Shown here: positions 1 through 64,000 of the stretch, one piece after another
Layout of the letters: every line of letters begins with the position of its first letter
Position numbering within the stretch: position 1 is the first letter of the stretch
Source of the DNA: Actinomycetospora sp. NBRC 106378
GTDB lineage: Bacteria > Actinomycetota > Actinomycetes > Mycobacteriales > Pseudonocardiaceae
Reading direction: 5' to 3'
Length of the DNA: 64,000 nucleotides
Assembly (NCBI RefSeq): GCF_030269685.1
Contig: NZ_BSTT01000005.1
Location: 124,001 to 188,000, forward strand
Made by a program: the position numbers and the translations under genes
Notes under the pieces: generated by a model
Seen by the model: the letters and a program-made list of their open reading frames with translations, nothing else
Databases searched by the model: none
What the model was told of the DNA's origin: nothing

Positions 1-3000
1 GCCTTCGCGGGCCTGCGCGCCGCCTGGCGTCGCGGGGAGGAGGTGTTCGCCGAGGTCGCGCTGCCCGAGCACGTCCACGACGACGCCGCGACCGCCGCCC
101 TGCACCCGGCCCTGCTCGACGCCGCCCTGCACGCGGCGTGGCTGCTCGACGGCCCGGGCGGGGACGTGCCGTTCGCCTGGACCGGGATCTCGGTGCGCGC
201 CGCCGGCGCGACGGCCCTGCGCGTGGCCCTGCGCCGCGCGCCGGACGGCACGCTCGCCGTCGCCCTCGCCGACCTCACCGGCACGCCCGTCGCCGAGGTC
301 GCCGAGCTCACCACCCGAGCCCCGGCCCGCGCCGACGACCCGCGCGACGACGCCCTGTTCCGCCTGGACTGGGTCCCGTTGACGATCGGCGCGGCCGGCC
401 CGGCCGGGCCCGTCACCGTCCTGGGGCACGACCCGCTCGGCCTCGTCGCCGCCCTCGCCGACGCGGGCGCCGTCCACCGTGCCGAGCTGCCCGACGAGGT
501 CCTCGTCGGCACGGTGCTGAGCACGCTCGACGAAGCCGGCGAGCCGGAGGAGGACGTCCCCGCCCGGGCGCACCGCCTCGCGCGCCGCGCCCTCGCGCTG
601 GTGCAGACCCACCTGGCCGACCCGCGCCTGGCGGACACGCGCCTCGTCGTCGTGACCCGCGGGGCGACGACCGGCGCCGACCCGGCCGCGGCCGCGGCCT
701 GGGGTCTGCTGCGGGCCGCCCGGTCCGAGCACCCCGACCGGTTCGGCCTGCTGGACCTCGACGCGGAGGCCTCCGCCGACGGGTCCCTCGTCGTGCCCGC
801 CGCCGCCCTGGGCGGCGACGAGCCCGAGCTGCGCCTGCGCGGTGCGGCGGTCGAGGCCGCGCGCCTGGTCCGCGCGCCCGTCCCCCCGGTCGCCACCGAC
901 GACGCCGCGCCGCTCGACACGCACGGCCCCGTCCTGGTCACCGGCGGCACCGGTGGTCTCGGTGCCCTCGTCGCCCGCCACCTCGTCACCGGGCACGGTG
1001 TGCGCGACCTGCTGCTCGTCAGCCGACGCGGCGAGGACGCGACCGGGGCCGCCGAGATCACGGCGGACCTCACCGCCGCCGGGGCGCGGGTGCGCGTCGC
1101 GGCGTGCGACGTGACCGACCGCGCCGCACTGGACCGCCTGCTCGCCGGGACGCCGGTGTCGGCGGTCGTGCACACCGCGGGTGTCCTCGACGACGGTGTC
1201 GTCGAGGCCCTCACCCCCGAGCGCCTCGATCCGGTGCTGGCGCCCAAGGTGGACGGGGCGTGGCACCTGCACGACGCCACCCGCCACCTCGACCTGCGTG
1301 CCTTCGTGGTGTTCTCCTCGATGGCCGGCACGTTCGGCAGCGCGGGGCAGGCCAACTACGCGGCCGGCAACGCGTTCCTCGACGCCCTCGCGGCGCACCG
1401 CCGCGCCGCGGGCCTGCCCGGGCTCTCGCTGGCATGGGGCCCGTGGTCGGCGGGCAGCGGCATGACCGGCACCCTCAGCGAGGCCGAGCTCGAGCGGATC
1501 ACCCGGTCCGGGGTGCCGCCGCTCGACCCGGCCACGGGGCTGGCCCTGTTCGACGCGGCCCTCGCCGGCGACGACGCGGCCCTCGTCCCGGTGCGCCTGG
1601 AGCTCGCGACCCTGCGCGCCCAGGGCGGGCCGGCGCCGCTGCTGCGCTCCCTCATCCGCACCCGCAGCCGACGGGGCGTCGTCACGGCGTCCCCGGTCGC
1701 GGACGACCTGCGGGCCCGGCTGCTCGCGCTCGACCCGACCGGGCGTACCGAGGTCCTCGCCGACCTCGTCCGCAGCCAGGTCGCCCTGGTGCTCGGCCAC
1801 GGCGGCGCCGGCGAGGTCGACACGACCCGCGCCTTCCGCGACCTGGGCTTCGACTCGCTCACCGCGGTCGACCTGCGCAACCGCCTCGGCGCGGCCACCG
1901 GACTGCGCCTCCCGGCCACGACCGTGTTCGACCACCCGAGCGTCGACTCCCTCGTCGCCCACCTGCGCGACGAGCTGGTCGGGGACGAGACCCCGGTCGA
2001 GGCCGTGCCGGCCACCGCCGTCGTCACCGACGACCCGATCGTCGTCGTCGGGATGGCCTGCCGGTACCCGGGCGGGGTCGCCTCGCCCGAGGACCTGTGG
2101 CGGCTGATGGCCGACGGGACCGACGCGATCAGCGGGTTCCCGACCAACCGCGGCTGGGACCTCGCCGGGCTCTACCACCCCGACCCGGACCACACCGGCA
2201 CCTCGTACACGGCCGCCGGCGGGTTCCTGCACGACGCGGGCGAGTTCGACCCGGCGTTCTTCGGGATGAGCCCGCGCGAAGCGCTCGCGACGGACGCCCA
2301 GCAGCGGCTGCTGCTGGAGTCGTCGTACGAGGCGATCGAGCGGGCCGGGATCGACCCGACCTCGCTGCGCGGCAGCGCGACCGGCGTCTTCGCCGGCGTC
2401 ATGTACAACGACTACTCGACCGTCCTGGCCGGGCCCGAGTTCGAGGGCTTCCAGGGCAGCGGCAGCTCGCCGAGCATCGCCTCCGGTCGCGTGGCCTACA
2501 CCCTGGGTCTCGAGGGGCCGGCGGTCACCGTCGACACCGCGTGCTCGTCGTCCCTGGTCGCGATGCACTGGGCCATGCAGGCCCTGCGCTCCGGCGAGTG
2601 CTCCCTCGCCCTCGCTGGGGGCGTGACGGTGATGTCGACGCCCGCGGTGTTCGTCGACTTCTCCCGCCAGCGCGGCCTCGCCCCCGACGGCCGGTGCAAG
2701 CCCTTCTCCGACGACGCCGACGGGGTCGGCTGGTCCGAGGGCGTCGGCATGCTCGTGCTGGAGCGCCGCTCGGACGCCGAGCGCCACGGTCACGAGATCC
2801 TCGGCGTGATCCGCGGGTCGGCGGTCAACCAGGACGGTGCCTCCAACGGGCTGACCGCCCCGAACGGGCCGTCCCAGCAGCGGGTGATCCGGCAGGCCCT
2901 CGCCGCCGGGGGACTGAGCGCCGTCGACGTCGATGTCGTCGAGGCGCACGGCACGGGCACGTCGCTGGGAGACCCGATCGAGGCGCAGGCGCTGCTCGCC

Positions 3001-6000
3001 ACCTACGGCCAGGACCGCGACGAGCCGCTGCTGCTCGGCTCGGTCAAGTCGAACCTGGGCCACACGCAAGCCGCCGCGGGTGTCGCCGGCGTGATCAAGA
3101 TGCTGCTCGCCATGCGGCACGGCGCCCTCCCGGCGTCGTTGCACGCGGCCACGGCCTCCTCGCACGTCGACTGGACCGCGGGCGACGTCGCGCTGCTCAC
3201 GGAGACGACCCCGTGGCCCGAGACCGGCCGCCCGCGCCGCGCCGGGGTGTCGTCGTTCGGCATCAGCGGCACGAACGCCCACGTGGTCCTCGAGCAGCCC
3301 GTCCCGGAGCCGCCGGCGCCCGCCGTCGCGGACGGCCCCGTCGGCGCGGTGCCCTGGGTGCTCTCGGCCGCGTCCCCGACCTCGCTGACCGACCAGGCCG
3401 CCCGGCTGCTCGATGCGGTCGAGCACGGCGGCCTGCTCGACGACGGCCGCACCCCGGCCGACGTCGCCCGCGCGCTCGCCGACACCCGCGCCCGCCTCGA
3501 CCACCGGGCCGTGGTGCTCGTCGACGACCGGGAGACCGCGACCGCCGCCCTGGCCGAGCTCGTGGCGGAGACGGACGCGGCTGCGGTCACCGGCCGGGCC
3601 CGTCCGGGTCGCCTGGCCGTCCTGTTCTCGGGTCAGGGGTCGCAGCGGCTGGGGATGGGGCGTGAGCTCCACGCCCGGTTCCCGGTGTTCGCGGCGGCGT
3701 TCGACGCGGTGTGTGCCGGGTTCTCCGGTCTGCTGGATCGGCCGTTGGGCGAGGTGGTGTGGGGTTCGGACCCGGAGTTGCTGGATGAGACGGGGTGGGC
3801 GCAGCCGGCGTTGTTCGCGCTGGAGGTGGCGCTGTTCCGGTTGGTGGAGTCGTGGGGGGTGGCCCCGGATGTGCTGGTGGGGCATTCGATCGGGGAGATC
3901 GCGGCGGCGCATGTGGCGGGGGTGTTCTCGCTGCCCGATGCGTGTCGTCTGGTGGCGGCGCGGGCGTCGTTGATGCAGGCCCTGCCCAAGGGTGGGGCGA
4001 TGGTGGCGTTGGAGGCGACCGAGGACGAGGTGGCGCCGCTGCTGGCCGGTGAGGTGTCGATCGCGGCGGTGAACGGGCCCCGCTCGGTCGTGGTGTCCGG
4101 TGCCGCGGACGCGGTTGCTGCGGTGGTGGGCCGGTTCGAGGGTCGGCGGTCGACGAGTCTGCGGGTCTCGCACGCGTTCCACTCGCCGTTGATGGAGCCG
4201 ATGCTGGCGGAGTTCGCCGTCGTGGCGGGGTCGCTGGAGTACCGGGCCCCGCAGCTGGCGGTGGTGTCGACGGTGACCGGTGGTGAGGCGGATCTGACCG
4301 ACCCGGGCTATTGGGTGGAGCAGGTCCGGGCCACGGTGCGCTTCGCCGATGCGGTGGGGACGCTGTCGTCCCGGGGCGTCCGGCGGTTCGTCGAGCTCGG
4401 CCCGGACGCCACCCTCGCCGGGCTCGTCGGGCAGACGGCCGAGCCGGACGCCGCCGTCGTCGCGACCCTGCGTCCCGACACCGAGGAGCCGCGCTCCCTG
4501 CTGGCGGCCCTGGCCGCGCTGCACGTCGACGGCGAGCCGATCGACTGGACCGCCGTCCTCACGGGGTCGGGCGCGCGTCGGGTGCCGCTGCCGACCTACG
4601 CCTTCGCGCGGCAGTGGTTCTGGCCGACGGTCTCGGCGGCGCGCGGTGACGTGCGCGCGGCGGGCCTCGGTTCGCCGGGGCACCCGTTGCTGGGAGCCGC
4701 GGTGGAGCTGGCGTCCGGGGGCGGGTCGGTGCTGACCGGCCGGCTGTCGCTGGCGAGCACGCCGTGGCTGGGGGAACACCGGGTGATGGGCCAGGTCGTG
4801 GTCCCCGGGACCGCGCTGCTGGAGATGGTGCTGCGTTCCGGCGACGAGGTCGGAGCCGCCCGGGTGGAGGAGCTGACGCTGGCCGCACCGCTGGTGCTGC
4901 CCGAGACCGGCGCGGTCCGCGTCCAGGTCGTCGTCGAACCCGCCGGTGGGACCACCCGTCGCGTCGCGGTGTACTCCTGCCCGGACGACGCGGCCGAGCA
5001 CGGCTGGACCCGGCACGCCGAGGGCGTCCTCGCCCCGGACGTCGCCGCGGCGCCGGGCTTCGACACCACCGTCTGGCCGCCCCGTGACGCCGAGCCGCTC
5101 GACGTCCTCGGGTGCTACGACGCCTTCGCCGACGCCGGCTTCGCCTACGGACCGCTCTTCGCGGGCCTGCGCGCAGCCTGGCGGGACGGCGACGTCCACT
5201 ACGCCGAGGTCGCCCTGCCCGAGTCGACCGGGGACACCGCGGGAGGCTTCGGCCTGCATCCCGCCCTCGCCGACGCGGCCCTGCACGCCTCTCTGCTCAC
5301 CGCCCTGGACCACGGCGACGCCACCGCGGTGCCGTTCGGCTGGCACGGGGTCACCCTCGCGGCCGCCGGGGCGACGACCCTGCGGGTGCGGCTGGCCCCG
5401 GCCGGCGCGGACGCGCTCGCGATCGACGCGGTCGACCCCGCGGGAGCACCGGTCTGGCACGTCGACGCTCTGGAGACCCGGGCACTGACCCCCGAGCACC
5501 TCGCGGGCCGGGACCCCGTGCTGCGCGATGCCCTGTTCGTCGTCGAGCACGCCCCGCTCGCGGCCGCCGACCTCCCGGCCCCGGCCGACGTCGCCGTCCT
5601 CGGGACCGACGGGCTCGGCGTCGCGAGCACGCTGACCGCGCTGGAGGTGGCCGTCTCGACGTGGTCCGACGTCGCGGCCCTCGCCGCGGCCGTGGCCGAC
5701 GGGTCGACGCCTCCCGAGGCCGTCCTCCTGCCGGTGGGACCCGGGGGTGACGACCCCACGGCCGCCACCACCGCCGTGCTGGCCGTCCTGCAGGCGTGGC
5801 TGGCGCACGACGCGCTCGCCGGGATCCGGCTGCACGTCGTGACCCGCGGCGCCCCGGTCGATCCCGTTGCCGCGGCGGTCGGGGGACTGGTCCGGGCCGC
5901 CGCGACCGAGCACCCGGGCACCCTCGCCCTGGTCGACCTCGACGGCTCCGCCGCGTCGGGCGCCGCCCTGCTCCCGGCGCTGCGCCGGGACGAGCCGGAG

Positions 6001-9000
6001 ATCGTCGTGGCCGAGGGCGAGGTCACCGCCCCGCGCCTGACCCGGCTGCCCGCCCCCACCGAGGAGCGGAGCGCCTGGGACCCGACCGGCACCGTCCTCG
6101 TCACCGGCGGCACCGGCGACCTCGGCGGGCTGCTCGCCCGTCACCTCGTCGCCGAGCACGGGGCGCGGCACCTGCTGCTGGTCGGCCGTCGTGGCCCGGA
6201 GACCCCGGGGGCGACCGAGCTCGCGGCGGAGCTCGAGGCGTTGGGGGCGTCGGTGTCCGTGGTGGCGTGCGACGTCGCCGACCGGGCGGCCGTGGACGCG
6301 CTGCTGGCCGGTGTCCCCGCCGAGCACCCGCTGACCGCCGTGGTCCACGCGGCCGGGATGCTCGACGACGCCACCATCGCGTCGTTGACGCCGGAGGCCG
6401 TCGAGCGCGTGTTCGCGGCCAAGGTCGACGCGGCCCGCCACCTGCACGAGGCGACCGCCGGGCTGGACCTGGCGGCGTTCGTGCTGTTCTCCTCGGCGGC
6501 CGGCGTGTTCGGCAGCGCCGGGCAGGGCAACTACGCCGCCGCCAACGCCTCCCTCGACGCGCTCGCCCGCCGACGCCACGAGCAGGGACTCCCCGGCGTC
6601 GCGCTGGCGTGGGGTGCCTGGGAGACCGGCGGCGGCATGGCGACCGGCGCCACCGCGCGCCTCGGCCGCTCGGGCATGCTCGCCGTCGACCCCGACGAGG
6701 GCCTCGCCCTGTTCGACGCTGCCCTGGGCGCCAACCGTCCCGTCGTCGTCCCCGCGCGCCTCGATCTCGCGGCGCTCGCCGGGCGCGACGACGTGCCCGC
6801 CCTGCTGCGGGGGCTGGTCCACGGCCGCAGCCGCCGGATCGCCGCCGGTGACGCGGTCGGCGGGTCGGCGCTCGCCGACCGGCTCGACGCGCTCACGCCG
6901 GAACAGCGGCGCGCCGAGCTGCTCGAGCTCGTCCGCACACACGTGGTGCGCGTCCTCGGGCACACCGACGCCGCCGCCGTCGATCCGACCACCTCGTTCC
7001 GCGACCTCGGGTTCGACTCGCTGACCGCCGTCGAGTTCCGGAACCGGCTCGGCACCGCCGCCGGCCTGCGGCTCCCGGCGACCGTCGTGTTCGACTACCC
7101 GAGCGTCCTCGCCCTCGCCGAGCACCTCGACGCCGAGCTCGGCGGCACGGCCGCCGACGAGCCGACGGTGGTCCCCACGGCCGTGCCCGGGACGGACGAC
7201 CCGATCGTCGTCGTCGGGATGGCCTGCCGGTACCCGGGCGGGGTGTCCGACCCCGACGGGCTCTGGGACCTGGTCGCCTCCGGCACCGACGCGATCAGCG
7301 GGTTCCCGACGAACCGCGGGTGGGATCTGGACGCCCTCTACGACCCGGACCCCGCGCACACCGGCACCTCCTACACGCGCCACGGCGGATTCCTGCACGA
7401 CGCGGGGGAGTTCGACCCGGCGTTCTTCGGGATGAGCCCGCGGGAGGCGCTCGCGACGGACGCGCAGCAGCGGTTGCTGCTGGAGTCGTCGTGGGAGGCG
7501 ATCGAGCGGGCCGGGATCGACCCGACGTCGCTGCGCGGCAGCGCGACCGGGGTGTTCGCCGGGGTCATGTACAGCGACTACGGCAGCACCCTGGGCGGAG
7601 GTGAGCACGAGGGGTTCCAGGGCCAGGGGAGCGCCGGCAGCGTCGCGTCCGGCCGCGTGTCCTACACGTTCGGCTTCGAGGGCCCCGCGATGACCGTCGA
7701 CACGGCGTGCTCCTCCTCGCTGGTCGCCATGCACCTCGCCGCGCAGGCCCTGCGCTCGGGCGAGTGCTCGCTGGCACTGGCCGGCGGTGTCACGGTGATG
7801 GCCACCCCCGGCGCATTCGTCGAGTTCTCCCGGCAGCGCGGCCTCGCCCCCGACGGCCGGTCGAAGGCGTTCGCCGACGCCGCCGACGGGGTCGCGTGGG
7901 CCGAGGGCGTCGGCATGCTGGTCCTCGAGCGCCGGTCGGACGCGCTGGCCCACGGCCACGAGATCCTCGCCGTGCTGCGCGGATCGGCGATCAACCAGGA
8001 CGGCGCCTCCAACGGGCTCACCGCACCGAACGGGCCGTCCCAGCAGCGGGTCATCCGGCAGGCGCTCTCCGGTGCCGGCCTGACCCCGGGAGACGTCGAC
8101 GCGGTCGAGGCGCACGGCACGGGCACCTCGCTGGGGGACCCGATCGAGGCGCAGGCGCTGCTCGCGACCTACGGCCGCGAGCGGGACCCGGAGCAGCCCC
8201 TGCTGCTCGGCTCGGTGAAGTCGAACCTGGGCCACACCCAGGCTGCCGCGGGCGTCGCCGGCGTGATCAAGATGATCCTCGCGATGCGCCACGGGGTGCT
8301 GCCGGCGACGTTGCACGTCGACGCGCCGTCCTCGCACGTGGACTGGTCGGCCGGCGAGGTCGCGCTGGTCACCGAGCCGACTCCGTGGCCGGCGGTCGAC
8401 CGGCCGCGCCGGGCCGGGGTGTCGTCGTTCGGTATCAGCGGCACCAACGCCCACGTGGTCCTCGAGGCGCCCAACGGCCCCGCACCGACGACCGTCGATC
8501 GGACGCCACCGGCCCCGGGGACGGGCGTCGTCGGCACCGTGCCGTTCGTGCTCTCCGCGCGCACCCCGGAGGCACTGCAGGCCCAGGCCGGCCGGCTGGC
8601 CGACCTCCTCGAGGCCCGCCCCGCGCTGCGGCCGCTCGACGTCGGGTTCTCCCTGGCGACGACGCGGTCCGCCTTCCCGCACCGCGCCGTCCTCCCGGCC
8701 GCCGCCGGGACCGACCTGGTCGCCGCGCTGCGCTCGACGGCGGGATCGTCGCCGATGATCGTCGGCGAGGCCGACGGGACGCCCCTGGCCGTCCTGTTCT
8801 CGGGTCAGGGGTCGCAGCGGTGGGGGATGGGGCGTGAGCTCCATGGTCGGTTCCCGGTGTTCGGGGCGGCGTTCGACGCGGTGGTGGCCGGGTTCTCCGG
8901 TCTGCTGGATCGGCCGTTGGGCGAGGTGGTGTGGGGTTCGGACCCGGAGTTGCTGGATGAGACGGGGTGGGCGCAGCCGGCGTTGTTCGCCCTGGAGGTG

Positions 9001-12000
9001 GCGCTGTTCCGGTTGGTGGAGTCGTGGGGGGTGGCCCCGGATGTGCTGGTGGGGCATTCGATCGGGGAGATCGCGGCGGCGCATGTGGCGGGGGTGTTCT
9101 CGCTGCCCGACGCGTGTCGTCTGGTGGCGGCGCGGGCGTCGTTGATGCAGGCCCTGCCCACGGGTGGGGCGATGGTGGCGCTGGAGGCGACCGAGGCGGA
9201 GGTCTCGACGTGGCTGACCGGTGAGGTGTCGATCGCAGCGGTCAACGGTCCCCGCTCGGTGGTGGTCTCGGGCACCGGCGACGCGGTCGCGGCCGTCGTC
9301 GGGCAGTTCGCGGAGCGGCGCAGCACCACCCTGCGGGTCTCGCACGCGTTCCACTCGCCGTTGATGGAGCCGATGCTGGCGGAGTTCGCCACCGTGGCGG
9401 GGTCGCTGGACTACTCGACGCCGCGACTGCCGGTGGTGTCCACGGTGACCGGGAACGACGCGGATCTGAGCGATCCGGGCTATTGGGTGGAGCAGGTCCG
9501 GGCGACGGTGCGGTTCGCCGATGCGGTGGAGACGCTCGAGGCGCGTCGGGTGGGGACGTATCTGGAGGTGGGTCCGGGCGGGGTGCTCTCGGCGATGGTC
9601 GCGGGGGCGGTCGGTGGGGACGCGGTCGTGGTCCCGGCCCTGCGCCACGGCGCCGACACCGACTCCGACACCGGCACCGACGAGATCGAGGCGGTCACCG
9701 CGGCCCGCGCCGTGCTGCACACGCGCGGACGCGCCGGCGGCTGGGACGACGTCTTCGTCGGGACCGACGCCCGTCGGGTGGAGTTGCCGACGTACGCGTT
9801 CGCGCGGCAGTGGTTCTGGCCGGCGGTGTCGGCGGCGCGGGGTGACGTGCGGGCGGCGGGTCTGGCCTCGCCGGGTCACCCGTTGCTGGGGGCGGCGGTG
9901 GAGCTGGCCTCGGGTGGTGGGTCGGTGTTGACCGGTCGGCTGTCGCTCGCGAGCGCGCCGTGGCTGGGTGAGCACCGGGTGATGGGCCGGGTGGTGGTGC
10001 CGGGCACGGCGTTGTTGGAGATGGTGTTGCGGGCCGGGGACGAGGTGGGTGCACCGCGGGTGGAGGAGTTGACGTTGGCGGCGCCGTTGGTGCTGCCGGA
10101 GACCGGCGCGGTCCGCGTCCAGGTCGTCGTCGACGCCCCCGACGACGCGGGCCACCGCACGGTCGGCGTCTTCTCCCGCGACGACGACGCCACCGCGTGG
10201 AGCCGGCACGCCGAGGGCGTGCTGTCGGCCGGCACGGCGATCCCCACCGGGAGCACCGTCTGGCCGCCGCGGGACGCCGAGCCGCTGGACACCCGGGACT
10301 GCTACGACGCCTTCGCCGCCGCCGGGTTCGACTACGGCCCGCTCTTCCAGGGCCTGCGCGCGGCGTGGCGGCAGGGCGACGACGTCCTCGCCGAGGTCGA
10401 GCTGCCCGCCGGAGCCGGCGGGGAGCCCGCCGACGCCTTCGTCCTGCACCCCGCCCTCGCCGACGCGGCCCTGCACGCCTCCCTGCTCGCCGCCCTCGAC
10501 GGCGACGCGGAGGGCGCCGCCCTGCCGTTCGGGTGGCGGGGTGTGACGGTCGGCGCGAGCGGAGCGACGAGCCTGCGGGTCCGGCTGGCCCCGGCCGGTC
10601 CGGACGCCGTCTCCGTCGACGCGTCCGATCCGGCCGGCGTCCCCGTGTGGCACGTGGACTCCCTGCTGACCCGCCGCGTCACCCCCGACCAGCTGTCGCC
10701 CGCCGGGCGCGACGACACCCTGTTCGCCGTCACGTGGGCCGACGTCACCCCCGACGTCACCCCCGACGTCGCCTCCGACGTCGCCACCGACGGGCCCGCC
10801 CCGTCGGTCGCCGTGCTCGGGGCCGACCCGGCCGGGCCGGGGGACCCGTTCGCCGACGCACCGCGCGTGGCGGACCTGGCGGACCTGGCCGCGTCGTCCG
10901 GGCCGCTGCCCGACCTCGTGCTGTTCCCGGTCGAGGGCGCCGGGCCGGACGTGCCCGGTGCCGCGCACGCGGCGACGCGGCGGGTGCTGGCGGTCCTGCA
11001 GCAGTGGCTCGCCGACGACACCGTCGCGGCGTCCCGCCTCGTCGTGGTCACCCGCGGCGCGGTCGCCGTGCAGGAGGGAGCCGAGGACGTCACCGATCCC
11101 GCGGCCGCGGCCGTCCGTGGGCTGGTCCGCGCCGCCGCGAGCGAGCACCCCGGGGTGTTCGGTCTGCTGGACCTCGATCCCGCGGTCCCGGTCGCAGAGG
11201 ACGTCCTGGTCCGTGCGACGGGCGCGCTGCGGGACGAGCCGGAACTCGCCGTGCGCGCCGACCGGCTCCGCGCTCCGCGGCTCGCCCGTCAGGAGGTGCC
11301 GGACACGACCGCACCCTCCTGGGACCCGGACGGCACGGTGCTGGTCACCGGGGGCACGGGTGGTCTGGGGGCCGTGGTGGCCCGGCACCTGGTCGTCGGA
11401 TACGGGGTGCGGCACCTGCTGCTGACCAGTCGGCGTGGTCCGGAGGCTCCGGGGGCGGCGGAGCTGGCCGCGGATCTGGAGGCGTTGGGGGCGTCGGTGT
11501 CGGTGCGGGCCTGCGACGTGGCCGACCGGTCGGCGGTCGACGCGCTGCTGGCCGGGATCGTTGCTGAGCATCCGCTGACCGCGGTGGTCCATGCGGCCGG
11601 GGTGCTCGAGGACGCGACGGTGGCGTCGTTGACCCCGGAGTCGGTGGAGCGGGTGCTGGCGCCGAAGGTCGATGCGGCGTGGCACCTGCACGAGGCGACC
11701 GCCGGGCTGGAGCTGGCGGCGTTCGTGCTGTTCTCCTCGGCCGCCGGCGTGTTCGGCAACGCCGGGCAGGGCAACTACGCCGCCGCGAACGCGTTCCTCG
11801 ACGCCCTGGCGGCCCGTCGTCGCGAGCAGGGGCTGGTGGCGACGTCGCTCGCCTGGGGTGCCTGGGCGCAGGACGCCGGGATGGCGCGGGCGGCCACCGA
11901 GCGGCTGGGTCGCTCGGGCACGGTCGCCGTCTCCACCGAGGAGGGACTCGCAGCCCTCGACGCGGCCCTGGCCGCCGACCGGGCCCTGCTCGTCCCCGTC

Positions 12001-12636
12001 CGGCTCGACCTCGCCGTGCTGCGCGGCCTCGAGGAGGTGCCGCGACTGCTGTCGGGCCTGGTCCGGGGGCGGGTCCGCCGGGCCGCCGCGGCGGACGGCG
12101 CCGGTTCGGCGGAGGACCTCGGTCGTCGCCTCGCCGGGCTGGACGCGCGCGGCCAGGAGGAGCTGCTGCTCACCCTGGTCCGCGACCGGGCGGCCGAGGT
12201 CCTCGGCCACGCCGACGGCCGTGCGGTCGCCCCCCGGACCCGGTTCTCGGAGCTCGGGTTCGACTCGCTCACCGCCGTGGAGTTCCGCAACCGGCTGAAC
12301 GCGGCCACGGGCCTGCGCCTGCCGGCCACCCTGCTGTTCGACCGGCCGACGGCGCTCGACGTGGTCGCGGACCTGCGGGAGCGGCTCGTCGTCGAGGAAC
12401 CGACCGGGGCCGCGACGGTCCTCTCGGCCCTCGACCGGCTGGAGCGGGCCATGGCGGCCCTCGAGCTCGACGACGAGAGCGAACACCGCCGGGTGGCGGG
12501 GCGCATCGACGTCCTGCGCACGAAGTGGGCCCAGGTGGCTCTCCCGGCGGGGGACGAGGAGCCGGAGGACCTCGCCGACCTCGACGACGCCGACGACGAC
12601 GCCATGTTCGCCCTGCTCGACGGCGAGCTGTCCTGA
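1..12636 (+). CDS. Modular type I polyketide synthase (5' end outside window)
   Basis: The frame is open from base 1, so the true start lies upstream. In nucleotides: end of a DH (1-345), KR (about 925-1620), ACP (1735-1980; Ser codon 1855); module 2 KS (2029-3300; active Cys codon 2542), AT (3610-4560; GHSIGE Ser codon 3886), DH (4675-5520), KR (6085-6780), ACP (Ser 7018); module 3 KS (7195-8465; Cys 7708), AT (8785-9720; Ser 9058), DH (9865-10720), KR (about 11335-12040), ACP (Ser 12265); then an acidic/coiled docking tail (about 12415-12636). Both ATs read HAFH, the malonyl-CoA signature. Both complete DHs keep HxxxGxxxxP and DxxxH, and the KRs keep TGGTG and the SSxxG/NYAA active site with LDD or LED (B-type). 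Every module should therefore leave a malonate-derived C=C bond. There is no ER and no terminal TE, so the chain passes to another subunit. High confidence in the domains; the product is inferred. Confidence 0.97.
3613..4020 (+). repeat. AT-domain DNA tract duplicated at 8785-9192 (copy 1)
   Basis: By eye, this stretch of the first complete AT is nearly base-for-base identical to 8785-9192 in the second AT, offset by 5172 bp. The stretch 3721-3818 shows no mismatch. The tract favours codons such as ttg, gat and cgt that are rarer in the flanking PKS sequence, and identity drops on both sides to amino-acid-level similarity with synonymous changes. This fits recent module duplication or gene conversion. 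Confidence 0.8.
8785..9192 (+). repeat. AT-domain DNA tract duplicated at 3613-4020 (copy 2)
   Basis: Second copy of the near-identical AT core. It runs from the LFSGQG motif through GHSIGE to the start of the GGAMVAL segment and differs from copy 1 by only a few scattered bases. Such tracts are substrates for homologous recombination between modules. Confidence 0.8.
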
Positions 12637-12640
12637 CCTC

Positions 12641-12673
12641 GCCGCGGGGCGGGGGTGATCCCCGCCCCGCGGC
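12641..12673 (+). terminator. Strong GC hairpin after the PKS gene
   Basis: A perfect 14-bp inverted repeat (arms 12641-12654 and 12660-12673) with a 5-base loop GTGAT starts 4 bases after the PKS stop codon. It has no T-run, which is usual for actinobacterial terminators. It could end or attenuate the PKS transcript before the thioesterase gene. Confidence 0.6.
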
Positions 12674-12679
12674 GCAGGA

Positions 12680-12688
12680 CTGGGGAAT
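12680..12688. promoter_or_regulatory. Possible half-site for a PimM-type PAS-LuxR regulator
   Basis: CTGGGGAAT matches the left half of the published PimM operator consensus CTVGGGAWWTCCCBAG, but the right half is not present. It lies between the PKS terminator hairpin and the thioesterase start. Weak on its own; noted because a PimM-like regulator is encoded nearby at 15423-16067. Confidence 0.25.
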
Positions 12689-12758
12689 CGTCGGCCGTCG
12701 ATGACGTCCACTCGGGACCGGGGACCGTTCCGCCCCGTCCCACCCCGAGGAGGACCCC

Positions 12759-13514
12759 ATGACGACCGCGACCGATCCGAGTCTCTGGCTCCGGAGCTTC
12801 CACCCGCAGCCGAGCAGGCCCGTGCAGCTCGTCTGCTTCCCGCACGCCGGCGGCTCGGCGTCCTTCTACTTCCCGGTCTCCGCGGAGCTCTCCGCCGTGG
12901 CCGACGTCGTCACGCTGCAGTACCCGGGCCGCCAGGACCGGCGCACCGAGACCAGCCCCGCCGACCTCCACGAGCTCGCCGACCTCGTCCACGGGGCGCT
13001 GCGCGGCGTCGTCGGCAACCGGCCGACCGTGTTCTTCGGACACAGCATGGGGGCGACGCTCGCCTTCGAGGTGACGCGCCGGTTCGAGGCCGAGGGCACG
13101 AGCCCGGCGCTGCTCGTGGCGTCCGGGCGCCGCGCGCCGTCGTGCGCGCGCCCCGAACAGGTCCACCGCCTCGACGACGAGGCGGTCGTCGCGGAGCTGA
13201 CGGCGCTGGCCGGCACCGACACCGCGGTCCTCGGGGACGAGGAGATCCTGCGGATGGTCCTGCCGGCCATCCGCAGCGACTACCAGGCGATCGAGACCTA
13301 CCGGTGCCCGCCCGACGTCACGGTGACCGCGCCGGTGCACGTGCTCACCGGCGACGCCGACCCCAAGACCACGCTCGAGGAGGCGCGGGCCTGGGAGCGC
13401 CACACCACCGGCGCCTTCGACCTCGAGGTCCACCCCGGCGGGCACTTCTTCCTGACCTCGCGCGCCCCGCAGATCCTGGCGTGGCTGCGGGACCGCCTCA
13501 CCGCGCTCTCCTGA
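12759..13514 (+). CDS. Type II (editing) thioesterase
   Basis: 251 aa, the normal size for a stand-alone alpha/beta-hydrolase thioesterase (GrsT/RifR-like) of polyketide and peptide clusters. The protein shows the early PHAGG motif, nucleophile Ser96 in GHSMG, Asp199 and His229 in GGHFF. These enzymes hydrolyse wrongly primed or decarboxylated acyl groups off ACP arms rather than releasing the product. A strong ribosome site (GAGGAGG) precedes ATG 12759. It is the first gene after the PKS, on the same strand, which supports membership of the cluster. Because the PKS protein here has no terminal TE, a releasing domain must lie in another subunit or this enzyme has a broader role; the first is the usual case. 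Confidence 0.95.
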   Translation: MTTATDPSLWLRSFHPQPSRPVQLVCFPHAGGSASFYFPVSAELSAVADVVTLQYPGRQDRRTETSPADLHELADLVHGALRGVVGNRPTVFFGHSMGATLAFEVTRRFEAEGTSPALLVASGRRAPSCARPEQVHRLDDEAVVAELTALAGTDTAVLGDEEILRMVLPAIRSDYQAIETYRCPPDVTVTAPVHVLTGDADPKTTLEEARAWERHTTGAFDLEVHPGGHFFLTSRAPQILAWLRDRLTALS

Positions 13515-13519
13515 CCGGC

Positions 13520-13567
13520 GCACGACGAGGGCCCCGCACCGGTCTCGGTGCGGGGCCCTCGTCGTGC
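13520..13567. terminator. Bidirectional terminator, perfect 21-bp stem
   Basis: Arms 13520-13540 and 13547-13567 are exact reverse complements with a 6-base loop GGTCTC. The hairpin sits between the convergent thioesterase gene (stop at 13514) and the carboxylase epsilon gene (stop at 13575), exactly where a shared terminator is expected. Confidence 0.9.
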
Positions 13568-13574
13568 GGTCGAC

Positions 13575-13772
13575 TCAGCGGTGGGGACCGGTCCAGCTCG
13601 TCGGGGCCACCCACCCGTCGTGGTGGACCCACGGGGCGGTGCGGACGGGTCGGCCCGGGTCGGGTGCGGGTGCGGCGGCCGTGGCGAGGAGGGCCACGAC
13701 CACGGCCGCCAGCTCGTCCGCGGTCGGGGCACCCGCCACGACCTGCAGCAGGGGCCCCGTCCCGCTCGTCAC
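13575..13772 (-). CDS. Acyl-CoA carboxylase epsilon subunit
   Basis: 65 aa starting at GTG 13772, whose GTGA overlaps the TGA of the beta-subunit gene by four bases, so the two are translationally coupled. The short protein has the epsilon-subunit layout: an N-terminal helix-like part (ADELAAVVVALLA), an Ala/Pro linker and a C-terminal W-containing tail (APWVHHDGW...PTSW). In actinobacteria these small proteins bind and activate the alpha-beta carboxylase complex (AccE/PccE). No biotin-carrying alpha subunit is encoded in the window; it is normally supplied by a separate housekeeping gene. Confidence 0.85.
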   Translation of the reverse strand: MTSGTGPLLQVVAGAPTADELAAVVVALLATAAAPAPDPGRPVRTAPWVHHDGWVAPTSWTGPHR

Positions 13773-15355
13773 GTCGGCGGGTTGCCGTGCTTGCGCGACG
13801 GCAGGTCGGCGCGCTTCGCGCGCAGGACGGCGAGGGCGTCGACCAGGGCCGCCCGCGTGTCGGCCGGGTCGATGACGTCGTCGACGAGACCGGCCTCGGC
13901 GGCGTAGTAGGGGTGCATCAGCTCCTGGCGGTACTGCTTGATGCGCTGGGCGCGGGTCGCCTCGGGATCGGGGGAGGCGGCGATCTCCCGGCGGAAGATG
14001 ACGTTGGCGGCCGCCTCCGCCCCCATCACGGCGATCTCGTTCGTCGGCCAGGCGAGGGAGATGTCGGCGCCGATCGAGCGGGAGTCCATGACGATGTACG
14101 CCCCGCCGTAGGCCTTGCGCAGGATGAGCTGCACGCGGGGGACGGTCGCCGCGCAGTAGGCGTAGAGCAGTTTCGCGCCGTGGCGGATGATGCCGCCGTG
14201 CTCCTGGTCGCCGCCGGGCAGGAAGCCCGGGACGTCGACGAGGGTGACCAGCGGGATGCTGAACGCGTCGCAGGTGGAGACGAACCGGGCGGCCTTCTCG
14301 GAGGCGGAGATGTCGAGCACCCCGGCCAGCGACGAGGGCTGGTTCGCGACGATGCCGACGGTGTGCCCGTCGAGCCGGGCGAGCCCGCAGACGATGTTGG
14401 TGGCCCAGGACGCGTGGACCTCGAACAGGTCGCCGTCGTCCACGATCTCGGCGACGACGTCGCGCATGTCGTAGACGCGCGAGGCGTCCGCGGGGACGAG
14501 GTCGAGCAGTGCCTCGGTGCGACGGTCGGCGGGGTCGCCCGTCGGCACGACCGGAGGGGCCTCGCGGTTGTTCGCGGGCAGGAGCGAGACCAGGTGGCGG
14601 ACGTCGGCGAAGCAGCTCTCCTCGTCGTCGTAGACGAAGCCGCCGGACCCCGACCGGGTGCCGTGCACCTCGGCCCCGCCGAGTCCCTCGTGGTCGATCG
14701 TCTCGCCGGTCACCGCGGCCACGACGTCGGGGCCCGTGATGTACATCTGCGCGATGTCGCGCACCATGAAGACGTAGTCGGTGAGGGCGGGGGAGTAGGC
14801 GGCCCCGCCGGCGCACGGGCCGAGCATGACGCTGATCTGGGGCACCACCCCGGAGGCGCGGACGTTGCGCCGGAAGATCCCGCCGTAGCCCGCGAGGGCG
14901 GTCACGCCCTCCTGGATGCGGGCCCCGGCGCCGTCGCTGAGGCTGATCAGCGGTGCGCCCGAGGACTCCGCGAGGTCCATGAGCTTGTGGATCTTCGCCG
15001 CGTGCGCCTCCCCGAGGGAGCCGCCGAAGATGCGGAAGTCGTGGGCGTAGACGAAGACCGTGCGGCCGTCGATCCTGCCCCAGCCCGTCACGACGCCGTC
15101 GGTGTGCGGGCGCTGGTCCTCCAGCCCGAAGCCGTGGGAGCGGTGCCGGCGGAACTGCTCGATCTCGCGGAAGGAGCCCTCGTCGAGGAGCAGGTCGAGA
15201 CGTTCGGTCACCGTCAGCTTGCCCTTGGCGTGCTGGCGCTCGGTCGCGTGCGGGGACGGGCCCTCGGCGGTGCGGGCTCGCAGGTCGTGGAGCTCGGACA
15301 CCCTCGACCGCAGGTCCGCGGTCCGCGTGTCGCCGACGTTCTCGATGGTGGTCAT
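13769..15355 (-). CDS. Acyl-CoA carboxylase beta subunit (carboxyltransferase), probably acetyl-CoA-capable
   Basis: 528 aa from ATG 15355, preceded by GAAGAGG. It is a full-length member of the PccB/AccD family, with the two-lobed crotonase-like fold: N lobe with GGSLGEAHAAK and DGAGARIQEG, C lobe with VPGFLPG and AYGGAY. Family members transfer CO2 from biotin to acetyl- or propionyl-CoA. The residue known to set specificity in Streptomyces PccB/AccB (Asp422 for propionyl, Ile for acetyl) corresponds here to Ile421 in AYIVM. This predicts malonyl-CoA production, matching the malonyl ATs of the neighbouring PKS. The link to polyketide precursor supply is inferred from position and this residue. 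Confidence 0.93.
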   Translation of the reverse strand: MTTIENVGDTRTADLRSRVSELHDLRARTAEGPSPHATERQHAKGKLTVTERLDLLLDEGSFREIEQFRRHRSHGFGLEDQRPHTDGVVTGWGRIDGRTVFVYAHDFRIFGGSLGEAHAAKIHKLMDLAESSGAPLISLSDGAGARIQEGVTALAGYGGIFRRNVRASGVVPQISVMLGPCAGGAAYSPALTDYVFMVRDIAQMYITGPDVVAAVTGETIDHEGLGGAEVHGTRSGSGGFVYDDEESCFADVRHLVSLLPANNREAPPVVPTGDPADRRTEALLDLVPADASRVYDMRDVVAEIVDDGDLFEVHASWATNIVCGLARLDGHTVGIVANQPSSLAGVLDISASEKAARFVSTCDAFSIPLVTLVDVPGFLPGGDQEHGGIIRHGAKLLYAYCAATVPRVQLILRKAYGGAYIVMDSRSIGADISLAWPTNEIAVMGAEAAANVIFRREIAASPDPEATRAQRIKQYRQELMHPYYAAEAGLVDDVIDPADTRAALVDALAVLRAKRADLPSRKHGNPPT

Positions 15356-15422
15356 GGTGAACCTCTTCGGTTCCGGCGGCCCCGCTCCTCGCGTGGCGCG
15401 CGGCGGCGTGGGCGACAGCGAC

Positions 15423-16067
15423 TCACTGCACGTGGTCGGGGAGGACGTGGGGCGGCCAGGCGCCGATCTCGAAGAGACCCTGGGCGTACGCCTTGGAGAT
15501 GAGCGCGGGGCGGTTCTTGACCTTGAAACGCCGCAGCAGCGAGGTGACGTGGTACTCCACGCCCCCGCGGCTGAGGAAGAGGTTGGCCGCCAGCTGGACC
15601 GTGGAGGCGCCGGACGCGACCCCCTGCAGGATCTTGGCGTCCATGTCGGTGAGCTGTCGGGACGGGCCGGTCGGGGAGGCGGACCGGCCGCCGCCCTCGG
15701 GGTCCAGCACCGCGACCACGCCGTCGACGTGTCCGGCGGTCCGGACCACGGCCGTCGCGGTGAGGTGTCCCCGGACGTCGGCACCGCGGCCGAGCAGCGT
15801 CACGGGGGTGCGGCGCATCCGGGCGTTCTGCCCGTCGAAGAGCCGCTCCAGGCCGGCGCGAGCGAGGGCCCGCACGCTCGGGTCGAGCAGGTCACAGAAC
15901 GAGGTGCCGCACAGGTCGCCCGGAACCGCGTCCCGGAAGACGCGGAAGGTCTCGTCGTTTGCCGCCACGATGCGGAGGGAACGGTCGAGGGAGACCGTGC
16001 ACGAGGGGCGCATGTCGGTGGCGGGGGAAGCGGTCGCGGGCGCAGGTGCGGCGGGAAGAGAACGCAT
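15423..16067 (-). CDS. PAS-LuxR transcriptional regulator, PimM-like
   Basis: 214 aa from ATG 16067, with GGAGG seven bases upstream. Residues about 20-125 form a PAS-like sensor (SLDRSLRIVAANDETFRVF and later VDGVVAVLDPEGG). Residues about 140-205 are a LuxR/GerE helix-turn-helix (LTDMDAKILQGVASG...STVQLAANLFLS...VEYHVTSLLRRF). This small PAS plus LuxR architecture is that of PimM, AmphRIV and NysRIV, the cluster-situated activators of polyene macrolide synthesis. That agrees with the polyene-type PKS modules to the left. It is transcribed in the same direction as the carboxylase genes, 68 bases upstream of them, and may be co-transcribed. Its ligand is unknown. Confidence 0.9.
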   Translation of the reverse strand: MRSLPAAPAPATASPATDMRPSCTVSLDRSLRIVAANDETFRVFRDAVPGDLCGTSFCDLLDPSVRALARAGLERLFDGQNARMRRTPVTLLGRGADVRGHLTATAVVRTAGHVDGVVAVLDPEGGGRSASPTGPSRQLTDMDAKILQGVASGASTVQLAANLFLSRGGVEYHVTSLLRRFKVKNRPALISKAYAQGLFEIGAWPPHVLPDHVQ

Positions 16068-16102
16068 GTCCTGTCCTCCGTCTTCAGAGGGCTCCGAGCC
16101 GT

Positions 16103-16143
16103 GTCGGAGAGGCGAGAGACGATCGCCGGGTGGCCTCTCCGAC
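16103..16143 (-). promoter_or_regulatory. 11-bp inverted repeat in the LuxR gene leader
   Basis: Arms 16103-16113 and 16133-16143 (GTCGGAGAGGC and its exact complement) enclose 19 bases. They lie between the predicted promoter and the start codon of the PAS-LuxR gene. It may be an operator or a leader hairpin; nothing in the sequence decides which. Confidence 0.45.
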
Positions 16144-16171
16144 GTTAGGAACGGCGTCGAAACCCCGTCAA
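16142..16171 (-). promoter_or_regulatory. Sigma70-like promoter of the PAS-LuxR gene
   Basis: On the minus strand, TTGACG (16171-16166) and TAACGT (16147-16142) are separated by 18 bases. This is a good match to an actinobacterial housekeeping promoter and would give a leader of about 65-70 bases. Of the 289 bases between the two flanking genes (16068-16356), the rest shows no gene or clear structure. Confidence 0.5.
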
Positions 16172-16356
16172 CGGCCCGGGGAGTAAACGCTTAACACTGT
16201 GGTTCGGCCGGTGGGGGTGTGGTTCGGGGTCGGTACGGTGCGTGGTCGACCGCACTACGGTGCCGCCCCGGACGAGGTAGGGCTTTCACCAGCACGACCG
16301 GGTCCACAGTGGGGCCATGGCGTGTGCCGACGGCCCAGACGACGGGGACGAGCGGC

Positions 16357-16641
16357 CTAACGGGCGACGAACCCCGAATAGGCCAATCGTTCCAGCCACT
16401 CCGACATGCGGTCACGCAGCGTCCACGGTTCGACGCCCCAGTTCTCCGAGAGCATCAACGCGGCGTCGCCGAGGCTCCACGCGTTGCGACTCAGCGCGAC
16501 CCACATCGCCGTCTCCTGCGCCGTGCACAGCAACGCCTCCGGGGTGCCGGGCGCGTGCAGCTCCATCCAGCCGTTCGACAACACGTCGATGCGCAGCCCG
16601 GCGACCGGCTCCCACGGTCGGGTGTCCGAAGGCGAATCCAC
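16357..16641 (-). CDS. PqqD-like small protein (RRE-type fold), function unknown
   Basis: 94 aa from GTG 16641, chosen because GAAGAGG lies eight bases upstream; an in-frame GTG at 16698 would add 19 low-complexity residues. The C-terminal two thirds match the PqqD pattern: a short strand region (IDVLSNGWMELHAPG), then ALLCTAQETAMWVALSRNAW, then a helical segment ending in a hydrophobic ERLAYSGFV. PqqD proteins and RiPP recognition elements bind peptide substrates and present them to radical-SAM or other modifying enzymes. No precursor peptide, PqqA or radical-SAM gene is visible beside it, so its role is open. It sits at the border of the polyketide cluster. Confidence 0.6.
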   Translation of the reverse strand: MDSPSDTRPWEPVAGLRIDVLSNGWMELHAPGTPEALLCTAQETAMWVALSRNAWSLGDAALMLSENWGVEPWTLRDRMSEWLERLAYSGFVAR

Positions 16642-16765
16642 GACAGCCACCTCTTCACCACCGGGCCGGGCACTCGGGCCCCGCCGTCTGCTCGTCACCC
16701 GTCATCTCGTCGGCGTTCAGGATGGTACCCAGCGGGGAGATGGATATCACTACTATCGAATGGCT

Positions 16766-16780
16766 CCGGGACGGTCCCGG
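16766..16780. terminator. Short GC inverted repeat between MarR and PqqD-like genes
   Basis: CCGGGAC and its complement GTCCCGG flank a single base, just after the MarR stop codon. It may be a weak terminator or an operator. The 16699-16783 spacer also holds an AT-rich patch (16741-16760) that could serve as promoter for the PqqD-like gene. Confidence 0.35.
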
Positions 16781-16783
16781 GCC

Positions 16784-17305
16784 CTACCCCTCCGCGACCT
16801 TCTCCCAGCGCTCGGCGAGCCGGTCCAGGTCGCCGAGCAGCGCGGCGAACTCGCCCTCGCCGTCGGGGGATCCGTCCGGGGCACCCATCAGCTCGGCGTG
16901 CAGGCGCGAGACCTTGGCGGTCACGTCGTCGAACAGCGTCACGCCCTGATCGGTCAACGTCAGCAGCTTGCGGCGCCCGTCCGATGGCGCCGTGTCGCGG
17001 CGGATCAGCGACCGGTCCTCGAGCCGCCGGCAGACGTCGGCCATGGTGGAGCGGTCCAGCGCCACGCAGGCCGCGAGCGAGCCCTGGTCGACCTCCGGGT
17101 ACTCCCGCACCGCCGTGAGCACGGCGAACTGCGGTCCGGTCAGCGTGGTGTCGACGTGGCGCAGCCACGCCGCCGAGTAGGCCTGGTACAGCCGCCGTGC
17201 GAGGAACCCCGGCGACCCGCGCAGCGTCTCGGGCGTCGTGGGCCGTCCCGGCGGGTGGGGCGGCACCGTCGCCGCCGTGGTGGTCCCGTCGTCGTCTCCG
17301 GTCAT
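16784..17305 (-). CDS. MarR-family transcriptional regulator
   Basis: 173 aa from ATG 17305 with GAGGA upstream. After a Pro/Thr-rich N-terminus of about 25 residues comes a winged-helix MarR domain. It has a dimerisation helix (FLARRLYQAYSAAWLRHV), the recognition region (LDRSTMADVCRRLEDRSLI) and the conserved wing DGRRKLLTLTDQG. MarR proteins are usually ligand-responsive repressors of their own or adjacent genes. The nearest candidate target is the PqqD-like gene directly downstream on the same strand. No ligand can be predicted. Confidence 0.9.
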   Translation of the reverse strand: MTGDDDGTTTAATVPPHPPGRPTTPETLRGSPGFLARRLYQAYSAAWLRHVDTTLTGPQFAVLTAVREYPEVDQGSLAACVALDRSTMADVCRRLEDRSLIRRDTAPSDGRRKLLTLTDQGVTLFDDVTAKVSRLHAELMGAPDGSPDGEGEFAALLGDLDRLAERWEKVAEG

Positions 17306-17455
17306 CGGTCGTCCTCGTTCCCCCGGGCGCCGGAGGAGCCCACGCGGACGGTCACGAGGAGTCGCCCTCGGTGATGAAGACCGACCGCGTCCTCCGTCCG
17401 ACGCGTCCTGCGCGTCACCCGTCCGGCGTGGACGGTGACGCCTTCCCCCCAATAC

Positions 17456-17470
17456 GTCGCGTGACGCGAC
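17456..17470. promoter_or_regulatory. GTCGCG-TGA-CGCGAC palindrome upstream of MarR gene
   Basis: A perfect 6-3-6 inverted repeat lies in the 224-base spacer between the FHA gene stop and the MarR start. It is compatible with an operator but unproven; nothing else recognisable is in this spacer. Confidence 0.35.
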
Positions 17471-17529
17471 ACGGTTGAGCACGCTACGACCTCACCGGGG
17501 TCGCAGGCGAGAGGACACGGCGCGAAGCG

Positions 17530-18312
17530 TCAGGACGATCGGGACGCCAGGGGGGCCGGGACCTCGGCCGGGAAGAGCCGCCGGACGTCGTCGAGGGTCA
17601 CCAGCCGCAGTCCGATGACCTGGTCGACCACCGCGACCCGCCAGCCGCGGGTCTTGTCGTTCAGGCGCACCCCGCGCAGCCACCGCTGGGCGTGCCGGAA
17701 CGCCTCGCTCTGCGTCTTCGGGCTCGGCACCGGCCGGCCTGCGGCGCGGTGCCAGCCGGCGATCTGGTCGGCGTCGCCGTGGACGTCCCTCGCCACACCG
17801 TCCGGGCTGAGGGCGGCCGCGATGAGGGTCGGCCCGCACGCGGCCACCAGCACCGACCACCACGTCTCGTCGGTGGGCAGGGCCGCGTTGACCGTCCGGC
17901 CCCCGGAGAGGTCGTCGCGGTCCGCCGCCGCGGCGGTGGGCGCGAACGCGAGCAGCGCCAGCGTCACCTCGCGTCCGTCGGCGAGCCAGAGCCCAAGCGA
18001 GGCCCGGGAGTCGCGCACGAGCAGGCCGTTGCCCTCCCGGATCCGGTCCTGCCCGGCGACCCCGGGGACCACGAGGGTCAGCTGCCCGCCGTGGCGCTGC
18101 CGGTTGATGACCAGGTACGCGTCGTCGCGGATCTCGATCTCGGCCGCGACGCGGGAGACCTGGTCGTCGTCGACCTGGACGTGCCGGTCGGTCGCGCCGT
18201 TGCGTCCGATGGTGGCCGTCTCGCCCCACGGGACGGACAGCCGCCGCTCGGTGCGGACGTCGAGCAGCGCCAGCCCTCCCCGGGGGAGGCGCCCGACCGC
18301 CGCTTGCCGCAC
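17530..18312 (-). CDS. FHA-domain protein (second FHA gene of the operon)
   Basis: 260 aa from GTG 18312, starting four bases after the stop of the upstream FHA gene. Residues about 25-110 resemble a forkhead-associated domain (ATIGRNGATDRHVQVDD, then VSRVAAEIEI where the usual S-R-H-A-hydrophobic motif is V-S-R-V-A). FHA domains bind phosphothreonine and in actinobacteria report on Ser/Thr kinase signalling. The C-terminal 150 residues are not recognised; they contain a WWSVLVAACGP segment and a basic helical region. It forms one operon with the two genes upstream. The missing His in the FHA core may weaken phosphopeptide binding. Confidence 0.75.
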   Translation of the reverse strand: MRQAAVGRLPRGGLALLDVRTERRLSVPWGETATIGRNGATDRHVQVDDDQVSRVAAEIEIRDDAYLVINRQRHGGQLTLVVPGVAGQDRIREGNGLLVRDSRASLGLWLADGREVTLALLAFAPTAAAADRDDLSGGRTVNAALPTDETWWSVLVAACGPTLIAAALSPDGVARDVHGDADQIAGWHRAAGRPVPSPKTQSEAFRHAQRWLRGVRLNDKTRGWRVAVVDQVIGLRLVTLDDVRRLFPAEVPAPLASRSS

Positions 18313-18316
18313 GCGA

Positions 18317-19591
18317 TCAGTATCCCCGGACGACGACCTGCGTGGTCGTGGTCGTGGCCGGGTCGGTGCCCTCGGCCGCGAGCAGCCGCAGTCGGGGGCC
18401 GTCCGTGCCGAGGGTGATCTCGGCGCCGGGCGGGAGCGGGGTCGGCCCGTCGATCCGCCGGCCGTCGACCCGCGTGCCGTTGGTGGAGCCCAGGTCGGTC
18501 GCGACCCAGCGGCCGGAACGGTCGGGCGCGAGGCGCAGGTGCCGCCACGACACCCCCGGGTGCTCGACCGGCAGGCCCGCCGAGGGGTCGCGGCCCAGGT
18601 CGACGGCCCCGGTCAGGTCGGTGTCGGTCAGGCGCGCGCCCGCCGCGTCCTCCACGACCAGCACGGCCTTCGGTCGGGTCCCGACGACGAGCGTGCGCAG
18701 CGCTGCCGGCACGGCGCCGGTCATGCGGGTCGCCAGGGCGGCGAGGCCCCCGGCGGGGGGTCCACCCCGGCCCGGCGTCCGCCGTGGCCCACCGCTGACG
18801 TCCGACGTCAGCAGCTCGCCACGGCCGCCGGGCCGGGGGCCCTGGTGTCCGGGGGCGCGCCTCCCGCCCCCGGACCCGGGAGGGACGGGGCCGCTGCCCC
18901 GGCCGTCCCACCCGGTGCCCGGCCCGAGCGCGGCCGGGCCCCCTCCCGCTCCCCGCGCCGGGGCGAGAGGGACCGCCGTCGACGCACACGCGGCGGCGAC
19001 GGGGGTCTGTTGCGGCTCGGAGAAGGCCGCGGTGACGACGACGCGGCCGAGCGGCACGTCGTCGGTGACGAGCAGGTGCACCCAGGTCCGCTCGGCGAGG
19101 CGGCGCACGCCCCGGTCGCGCCCGCGCTCGACGTAGCCCTCGGCGAGCTCGCGGGCCAGTGCCTCGAGCGGGCGCCGCTGCGCGACCTCCGCGCCGTCGA
19201 CGGGGTTCCACTCCACCCACAGGTGCGGCGCCGCGACCTGCTGGCCGCGCGGCGTCCACACGAGGGCGTCGTCGCCGTCGAGGCGTTCCGCGGTCACCCG
19301 CAGCAGGCCGTCGCCGTGCACCCAGGGCCGCGCGAGCACGGCGCGCAGGGCCCGGCGGACCGGCGCCGCGGCCGTCGGGGCGACGGCCAGGTCCACGGTC
19401 GCGGTGGTCGACGGGGGAGCGGCGAGCGGCTCCGGCCGCGGCCGTGCCCAGGCGGTGACGACGACGGCGAGCCCGGCGGCGAGCGCGACGAGGACGACGA
19501 TCAGGACCGCGACCAGCAACGATCCGGTCGTCCACCACAGCAGCAGGAGCCCGACGAGGACCCCGCCGGCGACGAGCCGGGTGCGGTTCAT
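18317..19591 (-). CDS. Membrane-anchored FHA-domain protein
   Basis: 424 aa from ATG 19591, whose ATGA overlaps the stop of the CvpA-like gene by four bases. Two transmembrane helices occupy about residues 6-22 and 25-48. A middle region (about 70-210) resembles the N-terminal domain of actinobacterial FhaA-like proteins, and a Gly/Pro-rich linker spans about 215-290. A canonical FHA domain is near the C-terminus (VDLGRDPSAGLPVEHPGVS, W-R-H-L-R-L, STNGTRVDG). STNGT and the R-H pair are the phosphothreonine-binding residues. Membrane location plus FHA suggests a kinase-signalling scaffold at the envelope; no kinase or phosphatase gene is adjacent. Confidence 0.85.
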   Translation of the reverse strand: MNRTRLVAGGVLVGLLLLWWTTGSLLVAVLIVVLVALAAGLAVVVTAWARPRPEPLAAPPSTTATVDLAVAPTAAAPVRRALRAVLARPWVHGDGLLRVTAERLDGDDALVWTPRGQQVAAPHLWVEWNPVDGAEVAQRRPLEALARELAEGYVERGRDRGVRRLAERTWVHLLVTDDVPLGRVVVTAAFSEPQQTPVAAACASTAVPLAPARGAGGGPAALGPGTGWDGRGSGPVPPGSGGGRRAPGHQGPRPGGRGELLTSDVSGGPRRTPGRGGPPAGGLAALATRMTGAVPAALRTLVVGTRPKAVLVVEDAAGARLTDTDLTGAVDLGRDPSAGLPVEHPGVSWRHLRLAPDRSGRWVATDLGSTNGTRVDGRRIDGPTPLPPGAEITLGTDGPRLRLLAAEGTDPATTTTTQVVVRGY

Positions 19592-20082
19592 CGGTCCGAC
19601 CCGATCGCGGTGACCCGCTCCAGTCCGGGCACCTGACCCGCGACCTGGGCCGGCGTCGGGAGGTGCGCGGCCGCCGTCGTCAGGACCCCGCTGTTCTCGG
19701 CGGCACGGCCGGCCCAGGCCGGACCGATCGCGATCACGGCCGCGCCGATCAGCACGCACACCACCAGCGCGAGGCCGCCGTGGGCGAGGACCCCGACGGC
19801 GCGGTCGACCAGCACCGGGCGCGCGTACCGCCCGTCGGCCCGCGCGGCCAGGGTGTCCGCGAGGCGGCGCCCGAGGCCCAGGCCGATCAGGCCCGCGACG
19901 AGCACGCAGGCGATGAGCAGCGGAGTCGAGGCGGCGTCCCACCACCCGGCGACGGCGGCGCCCACGATCACGCCCACGGCGGCCCCGGCCAGCGAAAGCA
20001 CCAGGGACGTCCCGCCGCGACGCCAGCCGCGCCAGGCGGCGAGGGCGACGACGGCGAGCACCACGAGATCCACGAGCGTCAC
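19588..20082 (-). CDS. CvpA-family membrane protein
   Basis: 164 aa from GTG 20082, selected because GAGGAGG lies just upstream. It starts with the CvpA pattern VDLVVLAVVALAAWRGWRRG and has four hydrophobic segments (about 3-22, 27-49, 56-75, 100-128). CvpA proteins are inner-membrane proteins of uncertain biochemical role, first linked to colicin V production. It is the first gene of the CvpA-FHA-FHA operon and is divergent from the reductase gene at 20308. Confidence 0.85.
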   Translation of the reverse strand: MTLVDLVVLAVVALAAWRGWRRGGTSLVLSLAGAAVGVIVGAAVAGWWDAASTPLLIACVLVAGLIGLGLGRRLADTLAARADGRYARPVLVDRAVGVLAHGGLALVVCVLIGAAVIAIGPAWAGRAAENSGVLTTAAAHLPTPAQVAGQVPGLERVTAIGSDR

Positions 20083-20245
20083 GGGTCCTCCTCGGACTGA
20101 AGCGGTCTCCACCGAGTGAAGCGACGCGGCGAGGACCGCGGGGACCCGTCGTCGGGAACTAATTACCGAGTCCCGGGCGGCGCGTGACCCGGCGCACGCC
20201 GGCGATTGTGACCCGGATCGTGGGGTCTATTCGGTACCGTGGGTA

Positions 20246-20256
20246 GCGGTAACCGC
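20246..20256. promoter_or_regulatory. GCGGTAACCGC palindrome in the desaturase-operon promoter region
   Basis: An 11-base palindrome lies 52 bases upstream of the reductase start, within the 225-base divergent spacer 20083-20307. The related sequence GGTAC recurs at 20233, 20265 and 20274. A regulator of lipid desaturation could bind here; no regulator can be named. Confidence 0.35.
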
Positions 20257-20307
20257 AAGTCTCCGGTACTCCTGGTACCTAGAAGTTCACCAGGCAGAGG
20301 AGACACC

Positions 20308-21402
20308 GTGACGGCCGCACTCTCACCACGCGTTCGGCGCCTGCGTGATCTGGCGACCCGCCTCACCACGCCGCTGCTCCCGGACGACTACCTGACCCTG
20401 ATCAACCCGCTGTGGTCCGCCCGTGAGCTGCGGGGCCGGATCGTCAGCGTCACCCCGGAGGCCGAGGACGCGGCGACCCTCGTCGTCGAGCCCGGCTGGG
20501 GCTGGGACTTCCCGCACGCCGCCGGCCAGTACATCGGCATCGGCGTCGCCATCGACGGGCGCTTCGTCTGGCGCTCGTACTCGCTGACCACGCCGCCGTC
20601 GCGCGACGGCAAGCGCCTCGTGATCACCGTCCGCGCCATGCCGGACGGGTTCGCCTCGCAGCACCTCGTCTCCGGCGTCGCACCGGGCACCGTCGTGCGC
20701 CTGGCCCCGCCCGCGGGCGAGTTCGTCCTGCCCGACCCGCTCCCGTCGAAGGTCCTCTTCCTGACGGCGGGTTCCGGCATCACCCCGGTCATGGCGATGC
20801 TGCGCTCGCTCGACCGACGCGGCTCCGAGGACGACGTCGTGCTCGTCCACTCGGCTCCCGACGCCGACCGGGCGTTGTTCGCCGACGAGCTCGACCTGCT
20901 CGCCCGCCGCCACCCGACGTGGCGGATCGTGCAGCGCCACACGCGGACCGAGGGCCACCTGACGCTGCCCGCCGGGCTCGACGACGTCGTGCCCGACTGG
21001 CGGGAGCGCCAGACCTGGGCCTGCGGCCCCGCCGAGATGCTCGACGACGCCGAGCAGGCGTTCGCCGACGCGGGCCTCGCCGACGCGCTGCACCTCGAGC
21101 GGTTCGCGGCCTCGTTCTCCGGCTCCGCCGAGGGCGGCACGATCACGTTCGCCCGCTCCGGCCGCACCGTCGAGACCGACGGCGCCACCACCGTCCTCCA
21201 GGCCGGCGAGCAGGCCGGCATCCCGATGCCCTTCGGCTGCCGCATGGGCATCTGCCACACCTGCGTCGCGCCCCTGAGCTCCGGCGCCGTGCGCGACCTG
21301 CGCGACGGCACCGAGTCGCGCGTGGCCGACACCGACCAGTCCACCCGCACCGTCCAGACCTGCGTCACCGCCGCTTCCGGTGACTGCACGGTCGACCTGT
21401 AA
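20308..21402 (+). CDS. Ferredoxin reductase-like electron-transfer protein for a desaturase (copy 1)
   Basis: 364 aa from GTG 20308 with GAGGAG upstream. Order: FAD-binding barrel (about 45-150; W-R-S-Y-S-L-T), NAD(P)H-binding domain (about 160-265; [12 protein letters not shown]), C-terminal plant-type [2Fe-2S] domain with ligands Cys311, Cys316, Cys319 and Cys352. The layout matches Rv3230c of M. tuberculosis, the reductase that feeds electrons from NADPH to the acyl-CoA desaturase DesA3. The stop is 16 bases before the desaturase start, so the two form an operon. A closely similar pair is at 51810-54127. Confidence 0.93.
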
Positions 21403-21418
21403 GAGAGGAGCCACCACC

Positions 21419-22618
21419 ATGGCCATCTCCGACATCAAGGAATTCGCCCACCTGACCGAGGCCGACGTCGAGGCCCTCGGCGAGGAGTTCGACCAGATCC
21501 GCCGCGACGTCGAGGCGTCGCGCGGGGCGGCCGACGAGGAGTACATCCGCTCCATCATCAAGACCCAGCGCCGCATCGAGATCGCGGGCCGGGCGGCGCT
21601 GTTCGGCAGCGTCGTGCCGCCGCTCTGGATGGCGGGCGCGGCCCTGCTCGGCGTGGCCAAGATCCTCGAGAACATGGAGATCGGCCACAACGTCATGCAC
21701 GGCCAGTGGGACTGGATGAACGACCCGGAGATCCACTCGGCCACCTGGGAGTGGGACAACGTCTGCCCCGCCGAGCAGTGGAAGCACTCCCACAACTACC
21801 TGCACCACACGTACACGAACGTCCTCGGCAAGGACAAGGACGTCGGCTACGAGATCCTGCGGGTCACCTCGGACCAGAAGTGGAACCCGATCAACCTCGG
21901 GCAGCCGGTCTTCAACACGCTGCTGATGCTGCTCTTCCAGCACGGCGTGGCCATCCACGACCTCGACATCGAGGGTCTGCTCCGCCGGGACATCGAGGAC
22001 CCGGAGGAGTTCAAGGCCAAGCTCGAGCAGGTCGGGCGCAAGATGCGCAAGCAGATGGGGAAGGACTACATCCTCTTCCCGCTGCTGACCGGGCCGCAGT
22101 TCATCACGACGCTCACCGCGAACATGGCGGCGAACCTCATCCGCAACGTGTGGTCCTACGCGATCATCTTCTGTGGTCACTTCCCCGACGGGGCCGAGGT
22201 GTTCACCGAGGACCAGCTCGAGAACGAGACGCAGGGGGAGTGGTACCTGCGCCAGCTGCTCGGCTCGGCCAACTTCACCGGCAACCGGCTCATGCACGTC
22301 ATGTCCGGCTCGCTCGGCTACCAGATCGAGCACCACCTGTTCCCCGACCTGCCGTCGAACCGGTACCCGGAGATCGCGGAGCGGGTCAAGGAGATCTGCG
22401 CGAAGTACGACCTGCCCTACAACATCGGGCCGTTCCCGAAGCAGTTCTGGCGCTCGATCCGCACCATCTGGCGGCTCGCGCTCCCGAACAAGAAGTTCGC
22501 GGCCGAGCAGCAGGCCCACGAGTCGGAGGGCCTGCGTCGCGAGAACGCGACGAGCACCCCGGCCGCCGAGGCCGACGCCCGCCGCACCGCACGGGCGGAG
22601 GAGCCCGTCGCGGCGTGA
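21419..22618 (+). CDS. Membrane fatty-acid (acyl-CoA) desaturase, DesA3-like (copy 1)
   Basis: 399 aa from ATG 21419 with GAGAGGAG upstream. The diiron histidine boxes are present: H90xxxH94 in GHNVMHGQ, H125-H129-H130 in HNYLHH, and H305-H306 in QIEHHLFPD. The protein has hydrophobic segments around 55-85 and 215-245. It should insert a cis double bond (probably delta-9) into long-chain acyl-CoA at the membrane using O2 and electrons from the upstream reductase. The C-terminal 40 residues are charged and variable. No pathway genes other than the reductase are adjacent. Confidence 0.94.
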   Translation: MAISDIKEFAHLTEADVEALGEEFDQIRRDVEASRGAADEEYIRSIIKTQRRIEIAGRAALFGSVVPPLWMAGAALLGVAKILENMEIGHNVMHGQWDWMNDPEIHSATWEWDNVCPAEQWKHSHNYLHHTYTNVLGKDKDVGYEILRVTSDQKWNPINLGQPVFNTLLMLLFQHGVAIHDLDIEGLLRRDIEDPEEFKAKLEQVGRKMRKQMGKDYILFPLLTGPQFITTLTANMAANLIRNVWSYAIIFCGHFPDGAEVFTEDQLENETQGEWYLRQLLGSANFTGNRLMHVMSGSLGYQIEHHLFPDLPSNRYPEIAERVKEICAKYDLPYNIGPFPKQFWRSIRTIWRLALPNKKFAAEQQAHESEGLRRENATSTPAAEADARRTARAEEPVAA

Positions 22619-22635
22619 TCCGCTGACCCGACCGG

Positions 22636-22664
22636 ACGGCACCCTTGCACTGCGGGGGTGCCGT
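22636..22664 (+). terminator. Hairpin after the first desaturase gene
   Basis: Arms 22636-22644 (ACGGCACCC) and 22656-22664 are exact complements with an 11-base loop. The hairpin begins 17 bases beyond the desaturase stop, a plausible intrinsic terminator. Confidence 0.55.
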
Positions 22665-22715
22665 TCGTGCGTCCCAGGTCGGGAGCCTCCGGGTCCTCAC
22701 CCACCACTCGCCGGA

Positions 22716-22734
22716 CCTGGGGATTTTCCCCAGG
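22716..22734. promoter_or_regulatory. Long palindrome CCTGGGGA-TTT-TCCCCAGG
   Basis: A perfect 8-3-8 inverted repeat lies about 90 bases upstream of the secreted-protein gene. Its arms contain the complete half-sites (CTGGGGA and TCCCCAG) of the PimM-type operator CTVGGGAWWTCCCBAG, but with a 3-base rather than 2-base centre. It may be a regulator site unrelated to PimM, or a variant of it. Confidence 0.4.
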
Positions 22735-22805
22735 GTGCCGCCGCGGCCTGATCCCTCACGTCCCGTCCGAGTCGTGCCGTCGAGGTCGTGGTGACAGGAG
22801 CGTTC

Positions 22806-23938
22806 GTGGGTTTCGTGATGGATCGTCGGTCGTCGATGGTGGCAGCGGGATCGGCGGGTGTGCTCGCCACGGCGCTGCTGGTGGGAGGAGCGGTCGTCGC
22901 GACCGCGGCGCCCGCGCAGAGCACCGCCCCGACGGTCACCGTCTCCGGTGCCGCCCAGTTCCGCTCGGCCGGGCAGACCTACAACCTCAGCCTCGACGTC
23001 CGCGGCACCGCCGCCGGCAGGAGCGGTCGCTGCGCCGTCAGCGGCCCCGGGCTCGCCGCGTCGTGCACCGGCATCTCCTCGGTGACCCGCGGCACGGGCA
23101 CGGCGTCCGACAGCGCCACGGTCGTCGGCACGGTCCGCACGTCCGCGGCCAGAACGTCGCCTTCCGGGCCGTCGTGACCGACCGCGCCAACCCCAACGGC
23201 GCCGGCCGGGACACCGTCAGCGCGACCGTCGACGGCCGGACCGTCCAGGGCACCGTCTCCAACGGCAACCTCGTCGTCGCGGGGACCACCCCGACGACGC
23301 CCCCGACGACGACCACCCCGACGACCACCACCACGACCCCGCCCGCCAACCAGGCGCCGGTCGCGCGGAGCGACAGCTACACCACCCCGAACGACACGGC
23401 CCTGACCGTCGCCGCGCCCGGCGTGCTGGCCAACGACAGCGACCCCGACGGCGACCCGCTCACGGCGAGCGTGTCCGCGCTGCCGACGCGCGGGACGCTC
23501 GTGTTCAACGCCGACGGGTCGTTCACCTACACCCCGCAGCAGGGCTACTCCGGCGCGGACAGCTTCACCTACACCGCGAGCGACGGCCGGAGCGCCAGCG
23601 CCCCCGCCTCCGTCTCGATCACGGTGCAGCCCCCCGCGCCGAAGGCCAACCCCGACAGTGACACGGTGTCCGACGACCGTCCGCTCGCGACGGGCAACGT
23701 CCTGAGCAACGACACCCCCAACACCGCGGACAACCCCCTCATGGTGAAGGACCCCAGGGAGGTCGAAGGGACGTACGGCACCACCACGATCAACCGCGAC
23801 GGCAGCTACACCTACGTCCTCAAGGACGCCTCGTCGCGTCCCGACCCTGACGCCCCGCAGTCGGACGAGGTCTCCTACACCGCCGTGGACTCCCTGGGGC
23901 GAGAGAGCCGCTCGTTCCTGACGATCACCGTGAAGTGA
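22806..23938 (+). pseudogene. Secreted Ig/cadherin-like repeat protein, interrupted by a frameshift
   Basis: Starts at GTG 22806 (GGAG five bases upstream; ATG 22818 is an alternative) with a signal peptide: Arg pair, hydrophobic stretch SAGVLATALLVGGAVVATAA, then APAQS. That frame stops at 23177. The reading frame that starts mod 3 = 2 continues the protein in phase from about 23140 (RGQNVAFRAVVTDRANP) to 23938. A one-base loss near 23130-23155 therefore separates the halves. The second part has a Thr/Pro linker (about 23283-23350) and two bacterial cadherin-like/Ig-like domains (first: VLANDSDPDGD ... SFTYT; second: NVLSNDTPN ... SYTYVLKD). No LPXTG or other wall anchor is seen. Either a real pseudogene or a sequencing error; function probably adhesion or surface structure. 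Confidence 0.75.
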
Positions 23939-23993
23939 GCGCGGACCGACGGGACGCACCCCGGCGGGACGGGATCGGATCCGGGACCGCACA

Positions 23994-24021
23994 CGACGAC
24001 GTCGACGGGGCGACGTCGTCG
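23994..24021 (+). terminator. Hairpin after the Ig-like protein gene
   Basis: Arms 23994-24004 and 24011-24021 (CGACGACGTCG and complement) have a 6-base loop, 56 bases after the stop codon. A likely terminator. It is the first of two hairpins in the 323-base gene-free stretch 23939-24261. Confidence 0.55.
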
Positions 24022-24090
24022 CGGTCACCGGAGTGTCGGCCTTGCGTGGTGAGCGCGATCACACTCGTCAGCGGCGGCGCACCGCGCCTC

Positions 24091-24119
24091 CACGACCTGC
24101 GCTGGTCAGGCAGGTCGTG
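24091..24119. promoter_or_regulatory. Second hairpin in the 23939-24261 spacer
   Basis: CACGACCTGC (24091-24100) pairs perfectly with 24110-24119 around a 9-base loop. It lies 142 bases upstream of the LuxR-type gene. It could be an operator or leader element. The remainder of the spacer, including 24120-24261, contains no ORF or clear RNA that I recognise. Confidence 0.4.
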
Positions 24120-24261
24120 CATCCGGTGTAGGTCGTTCGGACGAGCTGCTCACACGTAAGCGGTTGACCGGTGACGTTCGGCGACAACAGATCACCAACA
24201 CGACGACAACTCGCGCTCCTCATAGTCGCCTCACAGCCCGTCCCGACGTGAGGAGTTCGAC

Positions 24262-24966
24262 GTGCGTGCCCTCGCCGTGGCCCCGACCGCCACCACCGGC
24301 CCGACCGTCCCCGGGTCGCCCGTCCGCCCCCGGCCCGGTCGCCCCGTCACCGTCGGTGTGCACAGCGACGACCCGCTCGGTCGGGAGGCCGTGCAGGCCT
24401 ACCTGGGCGGCCGCCGCGAGATCGAGATCGTGTCCGGCGACCGGCGCGCCGACGCCGAGGTGCTGCTGTGGTTCACCCCCCACGTCACCGACGAGACGCT
24501 GGAGGCGATCGGCGTGGTCGTCGCGGACGCGGCCCGCCCGCCGCGGCTCGTGCTCGTCACCGAGACCATGCGCGAGCAGCACCTCTGGCGGGCGGTGGCC
24601 CTCGGCCTGTCGGCAGTGGTGCCCCGGACGGCGGCCACCTGGGACCGGGTGGTCGGTGTCGTCACCGCCGCCCGCGCGGGACGCGGTGAGATGCCGCCGG
24701 TGGCCGTGGGCTGGCTCCTCGACCAGGTCCGCGCGCTGCAGGCCGACGTCCTCGGGCCCGCGGGACTGACGGTGGCCGGGCTGACCACCCGGGAGGTCGA
24801 GGTGCTGCGCCTGCTCGCCGACGGACTCGACACCGTCGAGATCGCGACGACCCTGCGCTACTCCGAGCGCACCATCAAGAACGTCATCCACGGCATGATC
24901 TCCCGGCTCGGGCTGCGCAACCGGTCGCACGCGGTCGCCTACGCCCTGCGGGCCGGCGCCCTCTGA
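24262..24966 (+). CDS. LuxR-family regulator with a degenerate receiver domain
   Basis: 234 aa from GTG 24262 with GAGGAG upstream. Residues about 30-140 have the strand-helix pattern of a response-regulator receiver (VTVGVHSDDPLGREAVQAYL), keeping the acidic pair DD. The strand that should carry the phospho-accepting Asp reads EVLLWF, and the conserved Lys is Arg (AVVPR). Residues about 170-230 are a canonical LuxR/GerE helix-turn-helix (LTTREVEVLRLLADG...TIKNVIHGMISRLGL). It therefore probably works without phosphorylation. It precedes two small genes and a SARP regulator on the same strand, a grouping that suggests local control. Confidence 0.88.
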   Translation: MRALAVAPTATTGPTVPGSPVRPRPGRPVTVGVHSDDPLGREAVQAYLGGRREIEIVSGDRRADAEVLLWFTPHVTDETLEAIGVVVADAARPPRLVLVTETMREQHLWRAVALGLSAVVPRTAATWDRVVGVVTAARAGRGEMPPVAVGWLLDQVRALQADVLGPAGLTVAGLTTREVEVLRLLADGLDTVEIATTLRYSERTIKNVIHGMISRLGLRNRSHAVAYALRAGAL

Positions 24967-25119
24967 CCTCCGCCGGACGCCGCGACCGGTGACCTGGCGG
25001 GCAGGCCCGGGCGACGGCGCGGGCACGACGGGCCGTGGGCCTCCCCACCCGGGTCCGTCGCCCGCCACGCTCGGTCCCGTCCGCCCGGAGGTGGACGCGA
25101 CGAACCCGAGGAGCGTGCG

Positions 25120-25326
25120 GTGCGCCACGAGGCGGTGCGGTTCGGGATCGACCGGTGCGAGTCCGGTGAGCGGGTGCTCGCCGACCTGCTGGCCCGCGGG
25201 ACGGACGGTCCCCCGGGCCGGCGTGCGGTGACGGTCCGCGTGGCGGGGATCGCCCTCCTCGACAACGTCCGCGAACTGCGCGCCAGCCTGGTCCGGCTCG
25301 ACGTCGCCCTCGTACCCCGGCCATGA
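25120..25326 (+). CDS. Small protein of unknown function (68 aa)
   Basis: Starts at GTG 25120 with GAGGAG upstream. The product is a basic/acidic mixed soluble protein (DRCESGERVLADLL, then a hydrophobic VTVRVAGIALLDNV and an Arg-rich helix) with no membrane segment or signal. Its stop overlaps the start of the next small gene (ATGA at 25323), so the two are coupled. Not recognised; the good ribosome site, codon pattern and overlap argue that it is real. Confidence 0.6.
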   Translation: MRHEAVRFGIDRCESGERVLADLLARGTDGPPGRRAVTVRVAGIALLDNVRELRASLVRLDVALVPRP

Positions 25327-25559
25327 CCACCCCCGACGAGTGCCGTCGCGCGGTCGCGGCGGTGCGTGCCGACCTGCGGCACGCGCTCGAGGTCCTCGAC
25401 GCCGAGGCGGACGCCGCGGCCGGGACCTGGCCACCCGCCGCCCGTGCGGTGTGGGAACGCGAACGCGCCCGCATCGCCGAGTCGATGGCCGAGATCGACG
25501 CGCTCGCCGCGATCCTCGACGAGAACCTCGACGAAAAGCTCGGCCGTCCGGCCCTGTGA
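25323..25559 (+). CDS. Small helical protein of unknown function (78 aa)
   Basis: Starts at ATG 25323, overlapping the upstream stop. The sequence is almost entirely helical and charged (CRRAVAAVRADLRHALEVL, then RERARIAESMAEIDALAAIL, then DENLDEK), suggesting a two-helix hairpin or coiled coil. It lacks membrane segments. It lies between a LuxR-type regulator and a SARP. A partner or modulator of one of these is possible but is only an inference. Confidence 0.65.
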   Translation: MTTPDECRRAVAAVRADLRHALEVLDAEADAAAGTWPPAARAVWERERARIAESMAEIDALAAILDENLDEKLGRPAL

Positions 25560-25622
25560 GGGCGGCCGTTCGGGTGGAGATCCACAGCCCCCGGTCGGCC
25601 GTGCACAACCGGCCGGTGTTGG

Positions 25623-27743
25623 ATGATCGGCATGGCCGGTGACGGAGCGGATGCTGCGGCGACCGCGCCGACGCCGCCGCTGCGGGTCTCGGTCCTCGGG
25701 CCCCTGCTCGTCGAGCACGAGGGACGTCCCGTCGAGATCGGGCCCCCGCAGCGCCAGGCCGTCTTCGCCGCGCTGGTGCTGCGCGGCGGCCGGCACATCA
25801 GCACCGCCGGGCTCGTCGACTGGGTCTGGGGGGACGACCCGCCGCACAAGGCGGAGGCCGCCATCCGCGCGCACGTCTCCGTCCTGCGCCGCGTCCTCGA
25901 GCCCCGCCGCGCCTCCCGGTCGCCGTCCGGCGTCGTGGTCTCCGGCTCCTCGGGATACGCGATGCCGCCCGCGGTGGCGTCGCTGGACGCCGCCCGCTTC
26001 CGCGCGCTGGTCGCGGAGGCCGAGTCCCACCGCGAGCAGGGCCGTCCCCTGCAGGCCGGGCAGGCGCTGCGCTCCGGGCTCGACCTCTGGCGCGGTGAGG
26101 ACGCCCTCCCCGGCATCCCCGGTCCGGGCTCCGCGTCGGCCCGGCGCGTCCTGGAGGAGGAGCGGCTCACGGCGTGGGAGGACTACCTCGACGGCGAGCT
26201 CTCCCGCCGCGGCCTCGAGCGGCCGGTGCACTCGGCGCTGATCCGGGCGCTGGCCAACCGCCCGCACCGGGAGCGCCTGCACGGGCTGCTCGTCCGGGCC
26301 TTCTGGCGCCAGGGTCGCCGGGCCGAGGCGCTCGCCGCGTACGCCTCGGCGCGCGACGTCCTGCTCGCCGACCTCGGCGTCGAGCCGGGCGCCGCGCTGC
26401 AGGAGCTGCACCGTCGCCTGGTCGCCGACGAGCCGCTGGAGCCGGAGGCGGGGCGCGCCGCCGTCCCGGCCCCGCCCGCCGAGGAGGAGCCGGACCGGTC
26501 GTCGGGCGGTCCGTCGTTCGTCGACGCGATGGGGCCCACGGTGGGCGTGGAGGCCGAGCCCCCGCCGACGGTGTTCGCCCGGGACCACGCCGGCCCGTTG
26601 CCGCGCTGCCCGCCACTGCTCGGCCGCGGGGTCACCGTCGGGATGGTCGCGGAGGCCCTGCGCGAGGCGCGGGACGGGCTGCACGCGGGCACGGTGCTGG
26701 TGCGCGGGTTGCCGGGGATCGGGACGAGTGCCGTGGCCCTGGCCGGCGCGCGGGCAGCGATCGAGGCCTTCCCGGGGGGCGGGGTCGTCCTCGGCCGCGA
26801 GGCCTCCGACCGCGCCTGGACGCAGGCCCTCACCGAGCTCGACCCGCGCGAGGCGTGCCTGCTGGTCGTCGACGGCTGCCGCGAGCCCGAGGACGGCGTC
26901 CGCGCGATGCGTGCGCGGGACGACCTGCACACGGCCGGCGCGGAGGACGTCGTCGTCCTGACGACGGGGACCCACCGCCTGCCCCGGGTGCGGGGCCGGC
27001 GGATCGAGGTGGCGCCGCTGGACGAGGCGGAGTCGACGACGTTGTTCGCCCGGGCCCTCGGAGACCGGCGGGCGGAGACCGAGCGGGCGGCCGTGGCGGT
27101 GATCGTGGGCCTGCACAGCGGCTTCCCCCAGATCCTGGAGGCGACCGCGGGGGTGCTGGCGTCGCGGCCGTCGTGGTCGCTGACCGACTGGGTCAACGAC
27201 CTCATGGTCCGGCAGGGCTCGTGGAGCTCGCTGCAGCGCCACGGGCTGGGGCTGTTCTTCACCCCGCACTACGACGCGCTCGACGTCGCCGAGGCCACCG
27301 TGTTCCGGGCCGGCGGGCTGCACCCGTTCGCCCCGCTGACCGTCGACGTCCTCGGGGCGATGCTCGCGGTGCCGGCCGACCGCGTCATGTTCCTGCTGGA
27401 GCGGCTGCACGACCGCGGCCTGCTCGAGTCCCCACGTCCCGCCGAGTACCTCATGCCGTTCCTGCTGTGGAACTACGCCCGGATCGTCGGGCTCGCCGAC
27501 GACGACCCCGCCGTCCGCGCGGGCCAGGCCGACCGGATGCTCGCCTGGTACCGCGACCGCCTCGCCGAGCGGGCGGAGGTGCTCGCGACGGGGTTCGACG
27601 TCGAGGCGGCGGGCTGGGTCGACAAGCATCGCGGGGCCCTCGAGTCGCTGCGCCACGAGTACGCCGGGCACCCGACCGGCCGCGCGGTCTCGGACCTGCT
27701 CGACGCCACCGACGCGGTCCGGCAGGCCGGACGGGCAGACTGA
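25623..27743 (+). CDS. SARP/AfsR-type regulator with degenerate NTPase domain
   Basis: 706 aa from ATG 25623 (ATG 25632 is possible; neither has a strong ribosome site). Residues about 20-110 are an OmpR-type winged helix (LRVSVLGPLLVEHEGRPVEI ... IRAHVSVLRRVL). Residues about 115-265 are a bacterial transcriptional activator domain rich in tetratricopeptide-like helices. After an acidic/Pro linker (about 275-320), residues about 330-600 resemble the STAND/NB-ARC ATPase of AfsR. However, the P-loop reads GLPGIGTSAVA, with Thr where the catalytic Lys should be. SARPs activate secondary-metabolite genes by binding direct heptamer repeats. The target is unknown; the distance to the PKS (13 kb) does not prove a link. 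Confidence 0.88.
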   Translation: MIGMAGDGADAAATAPTPPLRVSVLGPLLVEHEGRPVEIGPPQRQAVFAALVLRGGRHISTAGLVDWVWGDDPPHKAEAAIRAHVSVLRRVLEPRRASRSPSGVVVSGSSGYAMPPAVASLDAARFRALVAEAESHREQGRPLQAGQALRSGLDLWRGEDALPGIPGPGSASARRVLEEERLTAWEDYLDGELSRRGLERPVHSALIRALANRPHRERLHGLLVRAFWRQGRRAEALAAYASARDVLLADLGVEPGAALQELHRRLVADEPLEPEAGRAAVPAPPAEEEPDRSSGGPSFVDAMGPTVGVEAEPPPTVFARDHAGPLPRCPPLLGRGVTVGMVAEALREARDGLHAGTVLVRGLPGIGTSAVALAGARAAIEAFPGGGVVLGREASDRAWTQALTELDPREACLLVVDGCREPEDGVRAMRARDDLHTAGAEDVVVLTTGTHRLPRVRGRRIEVAPLDEAESTTLFARALGDRRAETERAAVAVIVGLHSGFPQILEATAGVLASRPSWSLTDWVNDLMVRQGSWSSLQRHGLGLFFTPHYDALDVAEATVFRAGGLHPFAPLTVDVLGAMLAVPADRVMFLLERLHDRGLLESPRPAEYLMPFLLWNYARIVGLADDDPAVRAGQADRMLAWYRDRLAERAEVLATGFDVEAAGWVDKHRGALESLRHEYAGHPTGRAVSDLLDATDAVRQAGRAD

Positions 27744-27749
27744 GCCCCC

Positions 27750-28082
27750 GTGAGGACCTGGGAGCGCGTCCGGGAGTCCCTCGGCGGCTTCGTCATCACC
27801 TTCTGGGTGGGGCTCGCCGCCATCGTCGGGCTGTTCGTGGCGTCGGCCGAGCTGCAGGACCACGCCGACACCAGTGAGGTCTGCACCTCGCACGCGGCCC
27901 TGCGGGTGCCCGACACCGACTGCACCGGTCACCGCCCGGGCGACACCTGGGTCTACTACCGCGCCGGCCTGCCGGTCCCGCCCGTCGGCGGCTCGACGGC
28001 GGGTGCCTCGACCGACGCCCCGGCCGGGAGCGCGGTGCCGGGGACGCCGGAGACGGGCGGGCCCGCCGCACCCGACTCCTGA
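27750..28082 (+). CDS. Small membrane protein, unknown function
   Basis: 110 aa from GTG 27750, seven bases after the SARP stop. One transmembrane helix (about residues 12-32, GGFVITFWVGLAAIVGLFVA) is followed by a short outer domain with two Cys (SEVCTSHAAL, DTDCTG) that could form a disulfide, and a low-complexity Gly/Pro/Ala tail. Not recognised. Its tight spacing suggests co-expression with the SARP gene. Confidence 0.7.
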   Translation: MRTWERVRESLGGFVITFWVGLAAIVGLFVASAELQDHADTSEVCTSHAALRVPDTDCTGHRPGDTWVYYRAGLPVPPVGGSTAGASTDAPAGSAVPGTPETGGPAAPDS

Positions 28083-28162
28083 GGCACGACGGTCCCGCCC
28101 CGGGTCCATGGGGGAGTGCCGGTACGGCGGTGAGTGTCGGGGGTCGCTGCTAGCTTGCGAAC

Positions 28163-29458
28163 ATGAGTTCGAACGAGGCGGTGGATACGGTCGCGGAGGA
28201 GCTGACCGCACTGCTCACCCGCCTCGGTGAACTCGCCGAACTGCCCACCGACCCGGCTCCTGGTGACGATGGCGCCGCCTGTGTGGACCGGATCGCGGTC
28301 CTGGAACGGGCCCGCGCGGCAGTGGCGGCGGCCCAGCACACCGCGATGGTCGCGTTCGGCCGCGCCCAGGTCGAAGCGCAGCTCGCCCAGATCGCCACCG
28401 GCCGGCTGGACCCGGAGAAACTCGGCCGCGGCATCGCCGACCAGATCGCCCTGGCCGCGCACGTCTCCCCGCACGTCGCCGACCGGCGCCTGTCGGCGGC
28501 GCGGGCTCTCGCGTCGGACCTGCCGTGCACCCGAGCCCTGCTGGCCGCGGGGCGGATCAGCGAGTGGCTCGCCGAGCAGATCGTGTCCCTGACCTCCCAC
28601 CTCGACCCCGAGACCCGCCGCCTGGTCGACAAGCAGGCCGCGGAGGCCGGGCTCGACGAACTGGGCCGCAAGGCCGCGGTCGCGGCGGTGAAGAAACTCG
28701 CCTACGAGGCCGACCCGATCGGGTTCACCGCCCGCGGGCGCACCGCCCGGAAGGACCGTCGGGTCACGCTGCGCCCCGCCCCGGACACCATGGCCGTGCT
28801 CTCCGGGCTGCTCCCGGTCGAGCAGGGCGTCGCCTTCATCGCCGCCCTCCGGCAGTACGCCGACAGCCTGATCGCCACCGGGGACACCGACGACCGCACC
28901 CGGGATCAGATCATCGCCGACACCCTCGTCGAACGACTGACCGGGCAGGTCTACGCCGAGGACGTCAACGTCGAGGTCGGGATCGTGCTCCCGCTCGACG
29001 CGTTGACCGACCCGGACAGCCCGAAGACCGCCGAACTGGTCGGGCACGGGCCGCTGCCGTCCGGGATCGTCTCCGACCTGCTGCGCTACACCGGCGGGCA
29101 GCGGTGGTGGCGGCGACTGTTCGCCCACCCCGCCCACGGCACCCTCGTCGGCGGCGATCCCCGACGCCGCCTGTTCGACGGGTTCCTCGCGACCCTGATC
29201 GCGCTCCGCGATCACGGGATGTGCCGCGACCCCTTCTGCGGAGCCCCGATCCGCCACACCGACCACATCAAGGGCAGGAAAGCCGGCGGGCCGACCAGCC
29301 TGGGCAACGGACGGGGGACCTGCGTGCGCGGCAACCACCTCAAGGAGATGCCCGGCTGGATCACCCTCCTGCTCCACGACGGCCTCGGCGACCAACCCCA
29401 CACCGTGCAGACCACCACCCCGACCGGCCACACCTACACCAGTCGAGCCGGACCATGA
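28163..29458 (+). CDS. DUF222 / HNH endonuclease-domain protein (13E12 repeat family)
   Basis: 431 aa from ATG 28163, no clear ribosome site. The N-terminal 300 residues are the helical DUF222 region (VDRIAVLERARAAVAAAQH ... ARALASDLPCTRALLAAGRISEW). The C-terminus has an HNH nuclease core with zinc-like Cys (CRDPFCGAPIRHTDHIKG ... NGRGTCVRGNHLKEMPGW). This family is multicopy and strain-variable in actinobacteria (REP13E12 in M. tuberculosis) and is often associated with mobile DNA. No terminal repeats are seen. The stop overlaps the next gene by ATGA. Confidence 0.9.
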   Translation: MSSNEAVDTVAEELTALLTRLGELAELPTDPAPGDDGAACVDRIAVLERARAAVAAAQHTAMVAFGRAQVEAQLAQIATGRLDPEKLGRGIADQIALAAHVSPHVADRRLSAARALASDLPCTRALLAAGRISEWLAEQIVSLTSHLDPETRRLVDKQAAEAGLDELGRKAAVAAVKKLAYEADPIGFTARGRTARKDRRVTLRPAPDTMAVLSGLLPVEQGVAFIAALRQYADSLIATGDTDDRTRDQIIADTLVERLTGQVYAEDVNVEVGIVLPLDALTDPDSPKTAELVGHGPLPSGIVSDLLRYTGGQRWWRRLFAHPAHGTLVGGDPRRRLFDGFLATLIALRDHGMCRDPFCGAPIRHTDHIKGRKAGGPTSLGNGRGTCVRGNHLKEMPGWITLLLHDGLGDQPHTVQTTTPTGHTYTSRAGP

Positions 29459-30144
29459 GCATCCCGAGGTCGGCGACCACGTGGGTACCGTCCTGGGCCA
29501 TGACCGGCCGGACGGTGCTCCGTACCGCAGTGCTCGGCGGAGCCCTGGCCGCGGCCCGGTGGGCTCGTCGCGACGTCCGGGCGTGGCGAGCGCTCGGCCC
29601 GGGCGGCCTGCCGCCCACGTGGTGGGGCTGGTTGCGTATGAGCGCCCTGCGGGTGCTCGCCACCCTGCCCGCGCCGACCGCCGGGACCGCGGCCGCGGAC
29701 GACCCGACGCCGACGGTCGAGGCCCTGCCCGGGCGCGCCACGCCACGACCGCGCGTGGCGCCCTATCCCGTACCCCACCGGGTGCTCGACCAGCGGGCGC
29801 CCGCCGCGCTCGTCGCGGCGCTGGAGCGCGAGCTCGAGGACCTGGCCGGGCGACACGGCCTGCAGATGGCCACGAGCCGCTGGGAACGGCACCACGTGGC
29901 GTTGTGGTCGGACACCGACGACGAGATCGCGCACGTGCACCCCGTCGACGGCTCCTGCCACGTCGTCCTCGCGCCGGCCGATCACGCGGTCGTCCTCGCC
30001 CGGGGATGGGGTGTCGTGCACCCCCTCGCCGGTCGCGGCGGCCTCCCGCGGACGTACACACTGCTCTTCCCGCCGCGCGACCCGACCGAGGCCGAGAACG
30101 TCGTCGCCGTCCTCCGGGCCGCGGCGGTCGAGCCCGGCGGCTGA
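29455..30144 (+). CDS. DUF5519 (luciferase-domain-like) protein
   Basis: 229 aa from ATG 29455, overlapping the HNH gene stop; an internal ATG at 29500 is an alternative start. The N-terminal 85 residues are basic with a possible amphipathic/hydrophobic segment (TVLRTAVLGGALAAARWARR). The C-terminal 130 residues match the small domain annotated DUF5519 (ALERELEDLAGRHGLQ ... EIAHVHPVDGSCHVVLAP ... RGWGVVHPLAG ... TLLFPPRDPTEAENV). Its molecular function is not established. It is translationally coupled to the HNH gene. Confidence 0.7.
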   Translation: MSIPRSATTWVPSWAMTGRTVLRTAVLGGALAAARWARRDVRAWRALGPGGLPPTWWGWLRMSALRVLATLPAPTAGTAAADDPTPTVEALPGRATPRPRVAPYPVPHRVLDQRAPAALVAALERELEDLAGRHGLQMATSRWERHHVALWSDTDDEIAHVHPVDGSCHVVLAPADHAVVLARGWGVVHPLAGRGGLPRTYTLLFPPRDPTEAENVVAVLRAAAVEPGG

Positions 30145-30377
30145 CGGGCGTCAGACGGGCGCGGCCGCCGGCAGCGGCGCAGCGCCTCGTCGGGCGACCG
30201 TGTCCGATACGTCCGGCTGCGCGCAACCGTTCACGTCCCGTTCCCCGTGGCGGACGGGACGGCGTGCCACCGGTTCAACTCCGCGTAGCACTGTCCGCGC
30301 GGGCTTGTCGCGAGAACAGGTGACGACACCGCCTGCCCGTCACGGCGGGCTCCTTTCCACACCGCGGGAGAACTCGG

Positions 30378-31514
30378 ATGTCACGGCTGCCTCGCAGGCG
30401 TCTCTCGGTCCTGGTGGCCTGTGCGGCGGCGGCCGCGCTCGCCCTGACCGGGTGCAGTTCGTCGTCGTCGAACCAGGATTCCCAGGCCGCGAAGGCCACC
30501 ACCGTGGCCGAGGCGGGCGGCATGGACGCGCTCGTCGCCGCGGCGAAGGCCGAGGGGCAGCTGAACACGATCACGCTGCCCGCGAACTGGGCCAACTACG
30601 GGAACATCATCCAGACGTTCCAGAACAAATACGGCATCACGATCAACAACGCGAACCCCGACGGTTCGAGCCAGGACGAGATCAACGCGGTCACCCAGCT
30701 CAAGGGTCAGGACCGCGCGCCGGACGTGCTGGACCTGGGGCAGTCGTTCGCCATCGGCGCCGCGAACCAGGGCCTGCTCGCGCCGTACCGGGTGGCGAGC
30801 TGGGACCAGATCCCCGGCAACGCCAAGGACACCCAGGGACGCTGGGCCTCCGACTACGGCGGCTACATCGCCATCGGCTACGACCCGGCCCGCGTCCCGG
30901 TGCCGCCCACGAGCCTCAAGGACCTGCTCGACCCCCGGTACCGCAACCAGGTCGGGATCAACGGCGACCCGACGCAGGCCGGTGCCGCCTTCGCCGCCGT
31001 CTACGCCGCCGCGCTCGCCAACGGCGGGAATTTCGACAACATCACGCCGGGCGTCGACTTCTTCAAGCAGCTGAAGCAGGCCGGCAACTTCGTGCCGGTG
31101 AAGGGCAGCGCCGCGACCGTGCAGAGCGGGCAGACCCCGATCCTCGTCTACTGGGACTACCTGCAGGTCTCGCAGGTCCAGGCGCAGGTGCCGAACTACA
31201 AGGTCACCATCCCCACCGACGCCGCGTACGCCGCCTACTACTCCCAGGCGATCAACGCGACCGCCCCGCACCCGGCCGCGGCCCGGCTCTGGGAGGAGTT
31301 CCTCTACTCCACCGAGGGTCAGAACCTCTGGCTGCAGGGCGCGGCCCGACCGATCCTGCTGCCGACGATGGTGGCGAACGGCACGGTCGACCAGGCTGCC
31401 TACGCCAAGCTGCCGCCCGCTCCGGCCGGGGCCCCGCAGTACCCGAGCGACGCCCAGCAGACCGCGGCGAAGCAGGTCGTCAGCCAGCAGTGGGCCCAGG
31501 CGACCGGCAGCTGA
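30378..31514 (+). CDS. ABC importer substrate-binding lipoprotein (Fe3+/polyamine/aminoethylphosphonate type)
   Basis: 378 aa from ATG 30378 with GGGAG upstream. A lipoprotein signal ends in LTGC with acylated Cys26. The mature part is a family-1 binding protein of the ferric/spermidine/2-aminoethylphosphonate group (GGMDALVAAAKAEGQLNTI ... APDVLDLGQSFAIGAANQGL ... LLDPRYRNQVGINGDPTQAG). The ligand cannot be assigned by eye. It heads a four-gene operon with two permeases and an ATPase. The 233-base leader 30145-30377 shows no recognisable riboswitch. Confidence 0.9.
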   Translation: MSRLPRRRLSVLVACAAAAALALTGCSSSSSNQDSQAAKATTVAEAGGMDALVAAAKAEGQLNTITLPANWANYGNIIQTFQNKYGITINNANPDGSSQDEINAVTQLKGQDRAPDVLDLGQSFAIGAANQGLLAPYRVASWDQIPGNAKDTQGRWASDYGGYIAIGYDPARVPVPPTSLKDLLDPRYRNQVGINGDPTQAGAAFAAVYAAALANGGNFDNITPGVDFFKQLKQAGNFVPVKGSAATVQSGQTPILVYWDYLQVSQVQAQVPNYKVTIPTDAAYAAYYSQAINATAPHPAAARLWEEFLYSTEGQNLWLQGAARPILLPTMVANGTVDQAAYAKLPPAPAGAPQYPSDAQQTAAKQVVSQQWAQATGS

Positions 31515-31521
31515 TCGAGCG

Positions 31522-32373
31522 ATGAGACAGCGAGAGCTCCCGGCCTGGGTGGGCGTCGTCCCGTTCGCGGCCTACACGCTGGTGTTCCTCGGCGTGCCGG
31601 TGGTGGCCGTCGTCCTCGGGGCGTTCGTCGACCCGGCGACCGGCGGCGTCACCATGGCCAACGTCGGCATCGCCACCTCGGGGGTCTATCTCCGCGGGTT
31701 CGGCTCCAGCATCGGGCTCTCGCTGGTCACCGCGCTCGTCCCTGGAGTACTCGGACTGGTGCTCGCCCTCGCGGTGCGCGCCAGCCCGAGCCTCCGGCTG
31801 AAGCGCGCGGTGGCGACCGCGTCCGGGGTGTTCGCCAACTTCGGCGGCGTCCCGCTCGCGTTCCTGTTCGTCGCCACGCTCGGCTCCACCGGCCTCGTCG
31901 TCGAGCTGGTGAAGGCGGTCGGCGTCGACCTCTACGGCGCCGGCTTCAGCCTCTACAGCTTCTGGGGCGTGGCGATCGTCTACGGCTACTTCCAGATCCC
32001 GCTCATGGTCCTTGTCATCACCCCCGCCCTCGATGGCCTGCGGCCGCACTGGCGCGAGGCCGCGGACAACCTCGGCGCCACGCCCGTGCAGTACTGGCGC
32101 CACGTCGGCCTTCCCGTCCTCGCGCCCGCCGTGCTCGGCTGCATGCTGCTGCTCTTCGGCTCGGCGTTCTCCGCCTACGCCACCACCAGCGCGCTGACCA
32201 GCGGCAGCCTCGCCCTCACACCGATCCAGATCGGCTCGTTCCTCAACGGCAACGTCCTCTCCGGTCAGGAGAACGTGGGCCGCGCGCTCGGCGTCGGGAT
32301 GATCGTCGTCGTCGCCGTGCTCATGGCCCTCTACGCGCTGCTCCAGAGGAGGGTCTCGCGATGGCTGCGGTGA
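31522..32373 (+). CDS. ABC importer permease 1
   Basis: 283 aa from ATG 31522, seven bases after the binding-protein stop. About six membrane helices surround the conserved EAA loop (REAADNLGATPVQYWRHVGLPVLAPA), which contacts the ATPase. The family is the PotB/PhnU/FbpB-like MetI superfamily. The C-terminus overlaps the next permease by 13 bases, indicating coupled translation. Confidence 0.92.
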   Translation: MRQRELPAWVGVVPFAAYTLVFLGVPVVAVVLGAFVDPATGGVTMANVGIATSGVYLRGFGSSIGLSLVTALVPGVLGLVLALAVRASPSLRLKRAVATASGVFANFGGVPLAFLFVATLGSTGLVVELVKAVGVDLYGAGFSLYSFWGVAIVYGYFQIPLMVLVITPALDGLRPHWREAADNLGATPVQYWRHVGLPVLAPAVLGCMLLLFGSAFSAYATTSALTSGSLALTPIQIGSFLNGNVLSGQENVGRALGVGMIVVVAVLMALYALLQRRVSRWLR

Positions 32374-33176
32374 TCACGGCGCCCCCGCGCGCGCCCGAGA
32401 AGCGTTCCCGACGACGGGGCGGCGCGGCCTGGGCCCGCCGGCTCGTCTTCGTGATCGCGGGCCTGTACTTCCTGGTGCCGCTCTACGCCGCGTTCCGCTT
32501 CGCGATCAGCACGCCCGACGGCGGGATCTCCGGCGCGGTGTTCGCCGGTATCCCCGCCCAGGAGGGGTTCCTCGACGCGATCACCCTGACCGTGCGCCTC
32601 GCCGTGATCTCCCTGGTGATCACCCTGGTCCTCGTCGTGCCCACCGCGGTCTGGGTGCACCTGCGGATGCCGCGGCTGCGCCGGGTGCTCGAGGGCGTGA
32701 CGCTGCTCCCGATCGTCGTGCCGCCGGTCGTGCTGATCATCGGGGTCCTCGAGGTCGCGCCGCCCGCCCTGAAGGGCACGCCCGACCTGCTGGCCCTGGT
32801 CTACGTCGTGCTCGCCCTGCCCTTCGCCTACCGGGCCCTCGACTCCGGACTGCAGGCGATCCCGCTGCGGACCCTGGTCGAGGCGTCCCGCTCCCTCGGC
32901 GCCGGCTGGGGCCGCACGCTCGTGTCGGTGGTCCTGCCCAACCTGCGCTCGGCGCTGCTCGCGGCCGTGGTGCTCACCGTCGCGATGGTGTTCGGCGAGT
33001 ACACGATGGCGAGCCTCGACCAGTACGAGACGTTCCCGGTGTGGATCGTCGTCTTCCAACAGGCGAACGCCCGGGTCTCGGTCGCGGTCTCGCTGCTCGC
33101 CCTGCTCGGCACCTGGGCCCTGCTCTGGCTCATCTCCCTCGTCGACCGCCGCCGCCCGTCCCCGGAGGACGCATGA
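32361..33176 (+). CDS. ABC importer permease 2
   Basis: 271 aa from ATG 32361, preceded by GAGGAGG inside the end of permease 1. The positively charged N-terminus (about 20 residues) is cytoplasmic, followed by six helices. The EAA motif is VEASRSLGAGWGRTLVSVVLP. It is PotC/PhnV-like. The stop overlaps the ATPase start (ATGA). Together with permease 1 it forms the heterodimeric channel. Confidence 0.92.
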   Translation: MAAVITAPPRAPEKRSRRRGGAAWARRLVFVIAGLYFLVPLYAAFRFAISTPDGGISGAVFAGIPAQEGFLDAITLTVRLAVISLVITLVLVVPTAVWVHLRMPRLRRVLEGVTLLPIVVPPVVLIIGVLEVAPPALKGTPDLLALVYVVLALPFAYRALDSGLQAIPLRTLVEASRSLGAGWGRTLVSVVLPNLRSALLAAVVLTVAMVFGEYTMASLDQYETFPVWIVVFQQANARVSVAVSLLALLGTWALLWLISLVDRRRPSPEDA

Positions 33177-34372
33177 CCACCACCGACACCGGACGCGAGT
33201 ACGGGACCCGCACCGACCCGGCGTCGGGAACGCGCACCGGGGTGGCCGTCGCGCTGCGCGACCTGAACCGCCGGTTCGGCGAGGTCAGGGCCCTCGACGG
33301 GTTCTCCCTCGACCTCGCGCCCGGCGAGCTCGTCACCCTGCTGGGGCCGTCGGGCTGCGGGAAGACGACCGCGCTCCGCGCCCTGGCCGGGCTGGAGGAC
33401 GTGGACTCGGGGACGGTGGTGGTCGGCGGCCGCGACCTGCGCGGCGTGCCCGTCCGGCAGCGCGACATGGGGATGGTCTTCCAGAGCTACAGCCTGTTCC
33501 CGAACCTGACCGCCCGCGACAACGTCGCCTTCGGGCTGCGCGTCCGGGGGCAGGACAAGGCGGCGCGACGGCGTCGGGCCGACGAGCTGCTCGAGTTGGT
33601 GGAGCTCGCGGGCCGCGGCGACCGCTACCCCCACCAGCTCTCCGGCGGCCAGCAGCAGCGGGTGGCGCTGGCCCGCGCCCTCGCCCCGGAGCCGCAGGTC
33701 CTGCTGCTCGACGAGCCCCTGTCCGCGCTCGACGCCAAGGTCCGGGTCGCCCTGCGCGAGCAGATCCGGGCGGTGCAGACCCGGCTCGGCACGACGACGC
33801 TGTTCGTCACCCACGACCAGGAGGAGGCGCTGTCGATCTCCGACCGGGTGGGCGTGATGCGCGACGGGCGCCTCGAGCAGATCGCCTCGCCCGCCGAGCT
33901 CTACGCGCGGCCCGCGACGGCCTTCGTCGCGGAGTTCGTCGGGACCATGAACCACCTGCCCGGCACGACGACGGCCGACGGCGTCGAGGTGCTCGGCCGG
34001 CGGCTCCCGGCCACGACCGACCGGCCCGCCGGCGCCGAGGTCGACGTCCTGCTGCGCCCGGAGGCCCTCGTGGTCACGCCCGACCCGCGGGGGAGCGGGG
34101 TGGTCGTCGCGACGACGTTCCTCGGCGCCGTCACCCGCGTGCACGTGCGGCTGGGGGAGACGCAGCGCAGCGGAGCTCGACCCGGGCAGGGGGAGACGCA
34201 GCGCAGCGGAGCTCGACCCGGGCAGGGGGAGACGCAGCGCAGCGGAGCTCGACCCGGGCAGGGGGAGACGACGGTGCTGGTGGACCGGCCGAGCAGCGCC
34301 GTCGCCGACCTCGCTCCCGGCGCCGGAGTGACCGTCGAGCCCGCCCCCGACGCTCAGCCGCTGGTCGCCTGA
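33173..34372 (+). CDS. ABC importer ATPase with a 12-residue tandem repeat in its C-terminal domain
   Basis: 399 aa from ATG 33173, overlapping the permease stop. Walker A GPSGCGKTT, Q-loop FQSYSLFPN, signature LSGGQQQR, Walker B LLLDEPLSALD and H-switch VTHDQEEALS are intact. This is a PotA/FbpC/PhnT-type ATPase with a C-terminal TOBE regulatory domain (from about residue 250). The TOBE domain is interrupted by three exact copies of a 12-residue unit (GETQRSGARPGQ, residues 328-363), an expansion not expected in the family. The 3' end overlaps the convergent ACT gene by 19 bases. Confidence 0.93.
   Translation: MTTTDTGREYGTRTDPASGTRTGVAVALRDLNRRFGEVRALDGFSLDLAPGELVTLLGPSGCGKTTALRALAGLEDVDSGTVVVGGRDLRGVPVRQRDMGMVFQSYSLFPNLTARDNVAFGLRVRGQDKAARRRRADELLELVELAGRGDRYPHQLSGGQQQRVALARALAPEPQVLLLDEPLSALDAKVRVALREQIRAVQTRLGTTTLFVTHDQEEALSISDRVGVMRDGRLEQIASPAELYARPATAFVAEFVGTMNHLPGTTTADGVEVLGRRLPATTDRPAGAEVDVLLRPEALVVTPDPRGSGVVVATTFLGAVTRVHVRLGETQRSGARPGQGETQRSGARPGQGETQRSGARPGQGETTVLVDRPSSAVADLAPGAGVTVEPAPDAQPLVA
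34154..34270 (+). repeat. 36-bp perfect tandem repeat, 3.25 copies, in frame
   Basis: Units at 34154-34189, 34190-34225 and 34226-34261 are identical, followed by 9 bases of a fourth (34262-34270). Being a multiple of three, each unit encodes GETQRSGARPGQ and copy-number change would keep the frame. It is located in the TOBE region of the transporter ATPase. Confidence 0.95.
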
Positions 34373-34767
34373 CGACCTGTACCGCGCAGGGACCGCAGCA
34401 CCGCGAGGGCCCGGTCGCGCGCGGCGGCCGGGACCAGCAGGTGGTCGTGGTGGAACCCCGCGAGCACGTTGCAGCTGATCCCCGCGTCGCCCAGTGCCCG
34501 GGAGAACGCCGCGGTGAGCCCGACGGCGTCGAGCGCGGAGTGCACGGTCAGCGTCAGCCACACCGCGACGAAGCCGTACGACACCCCGAGCGCGTCGGCG
34601 TCCGCGCGGCGCAGGACCAGCGTGACGCCCTCGTCCTCCACGACGACGGCCTGCGCACGTCCGGTGGCCGGGTGTCCGGCCCCCACCGTGGCGTAGACGA
34701 ACTCGCCGTCGCGGGCGACGGCGTCGAGGCTCGCGAGCATCGCGGCCAGGTCACGTGAACCGGTCAC
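34354..34767 (-). CDS. ACT-domain protein
   Basis: 137 aa from GTG 34767. The N-terminal half is a small beta-rich domain (FVYATVGAGHPATGRAQAVV). The C-terminal half is ACT-like (WLTLTVHSALDAVGLTAAFSRAL, then ISCNVLAGFHHDHLLVP), resembling the DUF2241/ACT_3 family. ACT domains bind amino acids or other small ligands, but this family's ligand is unknown. It overlaps the 3' end of the ATPase gene on the opposite strand and is divergent from the lyase gene 33 bases away. Confidence 0.8.
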   Translation of the reverse strand: MTGSRDLAAMLASLDAVARDGEFVYATVGAGHPATGRAQAVVVEDEGVTLVLRRADADALGVSYGFVAVWLTLTVHSALDAVGLTAAFSRALGDAGISCNVLAGFHHDHLLVPAAARDRALAVLRSLRGTGRQATSG

Positions 34768-34800
34768 CCGCGCAGCCTCGCACCGGACGATGATCGGGGC

Positions 34801-35697
34801 GTGCTGCACACGACGACGACGCCCTCCGGGCGGCGGAAGGCGTTCCGGTCCGGGCTCGCCTCGGACACCCTGCAACGCCTGCCCGGGGCACCGAACCCGC
34901 TCGCCGCCCGCATGATCGCCGAGGCCGGTTTCGAGGGCGTCTACCTGTCCGGCGCGGTGGTCGCGGCCGACCTGGCCCTGCCCGACGTCGGGCTCACGAC
35001 GCTCAGCGAGGTCGCCGGTCGCGCGGGCCAGGTGGCCCGCGTGACCGACCTGCCGCTGCTCGTCGACGCCGACACCGGGTTCGGCGAGCCGCTGTCGGTC
35101 GCACGCACGGTGCAGGTCCTCGAGGACGCGGGCGCCGCCGGGTGCCACGTCGAGGACCAGGAGAACCCGAAGCGGTGCGGCCACCTCGCGGGCAAGCACG
35201 TCCGCTCGCCGGAGGCGATGGAACGCACCCTCGCCGCGGCGGTCGGCGCCCGCCGCGACCCCGACTTCGTGATCTGCGCCCGCACCGACGCGGCCGCGGT
35301 GGAGGGCCTCGACGCGGCGATCGGGCGGGCGCGCCGCTACGTGGACGCGGGCGCGGACATGATCTTCGCCGAGGCCATGGCCGGCGCGGCCGAGTTCGCC
35401 CGCGTCCGCGCCGCGATCGACGTCCCGCTGCTGGCCAACATGACCGAGTTCGGGCGCAGCGAGCTGCTGACCACCGCGCAGCTGACCGACGTCGGCGTCG
35501 ACGCGGTCATCTACCCGGTGACCCTGCTCCGGCTGGCGATGGGTGCGATCGCGGACGGGTTGACGACGCTCGCGGCGGAGGGCACCCAGGTCGGCCTCGT
35601 CGACCGGATGCAGACCCGCGACGAGCTCTACCGCGTCCTCGACTACGACGCCTACGCGGAGTTCGACAGCTCCGTGGCCGACTTCCGCCCGGAGTAG
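34801..35697 (+). CDS. prpB: Methylisocitrate-lyase-like enzyme (ICL/PEP-mutase superfamily)
   Basis: 298 aa from GTG 34801, with only a weak ribosome site. It shows the PrpB N-terminal pattern (YLSGAVVAADLALPDVGLTTL), metal-binding DADTGFG, and the lyase signature K-R-C-G-H with catalytic Cys126. That signature separates C-C lyases from PEP mutase and phosphonopyruvate hydrolase. The expected reaction is 2-methylisocitrate to pyruvate and succinate. However, no prpC or prpD is adjacent, so another acyl-malate/isocitrate-type substrate is possible. The 3' end overlaps the convergent monooxygenase gene by 46 bases. Confidence 0.85.
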   Translation: MLHTTTTPSGRRKAFRSGLASDTLQRLPGAPNPLAARMIAEAGFEGVYLSGAVVAADLALPDVGLTTLSEVAGRAGQVARVTDLPLLVDADTGFGEPLSVARTVQVLEDAGAAGCHVEDQENPKRCGHLAGKHVRSPEAMERTLAAAVGARRDPDFVICARTDAAAVEGLDAAIGRARRYVDAGADMIFAEAMAGAAEFARVRAAIDVPLLANMTEFGRSELLTTAQLTDVGVDAVIYPVTLLRLAMGAIADGLTTLAAEGTQVGLVDRMQTRDELYRVLDYDAYAEFDSSVADFRPE

Positions 35698-36878
35698 TCG
35701 GGCAGGACGATCAGGTTGACCGGCGGTTCGGGCACCACGGACCGGAAGCGCCCGACGGTGGCGCGGACCGGACCGGCCAGCAGACGGGCCCCGGTCCGCA
35801 CGAGCCGCCGCTGCCACTCGGCGTGCGGGTGGCTCGACGGGCCCATGACGAAGGTCTGGGCCCGGTCGGTCGCGGGCCGCAGCAGGCGCTCGTAGCGGGC
35901 GAAGGCCCCGGGGACGTCGTCGGGCGTGGCGCCGAGCTCGCCGGCGAGGACGTAGGCGCCGGACAGCGCAGTGGTGGTCCCGGTGCCGAAGGGGCCGGCG
36001 CACCAGGCGGCGTCCCCGAGGACGGCCACCCGGCCGCGGTGCCACGACGGCATCCGGACCTGGGCGACCTGGTCGACGTGCAGCGAGCCGTCGTCCAGCT
36101 CCGCGAGCACCCGCGGCGTCTCCCACCCGACGTCGGCGAAGGTCGCGCGCAGCACCGCGACGATCGAGGCGCGGTCGAGGGCGCCGAGCCCCCGCAGGTC
36201 GGTGTGCAGGCTCAGCATCGCGCGCGTGGTCCCCACCGCGTCGGGACGCAGGTGGACCAGTCGGCCGCGACCGGCGAGGTGCACGCGCCACCGGCGGTCG
36301 TCGGACGCGGTCCGCGGGATCGTCAGGTAGGCGAAGACGAGCCCGAGCTCGTGGAGCTCGACGTCGTCGAAGACCAGGTCGCGGGTCGCGGACCGGGTGC
36401 CCTCGGCGATGACCACGGCGTCGAAGCGCCGGGACGGACCGTGCGCGAACTCGACGTCGACGCCGGCCCCGTCGTCGTGCAGGGCGGTGACGTGATCGCC
36501 GAACACGTACCCGGCGTCGCCGGCGGAGTGCTCGCACAGCACCCGTGCGAGCTGTCCCCGCAGGATCTCCAGCTCGGCGGTCGGGGCGCCGTCCCGGTCA
36601 CCGGTGCCGGCGGGGAAGGCGGCGTAGGCGTGACCGTCGGCGTCGACGAACGCCTGTCCGGTCTCGCTGGTGTGGAGGCGGGCGACGGCGTCCTCGAGGC
36701 CCATCCGTCGCAGCACCTCGCGCCCGGTGCCGCGGACGTCGACGTTCTGTCCCTCCTCCCGGAGGTGGTCGGCGCGCTCGACGACGGTGACGTCCCAGCC
36801 GGCCGCGGCCAGCCAGGACGCGGCGGTGGGTCCGGCGATGCTCGCGCCGGAGATCAGGACGGTGGGGCTGCGTGTCAC
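35652..36878 (-). CDS. FAD-dependent monooxygenase (TetX/PHBH-like)
   Basis: 408 aa from GTG 36878 with GGAGG upstream. The FAD Rossmann start is VLISGASIAGPTAASWLAAAG. The second FAD motif is RVAVLGDAAWCAGPFGTGTTTALSGAYVLAGEL, and the DG-like motif is FDAVVIAEGTRSATR. These group A flavoprotein hydroxylases use NAD(P)H and O2 on aromatic or drug-like substrates. The gene is divergent from a MarR regulator with a clear operator between them, a common arrangement for detoxification enzymes; the inducer is not predictable. Confidence 0.92.
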   Translation of the reverse strand: MTRSPTVLISGASIAGPTAASWLAAAGWDVTVVERADHLREEGQNVDVRGTGREVLRRMGLEDAVARLHTSETGQAFVDADGHAYAAFPAGTGDRDGAPTAELEILRGQLARVLCEHSAGDAGYVFGDHVTALHDDGAGVDVEFAHGPSRRFDAVVIAEGTRSATRDLVFDDVELHELGLVFAYLTIPRTASDDRRWRVHLAGRGRLVHLRPDAVGTTRAMLSLHTDLRGLGALDRASIVAVLRATFADVGWETPRVLAELDDGSLHVDQVAQVRMPSWHRGRVAVLGDAAWCAGPFGTGTTTALSGAYVLAGELGATPDDVPGAFARYERLLRPATDRAQTFVMGPSSHPHAEWQRRLVRTGARLLAGPVRATVGRFRSVVPEPPVNLIVLPDYSGRKSATELSNSA

Positions 36879-36919
36879 GGGGTCCTCCGAGCTCGGGTGT
36901 CGCCCTCGGATAGCCTCTG

Positions 36920-36934
36920 CTTAGAGCATCTAAG
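36920..36934. promoter_or_regulatory. MarR operator candidate CTTAGA-GCA-TCTAAG
   Basis: A perfect 6-3-6 palindrome, with a second CTAAG at 36945-36949, sits in the AT-rich core of the 93-base divergent spacer between the monooxygenase and MarR genes. Position and symmetry fit a MarR dimer controlling both genes. Confidence 0.7.
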
Positions 36935-36971
36935 CTTCGAAATTCTAAGTATCTGCGCGGAGGTCCGAGGG

Positions 36972-37466
36972 ATGACGGACGCGGCCCGGCACGAGGCCAT
37001 CCGGCGCTTGCCGGGGCTGGCCGACCTGGACGACGCGACCCTCGCGGTCAACGACGTCATCGCGGCGTCCCGCGACCTCACGGTGCGGGCGGCCCGGGCG
37101 ATGGGGATGAACACGACCGACATGGCAGCGCTCCACCTGCTCGCCGAGATCGGGCCGATGGGCACCACCGGCCTCGCCGCCCGCCTGAACATCTCCCAGG
37201 CCTCGACGACGGTCCTCATCGATCGGCTGGAACGGGCCGGGCACGTCGAGCGGGTCCGCGACACCGCCGATCGCCGTCGCGTGGTCGTCACCGATACCGA
37301 GGCGGCCCGGGAGGCGAACCGGGTGGCGTGGCAGCCCGCGATCCGGGGGATCGACGAGGTGTGCCGCTCCCTCTCCGCGGCCGAACGGGAGTTCACGCTC
37401 GACCTGCTGGCGCGCCTGCGGGCGGCCATGGACGCGGGGGCCCCGGCCCGGGAGGACGTCACGTAG
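36972..37466 (+). CDS. MarR-family regulator of the adjacent monooxygenase
   Basis: 164 aa from ATG 36972 with GGAGG upstream. Winged-helix core: MNTTDMAALHLLAEIGPMGTT, recognition helix ISQASTTVLIDRLERAGHV, wing RDTADRRRVVVTDTEA. It is divergent from the FAD monooxygenase gene, with the CTTAGA palindrome between them. This is the classic layout of an autoregulated repressor relieved by the substrate of the enzyme. Confidence 0.92.
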   Translation: MTDAARHEAIRRLPGLADLDDATLAVNDVIAASRDLTVRAARAMGMNTTDMAALHLLAEIGPMGTTGLAARLNISQASTTVLIDRLERAGHVERVRDTADRRRVVVTDTEAAREANRVAWQPAIRGIDEVCRSLSAAEREFTLDLLARLRAAMDAGAPAREDVT

Positions 37467-37509
37467 GATTGTTACGGCCGTATTACCGATCCGACCGGAG
37501 TGGTCAGCA

Positions 37510-37713
37510 GTGAACGCGCAGGGACAGCGGTGGCAGTCGAGCACCTTCTCGAGCGGCGGCCCCAGCCGCGTGGAGTGGCGGTTCGACGACGGACAGGTGC
37601 AGCTGCGGCACGGCGGGCACAGCGAGCAGGGCACCCTCACCCTGAGCCGCGCCGAGTGGCAGGCCTTCCTCGCCGCCGCCAAGGCCGGCCAGGCCGGGTC
37701 GATCGCCTACTGA
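37510..37713 (+). CDS. DUF397-like small protein
   Basis: 67 aa from GTG 37510. It resembles the DUF397 pattern: W-x-S-S near the N-terminus (RWQSSTFSSGG), a V-E-W strand, and the C-terminal LTLSRAEWQAFLAAAKAG. DUF397 proteins in actinobacteria often pair with XRE-type regulators; none is adjacent here, so this is an orphan. A TACGGCCGTA palindrome lies upstream at 37473-37482. The gene ends six bases before the convergent symporter gene. Confidence 0.65.
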   Translation: MNAQGQRWQSSTFSSGGPSRVEWRFDDGQVQLRHGGHSEQGTLTLSRAEWQAFLAAAKAGQAGSIAY

Positions 37714-37719
37714 CCGCCC

Positions 37720-39225
37720 TCATCCCGTCGTGACGGGTTCCGGGTCGGCCTCGGCCGACGCCGGCTCCCGGCGCGGCCGGACGAGCGAGACGAGTCCGCC
37801 GACGACGAGCGTGACCACCACGCCCAGCACGACGAACCACGGGAAGGCGAGCGCCTTGCCGTCGATCGAGACCCCGAGCGCGATCACCAGGGTCACCACC
37901 AGGGTGGCGACGAACGCGGTGAAGGCCGCGACGCCGTCGGCCCGGCGGATCAGCAGCCCCAGCAGGAACGCCCCGAGCAGCGCCCCGTAGGCGTAGGACG
38001 CGATCGAGAGCCCGAGGACGACCACCGGGTCCTTGGACGAGGTGAACAGCGACGCGAACGCCACCATGATCACCGCCCACGCCCCGGTCATCCAGCGCGC
38101 GACCCGCAGCATCGTGCCCTCGTCCGGCCGCCAGCCCAGCCAGGCGCGGCCGAGGTCGGCGAGCGTCGAGGTGGACAGCGAGTTCAGCGCCGAGGACAGC
38201 GAGCCCATCGTCGCGGCGAGGATCCCCGCGACCAGGAGCCCCGAGAGCCCCATCGGGAGTTCCCGCAGGATGAAGGCCGGGAAGATCTCGTCCGTCGACC
38301 CCAGGCCCAGCGACGCGACGGAAGCCCCGCCGTTGCGGGCCCACAGCAGCGCCCCGACCAGGGAGAACAGCGCGAACTGCACCATGATCGCGAGCGCCGA
38401 GCCGAGCATCGCCCTGCGGCCGTCGGAGAGCGAGCGGCACGAGAGCACGCGCTGCACGATGAGCTGGTCCGAGCCGTGCGAGCCCATCGTCAGCACCGCC
38501 CCGCCGATGACCGCGGTGAGGAACGCGTAGGGGTTGTTCAGCACGGGCCCGTCGAACTGGAACACCGTGAACTTCCCGGCCTCCCACGCGGCCGACCAAC
38601 CGGCCCCGTCGACCTGGGTGGCCAGGACGACCACGCACACGACCGCCCCGGCGACGTAGAGCCCCATCTGCAGGAAGTCGGTCCAGACGACGGCCTTCAT
38701 CCCGCCGACGTAGGTGTAGGCGACGGTCACCGCCGTGATGACCAGGACGATGACGAAGTAGTTCACGTCCAGGCCGAACTCGGCGAGCAGCAGCTTGATC
38801 GGGATGGCCCCCGCGAACAGGCGCACGCCTTCCGCCAGCAGTCGCGTGACGAGGAAGGTCAGCGACGCGAGCCCCTGGGTATGCCGGCCGAAGCGCTGCC
38901 CGAGGTACTCGTAGGCGGAGACGAAGCCGCCCCGGAAGTACAGCGGCATGAGCACGAACGCCACCAGGGTGCGGCCGATCAGGTAGCCGACGGCGAGCTC
39001 GACGTACGAGAACGACCCGCCGTAGGCCACGCCCGGCACGCTGATGACGGTGAGGGTGGAGGTCTCGGTCGCGACGATCGAGAACATCACCGCCCACCAC
39101 GGCAGGGAGCGCTCGCCGGTGAAGTAGTCGGTGGCCGAGCGCTGGCGCCCGGAGAGCTTCAGCCCGATCACCGCGATCGCCACGAGGTACGCGACGATCA
39201 CGGCCAGGTTGACGACGTCGTGCAT
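37720..39225 (-). CDS. Sodium:solute symporter (SSS family), probable amino-sugar importer
   Basis: 501 aa from ATG 39225, ten bases after the upstream stop. About 13 hydrophobic helices carry SSS features (DYFTGERSLPWWAVMFSIVATETST; YLGQRFG; GGMKAVVWTDFLQ; SLSSALNSLSTSTLADL). Family members couple Na+ to uptake of sugars, sialic acid, amino acids and similar solutes. As last gene of the GntR-kinase/MurQ-AnmK-NagA-SIS operon it most likely imports MurNAc, anhydroMurNAc, GlcNAc or a muropeptide sugar; this is inferred from context. Confidence 0.9.
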   Translation of the reverse strand: MHDVVNLAVIVAYLVAIAVIGLKLSGRQRSATDYFTGERSLPWWAVMFSIVATETSTLTVISVPGVAYGGSFSYVELAVGYLIGRTLVAFVLMPLYFRGGFVSAYEYLGQRFGRHTQGLASLTFLVTRLLAEGVRLFAGAIPIKLLLAEFGLDVNYFVIVLVITAVTVAYTYVGGMKAVVWTDFLQMGLYVAGAVVCVVVLATQVDGAGWSAAWEAGKFTVFQFDGPVLNNPYAFLTAVIGGAVLTMGSHGSDQLIVQRVLSCRSLSDGRRAMLGSALAIMVQFALFSLVGALLWARNGGASVASLGLGSTDEIFPAFILRELPMGLSGLLVAGILAATMGSLSSALNSLSTSTLADLGRAWLGWRPDEGTMLRVARWMTGAWAVIMVAFASLFTSSKDPVVVLGLSIASYAYGALLGAFLLGLLIRRADGVAAFTAFVATLVVTLVIALGVSIDGKALAFPWFVVLGVVVTLVVGGLVSLVRPRREPASAEADPEPVTTG

Positions 39226-39234
39226 CGTCGGCTC

Positions 39235-40290
39235 CTATTCGGTTCTGGTGATCTTGTGCAGGCCGCCCGGCGCGTCGACGTCGACCCCGCGGGCCACCGC
39301 CAGCCGCCAGGCCAGCGTCTGCGCGGGCACGACGGCGACGATCGGGGAGACCAGGGGCGGGGTTCCGGACGGCAGGTCGGGTCCGATCACGACGACGGGT
39401 GCGCCGCGCTCCCGGAGCTCGTCGCGCAGCTCGAGCACCGAGCGGCTGCCGGCCTCGCCGTCGGGTGCGACGAGCAGGGTCGGCGTGCCGGGTCCGACCG
39501 CGCCGATCGGGCCGTGCCGCAGATCGGCGGGGGAGAAGGGCGCGACGAGGGAACCGGTCAGTTCCGTGAGCTTCAGGGCGGCCTCGTGGGCGGTGGCGAG
39601 GTTGACCCCGCGACCCACGGTCACCCCGCGCCAGGACGCGCCGAACACGTCGACGGCCTCGTCCACGTCGACCGCCAGCGCCTGCTCGACGAGGGCCGGG
39701 ACGCGGTCGAGGTCCGCGAGCAGTGCCTCGGCCGCCGGTTCGGGGGCGAGGCCGGCCGCGACCACGGCGAGGGCGGCGAGCGACGCGGTGTACGTGCCGG
39801 TCGCGGCGACCGACCGCTCCTCGTCGACGTGCAGCGGCAGCACCAGGTCGGCCTGCGCGGCGAGGTCGGAGCCGGGGTCGTTCGTGACGGCGAGCGTGGG
39901 CGCGCCCCGTTCCCGGGCGTCGCGGAGCACCGCCACGATGTCGGGCGAGCTGCCGGACTGCGAGATCCCGACGACGAGCCGCCGGTGGACGACGGGGGAG
40001 GCCCCGTAGGTGGTGACGAGGCTCGGCGTGGCGAGCGTGACCTCCCGCTCGGCGACCAGCGGGACGAGGTACTGCGCGTAGCGCGCGGCGTTGTCCGAGC
40101 TGCCCCGCGCGGCGAGGACGACCCCGCAGGCCGCCGCGGCGAGCTCGCGCACGGCCGCGGCGGCCGGACCCGCCGTCGTCAGGAAGGTACGGAGGGCGTC
40201 GGGCTGCGCATGCAGCTCGCGCTCGAGCCTCGATGGTCGAGCTCCCCTGTCGGCGTGCTCCCCTGGATGCTCCGTCTCCTGCGGGCTCAC
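39235..40290 (-). CDS. SIS-domain sugar-phosphate isomerase/deaminase (NagB-II/GlmS-like)
   Basis: 351 aa from GTG 40290, sharing GTGA with the nagA stop. Two SIS domains: first with ACGVVLAARGSSDNAARYAQY and GISQSGSSPDIV, second around LPSGTPPLVSPIVAVV. C-terminal residues GGLHKITRTE match the K-x-T-x-T end of this family. There is no glutaminase domain, so the likely reaction is GlcN-6-P to fructose-6-P plus ammonia (NagB-II), directly after NagA in the pathway. The first about 20 residues are variable. Confidence 0.88.
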   Translation of the reverse strand: MSPQETEHPGEHADRGARPSRLERELHAQPDALRTFLTTAGPAAAAVRELAAAACGVVLAARGSSDNAARYAQYLVPLVAEREVTLATPSLVTTYGASPVVHRRLVVGISQSGSSPDIVAVLRDARERGAPTLAVTNDPGSDLAAQADLVLPLHVDEERSVAATGTYTASLAALAVVAAGLAPEPAAEALLADLDRVPALVEQALAVDVDEAVDVFGASWRGVTVGRGVNLATAHEAALKLTELTGSLVAPFSPADLRHGPIGAVGPGTPTLLVAPDGEAGSRSVLELRDELRERGAPVVVIGPDLPSGTPPLVSPIVAVVPAQTLAWRLAVARGVDVDAPGGLHKITRTE

Positions 40291-41408
40291 CGGTCGACCT
40301 CCTCGCCACCGAGCAGCACCCGGGTGACCTGGAGCCCGTCGTCGAGGACGGTCACGTCGGCGACCCCACCGGGTCGCAGCACGCCGAGGTCGGGGTGCGG
40401 GCGGTGCCCCGGACCGACCAGCCGCGCCGGGGTGGCGGTCGCCGCCACGAGGGCGTCGGCGAGGTCGATCCCGGCGGCCACCGCGACGCGCACGCAGCCC
40501 GCGAGGGTCGCCGCACTGCCGGCGAGGGTGCCGTCGGGGTTGCGGACCGCCCCGTCGGCGAGGGTCAGCTCGACGTCGCCGAGCCGGAAGGTGCCGTGGG
40601 TCCGGCCCAGGCCGGCGGCGGCCGTCGCGTCGGTGATGAGCGCCCAGCGCCCGCGGGCCGCGGCCGCGACGACGCGCAGCACGTCGGGGTCGACGTGGTG
40701 GCCGTCCGCGATCACCGTGACGACGGTGCCCGGGTGGGCCAGCGCGGCCGCGGCGAGGCCGGGGGCGCGGTGGTCGAATCCGGACATCGCGTTGAACAGG
40801 TGCGTCGCGCCGGTGATCCCGGCGTCGAACCCGGCGCGCGCGTCGGCGGCGGAGGCGTCGCTGTGCCCGGCCATCACGGTCACCCCCGCCTGCAGGGCGG
40901 CCGCGAGCACGGCGTGCGCGCCCGGGAGTTCCGGGGCGATCGTGGTGATCGCGACCGCACCCGCCGTCCGGAACGCCTCGAACGACGCCGGGTCGGGCGC
41001 GCGCAGGAACTCCGGCGGGTGCGTGCCGGGCCGCGCGGGGGAGAGGAACGGGCCCTCGACGTGGGCGCCGAGCAGGCGCGCACCGTGGGGCGAGGGGCGC
41101 GCGGAGTCGAGCGTGCGCAGGGCGGTCGTGGTCGTGTCGGGTGCGGCGGTGATGACGGTCGGCGCGACCGCCGTGACCCCGTCGCGGGCGAGGGCGGCGC
41201 GGAGGGCGTGGACGTCGGCAAGGTCGTCGGCGGCGGTGAGGTCGACGCCCGCGTAGCCGTTGCACTGCACGTCGACGAGTCCCGGCACGGCGACGGCACC
41301 GCCTGCGGCGGGGGGCAGCCCGACCGCCGCGACGCGGCCGTCGACCACCGCCACGTCCCCGCGGTGCAGCACGCCGCCGACGAGCGCGGCGGAGACCCCG
41401 AGCCTCAT
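40287..41408 (-). CDS. nagA: N-acetylglucosamine-6-phosphate deacetylase
   Basis: 373 aa from ATG 41408, overlapping the anmK stop by ATGA. Amidohydrolase features: PGLVDVQCNGYAGVD, HVEGPFLSP (metal/substrate), GHSDA, THLFNAM, ADGHHVDP and ITDATAAAG with the catalytic Asp. It removes acetate from GlcNAc-6-P, the product of both GlcNAc kinase and MurQ. It is placed between AnmK and the SIS isomerase in a translationally coupled operon. Confidence 0.95.
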   Translation of the reverse strand: MRLGVSAALVGGVLHRGDVAVVDGRVAAVGLPPAAGGAVAVPGLVDVQCNGYAGVDLTAADDLADVHALRAALARDGVTAVAPTVITAAPDTTTTALRTLDSARPSPHGARLLGAHVEGPFLSPARPGTHPPEFLRAPDPASFEAFRTAGAVAITTIAPELPGAHAVLAAALQAGVTVMAGHSDASAADARAGFDAGITGATHLFNAMSGFDHRAPGLAAAALAHPGTVVTVIADGHHVDPDVLRVVAAAARGRWALITDATAAAGLGRTHGTFRLGDVELTLADGAVRNPDGTLAGSAATLAGCVRVAVAAGIDLADALVAATATPARLVGPGHRPHPDLGVLRPGGVADVTVLDDGLQVTRVLLGGEEVDR

Positions 41409-42538
41409 CGGACGATCTCCAGCGCGTGGACGGCGGGCACGGGCTCGGGCAGGCGCAGCGGGCGGTGCCCGGTGCTGAGGCGGCCCAGGACCCGGGGCGT
41501 GGCCGAGCCGGTGGCGCCGGGCAGCACGCCGGGTACGCCGTGCCAGGTCAGGGCGCCGAGCAGGGCGGTCAGGACGGCCTCCTTCGCGTCGGACGGCAGG
41601 CCCCGCTCGTCCGCGGACACGAGCGGGACCGGATCGAGCGCCGCGGCGAGCGCCGCCCGCAGCGTCGGGTTCGCCATCCCGCCGCCCGAGCCGACGACCT
41701 CGACCGCCCCGTGCGCGCGGCACGCGGCCGCGACGGTCCGGGCGGTCAGCGCGACGAGCGTGGCGGCCAGGTCGGGCGAGGAGATCCCGGGCGCGGCGTG
41801 CGCGACCGCGGCGTCGAGGGCCGGGGCGGTGAATCGCTCCCGCCCGGTGGTCTTGGGCGGCGGCGCGGCGTAGTAGGGCTCGGCGAGGAGGTGCCCGAGC
41901 AGGACCGTGTCGACGGTGCCGGACGCCGCCAGCGCGCCGTCGACGTCGTACCCGGCGCCGGTGGCCCGCTGCGCGACGACGTCGAGCCAGCAGTTGGCCG
42001 GGCCCGTGTCGAACGCGGTGAGCGCGCCCGGCGCGACCACCGTGACGTTCGCGATCCCGCCCAGGTTCAGCGCGATGCGGGTCTCGGCGCCCGCCAGCCA
42101 GAGGGCGTCCAGCGTGCTCGCCAGGGGTGCGCCGTGCCCGCCCGCGGCGATATCGGTGGAGCGCAGGTCGCTGACCACCGGCAGCCCGGTCGACTCGGCG
42201 ATCCACGCGGGCTGGCCGAGCTGCAGACCGCCGGTGGCCCGGCCGCCCTCGATGCCGTGGAACACGGTCTGGCCCAGCCACGCGACGAGGTCGGCGTCGT
42301 GCCCGGTCGCCGCCAGCGCGGCGGCCTGCCCGACGGCGTGGTCGAGCGCCGCGATCTCGCCGACCGTCGTCGTCGCGGGCGGCAGCACGGCCAGGAGCCG
42401 CTCCTGCAGCCCGGCCGGCCAGTCGACGGCCGCGTGGTGGCGCACCGCGAGCCTCGTCGTCGGCCCGACCTCGACGTCGCAGACCGCCACGTCCAGCCCG
42501 TCCGCCGAGGTCCCCGACAGCATCCCGACGACGATCAC
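41405..42538 (-). CDS. anmK: Anhydro-N-acetylmuramic acid kinase
   Basis: 377 aa from GTG 42538, seven bases after the kinase-MurQ stop. Signature motifs: GMLSGTSADGLDVAV at the start, LGQTVFHG, the GQPAWIAE loop, LNLGGIANVTV, FDTGPANCWLD, GSGGGMANPTL and LPSDAKEAVLTALLG. It cleaves the 1,6-anhydro ring of anhydroMurNAc and phosphorylates it to MurNAc-6-P, the substrate of MurQ encoded immediately upstream. Confidence 0.95.
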   Translation of the reverse strand: MIVVGMLSGTSADGLDVAVCDVEVGPTTRLAVRHHAAVDWPAGLQERLLAVLPPATTTVGEIAALDHAVGQAAALAATGHDADLVAWLGQTVFHGIEGGRATGGLQLGQPAWIAESTGLPVVSDLRSTDIAAGGHGAPLASTLDALWLAGAETRIALNLGGIANVTVVAPGALTAFDTGPANCWLDVVAQRATGAGYDVDGALAASGTVDTVLLGHLLAEPYYAAPPPKTTGRERFTAPALDAAVAHAAPGISSPDLAATLVALTARTVAAACRAHGAVEVVGSGGGMANPTLRAALAAALDPVPLVSADERGLPSDAKEAVLTALLGALTWHGVPGVLPGATGSATPRVLGRLSTGHRPLRLPEPVPAVHALEIVR

Positions 42539-42545
42539 CGCGCGA

Positions 42546-44354
42546 TCACCGACCCACCGCCGCGCGCACCGAGCCCGCCCTCGTCAGGCGATCGCGCGCG
42601 GCGGGGGAGTCCAGGCCCGCGAGCAGCGCCACGACCGCCGCGGCCACGTCGTCGCCCGCCGCGACCAGCGCCGCCCGGGCGGTGTCCTCGTCGGTCCCCG
42701 TCGCGTCGCGCACGATGCGCTCCGCGCGGCGGCGCAGCTTCGCGTTCGTCACCCGCACCCCGACCATCCACGGGCCGTACGTCGCACCCGCGCGCACCAT
42801 CGCCGCGGTCGTCAGGGTGTTCAGGGCGATCTTCTGCGCGGTGCCGGCCGCCAGGCGCGTGGAGCCCGCGAGCACCTCCGGGCCGGTGACCAGCTCGACG
42901 GCGACGTCGGCGAGGTCGGCCACGGGGCTGCCGGTCGCGTTCACCACGGCGACGGTGGTCGCCCCGCGCTCCCGCGCCGCGGTCAGCGCGCCGAGCACGT
43001 AGGGGGTGCGCCCGGAGGCGGCGACGCCGACCACGACGTCGCCCGGCCCGACCCCGGCGTCGTCGACGTCGGCCCGCCCGGCCACGTCGTCGTCCTCGGC
43101 GCCCTCGACCGCCGCGTCCGCCGCGTCGCGACCGCCCGCCAGCAGCGCGATCGCCCGCGCCGGGTCGAGGCCGAACGTCGGCGGCAGCTCGGCCGCGTCC
43201 TGCGTCGCGAGGCGGCCCGAGGTGCCCGCCCCGACGTAGACGAGCCGCCCGTGGGCGCGGAATGCCGCGCCGAGCAGGTCGGCGGCGCGCGCGAGCCGGT
43301 CGCTCGCGGCGGCGACGGCCCGGGGCGCGGCGCTCTGCCCGTCGACCAGCCGCGCGACGAGGTCCGGGGTCGCCAGGGCGTCGAGGTCCTCCGAGCCCGG
43401 ACGGACGGCCTCGGTCGGGAGCCGGTCGGTGTCGGCGGCGGGCCCGGTCGCCTCGGCCCGTTCCCGACGCCGGGTCACGCTCGCCTCGTGCGCGGTGGTC
43501 ACGTCGGCCGCGAGGGTGAGCAGGCCGTCGAGGGCGTCGCCCTGCGGGTCGTGCAGCGTCAGCCCGGCGGCCCGGAGCCGGTCGGCCAGGGGTGCGGCGA
43601 GTCCGCCGACGAGGGCCACCCCTCCCGGTGGCAGGAAAGCGTCGTTGCTGGCGTCCAGTGGCAGGGAAGGCGCATCGTCGGCCGCCGCCCGCACCGTCGC
43701 CACCAGCTCGGCCACGGCCGCGTCGACGATCCTCCCGGCCACGGCGTCCCCGTCCTCCGCCGCCGCGAGCACGGCCGGCGCGAAGGCGGCCAGCTCGGCG
43801 GGCGTGGTCGGTCGTCCGCCGAGCACCGCGTCGGCCGGGTCGGTCAGGGCCGTCGCCGGACCAGCTCCCTCGAGCGCCCGCAGCGCCGCTCGGAGACCCT
43901 GCTGCCCGATCGACGCGCCGCCTCCGGTGTCGCCCAGCAGCAGCCCGTGACCGTCGACGCGGCGCACCGTGCCGCGCGCGTCCACCCCGAGCGCGACCGC
44001 CCCGGTCCCGACCGCCAGCACTACCCCCGCCGCGTGCCCGCCGAACACCCCGACGTGCCAGGCGACGACGTCCGAGGTCACGGCCACCGCCTCCGGCGCC
44101 CGACCCGACCACCCCGTCGTCAGGAGCTCGGCGACCTCGGCGGCCGCGTCGGGCGACGTCAACGCACCCGGGACACCCAGCGCCAGCGTCCAGCTCTCCC
44201 CGGGCGGTGACCCGAGGGCCGCGCGCACCACCGCGGCCACCGCCGGGGCACCGCCGGCGTCGCCGAGCCCAGCACCGGTCGTCGTCGAGGAGCGGTGGCC
44301 GTCGACGGCGACGCGGGCGCCGGAGCGGCCCAGGTCGACCGCGACGACGCTCAC
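42546..44354 (-). CDS. murQ: Fusion of a BadF-type GlcNAc/MurNAc kinase and MurQ etherase
   Basis: 602 aa from GTG 44354, sharing GTGA with the GntR stop. Residues 1 to about 285: sugar kinase of the BadF/BcrA ATPase type (VDLGRSGARVAVDG, LAVGTGAVALGVD, GLLLGDTGGGASIG). Residues about 305-602: MurQ (LPTEAVRPGSEDLDAL, VYVGAGTSGRLATQDAAELP, GVAASGRTPYVLGAL, TNAKLRRRAERIV). MurQ hydrolyses the lactyl ether of MurNAc-6-P to GlcNAc-6-P and lactate. No stop or internal ribosome site separates the parts, so one chain should phosphorylate MurNAc (like clostridial MurK) or GlcNAc and then cleave the ether. A short repeat-derived insertion lies in the kinase (43629-43669). Confidence 0.92.
   Translation of the reverse strand: MSVVAVDLGRSGARVAVDGHRSSTTTGAGLGDAGGAPAVAAVVRAALGSPPGESWTLALGVPGALTSPDAAAEVAELLTTGWSGRAPEAVAVTSDVVAWHVGVFGGHAAGVVLAVGTGAVALGVDARGTVRRVDGHGLLLGDTGGGASIGQQGLRAALRALEGAGPATALTDPADAVLGGRPTTPAELAAFAPAVLAAAEDGDAVAGRIVDAAVAELVATVRAAADDAPSLPLDASNDAFLPPGGVALVGGLAAPLADRLRAAGLTLHDPQGDALDGLLTLAADVTTAHEASVTRRRERAEATGPAADTDRLPTEAVRPGSEDLDALATPDLVARLVDGQSAAPRAVAAASDRLARAADLLGAAFRAHGRLVYVGAGTSGRLATQDAAELPPTFGLDPARAIALLAGGRDAADAAVEGAEDDDVAGRADVDDAGVGPGDVVVGVAASGRTPYVLGALTAARERGATTVAVVNATGSPVADLADVAVELVTGPEVLAGSTRLAAGTAQKIALNTLTTAAMVRAGATYGPWMVGVRVTNAKLRRRAERIVRDATGTDEDTARAALVAAGDDVAAAVVALLAGLDSPAARDRLTRAGSVRAAVGR
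43629..43669. repeat. Short direct repeat TGGCAGG(A/G)AAG inserted in frame in the kinase domain
   Basis: Two copies (43629-43639, 43659-43669), 30 bases apart, encode on the minus strand the odd segment LPLDASNDAFLPPGG just before a kinase strand (VALVGG). It looks like a small inserted repeat element; I recall similar SNDAFLP-type insertions in other Pseudonocardiales proteins but cannot check. Confidence 0.5.
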
Positions 44355-45103
44355 GGGGCGTCCGCCGAGACCAGCGTGCCGACGGTGGCTGCCTCTCCCG
44401 GCGGGATGATGTCCATCTCGATGAGGTACCGGTCGCCCCGGGCGAACGACTCGACCCGCTCGACGACCTCGCCGCGGTGGTCGCGCGAGGTGCGCACGAA
44501 GCGCAGCGCGGGGGAGCCGGGGGGCACCCCGAGCAGCTCGGCGTCCTTCGCCGCGAGCACCACCGGCGCCACGGACTGCGTCCCGGAACGGATCCGCCGG
44601 TCGAAGCGCTCGGCGAGGATCTCGTAGTAGGAGGAGGGGCCGTCGAGGTCGTCGCCGGTCAGGCCGGGCACGCGGGCGGCCGGGACGTGGAGGGTCTCGA
44701 GGGTCATGGGCTCGTCGTCGGCGAGCCGCACGCGACACACCCGCAGCACCGGCTCGCCCCCGGGCATCTCGAGGCGGGCGGCGAGGTCGGTGTCCGCGAC
44801 GACCGTGTCCCACCACAGCAGGCGCGAGGACGGCTCCAGCCCACGGCGGCGCATGTCATCGCCGAACGAGGTGGCCATGAGCGGCTGCGCGACGGCGGGT
44901 CGGCGCACGAAGGTGCCCGCACCGTGGCGGCGCTCGACGATCCGCCGTGCCATGAGCTCCTCGAGCGCTTTGCGCACCGTCGCCCGGGACACACCGAAAC
45001 GGGTGGACAGGTCCCGTTCGCCTGGAAGCATGGCGCCCGGCCCGAGTTCGGCGCACAACGCCGCGACCTTGGCGCCCACCTCCGTCGATCGTGTCACCGC
45101 CAC
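44351..45103 (-). CDS. GntR/HutC-family repressor of the amino-sugar operon
   Basis: 250 aa from GTG 45103 (GTG 45097 also possible). The frame stays open to 45139, but that extension would cover the operator-like site at 45110-45121. N-terminal GntR winged helix (LPGERDLSTRFGVSRATVRKALEELMARRIVERRHGAGTFV), then a HutC/UTRA effector domain (about 85-240; LRVCRVRLADDEPMTLE, RFVRTSRDHRGEVVERVESF). Close in type to DasR/NagR, which sense GlcN-6-P or GlcNAc-6-P. It is the first gene of the operon and is coupled to the kinase-MurQ fusion, so it probably controls itself and everything down to the symporter. Confidence 0.9.
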   Translation of the reverse strand: MAVTRSTEVGAKVAALCAELGPGAMLPGERDLSTRFGVSRATVRKALEELMARRIVERRHGAGTFVRRPAVAQPLMATSFGDDMRRRGLEPSSRLLWWDTVVADTDLAARLEMPGGEPVLRVCRVRLADDEPMTLETLHVPAARVPGLTGDDLDGPSSYYEILAERFDRRIRSGTQSVAPVVLAAKDAELLGVPPGSPALRFVRTSRDHRGEVVERVESFARGDRYLIEMDIIPPGEAATVGTLVSADAP

Positions 45104-45109
45104 CGGAAG

Positions 45110-45121
45110 AGGTATAGACCT
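45110..45121. promoter_or_regulatory. GntR/HutC-type operator (dre-like) AGGTATAGACCT
   Basis: Its core GTATAGAC fits the HutC-subfamily consensus GTNTANAC exactly and differs by one base from the DasR core GGTCTAGACC (read on the other strand as GGTCTATACC). It lies seven bases before the predicted GntR start. Confidence 0.65.
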
Positions 45122-45141
45122 GTGACCGGTGTGAATCAAGA

Positions 45142-45151
45142 GGTACGTACC
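45142..45151. promoter_or_regulatory. Second palindrome GGTACGTACC in the GntR/MOSC divergent spacer
   Basis: A perfect 10-base palindrome 32 bases from the dre-like site, between the GntR and MOSC genes. It may be a second, weaker GntR site or part of a promoter. Confidence 0.4.
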
Positions 45152-45188
45152 ATTCGCCCTCCTTGATCGGCGCGCGCAGAATCGGACC

Positions 45189-45752
45189 GTGGAGATCGTC
45201 CGGCTGGTGGTGTCCCGGGAGCACGCCTACGTCGGTCGCCCGTCCGACGGGCCGGCCCGGGTGGGGACCGTGCAGCCGTCGTCGATCGAGCTGCGGGCCG
45301 GGTTCGGGGTCGTCGGCGACCGCTACGCCGGTCGCGCCGCGCACCGCGACGCCGCGCTGACGATCGTCGCGGCGGAGGCGATCGAGGCCGTCGCGGCCGA
45401 GCTCGGCGTCCCGCCGTTCGACCCGCTGCTCCTGCGGCGGACCGTCGTCACGCGGGGTCTCGACGTCGAGCGCCTCCGCGGCACCGACGTGCTCCTCGAC
45501 TCGGGCGACGGCCCGGTCCTGCTCGGCGGTCGCCGCCCCGCCGCCCCCTGCGGCTGGATGGACGCCGTCCTCGCCCCGGGCGCGCACGCGCTGCTCCGTG
45601 GCCGCGCCGGGGTGCGCTTCGCCGTCCTCGGCTCGGGCACCCTGCGCGTCGGCCCGCTGTCGGTCTCCTTCCCGACGACCGCCGGGGGCCTGTTCGACGA
45701 GGAGGTCCTGCTCGACCCGGCCCGGGCAGCCGTCGGGAGCCGACGGCGCTGA
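45189..45752 (+). CDS. MOSC-domain protein
   Basis: 187 aa from GTG 45189, 85 bases from the divergent GntR gene. The MOSC core is visible: GVVGDRYAGRAAHRDAALTIV, LLLRRTVVTRGLDVERLRGTDV, and the conserved Cys segment RRPAAPCGWMD. MOSC domains bind molybdenum cofactor sulfide or act in reductive detoxification, as in YiiM-like proteins. No molybdoenzyme is adjacent and the specific substrate is unknown. Confidence 0.88.
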   Translation: MEIVRLVVSREHAYVGRPSDGPARVGTVQPSSIELRAGFGVVGDRYAGRAAHRDAALTIVAAEAIEAVAAELGVPPFDPLLLRRTVVTRGLDVERLRGTDVLLDSGDGPVLLGGRRPAAPCGWMDAVLAPGAHALLRGRAGVRFAVLGSGTLRVGPLSVSFPTTAGGLFDEEVLLDPARAAVGSRRR

Positions 45753-45796
45753 CGTCTCGACGCGGCCCTTCCCCACCCTGCTACGGTCCCGAGTGA

Positions 45797-45809
45797 TTGC
45801 AGAGTGCAA
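45797..45809. promoter_or_regulatory. TTGCA-GAG-TGCAA palindrome before the DHFR-like gene
   Basis: A perfect 5-3-5 inverted repeat ends 17 bases upstream of the start codon at 45827. Position suggests a repressor site or promoter element. Confidence 0.4.
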
Positions 45810-45826
45810 CTCCCTCGGAGGGTCGG

Positions 45827-46435
45827 ATGACGGACACCACCTGCCACATGTCGGTCTCGCTCGACGGCTTCGCGGCCGGCCCGGACCAGGCGCGCGACAA
45901 CCCGCTGGGCACGCGCGGGGTCGAGCTGCACGGCTGGCACATCGGCGACCCGCGGGCCACCGAGGCCGACGAGACCGCGACGGGCTGGCTCATGCGTCCG
46001 CGCGGCGCCTACGTCATGGGTCGCAACATGTTCGGCCCGGTCCGGGGGGAGTGGGACGAGGACTGGCGCGGCTGGTGGGGCGACGAGCCGCCGTACCACG
46101 CGCCGGTGTTCGTCCTGACCCACCACGCGCACGACCCGATCGAGATGGAGGGCGGCACGACCTTCCACTTCGTCACCGACGGGTTCGACGCCGCCTACGC
46201 GCAGGCCGTCGAGGCGGCCGGTGACCTCGGTGTCGACATCGCCGGAGGCGCCTCGACGGTGCAGCAGGCGCTGCGAGCCGGGGTGATCGACGAGTTCACC
46301 CTCGACATCGCCCCGACGCTGCTGGGCGCGGGGGAGCGGCTCCTCGACGGCGTCGACACCTTCGACTTCGAGCCCGTCGAGGTCCTGCACTCGCCGCTGA
46401 GCACCCACATCCGCTACCGCCGGAGCCGGAGCTGA
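45827..46435 (+). CDS. Dihydrofolate-reductase-like (RibD C-terminal family) protein
   Basis: 202 aa from ATG 45827 with GGAGG upstream. Features of the YwjB/RibD-C group: MSVSLDGFAAGPDQ near the start, YVMGRNMFGPVRGEW, PVFVLTHHAHDPI, DIAGGASTVQQALRAGVIDEFTLDIAP. These NADPH-binding proteins are widely present but mostly uncharacterised as enzymes. It ends one base before the convergent lipoprotein gene. Confidence 0.9.
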   Translation: MTDTTCHMSVSLDGFAAGPDQARDNPLGTRGVELHGWHIGDPRATEADETATGWLMRPRGAYVMGRNMFGPVRGEWDEDWRGWWGDEPPYHAPVFVLTHHAHDPIEMEGGTTFHFVTDGFDAAYAQAVEAAGDLGVDIAGGASTVQQALRAGVIDEFTLDIAPTLLGAGERLLDGVDTFDFEPVEVLHSPLSTHIRYRRSRS

Positions 46436-46436
46436 C

Positions 46437-47219
46437 TCACCCCAGCCAGGGCCTCGCGGCCCGCCCCCACGTCCCGTCGGCCAGGGCCGTCGTGAGCCAC
46501 CGGTTCACGGTGTCGACGAAGGCCGGGTCGCCGGGCGGGACCAGGTACGCCTTCTGCGAGTGGTCGAACGGCGCGTCCGGGTGCTCCGCGCACAGCACAC
46601 CCGGACGGGCCGCCGCCTGCCACCGCGCCTCGATCGCGTCGGTGATCATCAGGTCGGTGCGGCCGTCGGCGACGGTGTCGTGGATCGTGTTGTTGTCCGG
46701 GTAGGGCACCACGGTGGCGGCCTGCAGCCGGCCCCGGACGAACCGCTCGTTGGTCCCGCCCGGGTTCACCACCACCCGCAGGCCCGGCCGGTCGATCTGC
46801 GCCAGGGTCGCGTACCGCCCGAGGTCGGCGCACCGGACGATCGGGGTCTTGCCGTCCTGCAGGTAGGGCACGGTGAAGGTCGCCCGCGCCGCCCGGTCGG
46901 CGGTCACCGAGATGCCCCCGACGGCGAGGTCGCACCGTCCGCCGGTGACGTCGTCGAGCAGCGTCGACCAGGTCGTCGGCACCATCGTGACCCGCGCGCC
47001 GAGCCGGGCCGCGAGGTCGTGGGCCAGGTCGACGTCGATGCCGGACCAGGCGCCGGACGCGTCCCGGTAGGTCAGCGGCCGGTAGTCGCCGGTGGAGCAG
47101 ACCCGCAGCTCGTGGGTCGCCGCGATTCGGTCGGTCGGGGTGTCACCTCCGCCCGAGCACGCCGTCAGCACACCCAGCAGGGCCACGAGGACCAGCACCG
47201 TCCGCCGCACGGCCGGCAC
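46437..47219 (-). CDS. Cyclohexadienyl/arogenate dehydratase-like lipoprotein (PheC family)
   Basis: 260 aa from GTG 47219, directly after the stop of the upstream membrane-protein gene (GTG 47210 possible). A lipoprotein signal ends LTAC with Cys21. The mature protein has the periplasmic binding-protein-3 fold and strong PheC-type motifs: STGDYRPLTYRD, AVGGISVTADRA, PYLQDGKTPI, NPGGTNERFV, DGRTDLMITDAIEARWQ, FDHSQKAYLV. PheC enzymes convert prephenate or arogenate to phenylpyruvate or phenylalanine outside the cytoplasm. An ordinary amino-acid-binding role is the alternative, but no permease or ATPase is adjacent. Confidence 0.82.
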   Translation of the reverse strand: MPAVRRTVLVLVALLGVLTACSGGGDTPTDRIAATHELRVCSTGDYRPLTYRDASGAWSGIDVDLAHDLAARLGARVTMVPTTWSTLLDDVTGGRCDLAVGGISVTADRAARATFTVPYLQDGKTPIVRCADLGRYATLAQIDRPGLRVVVNPGGTNERFVRGRLQAATVVPYPDNNTIHDTVADGRTDLMITDAIEARWQAAARPGVLCAEHPDAPFDHSQKAYLVPPGDPAFVDTVNRWLTTALADGTWGRAARPWLG

Positions 47220-47220
47220 C

Positions 47221-47652
47221 CTAGCCCGACGCGGCGAGCGCCATCCCCGCCGCGACCACCCCGCCCGCGGTCCACGCGACGACGCGGTACCAGTTGGTGC
47301 GCACCAGCCGTGCGAGGACCTCGTCGTCGTAGCCGGCCGACAACCGCTGGTGGCAGGGCACCGAGACCAGCACGGTGACCGCCACCGTCGCCGCCCCGCA
47401 CACCCCGGCCAGCGCCGCGGCCCAGAACGGGACGCCGTCGGGGCGCCACACGAGCAGCACCGCACAGGTCACGCCCTGCACCGCCCACGGCGCGGACACC
47501 GTCCACGCCATGAGGCGGGTGTGCCGGTCGTGCCAGGCCGACCACGCGGCCCGGTCGATCCCGGCGAACCCGGGGTAGACGAGCACCTGGACCACCCAGA
47601 CGAGCCCGACGCAGAACCAGACGGCGGCGGTGTGGACGACGAGGAGCGGCAC
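47221..47652 (-). CDS. Four-helix integral membrane protein, unknown function
   Basis: 143 aa from GTG 47652. Four hydrophobic segments (about 5-27, 48-66, 75-98, 122-140) carry conserved-looking polar residues (VQVLVYPGFAGIDRAAWSAWHDRHTRLM; CHQRLSAGYDDEVLARLVRTNWYRV), reminiscent of DUF1772-like proteins. It precedes the PheC-like lipoprotein gene with a one-base gap, so the two are likely translated together. Confidence 0.8.
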   Translation of the reverse strand: MPLLVVHTAAVWFCVGLVWVVQVLVYPGFAGIDRAAWSAWHDRHTRLMAWTVSAPWAVQGVTCAVLLVWRPDGVPFWAAALAGVCGAATVAVTVLVSVPCHQRLSAGYDDEVLARLVRTNWYRVVAWTAGGVVAAGMALAASG

Positions 47653-47672
47653 CGCACTGCAGTACCCCGGGA

Positions 47673-48614
47673 TCAGCCCTCCGAGAGCCGCCGTCCGAGA
47701 CCCCGTCGCCGGTAGGTCCGGGTCCGCAGCAGCAGCACCACGGCGGCCGCGACCACGATCCCGACGAGGTTGACCGCCAGCTGCGCGAGCGAGGACAGGC
47801 AGCGCGACCAGTCCCCGAGGGTGGCGGCGACGGCCGCGTAGCCCGCCGCGGGCACGGTGGTCACCGAGATGAACACCCCCACGAGGGCGGCCGACTTCGC
47901 CGACGTCATCGCGAGCATCCCCGCCGCCCCGGCGAGCAGCGCGACGATGAGCGAGAACGGTCCGACCTGGTAGATGAAGTCGACCTGGTCGGCGCTCTCC
48001 AGCGGGCTCACGGTGACGAGGCCCGCGGCCTCCGCCACCACGGCGGCGACGGCGGTCACGACGAGCGCGAGCGGGAAGCCGACACCGAGAGCACGCAGCG
48101 CGCGTCCCGCGAGGTCGCCCCGACGACCGACGAGACCGACCGCCAACGCCGCGAGCGGCCCGAACTCCGGGCCGACCACCATCGCCCCGACGATCGTGAC
48201 GGGGGAGTTGGTGACGACGCCGATCGCCGCGAGCAGGCAGGCGATGATCAGCAGCGCGAGGAAGCTCACCGAGGGCCGCGCCTCCTCGCCGGTCCGGCCG
48301 ACCAGCTCGTCCCAGACGAGGGCGTCCGACCCGAGCCCGGGGGCCGCCTCCTCGGCACGGTCGGCCGCGTCGGACAGGACCGTCTCCAGCGGTTCGACCG
48401 TGATCCCGCCGACCCGGTCCACGCCCCGGTCCGAGAGCGCCGCGAGGACGCCGTCGACGGCCTCCCGGGCGACGTCGGCGGCCACCAGGTCACCCTCCGG
48501 TGCGACCGCGGCCCCGCGGGTGAGCGTCAGGTGCGCGGTCCCGGGCGTCGCGCGCAGGCAGTCGACGACCTCGTCGGTCCGGTCCGGGGGGCACACCACC
48601 CTGACGTGCAGCAC
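47673..48614 (-). CDS. DUF389 membrane protein
   Basis: 313 aa from GTG 48614, no clear ribosome site. N-terminal about 120 residues are soluble and alpha/beta (VLHVRVVCPPDRTDEVVDCLRA). Then come six membrane helices with the DUF389 signature (VSFLALLIIACLLAAIGVVTNSPVTIVGAMVVGPEFGPLAALAVG). The family (TIGR00341-like) is widespread in actinobacteria with no agreed function. Confidence 0.9.
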   Translation of the reverse strand: MLHVRVVCPPDRTDEVVDCLRATPGTAHLTLTRGAAVAPEGDLVAADVAREAVDGVLAALSDRGVDRVGGITVEPLETVLSDAADRAEEAAPGLGSDALVWDELVGRTGEEARPSVSFLALLIIACLLAAIGVVTNSPVTIVGAMVVGPEFGPLAALAVGLVGRRGDLAGRALRALGVGFPLALVVTAVAAVVAEAAGLVTVSPLESADQVDFIYQVGPFSLIVALLAGAAGMLAMTSAKSAALVGVFISVTTVPAAGYAAVAATLGDWSRCLSSLAQLAVNLVGIVVAAAVVLLLRTRTYRRRGLGRRLSEG

Positions 48615-48643
48615 CGCGCGAGACTGCCACGTCGCGAGGGTGC

Positions 48644-49351
48644 TCAGGCCCCGAGCCGGGCCGACAGGTCGGCGGCCGCCTCCACCGTCGCGGCCACGAT
48701 CTCGGGCAGCGCCGGGCGCACCCGGCCGACCGGGCCGGAGACGTTGATGGCCGCGACCACACCGCCGTGCACGTCGCGCACCGGGGCGGACGCGCCCGCG
48801 AGGCGGCGGTCCAGCTCGCCGTCGACCACCGCGTGCCCGTCGCCGAGGGTGCGCCGGGCGATCGCGGGGTCGAGCCCGGCGGCGCCCAACCGACGGACCA
48901 GCACGGCCTCGTCGCGGAAGGCGAGCAGCACCCGGCCGGCCGAGCTGACCTCGACCGGGACGTCGGAGACGTCGAACGCGACCCGCGGCGGTGACCCGTC
49001 CCCGGCCACCGTCAGCACCGTCGCGACGGCGTCGCCGTGCAGCCGGCAGAGGTGCGCGCCGACGCCCAACCGCGCGGCGAGCACCGTCAGCACCCGCCCC
49101 GCCGTCCGGACCAGCCGCGCCTCGGTGGTGCGGGCGGCGAAGGCGTAGAGCCGCCACCCGAGCGCGTACCGCCGGGTGCGGGCGTCGCGCTCGACGAGGC
49201 CCTCCGCGGCGAGGGCGGCGAGGGCGCGCGACACCTGGCTCTCGGTCCGTCCGGTCAGCGCCGCCAGCCGGGCCACGCCCAGGCCGCCGGCCTGTGCCTC
49301 GGGTGCGGTGAGGGCGTCGAGCAGGTCGACGTCGCGTCGCAGCCCCTCCAC
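48644..49351 (-). CDS. IclR-family regulator
   Basis: 235 aa from GTG 49351. N-terminal winged helix (DLLDALTAPEAQAGGLGVARLAALTGRTESQVSRALAALAAEGLV), then the IclR effector domain (LGVGAHLCRLHGDAVATVLTV, VSSAGRVLLAF, DVHGGVVAAINVSGPV). It is divergent from an enolase-superfamily gene and an iron alcohol dehydrogenase gene, which it probably regulates in response to a sugar acid or aromatic metabolite. A palindrome lies in the 85-base spacer. Confidence 0.92.
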   Translation of the reverse strand: MEGLRRDVDLLDALTAPEAQAGGLGVARLAALTGRTESQVSRALAALAAEGLVERDARTRRYALGWRLYAFAARTTEARLVRTAGRVLTVLAARLGVGAHLCRLHGDAVATVLTVAGDGSPPRVAFDVSDVPVEVSSAGRVLLAFRDEAVLVRRLGAAGLDPAIARRTLGDGHAVVDGELDRRLAGASAPVRDVHGGVVAAINVSGPVGRVRPALPEIVAATVEAAADLSARLGA

Positions 49352-49363
49352 CCGGCCAGGCTA

Positions 49364-49380
49364 CTTGCGCTGAGTGCAAG
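49364..49380. promoter_or_regulatory. IclR operator candidate CTTGC-N7-GCAAG
   Basis: Inverted repeat CTTGCGCTGAGTGCAAG in the divergent IclR/enolase spacer, 13 bases from the IclR start. It fits an autoregulatory operator covering both promoters. Confidence 0.5.
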
Positions 49381-49436
49381 AGCCGCTTGCCCGCCGTCGG
49401 GAGCGCAGGTGCACTGCCACCCGGGAGGTGGCGACC

Positions 49437-50531
49437 GTGAAGATCACCGACATCCGCATCACGGAGCACGTCGTCGAGCTCGACCCGCCGATGCACGCGG
49501 CGTGGGACCCGGACCCGCGGCACACGTTCGCCGCGACCGTGGTGCGGGTGGAGACCGACGCCGGGATCACCGGGATCGGCTCCGGCGACACGATGGCCGG
49601 GTTCGCCCCGCACGTCGGTCACTTCCTCGGCACCGACCCGCTCGCGATGGCGGTCCAGGTGCGCCGCATCGAGTCCGTCGCCTTCCACGGCGGCCGCTTC
49701 TGGCCGCTCGAGGCCGCCCTGTGGGACGTCGTCGGACAGGCCGCCGGGCTCCCGGTCTCGGTGCTGTTCGGCGGGACCGCCGACCGGCTCCCGGTGTACG
49801 CGTCGTGGTGCTCGGTACAGCCCGCCGCGCGCCGGGCGCAGGACGCCGCGGACCTCGCGGCGCTGGGCTTCCGGGCGGTGAAGGTCCGCGTGGACCCGCG
49901 GGACCCGGAGCCCGGCATCGCCTCGGTGGCCGCGGTGCGGGAGTCGAGCGACCTCGACGTGCTCGTCGACCTCAACCAGGCCTGGCGCATGGCGGGTGAC
50001 GTCCGGCCCGCCGTCGAGCTCGTGGAGATCCGGCGGCTGGTGCGCCTGCTCGCCGAGTTCGAACCCGGCTGGATCGAGGAGCCGCTGCCCTACGACGACG
50101 TCGAGGGCCACCGGCTGCTGCGCGCCGAGAACCCGGGACTGCGGATCGCCTCGGGCGAGATGTGCGACAACCGGCCCCAGCTCGACGCCCTCGTCGACGC
50201 GCTGGACGTGGTCCAGACCGACGTCGTGCTCTCCCTCGGGATGGCACGCACGCGCGCGCTGGCCGAGTCGCTCGCCGCCCGCCACCGCCGCTTCACCCCG
50301 CACACCTGGTCCAACGGCCTCGGCCTGCTCGCGAACCTGCACGTCGCGGCCGGGGTGGGCGCGGGCCCGTACCTGGAGTTCCCCTACGACCCCGCCGGCG
50401 GCTGGACCCCCGAGCGGCGGGACTTCCTGCTCGCCGAACCGCTGTGGCCCGCCGCCGACGGCACCCTCGCGGTCCCGCAGGCGCCGGGCCTCGGCGCCGT
50501 CCTGCACCCCTCGCTGTCGGACGCCTCATGA
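49437..50531 (+). CDS. Enolase-superfamily (mandelate racemase/muconate cycloisomerase-like) enzyme
   Basis: 364 aa from GTG 49437, preceded by GGAGG. N-terminal capping domain, then a TIM-barrel with second-strand Lys149 in KVR, metal ligands Asp178 (LVDLNQ), Glu214/215 (WIEEPLP) and Glu241 (ASGEMC), and His289 in FTPHTWSNGLG. The Lys plus His arrangement fits a sugar-acid dehydratase or racemase of the mandelate-racemase group; the substrate cannot be named. The stop overlaps the following dehydrogenase reading frame (ATGA at 50528). Confidence 0.9.
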   Translation: MKITDIRITEHVVELDPPMHAAWDPDPRHTFAATVVRVETDAGITGIGSGDTMAGFAPHVGHFLGTDPLAMAVQVRRIESVAFHGGRFWPLEAALWDVVGQAAGLPVSVLFGGTADRLPVYASWCSVQPAARRAQDAADLAALGFRAVKVRVDPRDPEPGIASVAAVRESSDLDVLVDLNQAWRMAGDVRPAVELVEIRRLVRLLAEFEPGWIEEPLPYDDVEGHRLLRAENPGLRIASGEMCDNRPQLDALVDALDVVQTDVVLSLGMARTRALAESLAARHRRFTPHTWSNGLGLLANLHVAAGVGAGPYLEFPYDPAGGWTPERRDFLLAEPLWPAADGTLAVPQAPGLGAVLHPSLSDAS

Positions 50532-50542
50532 CGGAGCCCTCC

Positions 50543-51715
50543 ATGACCACCGTGCCGGCGAGCGCCTGCGCCTGCCCCGCGACCACGTCGTTCCTGCACG
50601 AGCCCGGTCCGGCGGTCGACTCCGGGCCGGGGGCCCTCGCGCGGCTCGGGGACCACGTCCTCGACGTGCACGCCGGCGCGCGGACCGGGGGCGTCGTCGT
50701 GGTCACCGACGCGGGCCTGCGGGCGACGGGCATCGTCGACGAGGTCCTCGCCGTGCTCGCCGCGGCGGGCCAGCCGACCGTCGTCGTCGACGACGTCCCC
50801 GGCAACCCGACCGTCCCCGCCGTCGAGGCCGGTGCGCGGGTGGTCGCCGAGGCGTTCCCGGCCACCCGCCCGGTCGTCGTCGCGGTCGGCGGGGGTTCGG
50901 CGCTCGACGCGGCCAAGGGCATCGCCCGGCTCGCCGCCGACCCCACGGGCCCGGGGCTCCCGCTCATCGCGGTCCCGACCACGGCGGGCACCGGCGCCGA
51001 GACCAACGGCTTCGGCGTGCTGGAGGACCCGGTCCGGCGCTGCAAGGTCTACTGCGGCGACACCACGACGACGCCGCGGGTCGCCCTGCTCGACCCGCTG
51101 CTGACCCACGGCCTGCCGCCCGGCGCGACCGCCGCGACCGGGGTCGACGCCCTCGTCCACGCGCTGGAGTCGCTGGTCAGCCGCGGCCGCAGCCCGGTCT
51201 CCGAGGCCTTCGCCGCCGAGGCGTTGCGCCGCGTGTGGCGGTGGCTGCCGGTCGCCCACGCCGACGGCGCGGACCCCACCGCCCGGGCCGAGATGCTGGT
51301 GGGCGCCCACCTCGCCGGGCAGGCGCTCACCCGGTCCGGGCTCGGCCTCGTGCACGGCCTCGGCCACGCCCTGACCGCCCACCACGGTGTGGTCCACGGC
51401 CGGGCGCTCGCGATGGTGCTGCCCGAGGTGGTGGCGTGGTCGCTCGACGACGTGGGCGCCGTCGACGCCGGAGCCTGGGCCCGGGTCACCGAGCTGCTCG
51501 GCCTGCGCCACCCGGGCGAGCTGCCGGGCGCGCTCGCGCGGTGGACCGACGCCGTGGGCGTGCCGCCCGGCATCGACCGCGCCGCGCTCGGGCCGGGGCC
51601 CTCCGGGCTGGAGGTGCTGGCCGCCACGGCCGCCGCCGATCCGGTGTGCCGCAACGCACCCCGGGCGGCCGACCGGACGGCGTTGGCGGGTCTGCTCACA
51701 CGCTCGGCCCACTGA
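50543..51715 (+). CDS. Iron-containing alcohol dehydrogenase
   Basis: 390 aa from ATG 50543, which has GGAG six bases upstream; an in-frame ATG at 50528 that overlaps the enolase stop would add five residues. Group III Fe-ADH motifs: VAVGGGSALDAAKGIA (NAD+), VPTTAGTGAETN, ATGVDALVHALES and GLVHGLGHALTAHHGVVHG with the metal His residues. Together with the upstream enolase-type dehydratase it looks like a short catabolic route for a sugar acid or diol, controlled by the divergent IclR. Confidence 0.92.
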   Translation: MTTVPASACACPATTSFLHEPGPAVDSGPGALARLGDHVLDVHAGARTGGVVVVTDAGLRATGIVDEVLAVLAAAGQPTVVVDDVPGNPTVPAVEAGARVVAEAFPATRPVVVAVGGGSALDAAKGIARLAADPTGPGLPLIAVPTTAGTGAETNGFGVLEDPVRRCKVYCGDTTTTPRVALLDPLLTHGLPPGATAATGVDALVHALESLVSRGRSPVSEAFAAEALRRVWRWLPVAHADGADPTARAEMLVGAHLAGQALTRSGLGLVHGLGHALTAHHGVVHGRALAMVLPEVVAWSLDDVGAVDAGAWARVTELLGLRHPGELPGALARWTDAVGVPPGIDRAALGPGPSGLEVLAATAAADPVCRNAPRAADRTALAGLLTRSAH

Positions 51716-51809
51716 CCCGGCGTGGTTTGTCGAGATGCAACAGAACCCGTGAGGCAGTCGTCGTTTCGGCTGTAGCGACCCGGGCAAGGGCGTCCTTACC
51801 GTCGGGAAC

Positions 51810-52814
51810 ATGATCGCTGGAGTGCTCGGCCGGGCCACGCGGGCGTTGACGACGCCGCTGCTGCCCGACGACTACCTGGCCTTCGTCAACCCACTGTGGT
51901 CGCTGCGCACCCCGCGGGCCCGCGTCGTCGCGACCCGACCGGTCGGTCCGGCGACCACCGAGCTCACCCTCCGCACCGGCGTGGCGTGGCGTGGGCACCG
52001 CCCGGGCCAGCACGTCGGGCTCGGGGTGGACCTCGGGGGCCGGCGGCACTGGCGGACCTACTCGATCACCTCGGCCCCCACCGACGAACACCTCACCGTG
52101 AGCGTCACGGCCGTGGTCGACGGCTCGGTGTCGACCCACCTCGCGCGGATCGCCCGCCCCGGCGACCTCCTGGGCCTCGGCCCCGCCGCCGGTGGGTTCA
52201 CCGCCGACGGCCCGCTGCTGATGATCTCCGGCGGCAGCGGCATCACGCCGATGCTCGGCCTCCTGCGCGGCGGCGCCGTCGCGGACGCGGTGCTCGTGCA
52301 CTCCGGGCGCGGCGGCCACGTGCACGCCGACGACCTCGCCGACCTCCCGGCGACGGTGCACCGCCACGACAGCACCGGCGGGCACCTGCGCCCCGCCGAC
52401 CTCGACGACCTCGTGCCCGACTGGCGCTCCCGCACGATGCTCGTGTGCGGACCGGCCGGGATGCTCGACGCCTTCTCCACGGCGGCCACCGACGCCGGCG
52501 TGCCCTGCGTCGTCGAGCGGTTCCGCCCGCCCGAGCCGGTCGCGACCGGCACCGGGGGGACCGTCACCTTCACGACGTCGGGTGTGGTCGCGACCGCCGA
52601 CGCCGTCACCCCGCTCCTGCGTGCCGGCGAGGACGCCGGCGCGCTGCTCCCCAGCGGCTGCCGCATGGGCATCTGCCACACCTGCGTCGGGCGACTCTCC
52701 GCCGGCGCCGTCCGCAACCTGCACACCGGTGAGCTCGAGACCGCCGACGAGGGCGACGTCATCGTCCGCACCTGCGTCTCGGCCGCCGCCGGCGACTGCG
52801 TCGTCGACCTCTGA
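51810..52814 (+). CDS. Ferredoxin reductase-like electron-transfer protein for a desaturase (copy 2)
   Basis: 334 aa from ATG 51810. Same architecture as the protein at 20308: FAD domain (W-R-T-Y-S-I-T), NAD(P)H domain ([13 protein letters not shown]), [2Fe-2S] domain with Cys284, Cys289, Cys292 and Cys322. It shares the N-terminal [11 protein letters not shown]...NPLWS segment and the [10 protein letters not shown] motif with copy 1 but is clearly diverged and about 30 residues shorter. It lies 29 bases upstream of the second desaturase. Confidence 0.92.
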
Positions 52815-52843
52815 CCTCCGCTCCCCAGCACCGAGGAGACCCC

Positions 52844-54127
52844 ATGACCGCGCTCGACCACCGCCCGCTCACGAACCCGGAGACCATCCCGGAGCACGTG
52901 ACCCGGATCAACGAGGCCAAGACCCCCACGGGTCCGGGGCGCCCCGGGGCGTCGACCGCGCACATCACGGCGTCGACGGCGCACCTGTCCGTCGAGGACG
53001 TCGAGCGCATCGGCGCCGAGCTCGAGGCCATCCGCGAGCAGGTGATGTCCTCCCTCGGGGAGGCCGACGCCCGCTACATCCGCCGCGTGATCCGCACCCA
53101 GCGCGGGTGCGAGATCGCCGGGCGCATCCTGCTGCTCGGCGCGCTCTTCCCGCCGGCCCTCGTGGCCGGGACGGCCTCGCTCGCCGTCGCGAAGATCCTC
53201 GAGAACATGGAGATCGGGCACAACGTCCTGCACGGTCAGTGGGACTGGATGCGCGACCCGGAGATCCACTCCACCACGTGGGAGTGGGACCACGTCTCCA
53301 CCGCCTCGTCGTGGCAGCAGACCCACAACTACCTGCACCACACCTACACCAACGTCCACAACAAGGACCGGGACATCGGCTACAACGTGCTGCGGGTCGA
53401 CCCCGACCAGCCGTGGCACCCGACGTACCTGTTCCAGACGATCACGAACCTGGGCCTCGCGCTCATCTTCGAGTACGGCATCGCGGCCTTCGACCTCGAG
53501 CTGGACCAGGTCCAGCGCGGCGAGAAGACCTGGGCCGAGAAGATGCCCGAGATCAAGGTGATGCTGCGCAAGGCCGGCAAGCAGGCGCTCAAGGACTACG
53601 TGGTCTTCCCGGCGCTGTCCGGGCCGTCGTTCGTGCCCGCCCTGGTCGGCGGCCTGCTCGCCAACACCATCCGCAACGTGTGGTCGCACGCGGTGATCTT
53701 CTGCGGGCACTTCCCGGTCGAGGTGGAGACCTTCGACGAGGAGCGCCTGGAGAACGAGTCGCAGGCCGAGTGGTACGTCCGCCAGATGCTCGGCTCGGCG
53801 AACATCGAGGGTTCGCCGCTGCTGCACATCATGACCGGCAACCTCTCGCACCAGATCGAGCACCACCTCTTCCCGGACATGCCGTCCAACCACTACGCCC
53901 GGATCGCGCCCCAGGTGCGCGACCTGTGCCGCCGCTACGGGCTGCCCTACCACGCGGGCCCGATGTGGAAGCAGTACGGCGGGGTGCTGTGGAAGATCGC
54001 GCGGCTGTCGTTCCCCGGCGGCCACGAGACGATCGCGAAGCGTCAGCGGAAGGCGCTGCCGGTGGGCCGGAAGGCCGCGGCCACGCTGCGCCGGCTGCGC
54101 GAACGTGCGCTGCCGCACGCCGCCTGA
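52844..54127 (+). CDS. Membrane fatty-acid (acyl-CoA) desaturase, DesA3-like (copy 2)
   Basis: 427 aa from ATG 52844 with GAGGAG upstream. The histidine boxes match copy 1 ([23 protein letters not shown]), with the same flanking segments ([23 protein letters not shown]). An extra about 40 N-terminal residues and a basic C-terminal tail distinguish it. It probably acts on a different chain length, position or condition than copy 1. Confidence 0.94.
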
Positions 54128-54162
54128 GCTGCGTGCGCGCCCGACCCGCACCCGGTGTTGCC

Positions 54163-54186
54163 TATGATTCGTCCGTGACGGACGAA
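54163..54186 (+). promoter_or_regulatory. Leaderless promoter with a palindrome over the start codon
   Basis: TATGAT (54163-54168) lies six bases before GTG 54175, so the transcript should begin at or next to the start codon. An exact inverted repeat, TTCGTCCG-TGA-CGGACGAA (54168-54186), spans the start codon. A DNA-binding protein or mRNA hairpin here would block expression. Confidence 0.6.
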
Positions 54187-54948
54187 CGTCGGTGGCAGGA
54201 GGATCGGGAGCGGTTCGTGGACAGCAACTCCGACGACGCGCTCGGCCCCCTGGCCGAGCAGTTCATGGCGCTCGGCCAGTCCCTGGTCGGCCCGACCGAG
54301 GGCGGCGTGACCGCGGTGCTCGAGCGCATCGTGCAGGCCGCGCGCGAGGTCACCGGGGTCGACGTGGTGTCGGTGACGCTGCGCGAGGACGACGGCTTCA
54401 CCACCCCGGTGGAGACCGATCCGGTGGCCACCAAGGCCGACGCCGTGCAGTACGAGGTCGGCGAGGGGCCCTGCGTCGAGGCCACCGTCGAGGAGGGGCT
54501 CGGCTACGCGGCCTCGTCCGACCTCGCGCACGACTCGCGCTGGACCCGGTTCGGGCCCGCCGCGGCCGAGCTCGGCCTGCACGCGGTGTTCGCCACCGGG
54601 ATGTTTCCGGGCGACGCCCACCCGCGGCTCGGGGCGCTCAACTACTACTCCCGGCAGGTGGGCGGTCTCGACGACGTCGACCGCGACATGGCGCTGATCT
54701 TCGCCACCCACGCCGCGATCGTGCTCCAGGGCGCCCGGGCCGTCGAGGCCGCCGAGATGCGGGCCGCGCAGCTGCAGGAGGCGGTGCGCTCGCGCGACGT
54801 CATCGGCCAGGCCAAGGGCATCCTCATGGAGCGGCGCGGTCTCTCCGCCGACCAGGCGTTCGACACGTTGCGCCGCACCTCGCAGGAGCTCAACGTCAAG
54901 CTCCGCGACCTGGCGACGACGCTGGCGTCGCGGCGCGCGGACCTCTGA
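54175..54948 (+). CDS. GAF-ANTAR regulator (RNA-binding antiterminator)
   Basis: 257 aa from GTG 54175. Residues about 30-190 are a GAF sensor (ERIVQAAREVTGVDVVSVTLRE, YEVGEGPCVEATVEEG). Residues about 195-252 are an ANTAR three-helix domain (LQEAVRSRDVIGQAKGILMERRGLSADQAFDTLRRTSQELNVKLRDLA). ANTAR domains bind paired hexaloop hairpins in mRNA leaders and prevent termination. Signal and RNA target are unknown. It lies just after the second desaturase but has its own apparently leaderless promoter. Confidence 0.92.
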   Translation: MTDERRWQEDRERFVDSNSDDALGPLAEQFMALGQSLVGPTEGGVTAVLERIVQAAREVTGVDVVSVTLREDDGFTTPVETDPVATKADAVQYEVGEGPCVEATVEEGLGYAASSDLAHDSRWTRFGPAAAELGLHAVFATGMFPGDAHPRLGALNYYSRQVGGLDDVDRDMALIFATHAAIVLQGARAVEAAEMRAAQLQEAVRSRDVIGQAKGILMERRGLSADQAFDTLRRTSQELNVKLRDLATTLASRRADL

Positions 54949-55037
54949 CCGGTTTACGCAGCCCGCGCGTTCGGGCATGCTCGGCCACCCGTGGAGACCA
55001 CGCGGGACGACAGTCACCGTGTCTCCCGGAGGTTCCC

Positions 55038-55451
55038 GTGGCCGCCCCCACGCCGTCCGAACTCCCCACCGGCCTCGACGAGCGACGTCGGCACGCCCGA
55101 TCCGCCGCTGCCCGCCGTGCCGTCGCCGGCATCGGGACCAGCTGGTACGACGACGGGTGCGTCGCGCTCGCCGTCGTCGGGACGGCCGGTCCGGCCCAGG
55201 TCCGGGCGCTGCGCGACCTGCGCCCGCAGCTCGCCCGCGAGGCGTGGGCCGAGCTCGTCATCGACCTGGGACACCTCGACGGCGAGTGCGGCCCGGCCCT
55301 CGTCCGCGTGCTCGGTCAGCTCCGCGTGCAGCGGCTGACCGCCGGGGCCCGGGTCGAGGTGCACGGCGCCCCGCCGGAGGTCGTCTCCGAGCTCGGCGCC
55401 GCGCCCGCGACCGCCTTCACCGTCTCCGACGAGCCGGCACCCGCGCGGTGA
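55038..55451 (+). CDS. STAS-like (anti-sigma-factor antagonist type) protein without the phospho-Ser
   Basis: 137 aa from GTG 55038 with GGAGG upstream. From residue about 38 it shows the STAS strand-helix pattern (VALAVVGTAGPAQVRALRD, ELVIDLGHLDGECGPALVRVLGQL, GARVEVHGAPPEVVSEL). The loop that usually reads D-S-S-G is G-E-C-G, so it lacks the Ser phosphorylated in SpoIIAA-type proteins. It may bind partners constitutively or be structural. It follows the GAF-ANTAR gene on the same strand. Confidence 0.7.
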   Translation: MAAPTPSELPTGLDERRRHARSAAARRAVAGIGTSWYDDGCVALAVVGTAGPAQVRALRDLRPQLAREAWAELVIDLGHLDGECGPALVRVLGQLRVQRLTAGARVEVHGAPPEVVSELGAAPATAFTVSDEPAPAR

Positions 55452-55473
55452 GCCCGGCCCGACCCGCCGCCGG

Positions 55474-56793
55474 TCAACCCTCGACGGCGGGTTCGGGGGC
55501 GAAGGCCATGCCGAACCGCAGCGCCAGCGCCACCTCGAGCCGGGCCACCGGGTCGTCCAGCGCCCCCGCGAACGACTCCTTGAGGCGCGCGAGCCGGTAG
55601 CGCACGGTCTGGGGGTGCACGTGCAGGGTGCCCGCGGCCTCCGCGACGTCGCCGTGCGCGTCCAGCCACGCCCGCAGCGTCTCGACCGCGCGGTCGCGGG
55701 CCGAGGCCGTCATCCGGCGCAGCGGTTCGAGGCGCTGCGCCACCAGGTCCGCGGTGACCGAGACGTCGGCGTGCAGCAGCAGGGCGAGCAGGTGGTCGTC
55801 GGAGCGCACGAGCCGCGACGGGGGCCGGTTGCCGCGGGTGGGTCCCTCGACGGGAACGATCTCGCCCGCCGCGACCAGGGGCCAGGCGGACCGGGCCCGC
55901 GTGACGGCGCGGGCGATCTGGTCGGTCCCGACCGTCGGCCCCACGACCGCCGTGACCCCGGCGGTGGCCTCGGCCAGGTCGTCGGCCCGGCCGGGTGCCT
56001 CCGGGTCGGGGACGACGACGACGCCGAGGCCGTCGACGCGGGCCCCGATCGCATCGGGCGGCATGCGGCGGCACACCGCCTGCAGCGACTCCTCGTCGCA
56101 GACCAGCACGGTGAGGCGGCGGGGCAGGGCCCACTCCGCGTCGCGGGCCAGGCGCTCGAGCTCGGGGCCCTCCGGCGGGGGTGTCCGCATCAGCGCCGAC
56201 ACCAGCGCGTGCCGACGGGCCTGCCGGGACCCCGCGGTGAGGCTCTGCTCGTGGGCGTACCCGGCGACCGACGCCGCCGCGAGCTGCTCGGTGTAGGCGA
56301 AGAGCGCCTCGGCGAGCCGGAAGATGTCGTCCGGGGTGAGCCCGTAGTCGTCGCTCCCGGCGGAGATGCGCCGCCACAGCACGCGGGTGCCGACGCGGTA
56401 GGCGGTCTGCAGCGCGTCCATCGTCCGGCCGTGGCGGTGCTCCACACGGCCGAGCTCGAAGTAGACGCGGGTGTCGGGGAGGTCGGCGTCGGTGCCGAGC
56501 AGCTGGAGGAACTGCTCGAGGGCGACCGAGACGCCGCGGCGGATGTTCTGGCCGAACACCCCGTTCATCGACAGGGCGTACTCGGCGATCTGGGCGCGGA
56601 CCTGCTCGATGATGTCGTCGGAGGTGTCGAGGACGGCGGCCCGCATCCGGTCCGCGGCCGCCGGCGGCACCTCGGCCCACGGGTGGCGGCGCGCGGGGTG
56701 GAGGTGGGCGCAGCCGTCGACGGCGCGCAACGGAGGGCGCGCCGCATCCGCGGGGCTCCCGTCCACACTCGCTCCGTCGCTCACGATCGCCAT
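55474..56793 (-). CDS. PucR/CdaR-type transcriptional regulator
   Basis: 439 aa from ATG 56793. The C-terminal PucR helix-turn-helix is clear (VETLRAWLDAHGDVAEAAGTLHVHPQTVRYRLARLKESFAG). The middle (about 200-350) is a GGDEF-like/diguanylate-cyclase-derived regulatory region typical of this family. The N-terminal about 190 residues (IIEQVRAQIAEYALSMNGVFGQNIRRG) form a helical sensor. Family members regulate purine, sugar-acid or polyhydroxyalkanoate genes. It is divergent from the hydrolase gene at 56919. Confidence 0.9.
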   Translation of the reverse strand: MAIVSDGASVDGSPADAARPPLRAVDGCAHLHPARRHPWAEVPPAAADRMRAAVLDTSDDIIEQVRAQIAEYALSMNGVFGQNIRRGVSVALEQFLQLLGTDADLPDTRVYFELGRVEHRHGRTMDALQTAYRVGTRVLWRRISAGSDDYGLTPDDIFRLAEALFAYTEQLAAASVAGYAHEQSLTAGSRQARRHALVSALMRTPPPEGPELERLARDAEWALPRRLTVLVCDEESLQAVCRRMPPDAIGARVDGLGVVVVPDPEAPGRADDLAEATAGVTAVVGPTVGTDQIARAVTRARSAWPLVAAGEIVPVEGPTRGNRPPSRLVRSDDHLLALLLHADVSVTADLVAQRLEPLRRMTASARDRAVETLRAWLDAHGDVAEAAGTLHVHPQTVRYRLARLKESFAGALDDPVARLEVALALRFGMAFAPEPAVEG

Positions 56794-56918
56794 TGTGACC
56801 CAGACGCCGCGCCGTGGGGGAGAGTCGGCGATCCGGGACACAGCGCCTGCACAGCCGTACCCGTCAAGGTTCAGGAGGGCGATCGTCGTGGGTACGGGAC
56901 CCGACGAGGAGGTGGCGC

Positions 56919-58199
56919 GTGCCGGATGCCGTGATGGGGCCACCCCGGGGCGCGGGGCGGCTCGCGCTGCTCGGCGGGGCGGGGGCCGCGCTCGTCACGA
57001 CGGCGGGCTTCCGGCCCCTGACCCGTCGCTGGCCCGCCGCGATCGGCGCCTCGCTGCTCGCCGCGTTCGCCACCGAGCTGCCGCGTCCGACGGCCCTCCT
57101 GACCGGCGGCGTCGCGCTCGTCGCGGCCCGGCGGGGCGCGGGACGGACGGTCGCCGGTCGGGTCGGGCTGGCACTCGCGGTCGGCTCGGTGGGGGCGCTG
57201 CTCACGCTCGACCGCCGGGCCCGGAGGACCGACGGGGTGCTGCGGGACGCGCTCGTCGACGCCTTCGGCGTCACCGGGCCGGAGCCGGAGCCCGCCCGGT
57301 GGCTCTCGCCGCGGGCGGTCACCGCCCCGCGGCGGTTCCGGGCGGCGGGGGCGCGGGACGTGTCCTTCGGGCCGCACGGCGTGGCGAACCTGCTCGACGT
57401 GTGGCGTCACCCCGACCTGCCCGACGACGCCGGCGCGCCCGTGCTCGTCGAGATCCACGGCGGTGCGTGGTCGTCCGGGCGCAAGGAGGGCGAGGGCAAC
57501 CCGCTCATGGCGTACCTGGTCTCGCGGGGCTGGGTGTGCGTCACGGTCAACTACCGGCTCGGGCCGCACCACCGGTGGCCGGCGATGATCGACGACGTCC
57601 GGGCCGCGCTCGGCTGGGTGCACACCCACATCGCCGAGCACGGGGGAGACCCCGGCTTCGTCGCCGTGAGCGGGGGCTCGGCTGGTGCGCACCTCGCGGC
57701 GCTGGCCGCGCTCACCGGGCGCGACGACGACCACAGCCGCGTCGACGCCGCCGTGACGCTCTACGGCATCTACGACCTCACCACCGACGACGGCAGCGGC
57801 ACCCTCGACGAGCTGCTGGCCGAGACGATGATGTCCGGGACCCCCGCCGGCTGGGCGGGCGCCTCGCCGACCCACCGGGTCTCGGCGGGCGCGCCACCGT
57901 TCTTCGTGCTGCACGGCACGGGCGACGCCATCGTGGTCCCGGAGCAGAGCCGCGGGTTCGTCCGGGCGCTGCGCGCGGTGTCGCGCGCCCCGGTGGCCTA
58001 CGCCGAGCTGCCCCACGCCCAGCACGCCTTCGACGCGCTGCCCACCCCGCGCACGATGCTCGTGGTGCGGGCGGTCGAGGCGTTCCTGGTCGGCGTGCTG
58101 GGCCACCGCCCGACCCGACCCGGGGCGGAGGCGCTCGTGGCGGGACGGGGCCCCGGGGGCGCCCCGCCGGTGCCGGCGTCGCCTCCGGGCGGTGCGTGA
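56919..58199 (+). CDS. Membrane-anchored alpha/beta hydrolase, hormone-sensitive-lipase type
   Basis: 426 aa from GTG 56919, chosen for GAGGAGG just upstream. The N-terminal about 95 residues contain two or three hydrophobic segments (LALLGGAGAALVTTAGF; AAIGASLLAAFATEL; LALAVGSVGALLTL). The catalytic part has the HGG oxyanion motif (EIHGGAWSSG), nucleophile Ser254 in GGSAGAH, Asp336 (GTGDAIV) and His369 (HAQHAF). It probably hydrolyses a lipid or ester at the membrane face. Substrate unknown. It is divergent from the PucR regulator. Confidence 0.9.
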   Translation: MPDAVMGPPRGAGRLALLGGAGAALVTTAGFRPLTRRWPAAIGASLLAAFATELPRPTALLTGGVALVAARRGAGRTVAGRVGLALAVGSVGALLTLDRRARRTDGVLRDALVDAFGVTGPEPEPARWLSPRAVTAPRRFRAAGARDVSFGPHGVANLLDVWRHPDLPDDAGAPVLVEIHGGAWSSGRKEGEGNPLMAYLVSRGWVCVTVNYRLGPHHRWPAMIDDVRAALGWVHTHIAEHGGDPGFVAVSGGSAGAHLAALAALTGRDDDHSRVDAAVTLYGIYDLTTDDGSGTLDELLAETMMSGTPAGWAGASPTHRVSAGAPPFFVLHGTGDAIVVPEQSRGFVRALRAVSRAPVAYAELPHAQHAFDALPTPRTMLVVRAVEAFLVGVLGHRPTRPGAEALVAGRGPGGAPPVPASPPGGA

Positions 58200-58376
58200 G
58201 GCAGCCTCCCCGGCCCGCCGGCCCGGACGGTGTACCTCTCGCGGACGGCCCGGCACCGGGCGCGGTCGCGACGACGCCACCCCGTCCTGCCGCCCCGAAC
58301 GAGGTCGACGGCGATCGATAGGCTGGACGCACCGCGGGGGAGACCGTCCGCCGCACGTGATCGCAGGAGTTCCACC

Positions 58377-60443
58377 GTGTCCTCGCCAGCCTCGCCCGCC
58401 TCCACCCAGCACGTCCGGGTCGCCGCGGGCACGACGGCGGGGCAGGCCGTCCGCGAGGCGGGGTTCCCGGGCAGCGGGCCACAGGCCGTCGTCGTCGTGC
58501 AGGCCCCCGACGGCACCCTGAAGGATCTGGCGTGGGCGCCGGACGAGGACGTCGACGTCACCCCGGTCGCGGCCGACACCGAGGACGGCCGCGCCGTCAT
58601 CCGGCACAGTGCCGCGCACGTGCTCGCCCAGGCGGTCCAGCAGAAGTTCCCGGACGCGAAGCTCGGGATCGGCCCGCCCGTCACCGACGGCTTCTACTAC
58701 GACTTCGCGGTGGAGCGCCCCTTCACCCCCGAGGACCTCGCGGACCTCGAGAAGTCGATGAAGAAGATCATCAAAGCGAAGCAGCGGTTCGCCCGCCGCG
58801 AGTACTCCTCGCTCGACGAGGCCCGCGCGGAACTGAAGGACGAGCCGTTCAAGCTCGAGCTCGTCGACCTCAAGGGCAACTCCGACGCCGAGGCCGACGG
58901 CGAGATCATGGAGGTCGGGGCGGGCAACCTCACCGCCTACGACAACATCCACGCCCACACCGGCGAGCGGGTGTGGGGCGACCTCTGCCGCGGCCCGCAC
59001 GTCCCCACCACGGGCTACATCCCGGCCTTCAAGGTCACCCGCAGCGCCGCCGCCTACTGGCGCGGCGACCAGCGCAACGCCCAGCTGCAGCGCATCTACG
59101 GCACTGCGTGGGAGTCGCAGGAGGCGCAGGACGCGTACCTGGAGCGGCTCGCCGAGGCCGAGCGGCGCGACCACCGTCGTCTCGGGTCGGAGCTCGACCT
59201 GTTCAGCTTCCCGGACGAGATCGGCTCCGGCCTCGCGGTCTTCCACCCCAAGGGCGGGGTGATCCGCAAGGAGCTCGAGGACTACTCGCGGCAGCGGCAC
59301 GCCGAGGCGGGCTACGAGTTCGTCAACACCCCGCACGCCACCAAGGGCGAGCTCTTCTCGACGTCGGGTCACCTCGACTGGTACCGCGAGGGCATGTTCC
59401 CCGCGATGCACCTCGACGCCGAGTACGACGAGGCGGGCGCGCTCAAGCGGCAGGGGCAGGACTACTACCTCAAGCCGATGAACTGCCCGATGCACAACCT
59501 GATCTTCCGGTCGCGCGGGCGGTCCTACCGGGAGCTGCCGCTGCGGCTCTTCGAGTTCGGCACGGTCTACCGCTACGAGAAGTCGGGCGTGGTGCACGGC
59601 CTGACCCGGGCGCGGGGCTTCACCCAGGACGACGCGCACATCTACTGCACGCGCGAGCAGATGGCCGGCGAGATCGCCTCGCTGCTCGAGTTCGTGCTGA
59701 ACCTGCTGCGCGACTACGGGCTCGACGACTTCTACCTGGAGCTCTCCACCCGGAACCCGGAGAAGTCGATCGGGTCCGACGAGGCCTGGGAGGAGGCGAC
59801 CGACGCCCTGCGGGAGGCGGCCTCCAGCTTCGGCCTCGACCTCGTGGACGACCCGGGCGGCGCCGCCTTCTACGCGCCGAAGATCAGCGTCCAGGCCAAG
59901 GACGCGATCGGCCGGTACTGGCAGATGTCGACCATCCAGGTCGACCTCATGCTGCCCGACCGTTTCGAGCTCGAGTACACCGCGAGCGACGGGTCCCGGC
60001 AGCGTCCGGTGATGATCCACCGCGCGCTCTTCGGGTCGATCGAGCGGTTCTTCGGCGTCCTCACCGAGCACTACGCGGGCGCCTTCCCGGCCTGGCTCGC
60101 GCCGGTGCAGGCGGTCGCCATCCCGGTGTCGAACGACCAGGCCGACTACGTCGACGGCATCGTCGGGAAGCTCAAGCGCCTCGGCCTGCGGGTCGAGGCG
60201 GACCACTCCGACGACCGGATGCAGAAGAAGATCCGCACCCACACCCTGCAGAAGGTGCCGTTCCTGCTGCTGGCCGGCGGGAAGGACGCGGACGCCGACG
60301 CGGTGTCGTTCCGCTTCCGGGACGGCAGCCAGGTCAACGGCGTCCCCGTGGACCGTGCGGTCGAGGCGATCGCGGACTGGGTCGCGCGCCGCGAGAACAC
60401 CTCGCCCGACGAGGCCTCCTTCGGGCCGCGGGTGGCGGGCTGA
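58377..60443 (+). CDS. thrS: Threonyl-tRNA synthetase
   Basis: 688 aa from GTG 58377 with AGGAG upstream; full length. Order: N-terminal TGS domain (about 1-65), editing/second additional domain (about 75-240; [11 protein letters not shown] and the later CRGPHVP), class II catalytic core (about 270-575; [47 protein letters not shown]), C-terminal anticodon-binding domain (about 580-680). It charges tRNA-Thr. No T-box leader is visible in 58200-58376. It heads thrS-HIT-pgsA-patA, an order shared with M. tuberculosis Rv2614c-Rv2611c. Confidence 0.98.
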
Positions 60444-60455
60444 CGCGATGGGACC

Positions 60456-61070
60456 GTGGTGACCGACGGGGTGACGCCGGGTCTGCCGCCCCAGCCGGGG
60501 CGGCCGGACTCGGGGGTGCCGGTGGAGCACCCGCAGGGTGCCGACGAGCTGGCCGGGGCGGGCACGCCCGACGGTTTCCGCCGGCTCTGGGCGCCGCACC
60601 GCATGGCCTACATCGCCGGGGAGCAGGGCACCGGTGAGATCGACGGCGGGTGCCCGCTCTGCGCCATCCCCGGCCGCTCCGACGCCGACGGCCTCGTCGT
60701 CGCGCGCGGCGAGCAGGTCTACGCCGTGCTCAACCTGCACCCCTACAACCCGGGCCACCTCATGGTGGTGCCCTACCGTCACGTCGCGAAGCTCGACGAG
60801 CTCACCGACGACGAGTCCGTCGAACTGGTGCGGGTGACGCAGCAGGCGATCCGAGCGCTGCGGACGATGTCCTCCCCGCACGGCTTCAACGTCGGGATCA
60901 ACCTCGGTCACGTGGCCGGGGGCTCCCTGGCCGACCACCTGCACCAGCACGTCGTGCCCCGCTGGGGCGGCGACGCCAACTTCATCACCGTCATCGGCCA
61001 GACCAAGGTCATCCCCGCGCTGCTCGCGGAGACCCGGGACCGGCTGGCGGAGGTCTGGACACCGACATGA
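60456..61070 (+). CDS. HIT-domain nucleotide hydrolase/phosphorylase (Ap4A type)
   Basis: 204 aa from GTG 60456 (a GTG follows directly at 60459). The N-terminal about 40 residues are a Pro/Gly-rich extension. The HIT domain has CPLCAIP near its start, LNLHPYNPGHLMVVPYRHV, and the active histidine triad H161-x-H163-x-H165 in HLHQHVVPRW. It is similar to Rv2613c, an Ap4A phosphorylase. The stop overlaps the pgsA start by ATGA. Confidence 0.94.
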   Translation: MVTDGVTPGLPPQPGRPDSGVPVEHPQGADELAGAGTPDGFRRLWAPHRMAYIAGEQGTGEIDGGCPLCAIPGRSDADGLVVARGEQVYAVLNLHPYNPGHLMVVPYRHVAKLDELTDDESVELVRVTQQAIRALRTMSSPHGFNVGINLGHVAGGSLADHLHQHVVPRWGGDANFITVIGQTKVIPALLAETRDRLAEVWTPT

Positions 61071-61738
61071 TCAACGACTGGGGCCGCGCGGCCATCAACC
61101 GCAGCCTCGAGCCCGCGGGGCACTGGCTCGTGCGCCGGGGCATCCACCCCGACGCGATGACCGTCTTCGGGACGGCGGGTGCCACCGGGTTCGCGATCTG
61201 GCTCATCCCGACCGGGCACCTCTTCGCCGCCTCCATGATCGTGTGGGGCTTCGCGATGCTCGACGTCCTCGACGGGGCGATGGCCCGGGCGCGGGGTGTC
61301 ACCAGTCCGTTCGGCGGGGTGCTCGACTCGCTCTGCGACCGCATCGTCGACGGCACCGTCTTCGCCGGGATCGCGTGGTGGGCGGCGTCGAACGACCGGT
61401 GGGTGATCGTGGCGCTCAGCCTCGTCTGCCTCGTCACCGGGCAGCTGATCTCCTACATCAAGGCGCGCGCGGAGGCCGCCGGGCTGGCGGGCGGGGGCGG
61501 GGTCGTCGAGCGGGCGGAACGGCTCATCCTCGGCCTGACCGGCATCGGACTCACCGGCCTCGGGCTGTGGTGGGCGGTCGACGTGGCGCTGTGGCTGCTC
61601 ACGATCGGTTCGGTCGTCACGGTCGCGCAGCGCATCCGGACGGTGTGGGTCAGCGCCCGCGAGCAGTACGGCGCGGCCACCGGCCGGACCGACGTGCCGG
61701 CCCTCGACCCGGGCGGCCCCGCCCGGGACGCCGGGTGA
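61067..61738 (+). CDS. pgsA: Phosphatidylinositol phosphate synthase (CDP-alcohol phosphotransferase)
   Basis: 223 aa from ATG 61067. The CDP-alcohol phosphotransferase motif is complete: Asp66, Asp69-Gly70, Ala73-Arg74, Gly83, Asp87, Asp91. About six membrane helices. By gene order (between the HIT gene and patA) it corresponds to actinobacterial PgsA1, which joins CDP-diacylglycerol with inositol 1-phosphate, the first step of phosphatidylinositol and PIM synthesis. It is coupled to both neighbours (ATGA and GTGA). Confidence 0.94.
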   Translation: MINDWGRAAINRSLEPAGHWLVRRGIHPDAMTVFGTAGATGFAIWLIPTGHLFAASMIVWGFAMLDVLDGAMARARGVTSPFGGVLDSLCDRIVDGTVFAGIAWWAASNDRWVIVALSLVCLVTGQLISYIKARAEAAGLAGGGGVVERAERLILGLTGIGLTGLGLWWAVDVALWLLTIGSVVTVAQRIRTVWVSAREQYGAATGRTDVPALDPGGPARDAG

Positions 61739-62613
61739 CGCTCGCCGAACGCGCGGCCGATCTCGGGTACGCCGCGGGCTGGCAGCTGGTCCGCGGCCTC
61801 CCCGAACCGGTCGCACGCGGGGCCTTCGACCTCGGCGCGGACCTCGCCGCCCACCGCGGCGGACCCGGCGTGCGGCGCCTGCGCGCGAACTACGCCCGCG
61901 TCCGCCCGGACCTCGACGACCACGCCCTCGACGAGCTCACCCGCGCCGGCGTCCGCTCGTACGCCCGCTACTGGCGTGAGGCCTTCCGGCTGCCCGCGAT
62001 GAACCCGTCGACGCTCGCCGACCAGGTCGACGACGACGTCGTCGGGCGCGAGCACCTCGACACCGCGCTCGCCCGCGGCCGCGGCGCGGTCGTCGCGCTG
62101 ACCCACTCGGGCAACTGGGACGTCGTCGGCTCCTGGGCGGTGCAGCGCTACGGCGGGTTCGTGACGGTGGCCGAACGTCTGCGTCCGGAGTCGCTCTACC
62201 AGCGGTTCGTCGCGTACCGCGAGTCGCTCGGGTTCGAGATCCTGCCGATGACCGGCGGGGAGGCACCGGTCCGCGGCCTGCTCCGGGCGCTGCGGGGCGG
62301 CCGGATCGTCTGTCTCGTCGCCGACCGGGACCTGTCCCACCACGGGGTCGGCGTCAACTTCTTCGGGCACCGGGCGGCGATGCCCCCGGGCCCGGCGTCG
62401 CTCGCCGCCGCCACCGGCGCCCCGCTGCTCCCGCTCGGCTGCTGGTTCACCGAGCGCGGCTGGGGGTTCCGCATCCACCCGCCGATCACGGTCGGCTCCC
62501 GGACCGACGTCGCCACCGCGACCCAGGCGATGGCCGACGCGTTCGCCGAGGAGATCGCCGAGCACCCCCAGGACTGGCACATGCTCCAGCGCATCTGGCC
62601 CGACGTCAGGTAG
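61735..62613 (+). CDS. Phosphatidylinositol mannoside acyltransferase (PatA-like)
   Basis: 292 aa from GTG 61735, sharing GTGA with the pgsA stop. A lysophospholipid acyltransferase of the LpxL/HtrB type with catalytic His124 and Asp129 in HSGNWD and downstream VADRDLSHHGVGVNFFG. By synteny with Rv2611c it should acylate the mannose of PIM2 at the cytoplasmic membrane. The mannosyltransferase gene pimA, next in M. tuberculosis, is not present here. The 3' end overlaps the convergent MarR gene by eight bases. Confidence 0.93.
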   Translation: MTLAERAADLGYAAGWQLVRGLPEPVARGAFDLGADLAAHRGGPGVRRLRANYARVRPDLDDHALDELTRAGVRSYARYWREAFRLPAMNPSTLADQVDDDVVGREHLDTALARGRGAVVALTHSGNWDVVGSWAVQRYGGFVTVAERLRPESLYQRFVAYRESLGFEILPMTGGEAPVRGLLRALRGGRIVCLVADRDLSHHGVGVNFFGHRAAMPPGPASLAAATGAPLLPLGCWFTERGWGFRIHPPITVGSRTDVATATQAMADAFAEEIAEHPQDWHMLQRIWPDVR

Positions 62614-63031
62614 GGGACAGCCGGGCGCGCAGCCCGGCCAGACCCGCCGTCAGGAACGCGACGTCGTCCGGGCCCAGGTGACGACGCAGTTCGTCGGCGA
62701 CGACCGTCTCGGCGCGCTCGTGGGCCGCGCGGCCGGACGCGGTGGGGACGAGGACCGAGGAGCGGCGGTCCGCGGGGTGGGGTTCCCGGACGACGAGGCC
62801 CCCGAGGACCAGGCGGTCGGTGAGCTTGCTGGCCGCGCCGACGGTCACGCGCAGGGCCGTCGACACGTCCTGCACGCGGCACGACGGGACGCGCACCACC
62901 GCCCGCAGCGCCTCGACCCGCCCGAGCGGGAGGCCGAGGTCGGCGCGGACCCGCCGGTCGACCGCCTCCCACAGGGCGATCTGCACGCGGACGAGGTCGT
63001 CGAAGACGTCGACGACCGAGGTACCTTCCAT
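62606..63031 (-). CDS. MarR-family regulator
   Basis: 141 aa from ATG 63031. MarR fold: VQIALWEAVDRRVRADLG, recognition region LRVTVGAASKLTDRLVLGGLV, and the conserved wing HPADRRSSVLVPTASGRA. It is divergent from the quinone-oxidoreductase-like gene 36 bases away. Two identical-type palindromes cover its start codon, implying autorepression and control of the oxidoreductase, possibly in response to quinones or electrophiles. Confidence 0.92.
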   Translation of the reverse strand: MEGTSVVDVFDDLVRVQIALWEAVDRRVRADLGLPLGRVEALRAVVRVPSCRVQDVSTALRVTVGAASKLTDRLVLGGLVVREPHPADRRSSVLVPTASGRAAHERAETVVADELRRHLGPDDVAFLTAGLAGLRARLSPT

Positions 63032-63050
63032 GGAAGCATTTTCCACGGAA
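63026..63050. promoter_or_regulatory. Tandem MarR operator candidates TTCCATGGAA and TTCCACGGAA
   Basis: Two 10-base (near-)palindromes at 63026-63035 and 63041-63050, spaced 15 bases centre to centre, lie between divergent start codons at 63031 and 63068. The first one includes the MarR ATG. Confidence 0.65.
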
Positions 63051-63067
63051 GCCTGTTGGGGGTCGAC

Positions 63068-64000
63068 ATGAGCCTTCCCGAGACCATGCGTGCGGTCGTC
63101 CTCGACGCCCCCGGGCCGCCCGAGTCGCTCCAGGTGCGCGACGTGCCCGTCCCCGTCCCGACGTCGGGTGAGGTGCTGATCCGCGTGACCGCCTCCGGCC
63201 TCAACCGCTCCGAGCTCCACACCCGGCTCGGGCTCGCCGAGGGGGTCGTGTTCCCCCGGGTGCTCGGGATCGAGACCACGGGGGTCGTGGCCGCCTGCCC
63301 CGGCGGCGAGTTCGAGGTCGGCACCCGCGTCGTGGCGATGATGGGCGGCATGGGCCGGACGTTCGACGGCGGGTACGCCGAGTACACGAGCGTCCCCGCG
63401 CGCCAGGTCACCGCGATCCGCACCGACCTGGCCCCCGAGGTGGTCGGGGCCCTGCCCGAGATGCTGCAGACGGCGTACGGGTCCCTGACCGTCGGGCTCG
63501 ACGCCCGCGCCGGACAGACGCTGCTCGTCCGCGGCGGGACGTCGTCGGTGGGGCTCGCGGCCGCGGTGCTCGCGAAGCGGATCGGGATGACGGTGCTCGC
63601 CACGACCCGCGACCTCGACCGGGCCGACCTGCTCATCGACGCCGGCGTGGACCACCCCGTCCTCGACGACGGGACGGTGGCGGCGCGGGTGCGGGAGATC
63701 GTGCCCGAGGGGGTCGACGCCGCCCTGGAGCTCGTGGGGACGCCGACGCTGCGCGACACCCTCGAGGCGGTCCGCGTCCACGGGGTGGCGTGCGTGTCGG
63801 GGATGCTCTCGAACGTCTGGACGATCCCGGACTTCTATCCCATCGCCTACATCCCGCGGGGCGTCCGGATGACCGGGTACGGCGGCGACGCCTCGGACCT
63901 GCCGGCGGAGGTGCTGCAGGGCTTCCTGGACGACCTCGCCGCCGGTCGCGCCGCGATCCCGACCGGGCGGGTGTTCCGGCTCGAGGAGATCGCCGAGGCG
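63068..64000 (+). CDS. Zinc-independent quinone oxidoreductase-like (MDR) enzyme, 3' end outside window
   Basis: 311 codons from ATG 63068 (internal ATG 63086 possible) to the window edge; no stop reached. Medium-chain dehydrogenase/reductase fold: N-terminal GroES-like part (MRAVVLDAPGPPESLQV ... VTASGLNRSEL), Rossmann segment GGTSSVGLAAAVLAKRIG followed by basic TTRD (suggesting NADPH). Zinc-binding residues of classical ADH are not seen, which fits the quinone oxidoreductase/enoyl reductase subgroup. It is divergent from, and probably repressed by, the MarR at 62606. Confidence 0.9.
   Translation, partial: MSLPETMRAVVLDAPGPPESLQVRDVPVPVPTSGEVLIRVTASGLNRSELHTRLGLAEGVVFPRVLGIETTGVVAACPGGEFEVGTRVVAMMGGMGRTFDGGYAEYTSVPARQVTAIRTDLAPEVVGALPEMLQTAYGSLTVGLDARAGQTLLVRGGTSSVGLAAAVLAKRIGMTVLATTRDLDRADLLIDAGVDHPVLDDGTVAARVREIVPEGVDAALELVGTPTLRDTLEAVRVHGVACVSGMLSNVWTIPDFYPIAYIPRGVRMTGYGGDASDLPAEVLQGFLDDLAAGRAAIPTGRVFRLEEIAEA

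Follow-up and report, generated by a model that had tools for sequence, protein, structure and literature searches.

Among the closest described relatives of the protein considered here is the cyclohexadienyl dehydratase (CDT, or PheC) of Pseudomonas aeruginosa, PaCDT (PDB 3kbr, 5hpq). PaCDT is exported and has strictly conserved disulfide-forming cysteines, and nine active-site residues are named in the accessible part of its description: Tyr22, Trp60, Lys100, Asn128, Thr132, Asn133, Asn152, Thr169, and Glu173 (PMC10520331). In the AncCDT lineage a Tyr177Gln step lets Glu173 take its productive rotamer, AncCDT-3 having Tyr, and a C-terminal extension is linked to the closing of PaCDT (PMC7683729, accessible part). 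An exported mutase, PheC, and perhaps an aminotransferase make up the "hidden overflow pathway" of P. aeruginosa. CDT and mutase also occur as exported CM-CDT and CDT-CM fusions, which the accessible part of the same report gives for only nine beta- and gammaproteobacterial species (PMC10520331). Turnover numbers of the known CDTs lie at about 4-30 per s (PMC10520331, PMC7683729).

We analyzed a CDT-like gene in a stretch of 64,000 nucleotides from the genome of Actinomycetospora, a soil actinobacterium; the stretch is here called the window. The encoded protein resembles PaCDT in fold, active site, predicted export, and probable binding-protein origin. The identity is 48-49% (49.1% over 226 residues for the homologue of P. 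aeruginosa PA7). Whereas PaCDT has an ordinary signal peptide, the window protein has a lipoprotein signal; it also has an extra Cys17/Cys72 pair, lacks the C-terminal extension, its last residues being WLG, and comes from an actinobacterial host. Since the extension is absent, a weaker affinity than that of PaCDT would not surprise. The protein is 51% identical to the CDT domain of the fusion JbCDTCM. As with the CDT-CM fusions, an exported-type mutase with shared site residues and a cytoplasmic dehydratase are encoded besides (PMC10520331, accessible part); unlike them, the actinobacterial CDT and mutase are two separate, unlinked genes with an export signal each. Mutase and CDT are also separate within one genome in the P. 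aeruginosa overflow pathway, which differs in its host and in that a lipid tether would hold the actinobacterial enzyme at the membrane. The features at the locus were as follows.

45827-46435, convergent with the CDT gene: RibD_C-type reductase gene
46437..47210, minus strand: CDT (PheC-like) coding sequence, GTG start, 257 residues, Cys18
46617..46643, minus strand: TDAIEARWQ motif, equivalents of PaCDT Thr169, Glu173 (general acid), and Gln177
46746..46766, minus strand: NPGGTNE motif, equivalents of PaCDT Asn128, Thr132, and Asn133
46839..46856, minus strand: DGKTPI motif, its Lys equivalent to PaCDT Lys100
47157..47168, minus strand: lipobox L-T-A-C (VLTA-C), Cys codon at 47157-47159
47160..47210, minus strand: lipoprotein-type signal peptide of 17 residues counted from the 47210 start, from direct reading of the translation and pattern matches
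47221..47652, minus strand: membrane protein of 143 residues, four hydrophobic stretches, weak resemblance to PF08592; its place next to CDT is not conserved
47673..48614, minus strand: DUF389 membrane protein, encoded upstream and co-directional
48644-49351, minus strand: IclR-type regulator, upstream and in the same direction

The gene caller had chosen a second possible start, an in-frame GTG further upstream at 47219 that gives 260 residues. The orthologues in three other Actinomycetospora genomes (85-90% identity) begin at the place of 47210, with ATG in G005 and G017 and GTG in A. soli. The start at 47210 is therefore favored and 47219 is less likely. With a GC content by codon position of 0.72/0.56/0.97, matches of up to 275 bits in the PDB, and these orthologues, the gene is far from chance. 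The first-pass annotation had named three PheC motifs, PYLQDGKTPI, NPGGTNE, and TDAIEARWQ, together with a lipobox, and all of them are present in the translation. The N-terminus reads VRRTVLVLVALLGVLTA-C and is followed by a binding-protein-like domain. Counted from 47210, it fits both a Prosite-style and a stricter Gram-positive lipoprotein pattern, and all lipobox calls given here are pattern-based. By sequence, the window gene encodes an exported CDT with a predicted lipid anchor in an actinobacterium.

Signals and cysteines were compared in an alignment of 112 rows, some of which are the same gene fetched twice, with the numbering anchored on the NPGGTNE motif of PaCDT. The strict Gram-positive pattern was found in every row of the 98% clade that holds the four Actinomycetospora CDTs, the other seven rows being Pseudonocardia-type and including P. 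ammonioxydans; across the whole alignment it was found in 22 of the 112 rows. The broader Prosite-like rule fitted 36 of 55 examined Pseudonocardiaceae CDTs. Most CDTs that failed the lipobox pattern have ordinary-looking signal peptides on reading, so that export would seem to be the rule, with lipid anchoring as an option taken in some lineages. Cys17 and Cys72 were both present in 108 rows and both absent in four, and as these four form one clade the loss was perhaps a single event. Cys106 and Cys185 were both present in 110 rows and both absent in two. The PA7 protein has only these last two cysteines in its aligned part, and 106/185 was therefore taken as the PaCDT disulfide pair; Cys17/Cys72 is predicted to be a second disulfide. 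In neither pair does one cysteine occur without the other, which fits an oxidizing, extracytoplasmic site. An exported PheC had at first been regarded as an oddity. The export signal and the lipobox are indeed present, but export is normal in the family (PMC10520331, accessible part).

The IclR-type regulator, the DUF389 protein, the four-helix membrane protein, and CDT are encoded in a co-directional run, a candidate single transcript. The stop codon of the membrane protein gene ends 10 bases before the CDT start at 47210 (1 base before 47219). Compared with Pfam, the membrane protein gave nothing over the cut-off, the nearest family, Anthrone_oxy (PF08592; cut-off 27.3 bits), scoring 9.6 bits. 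The first-pass annotation had described CDT as coupled to this protein rather than to ABC transporter genes. The two genes do adjoin in the window genome and in G005, but not in the other two of the four Actinomycetospora genomes with CDT: a three-gene cluster lies between them in A. soli and a DUF389 gene in G017. The coupling therefore says little, and the operon was rejected as a functional clue to CDT because the adjacency is not conserved. The A. soli insert (L035:1869-5826), absent from this place in the window, consists of three oppositely directed genes, for a large protein, a lipoprotein-like protein, and an ABC ATPase-like protein. It looks ABC-transporter-like on reading, the ATPase alone being matched by an ABC ATPase query.

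No permease gene was found among the window neighbors scanned. When two amino-acid ABC permeases of this genome were used as queries (E 1e-5) against 80 CDT loci, with flanks of up to 6 kb, none of the called genes matched. With an ABC ATPase query, eight loci gave one matching gene each, at 35% identity or less, and these matches are taken as unrelated transporters. No telling neighbor was found among the 40 most widespread neighbor clusters of the 80 loci. The neighbor sets that recurred in actinobacteria either were confined to particular lineages or belonged to large, generic families (short-chain dehydrogenase, protein kinase, GntR, and ABC ATPase, named by reading). In three Amycolatopsis loci (L044, L045, and L050, ~5880-5900) the CDT start overlaps the end of the upstream gene by 1 to 4 bases; this gene looks like a nucleotidyltransferase by reading, and translational coupling is possible there. 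Elsewhere in the window, a minus-strand run at 40287-44992 includes a GntR-type regulator and is conserved in A. soli. Its other genes, named by reading, encode a kinase-MurQ-like fusion, an AnmK-like protein, and a NagA-like protein, and the run looks like amino-sugar recycling.

CDT was found in four of the 18 Actinomycetospora genomes, A. soli among them. Scoring the six best candidates per genome, we found CDT homologues in 109 of 390 genomes of the family Pseudonocardiaceae (E 1e-30), while three of 396 genomes drawn evenly across the phylum, the window genome included, had CDT when the seven best candidates were scored (E 1e-60). CDT had been called unusual for an actinobacterium, which is borne out across the phylum but not within its own family. 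Among the best 80 of at least 597 places with CDT relatives, the named genomes were Pseudonocardia, Saccharopolyspora, Amycolatopsis, Crossiella, Streptomyces, Mycobacteriaceae, and a few other actinobacteria, followed by Burkholderiaceae, Pseudomonas, and others.

A CDT tree of 102 rows was rooted at its midpoint with no outgroup, and gives no direction of transfer. In it, Actinomycetospora lies among Pseudonocardia-type rows in the 98% clade, which has 11 rows, all of the strict-pattern lipoprotein type. The 57 rows from Pseudonocardiaceae and Mycobacteriaceae form a 97% group, outside of which are two long-branched rows from another family of the order (L116 and L117). The proteobacterial rows and one row labeled Opitutae form a 96% group. 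A recent transfer from a P. aeruginosa-like donor was rejected, since Actinomycetospora is inside the Pseudonocardia-type clade and the proteobacteria are apart under the midpoint root. The contig of the Opitutae row is labeled as an uncultured Opitutae MAG and encodes a CDT-mutase fusion of 423 residues (L080:5896-7164, plus strand), with a match of 490 bits to the Janthinobacterium fusion 8cq4 that spans residues 8-421. Misbinning of the MAG is possible, since this CDT groups with the proteobacteria.

The window genome encodes a separate PheA of cytoplasmic type, whose prephenate dehydratase domain scores 159.6 bits. CDT is therefore unlikely to be the housekeeping enzyme, and CDT as a replacement for a missing PheA was rejected. 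A cytoplasmic-type chorismate mutase (TIGR01808, over the cut-off) is also encoded, as is a second mutase of the exported AroQ-gamma class (TIGR01806, 96 bits against a cut-off of 74.15):

Contig C3 of the window genome (G000), ~511660-512226 (L119:1387-1953), a contig other than that of CDT: AroQ-gamma chorismate mutase

The window CDT stands alone in its chain and is not part of a fusion. The AroQ-gamma mutase has 188 residues and an N-terminal signal (MTRRLVLLAVLALLACCAGCG...) that is lipoprotein-like, with an awkward LLACCAGC stretch at the lipobox call. An SMP-30-like repeat protein and a sensor-kinase-like protein, named by reading, are encoded one on each side of it. The mutase is a relative of the exported MtCM type (81 bits) and differs from MtCM at five of 10 site residues (I67V, Q76V, T105S, E106K, and E109Q). 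The last four, Val76, Ser105, Lys106, and Gln109, are as in the CDT-CM fusions, where the set is connected with tighter substrate binding (residue lists in the accessible part of PMC10520331). The set was found in 13 of 18 mutase sequences from genomes without CDT and in 21 of 51 from genomes with CDT, and several lipoprotein-type Pseudonocardia mutases have Thr106. This signature thus has no special link to CDT and was rejected as a marker of partnership. New here is that the window genome also encodes the preceding enzyme, as an exported-type, lipoprotein-like AroQ-gamma mutase.

We consider it probable that CDT is a membrane-tethered, extracytoplasmic enzyme that acts after the exported AroQ-gamma mutase, from chorismate through prephenate to phenylpyruvate. 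The alternative that survives best, though we regard it as unlikely, is that the lipid-anchored, exported CDT works alone on environmental or leaked prephenate or arogenate, with no functional tie to the mutase. A detectable exported mutase is missing in 22 of the 109 CDT genomes, Actinomycetospora G017 among them, as a solitary CDT would have it; the remaining 87 do carry one, compared with 83 of the 281 genomes without CDT. For four genera the Mantel-Haenszel odds ratio was 12.2 (p 1.7e-8), with kinship within genera ignored and the limits of g10 and g35 taken from the order of genome handles. Genomes with both genes, CDT only, mutase only, and neither numbered 3, 1, 1, and 13 in Actinomycetospora (g1), where the mutase is thus present in three of four CDT genomes against one of 14 others. 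The numbers were 32, 2, 37, and 8 in g10 (p 0.17 alone), 15, 8, 2, and 37 in g30, and 20, 1, 0, and 1 in g35. The trend was reversed in the g22-g23 span (1, 3, 7, and 4; p 0.28).

Since close relatives are not independent, rpoB trees were built. In genus g30 the tree held 58 of 62 genomes, G310, G315, G316, and G320 being dropped as they had no rpoB match at the threshold. On average, 2.6 independent pairs had the mutase going with CDT and 0.0 had it going against CDT (median p 0.25); the dropped G310 has a mutase without CDT and counts against a partnership. A tree of 136 rows comprised these 58 and 78 of 80 further genomes, hand-chosen and enriched where either gene varies; dropped from the 80 were G146 (no rpoB match, both genes) and G196 (partial match, mutase only). 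Over 200 random pairings, the mutase went with CDT in 6.6 pairs, against 1.9 (median p 0.18), and the other way round the numbers were 6.5 and 1.3 (median p 0.125). These few independent pairs lean to co-gain or co-loss, and their direction fits a CDT-mutase partnership, but the association was not significant after correction for rpoB phylogeny, the events being too few to show a partnership. In five genomes (G130, G152, G093, G157, and G105) the distance between the rpoB match and one exported-mutase copy is ~2.6 to 7.8 kb. Also in keeping with a CDT working alone, no mutase was found in the fetched flanks of 79 of the 80 CDT loci; the exception is the fused protein of L080.

Of the 87 genomes with both genes, 50 were used to compare the form of anchoring, with one mutase copy each: the full 18 from g1 and g30 and 32 of the remaining 69. 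A lipoprotein-type CDT accompanied 13 of 14 lipoprotein-type mutases against 21 of 36 mutases failing the lipoprotein rule (Fisher p 0.02, related genomes). The one exception among the 14, G154, rests on an implausible start codon. Many of the 21 come from Saccharopolyspora, where CDT is anchored and the mutase signal is ordinary. In G005, A. soli (G009), and G270 the rule missed mutases that look lipoprotein-like, and it therefore errs in both directions. Because of this pairing we tentatively suggest, as a possibility we would not rate at even odds, that in Actinomycetospora and a Pseudonocardia clade outer-face lipoproteins catalyze the two steps that lead from chorismate to phenylpyruvate, as a surface-tethered module that would capture leaked or foreign chorismate.

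The first-pass annotation had proposed aligning the catalytic residues with PheC, and in this alignment the active site was complete, with no catalytic residue missing. All nine listed PaCDT residues are present in the window CDT and in 111 of the 112 rows, the window row included; the sole exception, L061, has Phe at position 60. The second-shell residue Gln177 is kept in the window CDT and in 110 of 112 rows. The window protein is a member of the CDT/PheC family, and enzymatic activity is predicted. At a second-shell site, position 156, it has His, as do six of the 112 rows in all, where 105 have Phe. This exchange, and the description of PaCDT-type enzymes as acting on both prephenate and arogenate, would suit a dehydratase for another cyclohexadienyl substrate (arogenate only, or a specialized metabolite) in a niche pathway. 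We find such a role doubtful, as the nine listed residues are all as in PaCDT and no biosynthetic cluster was apparent among the neighbors scanned.

With phmmer against the PDB, the window protein had its top matches at 274.8 bits to AncCDT-5, a reconstructed enzyme, at 248.1 bits to the fusion of CDT and mutase 8cq4, and at 238.9 bits to PaCDT. Lower scores were obtained for the binding proteins AncCDT-1, a reconstructed non-enzymatic precursor (140.8 bits), 5kkw (89.3 bits), and 3k4u (80.4 bits); 5kkw is the binding protein SAR11_1068, though its PDB entry bears the name of the enzyme. In sequence the window protein is thus nearer to CDTs than to binding proteins. An AlphaFold2 model built from 16 family sequences had a pLDDT of 94.5, and its three best Foldseek matches were AncCDT-5 and PaCDT (6wup and 5hpq; TM 0.90-0.91), indicating the PaCDT fold. 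That the protein is still a solute-binding protein (for phenylpyruvate, an amino acid, or another ligand) serving a distant ABC transporter or a sensor is very improbable and was rejected. In its favor, the Pfam family (PF00497) and the fold are those of binding proteins, many of which match the model at query TM 0.7-0.86, and binding proteins of Gram-positive bacteria are usually anchored through a lipobox. Against it, the protein scores far better against CDTs, its CDT active site is complete with Glu173 and Gln177 included, the two binding-protein paralogues found in the genome are only 29-30% identical to it and lack NPGGTNE, and a permease gene was found neither among the window neighbors scanned nor, with two permease queries, among the called genes of the 80 loci.

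For a tethered CDT acting after the mutase, the following course can be proposed. CDT, an enzyme that evolved from an amino-acid-binding protein, would be exported and held by its lipobox cysteine on the outside of the cytoplasmic membrane. The exported AroQ-gamma mutase would act upstream, so that chorismate outside the cytoplasm feeds the route; we infer that this chorismate would come from leakage from the cell or from lysed neighbors. The two-lobed CDT would close on prephenate (or L-arogenate), and by the chemistry of the family the Glu173 equivalent would be the general acid, and the ring hydroxyl would be lost together with decarboxylation. Phenylpyruvate (or L-phenylalanine) would then be released, and phenylpyruvate could be retrieved by the cell and transaminated, or serve as a cue.

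Altogether, the chemistry of the window CDT is ordinary, its place uncommon, and its mutase partner plausible. The best reading of CDT and mutase is as an actinobacterial counterpart of the P. aeruginosa overflow pair. A literature search by title and abstract, with subscription papers mostly outside its scope, returned no description of an actinobacterial or lipoprotein CDT. While the enzyme family is known, the predicted lipid-anchored form, in a genome with an exported type of the preceding enzyme as well, appears to be a variant that has not been described. The reasons for which bacteria export enzymes of the shikimate pathway into a space without an evident substrate are discussed for P. 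aeruginosa and the fusion enzymes, and the sensing of lysed neighbors is proposed as the purpose of the latter (PMC10520331, accessible part). By analogy, the actinobacterial route may serve overflow recovery or the sensing of lysed neighbors. The Pseudonocardiaceae offer a natural comparison, with patchy, separate, and partly lipid-anchored versions of both enzymes. As the single genus Actinomycetospora holds genomes with both, either, or neither gene, the question is open to study with mutants and extracellular metabolites. If export is confirmed, exported CDTs would not be confined to Gram-negative bacteria.
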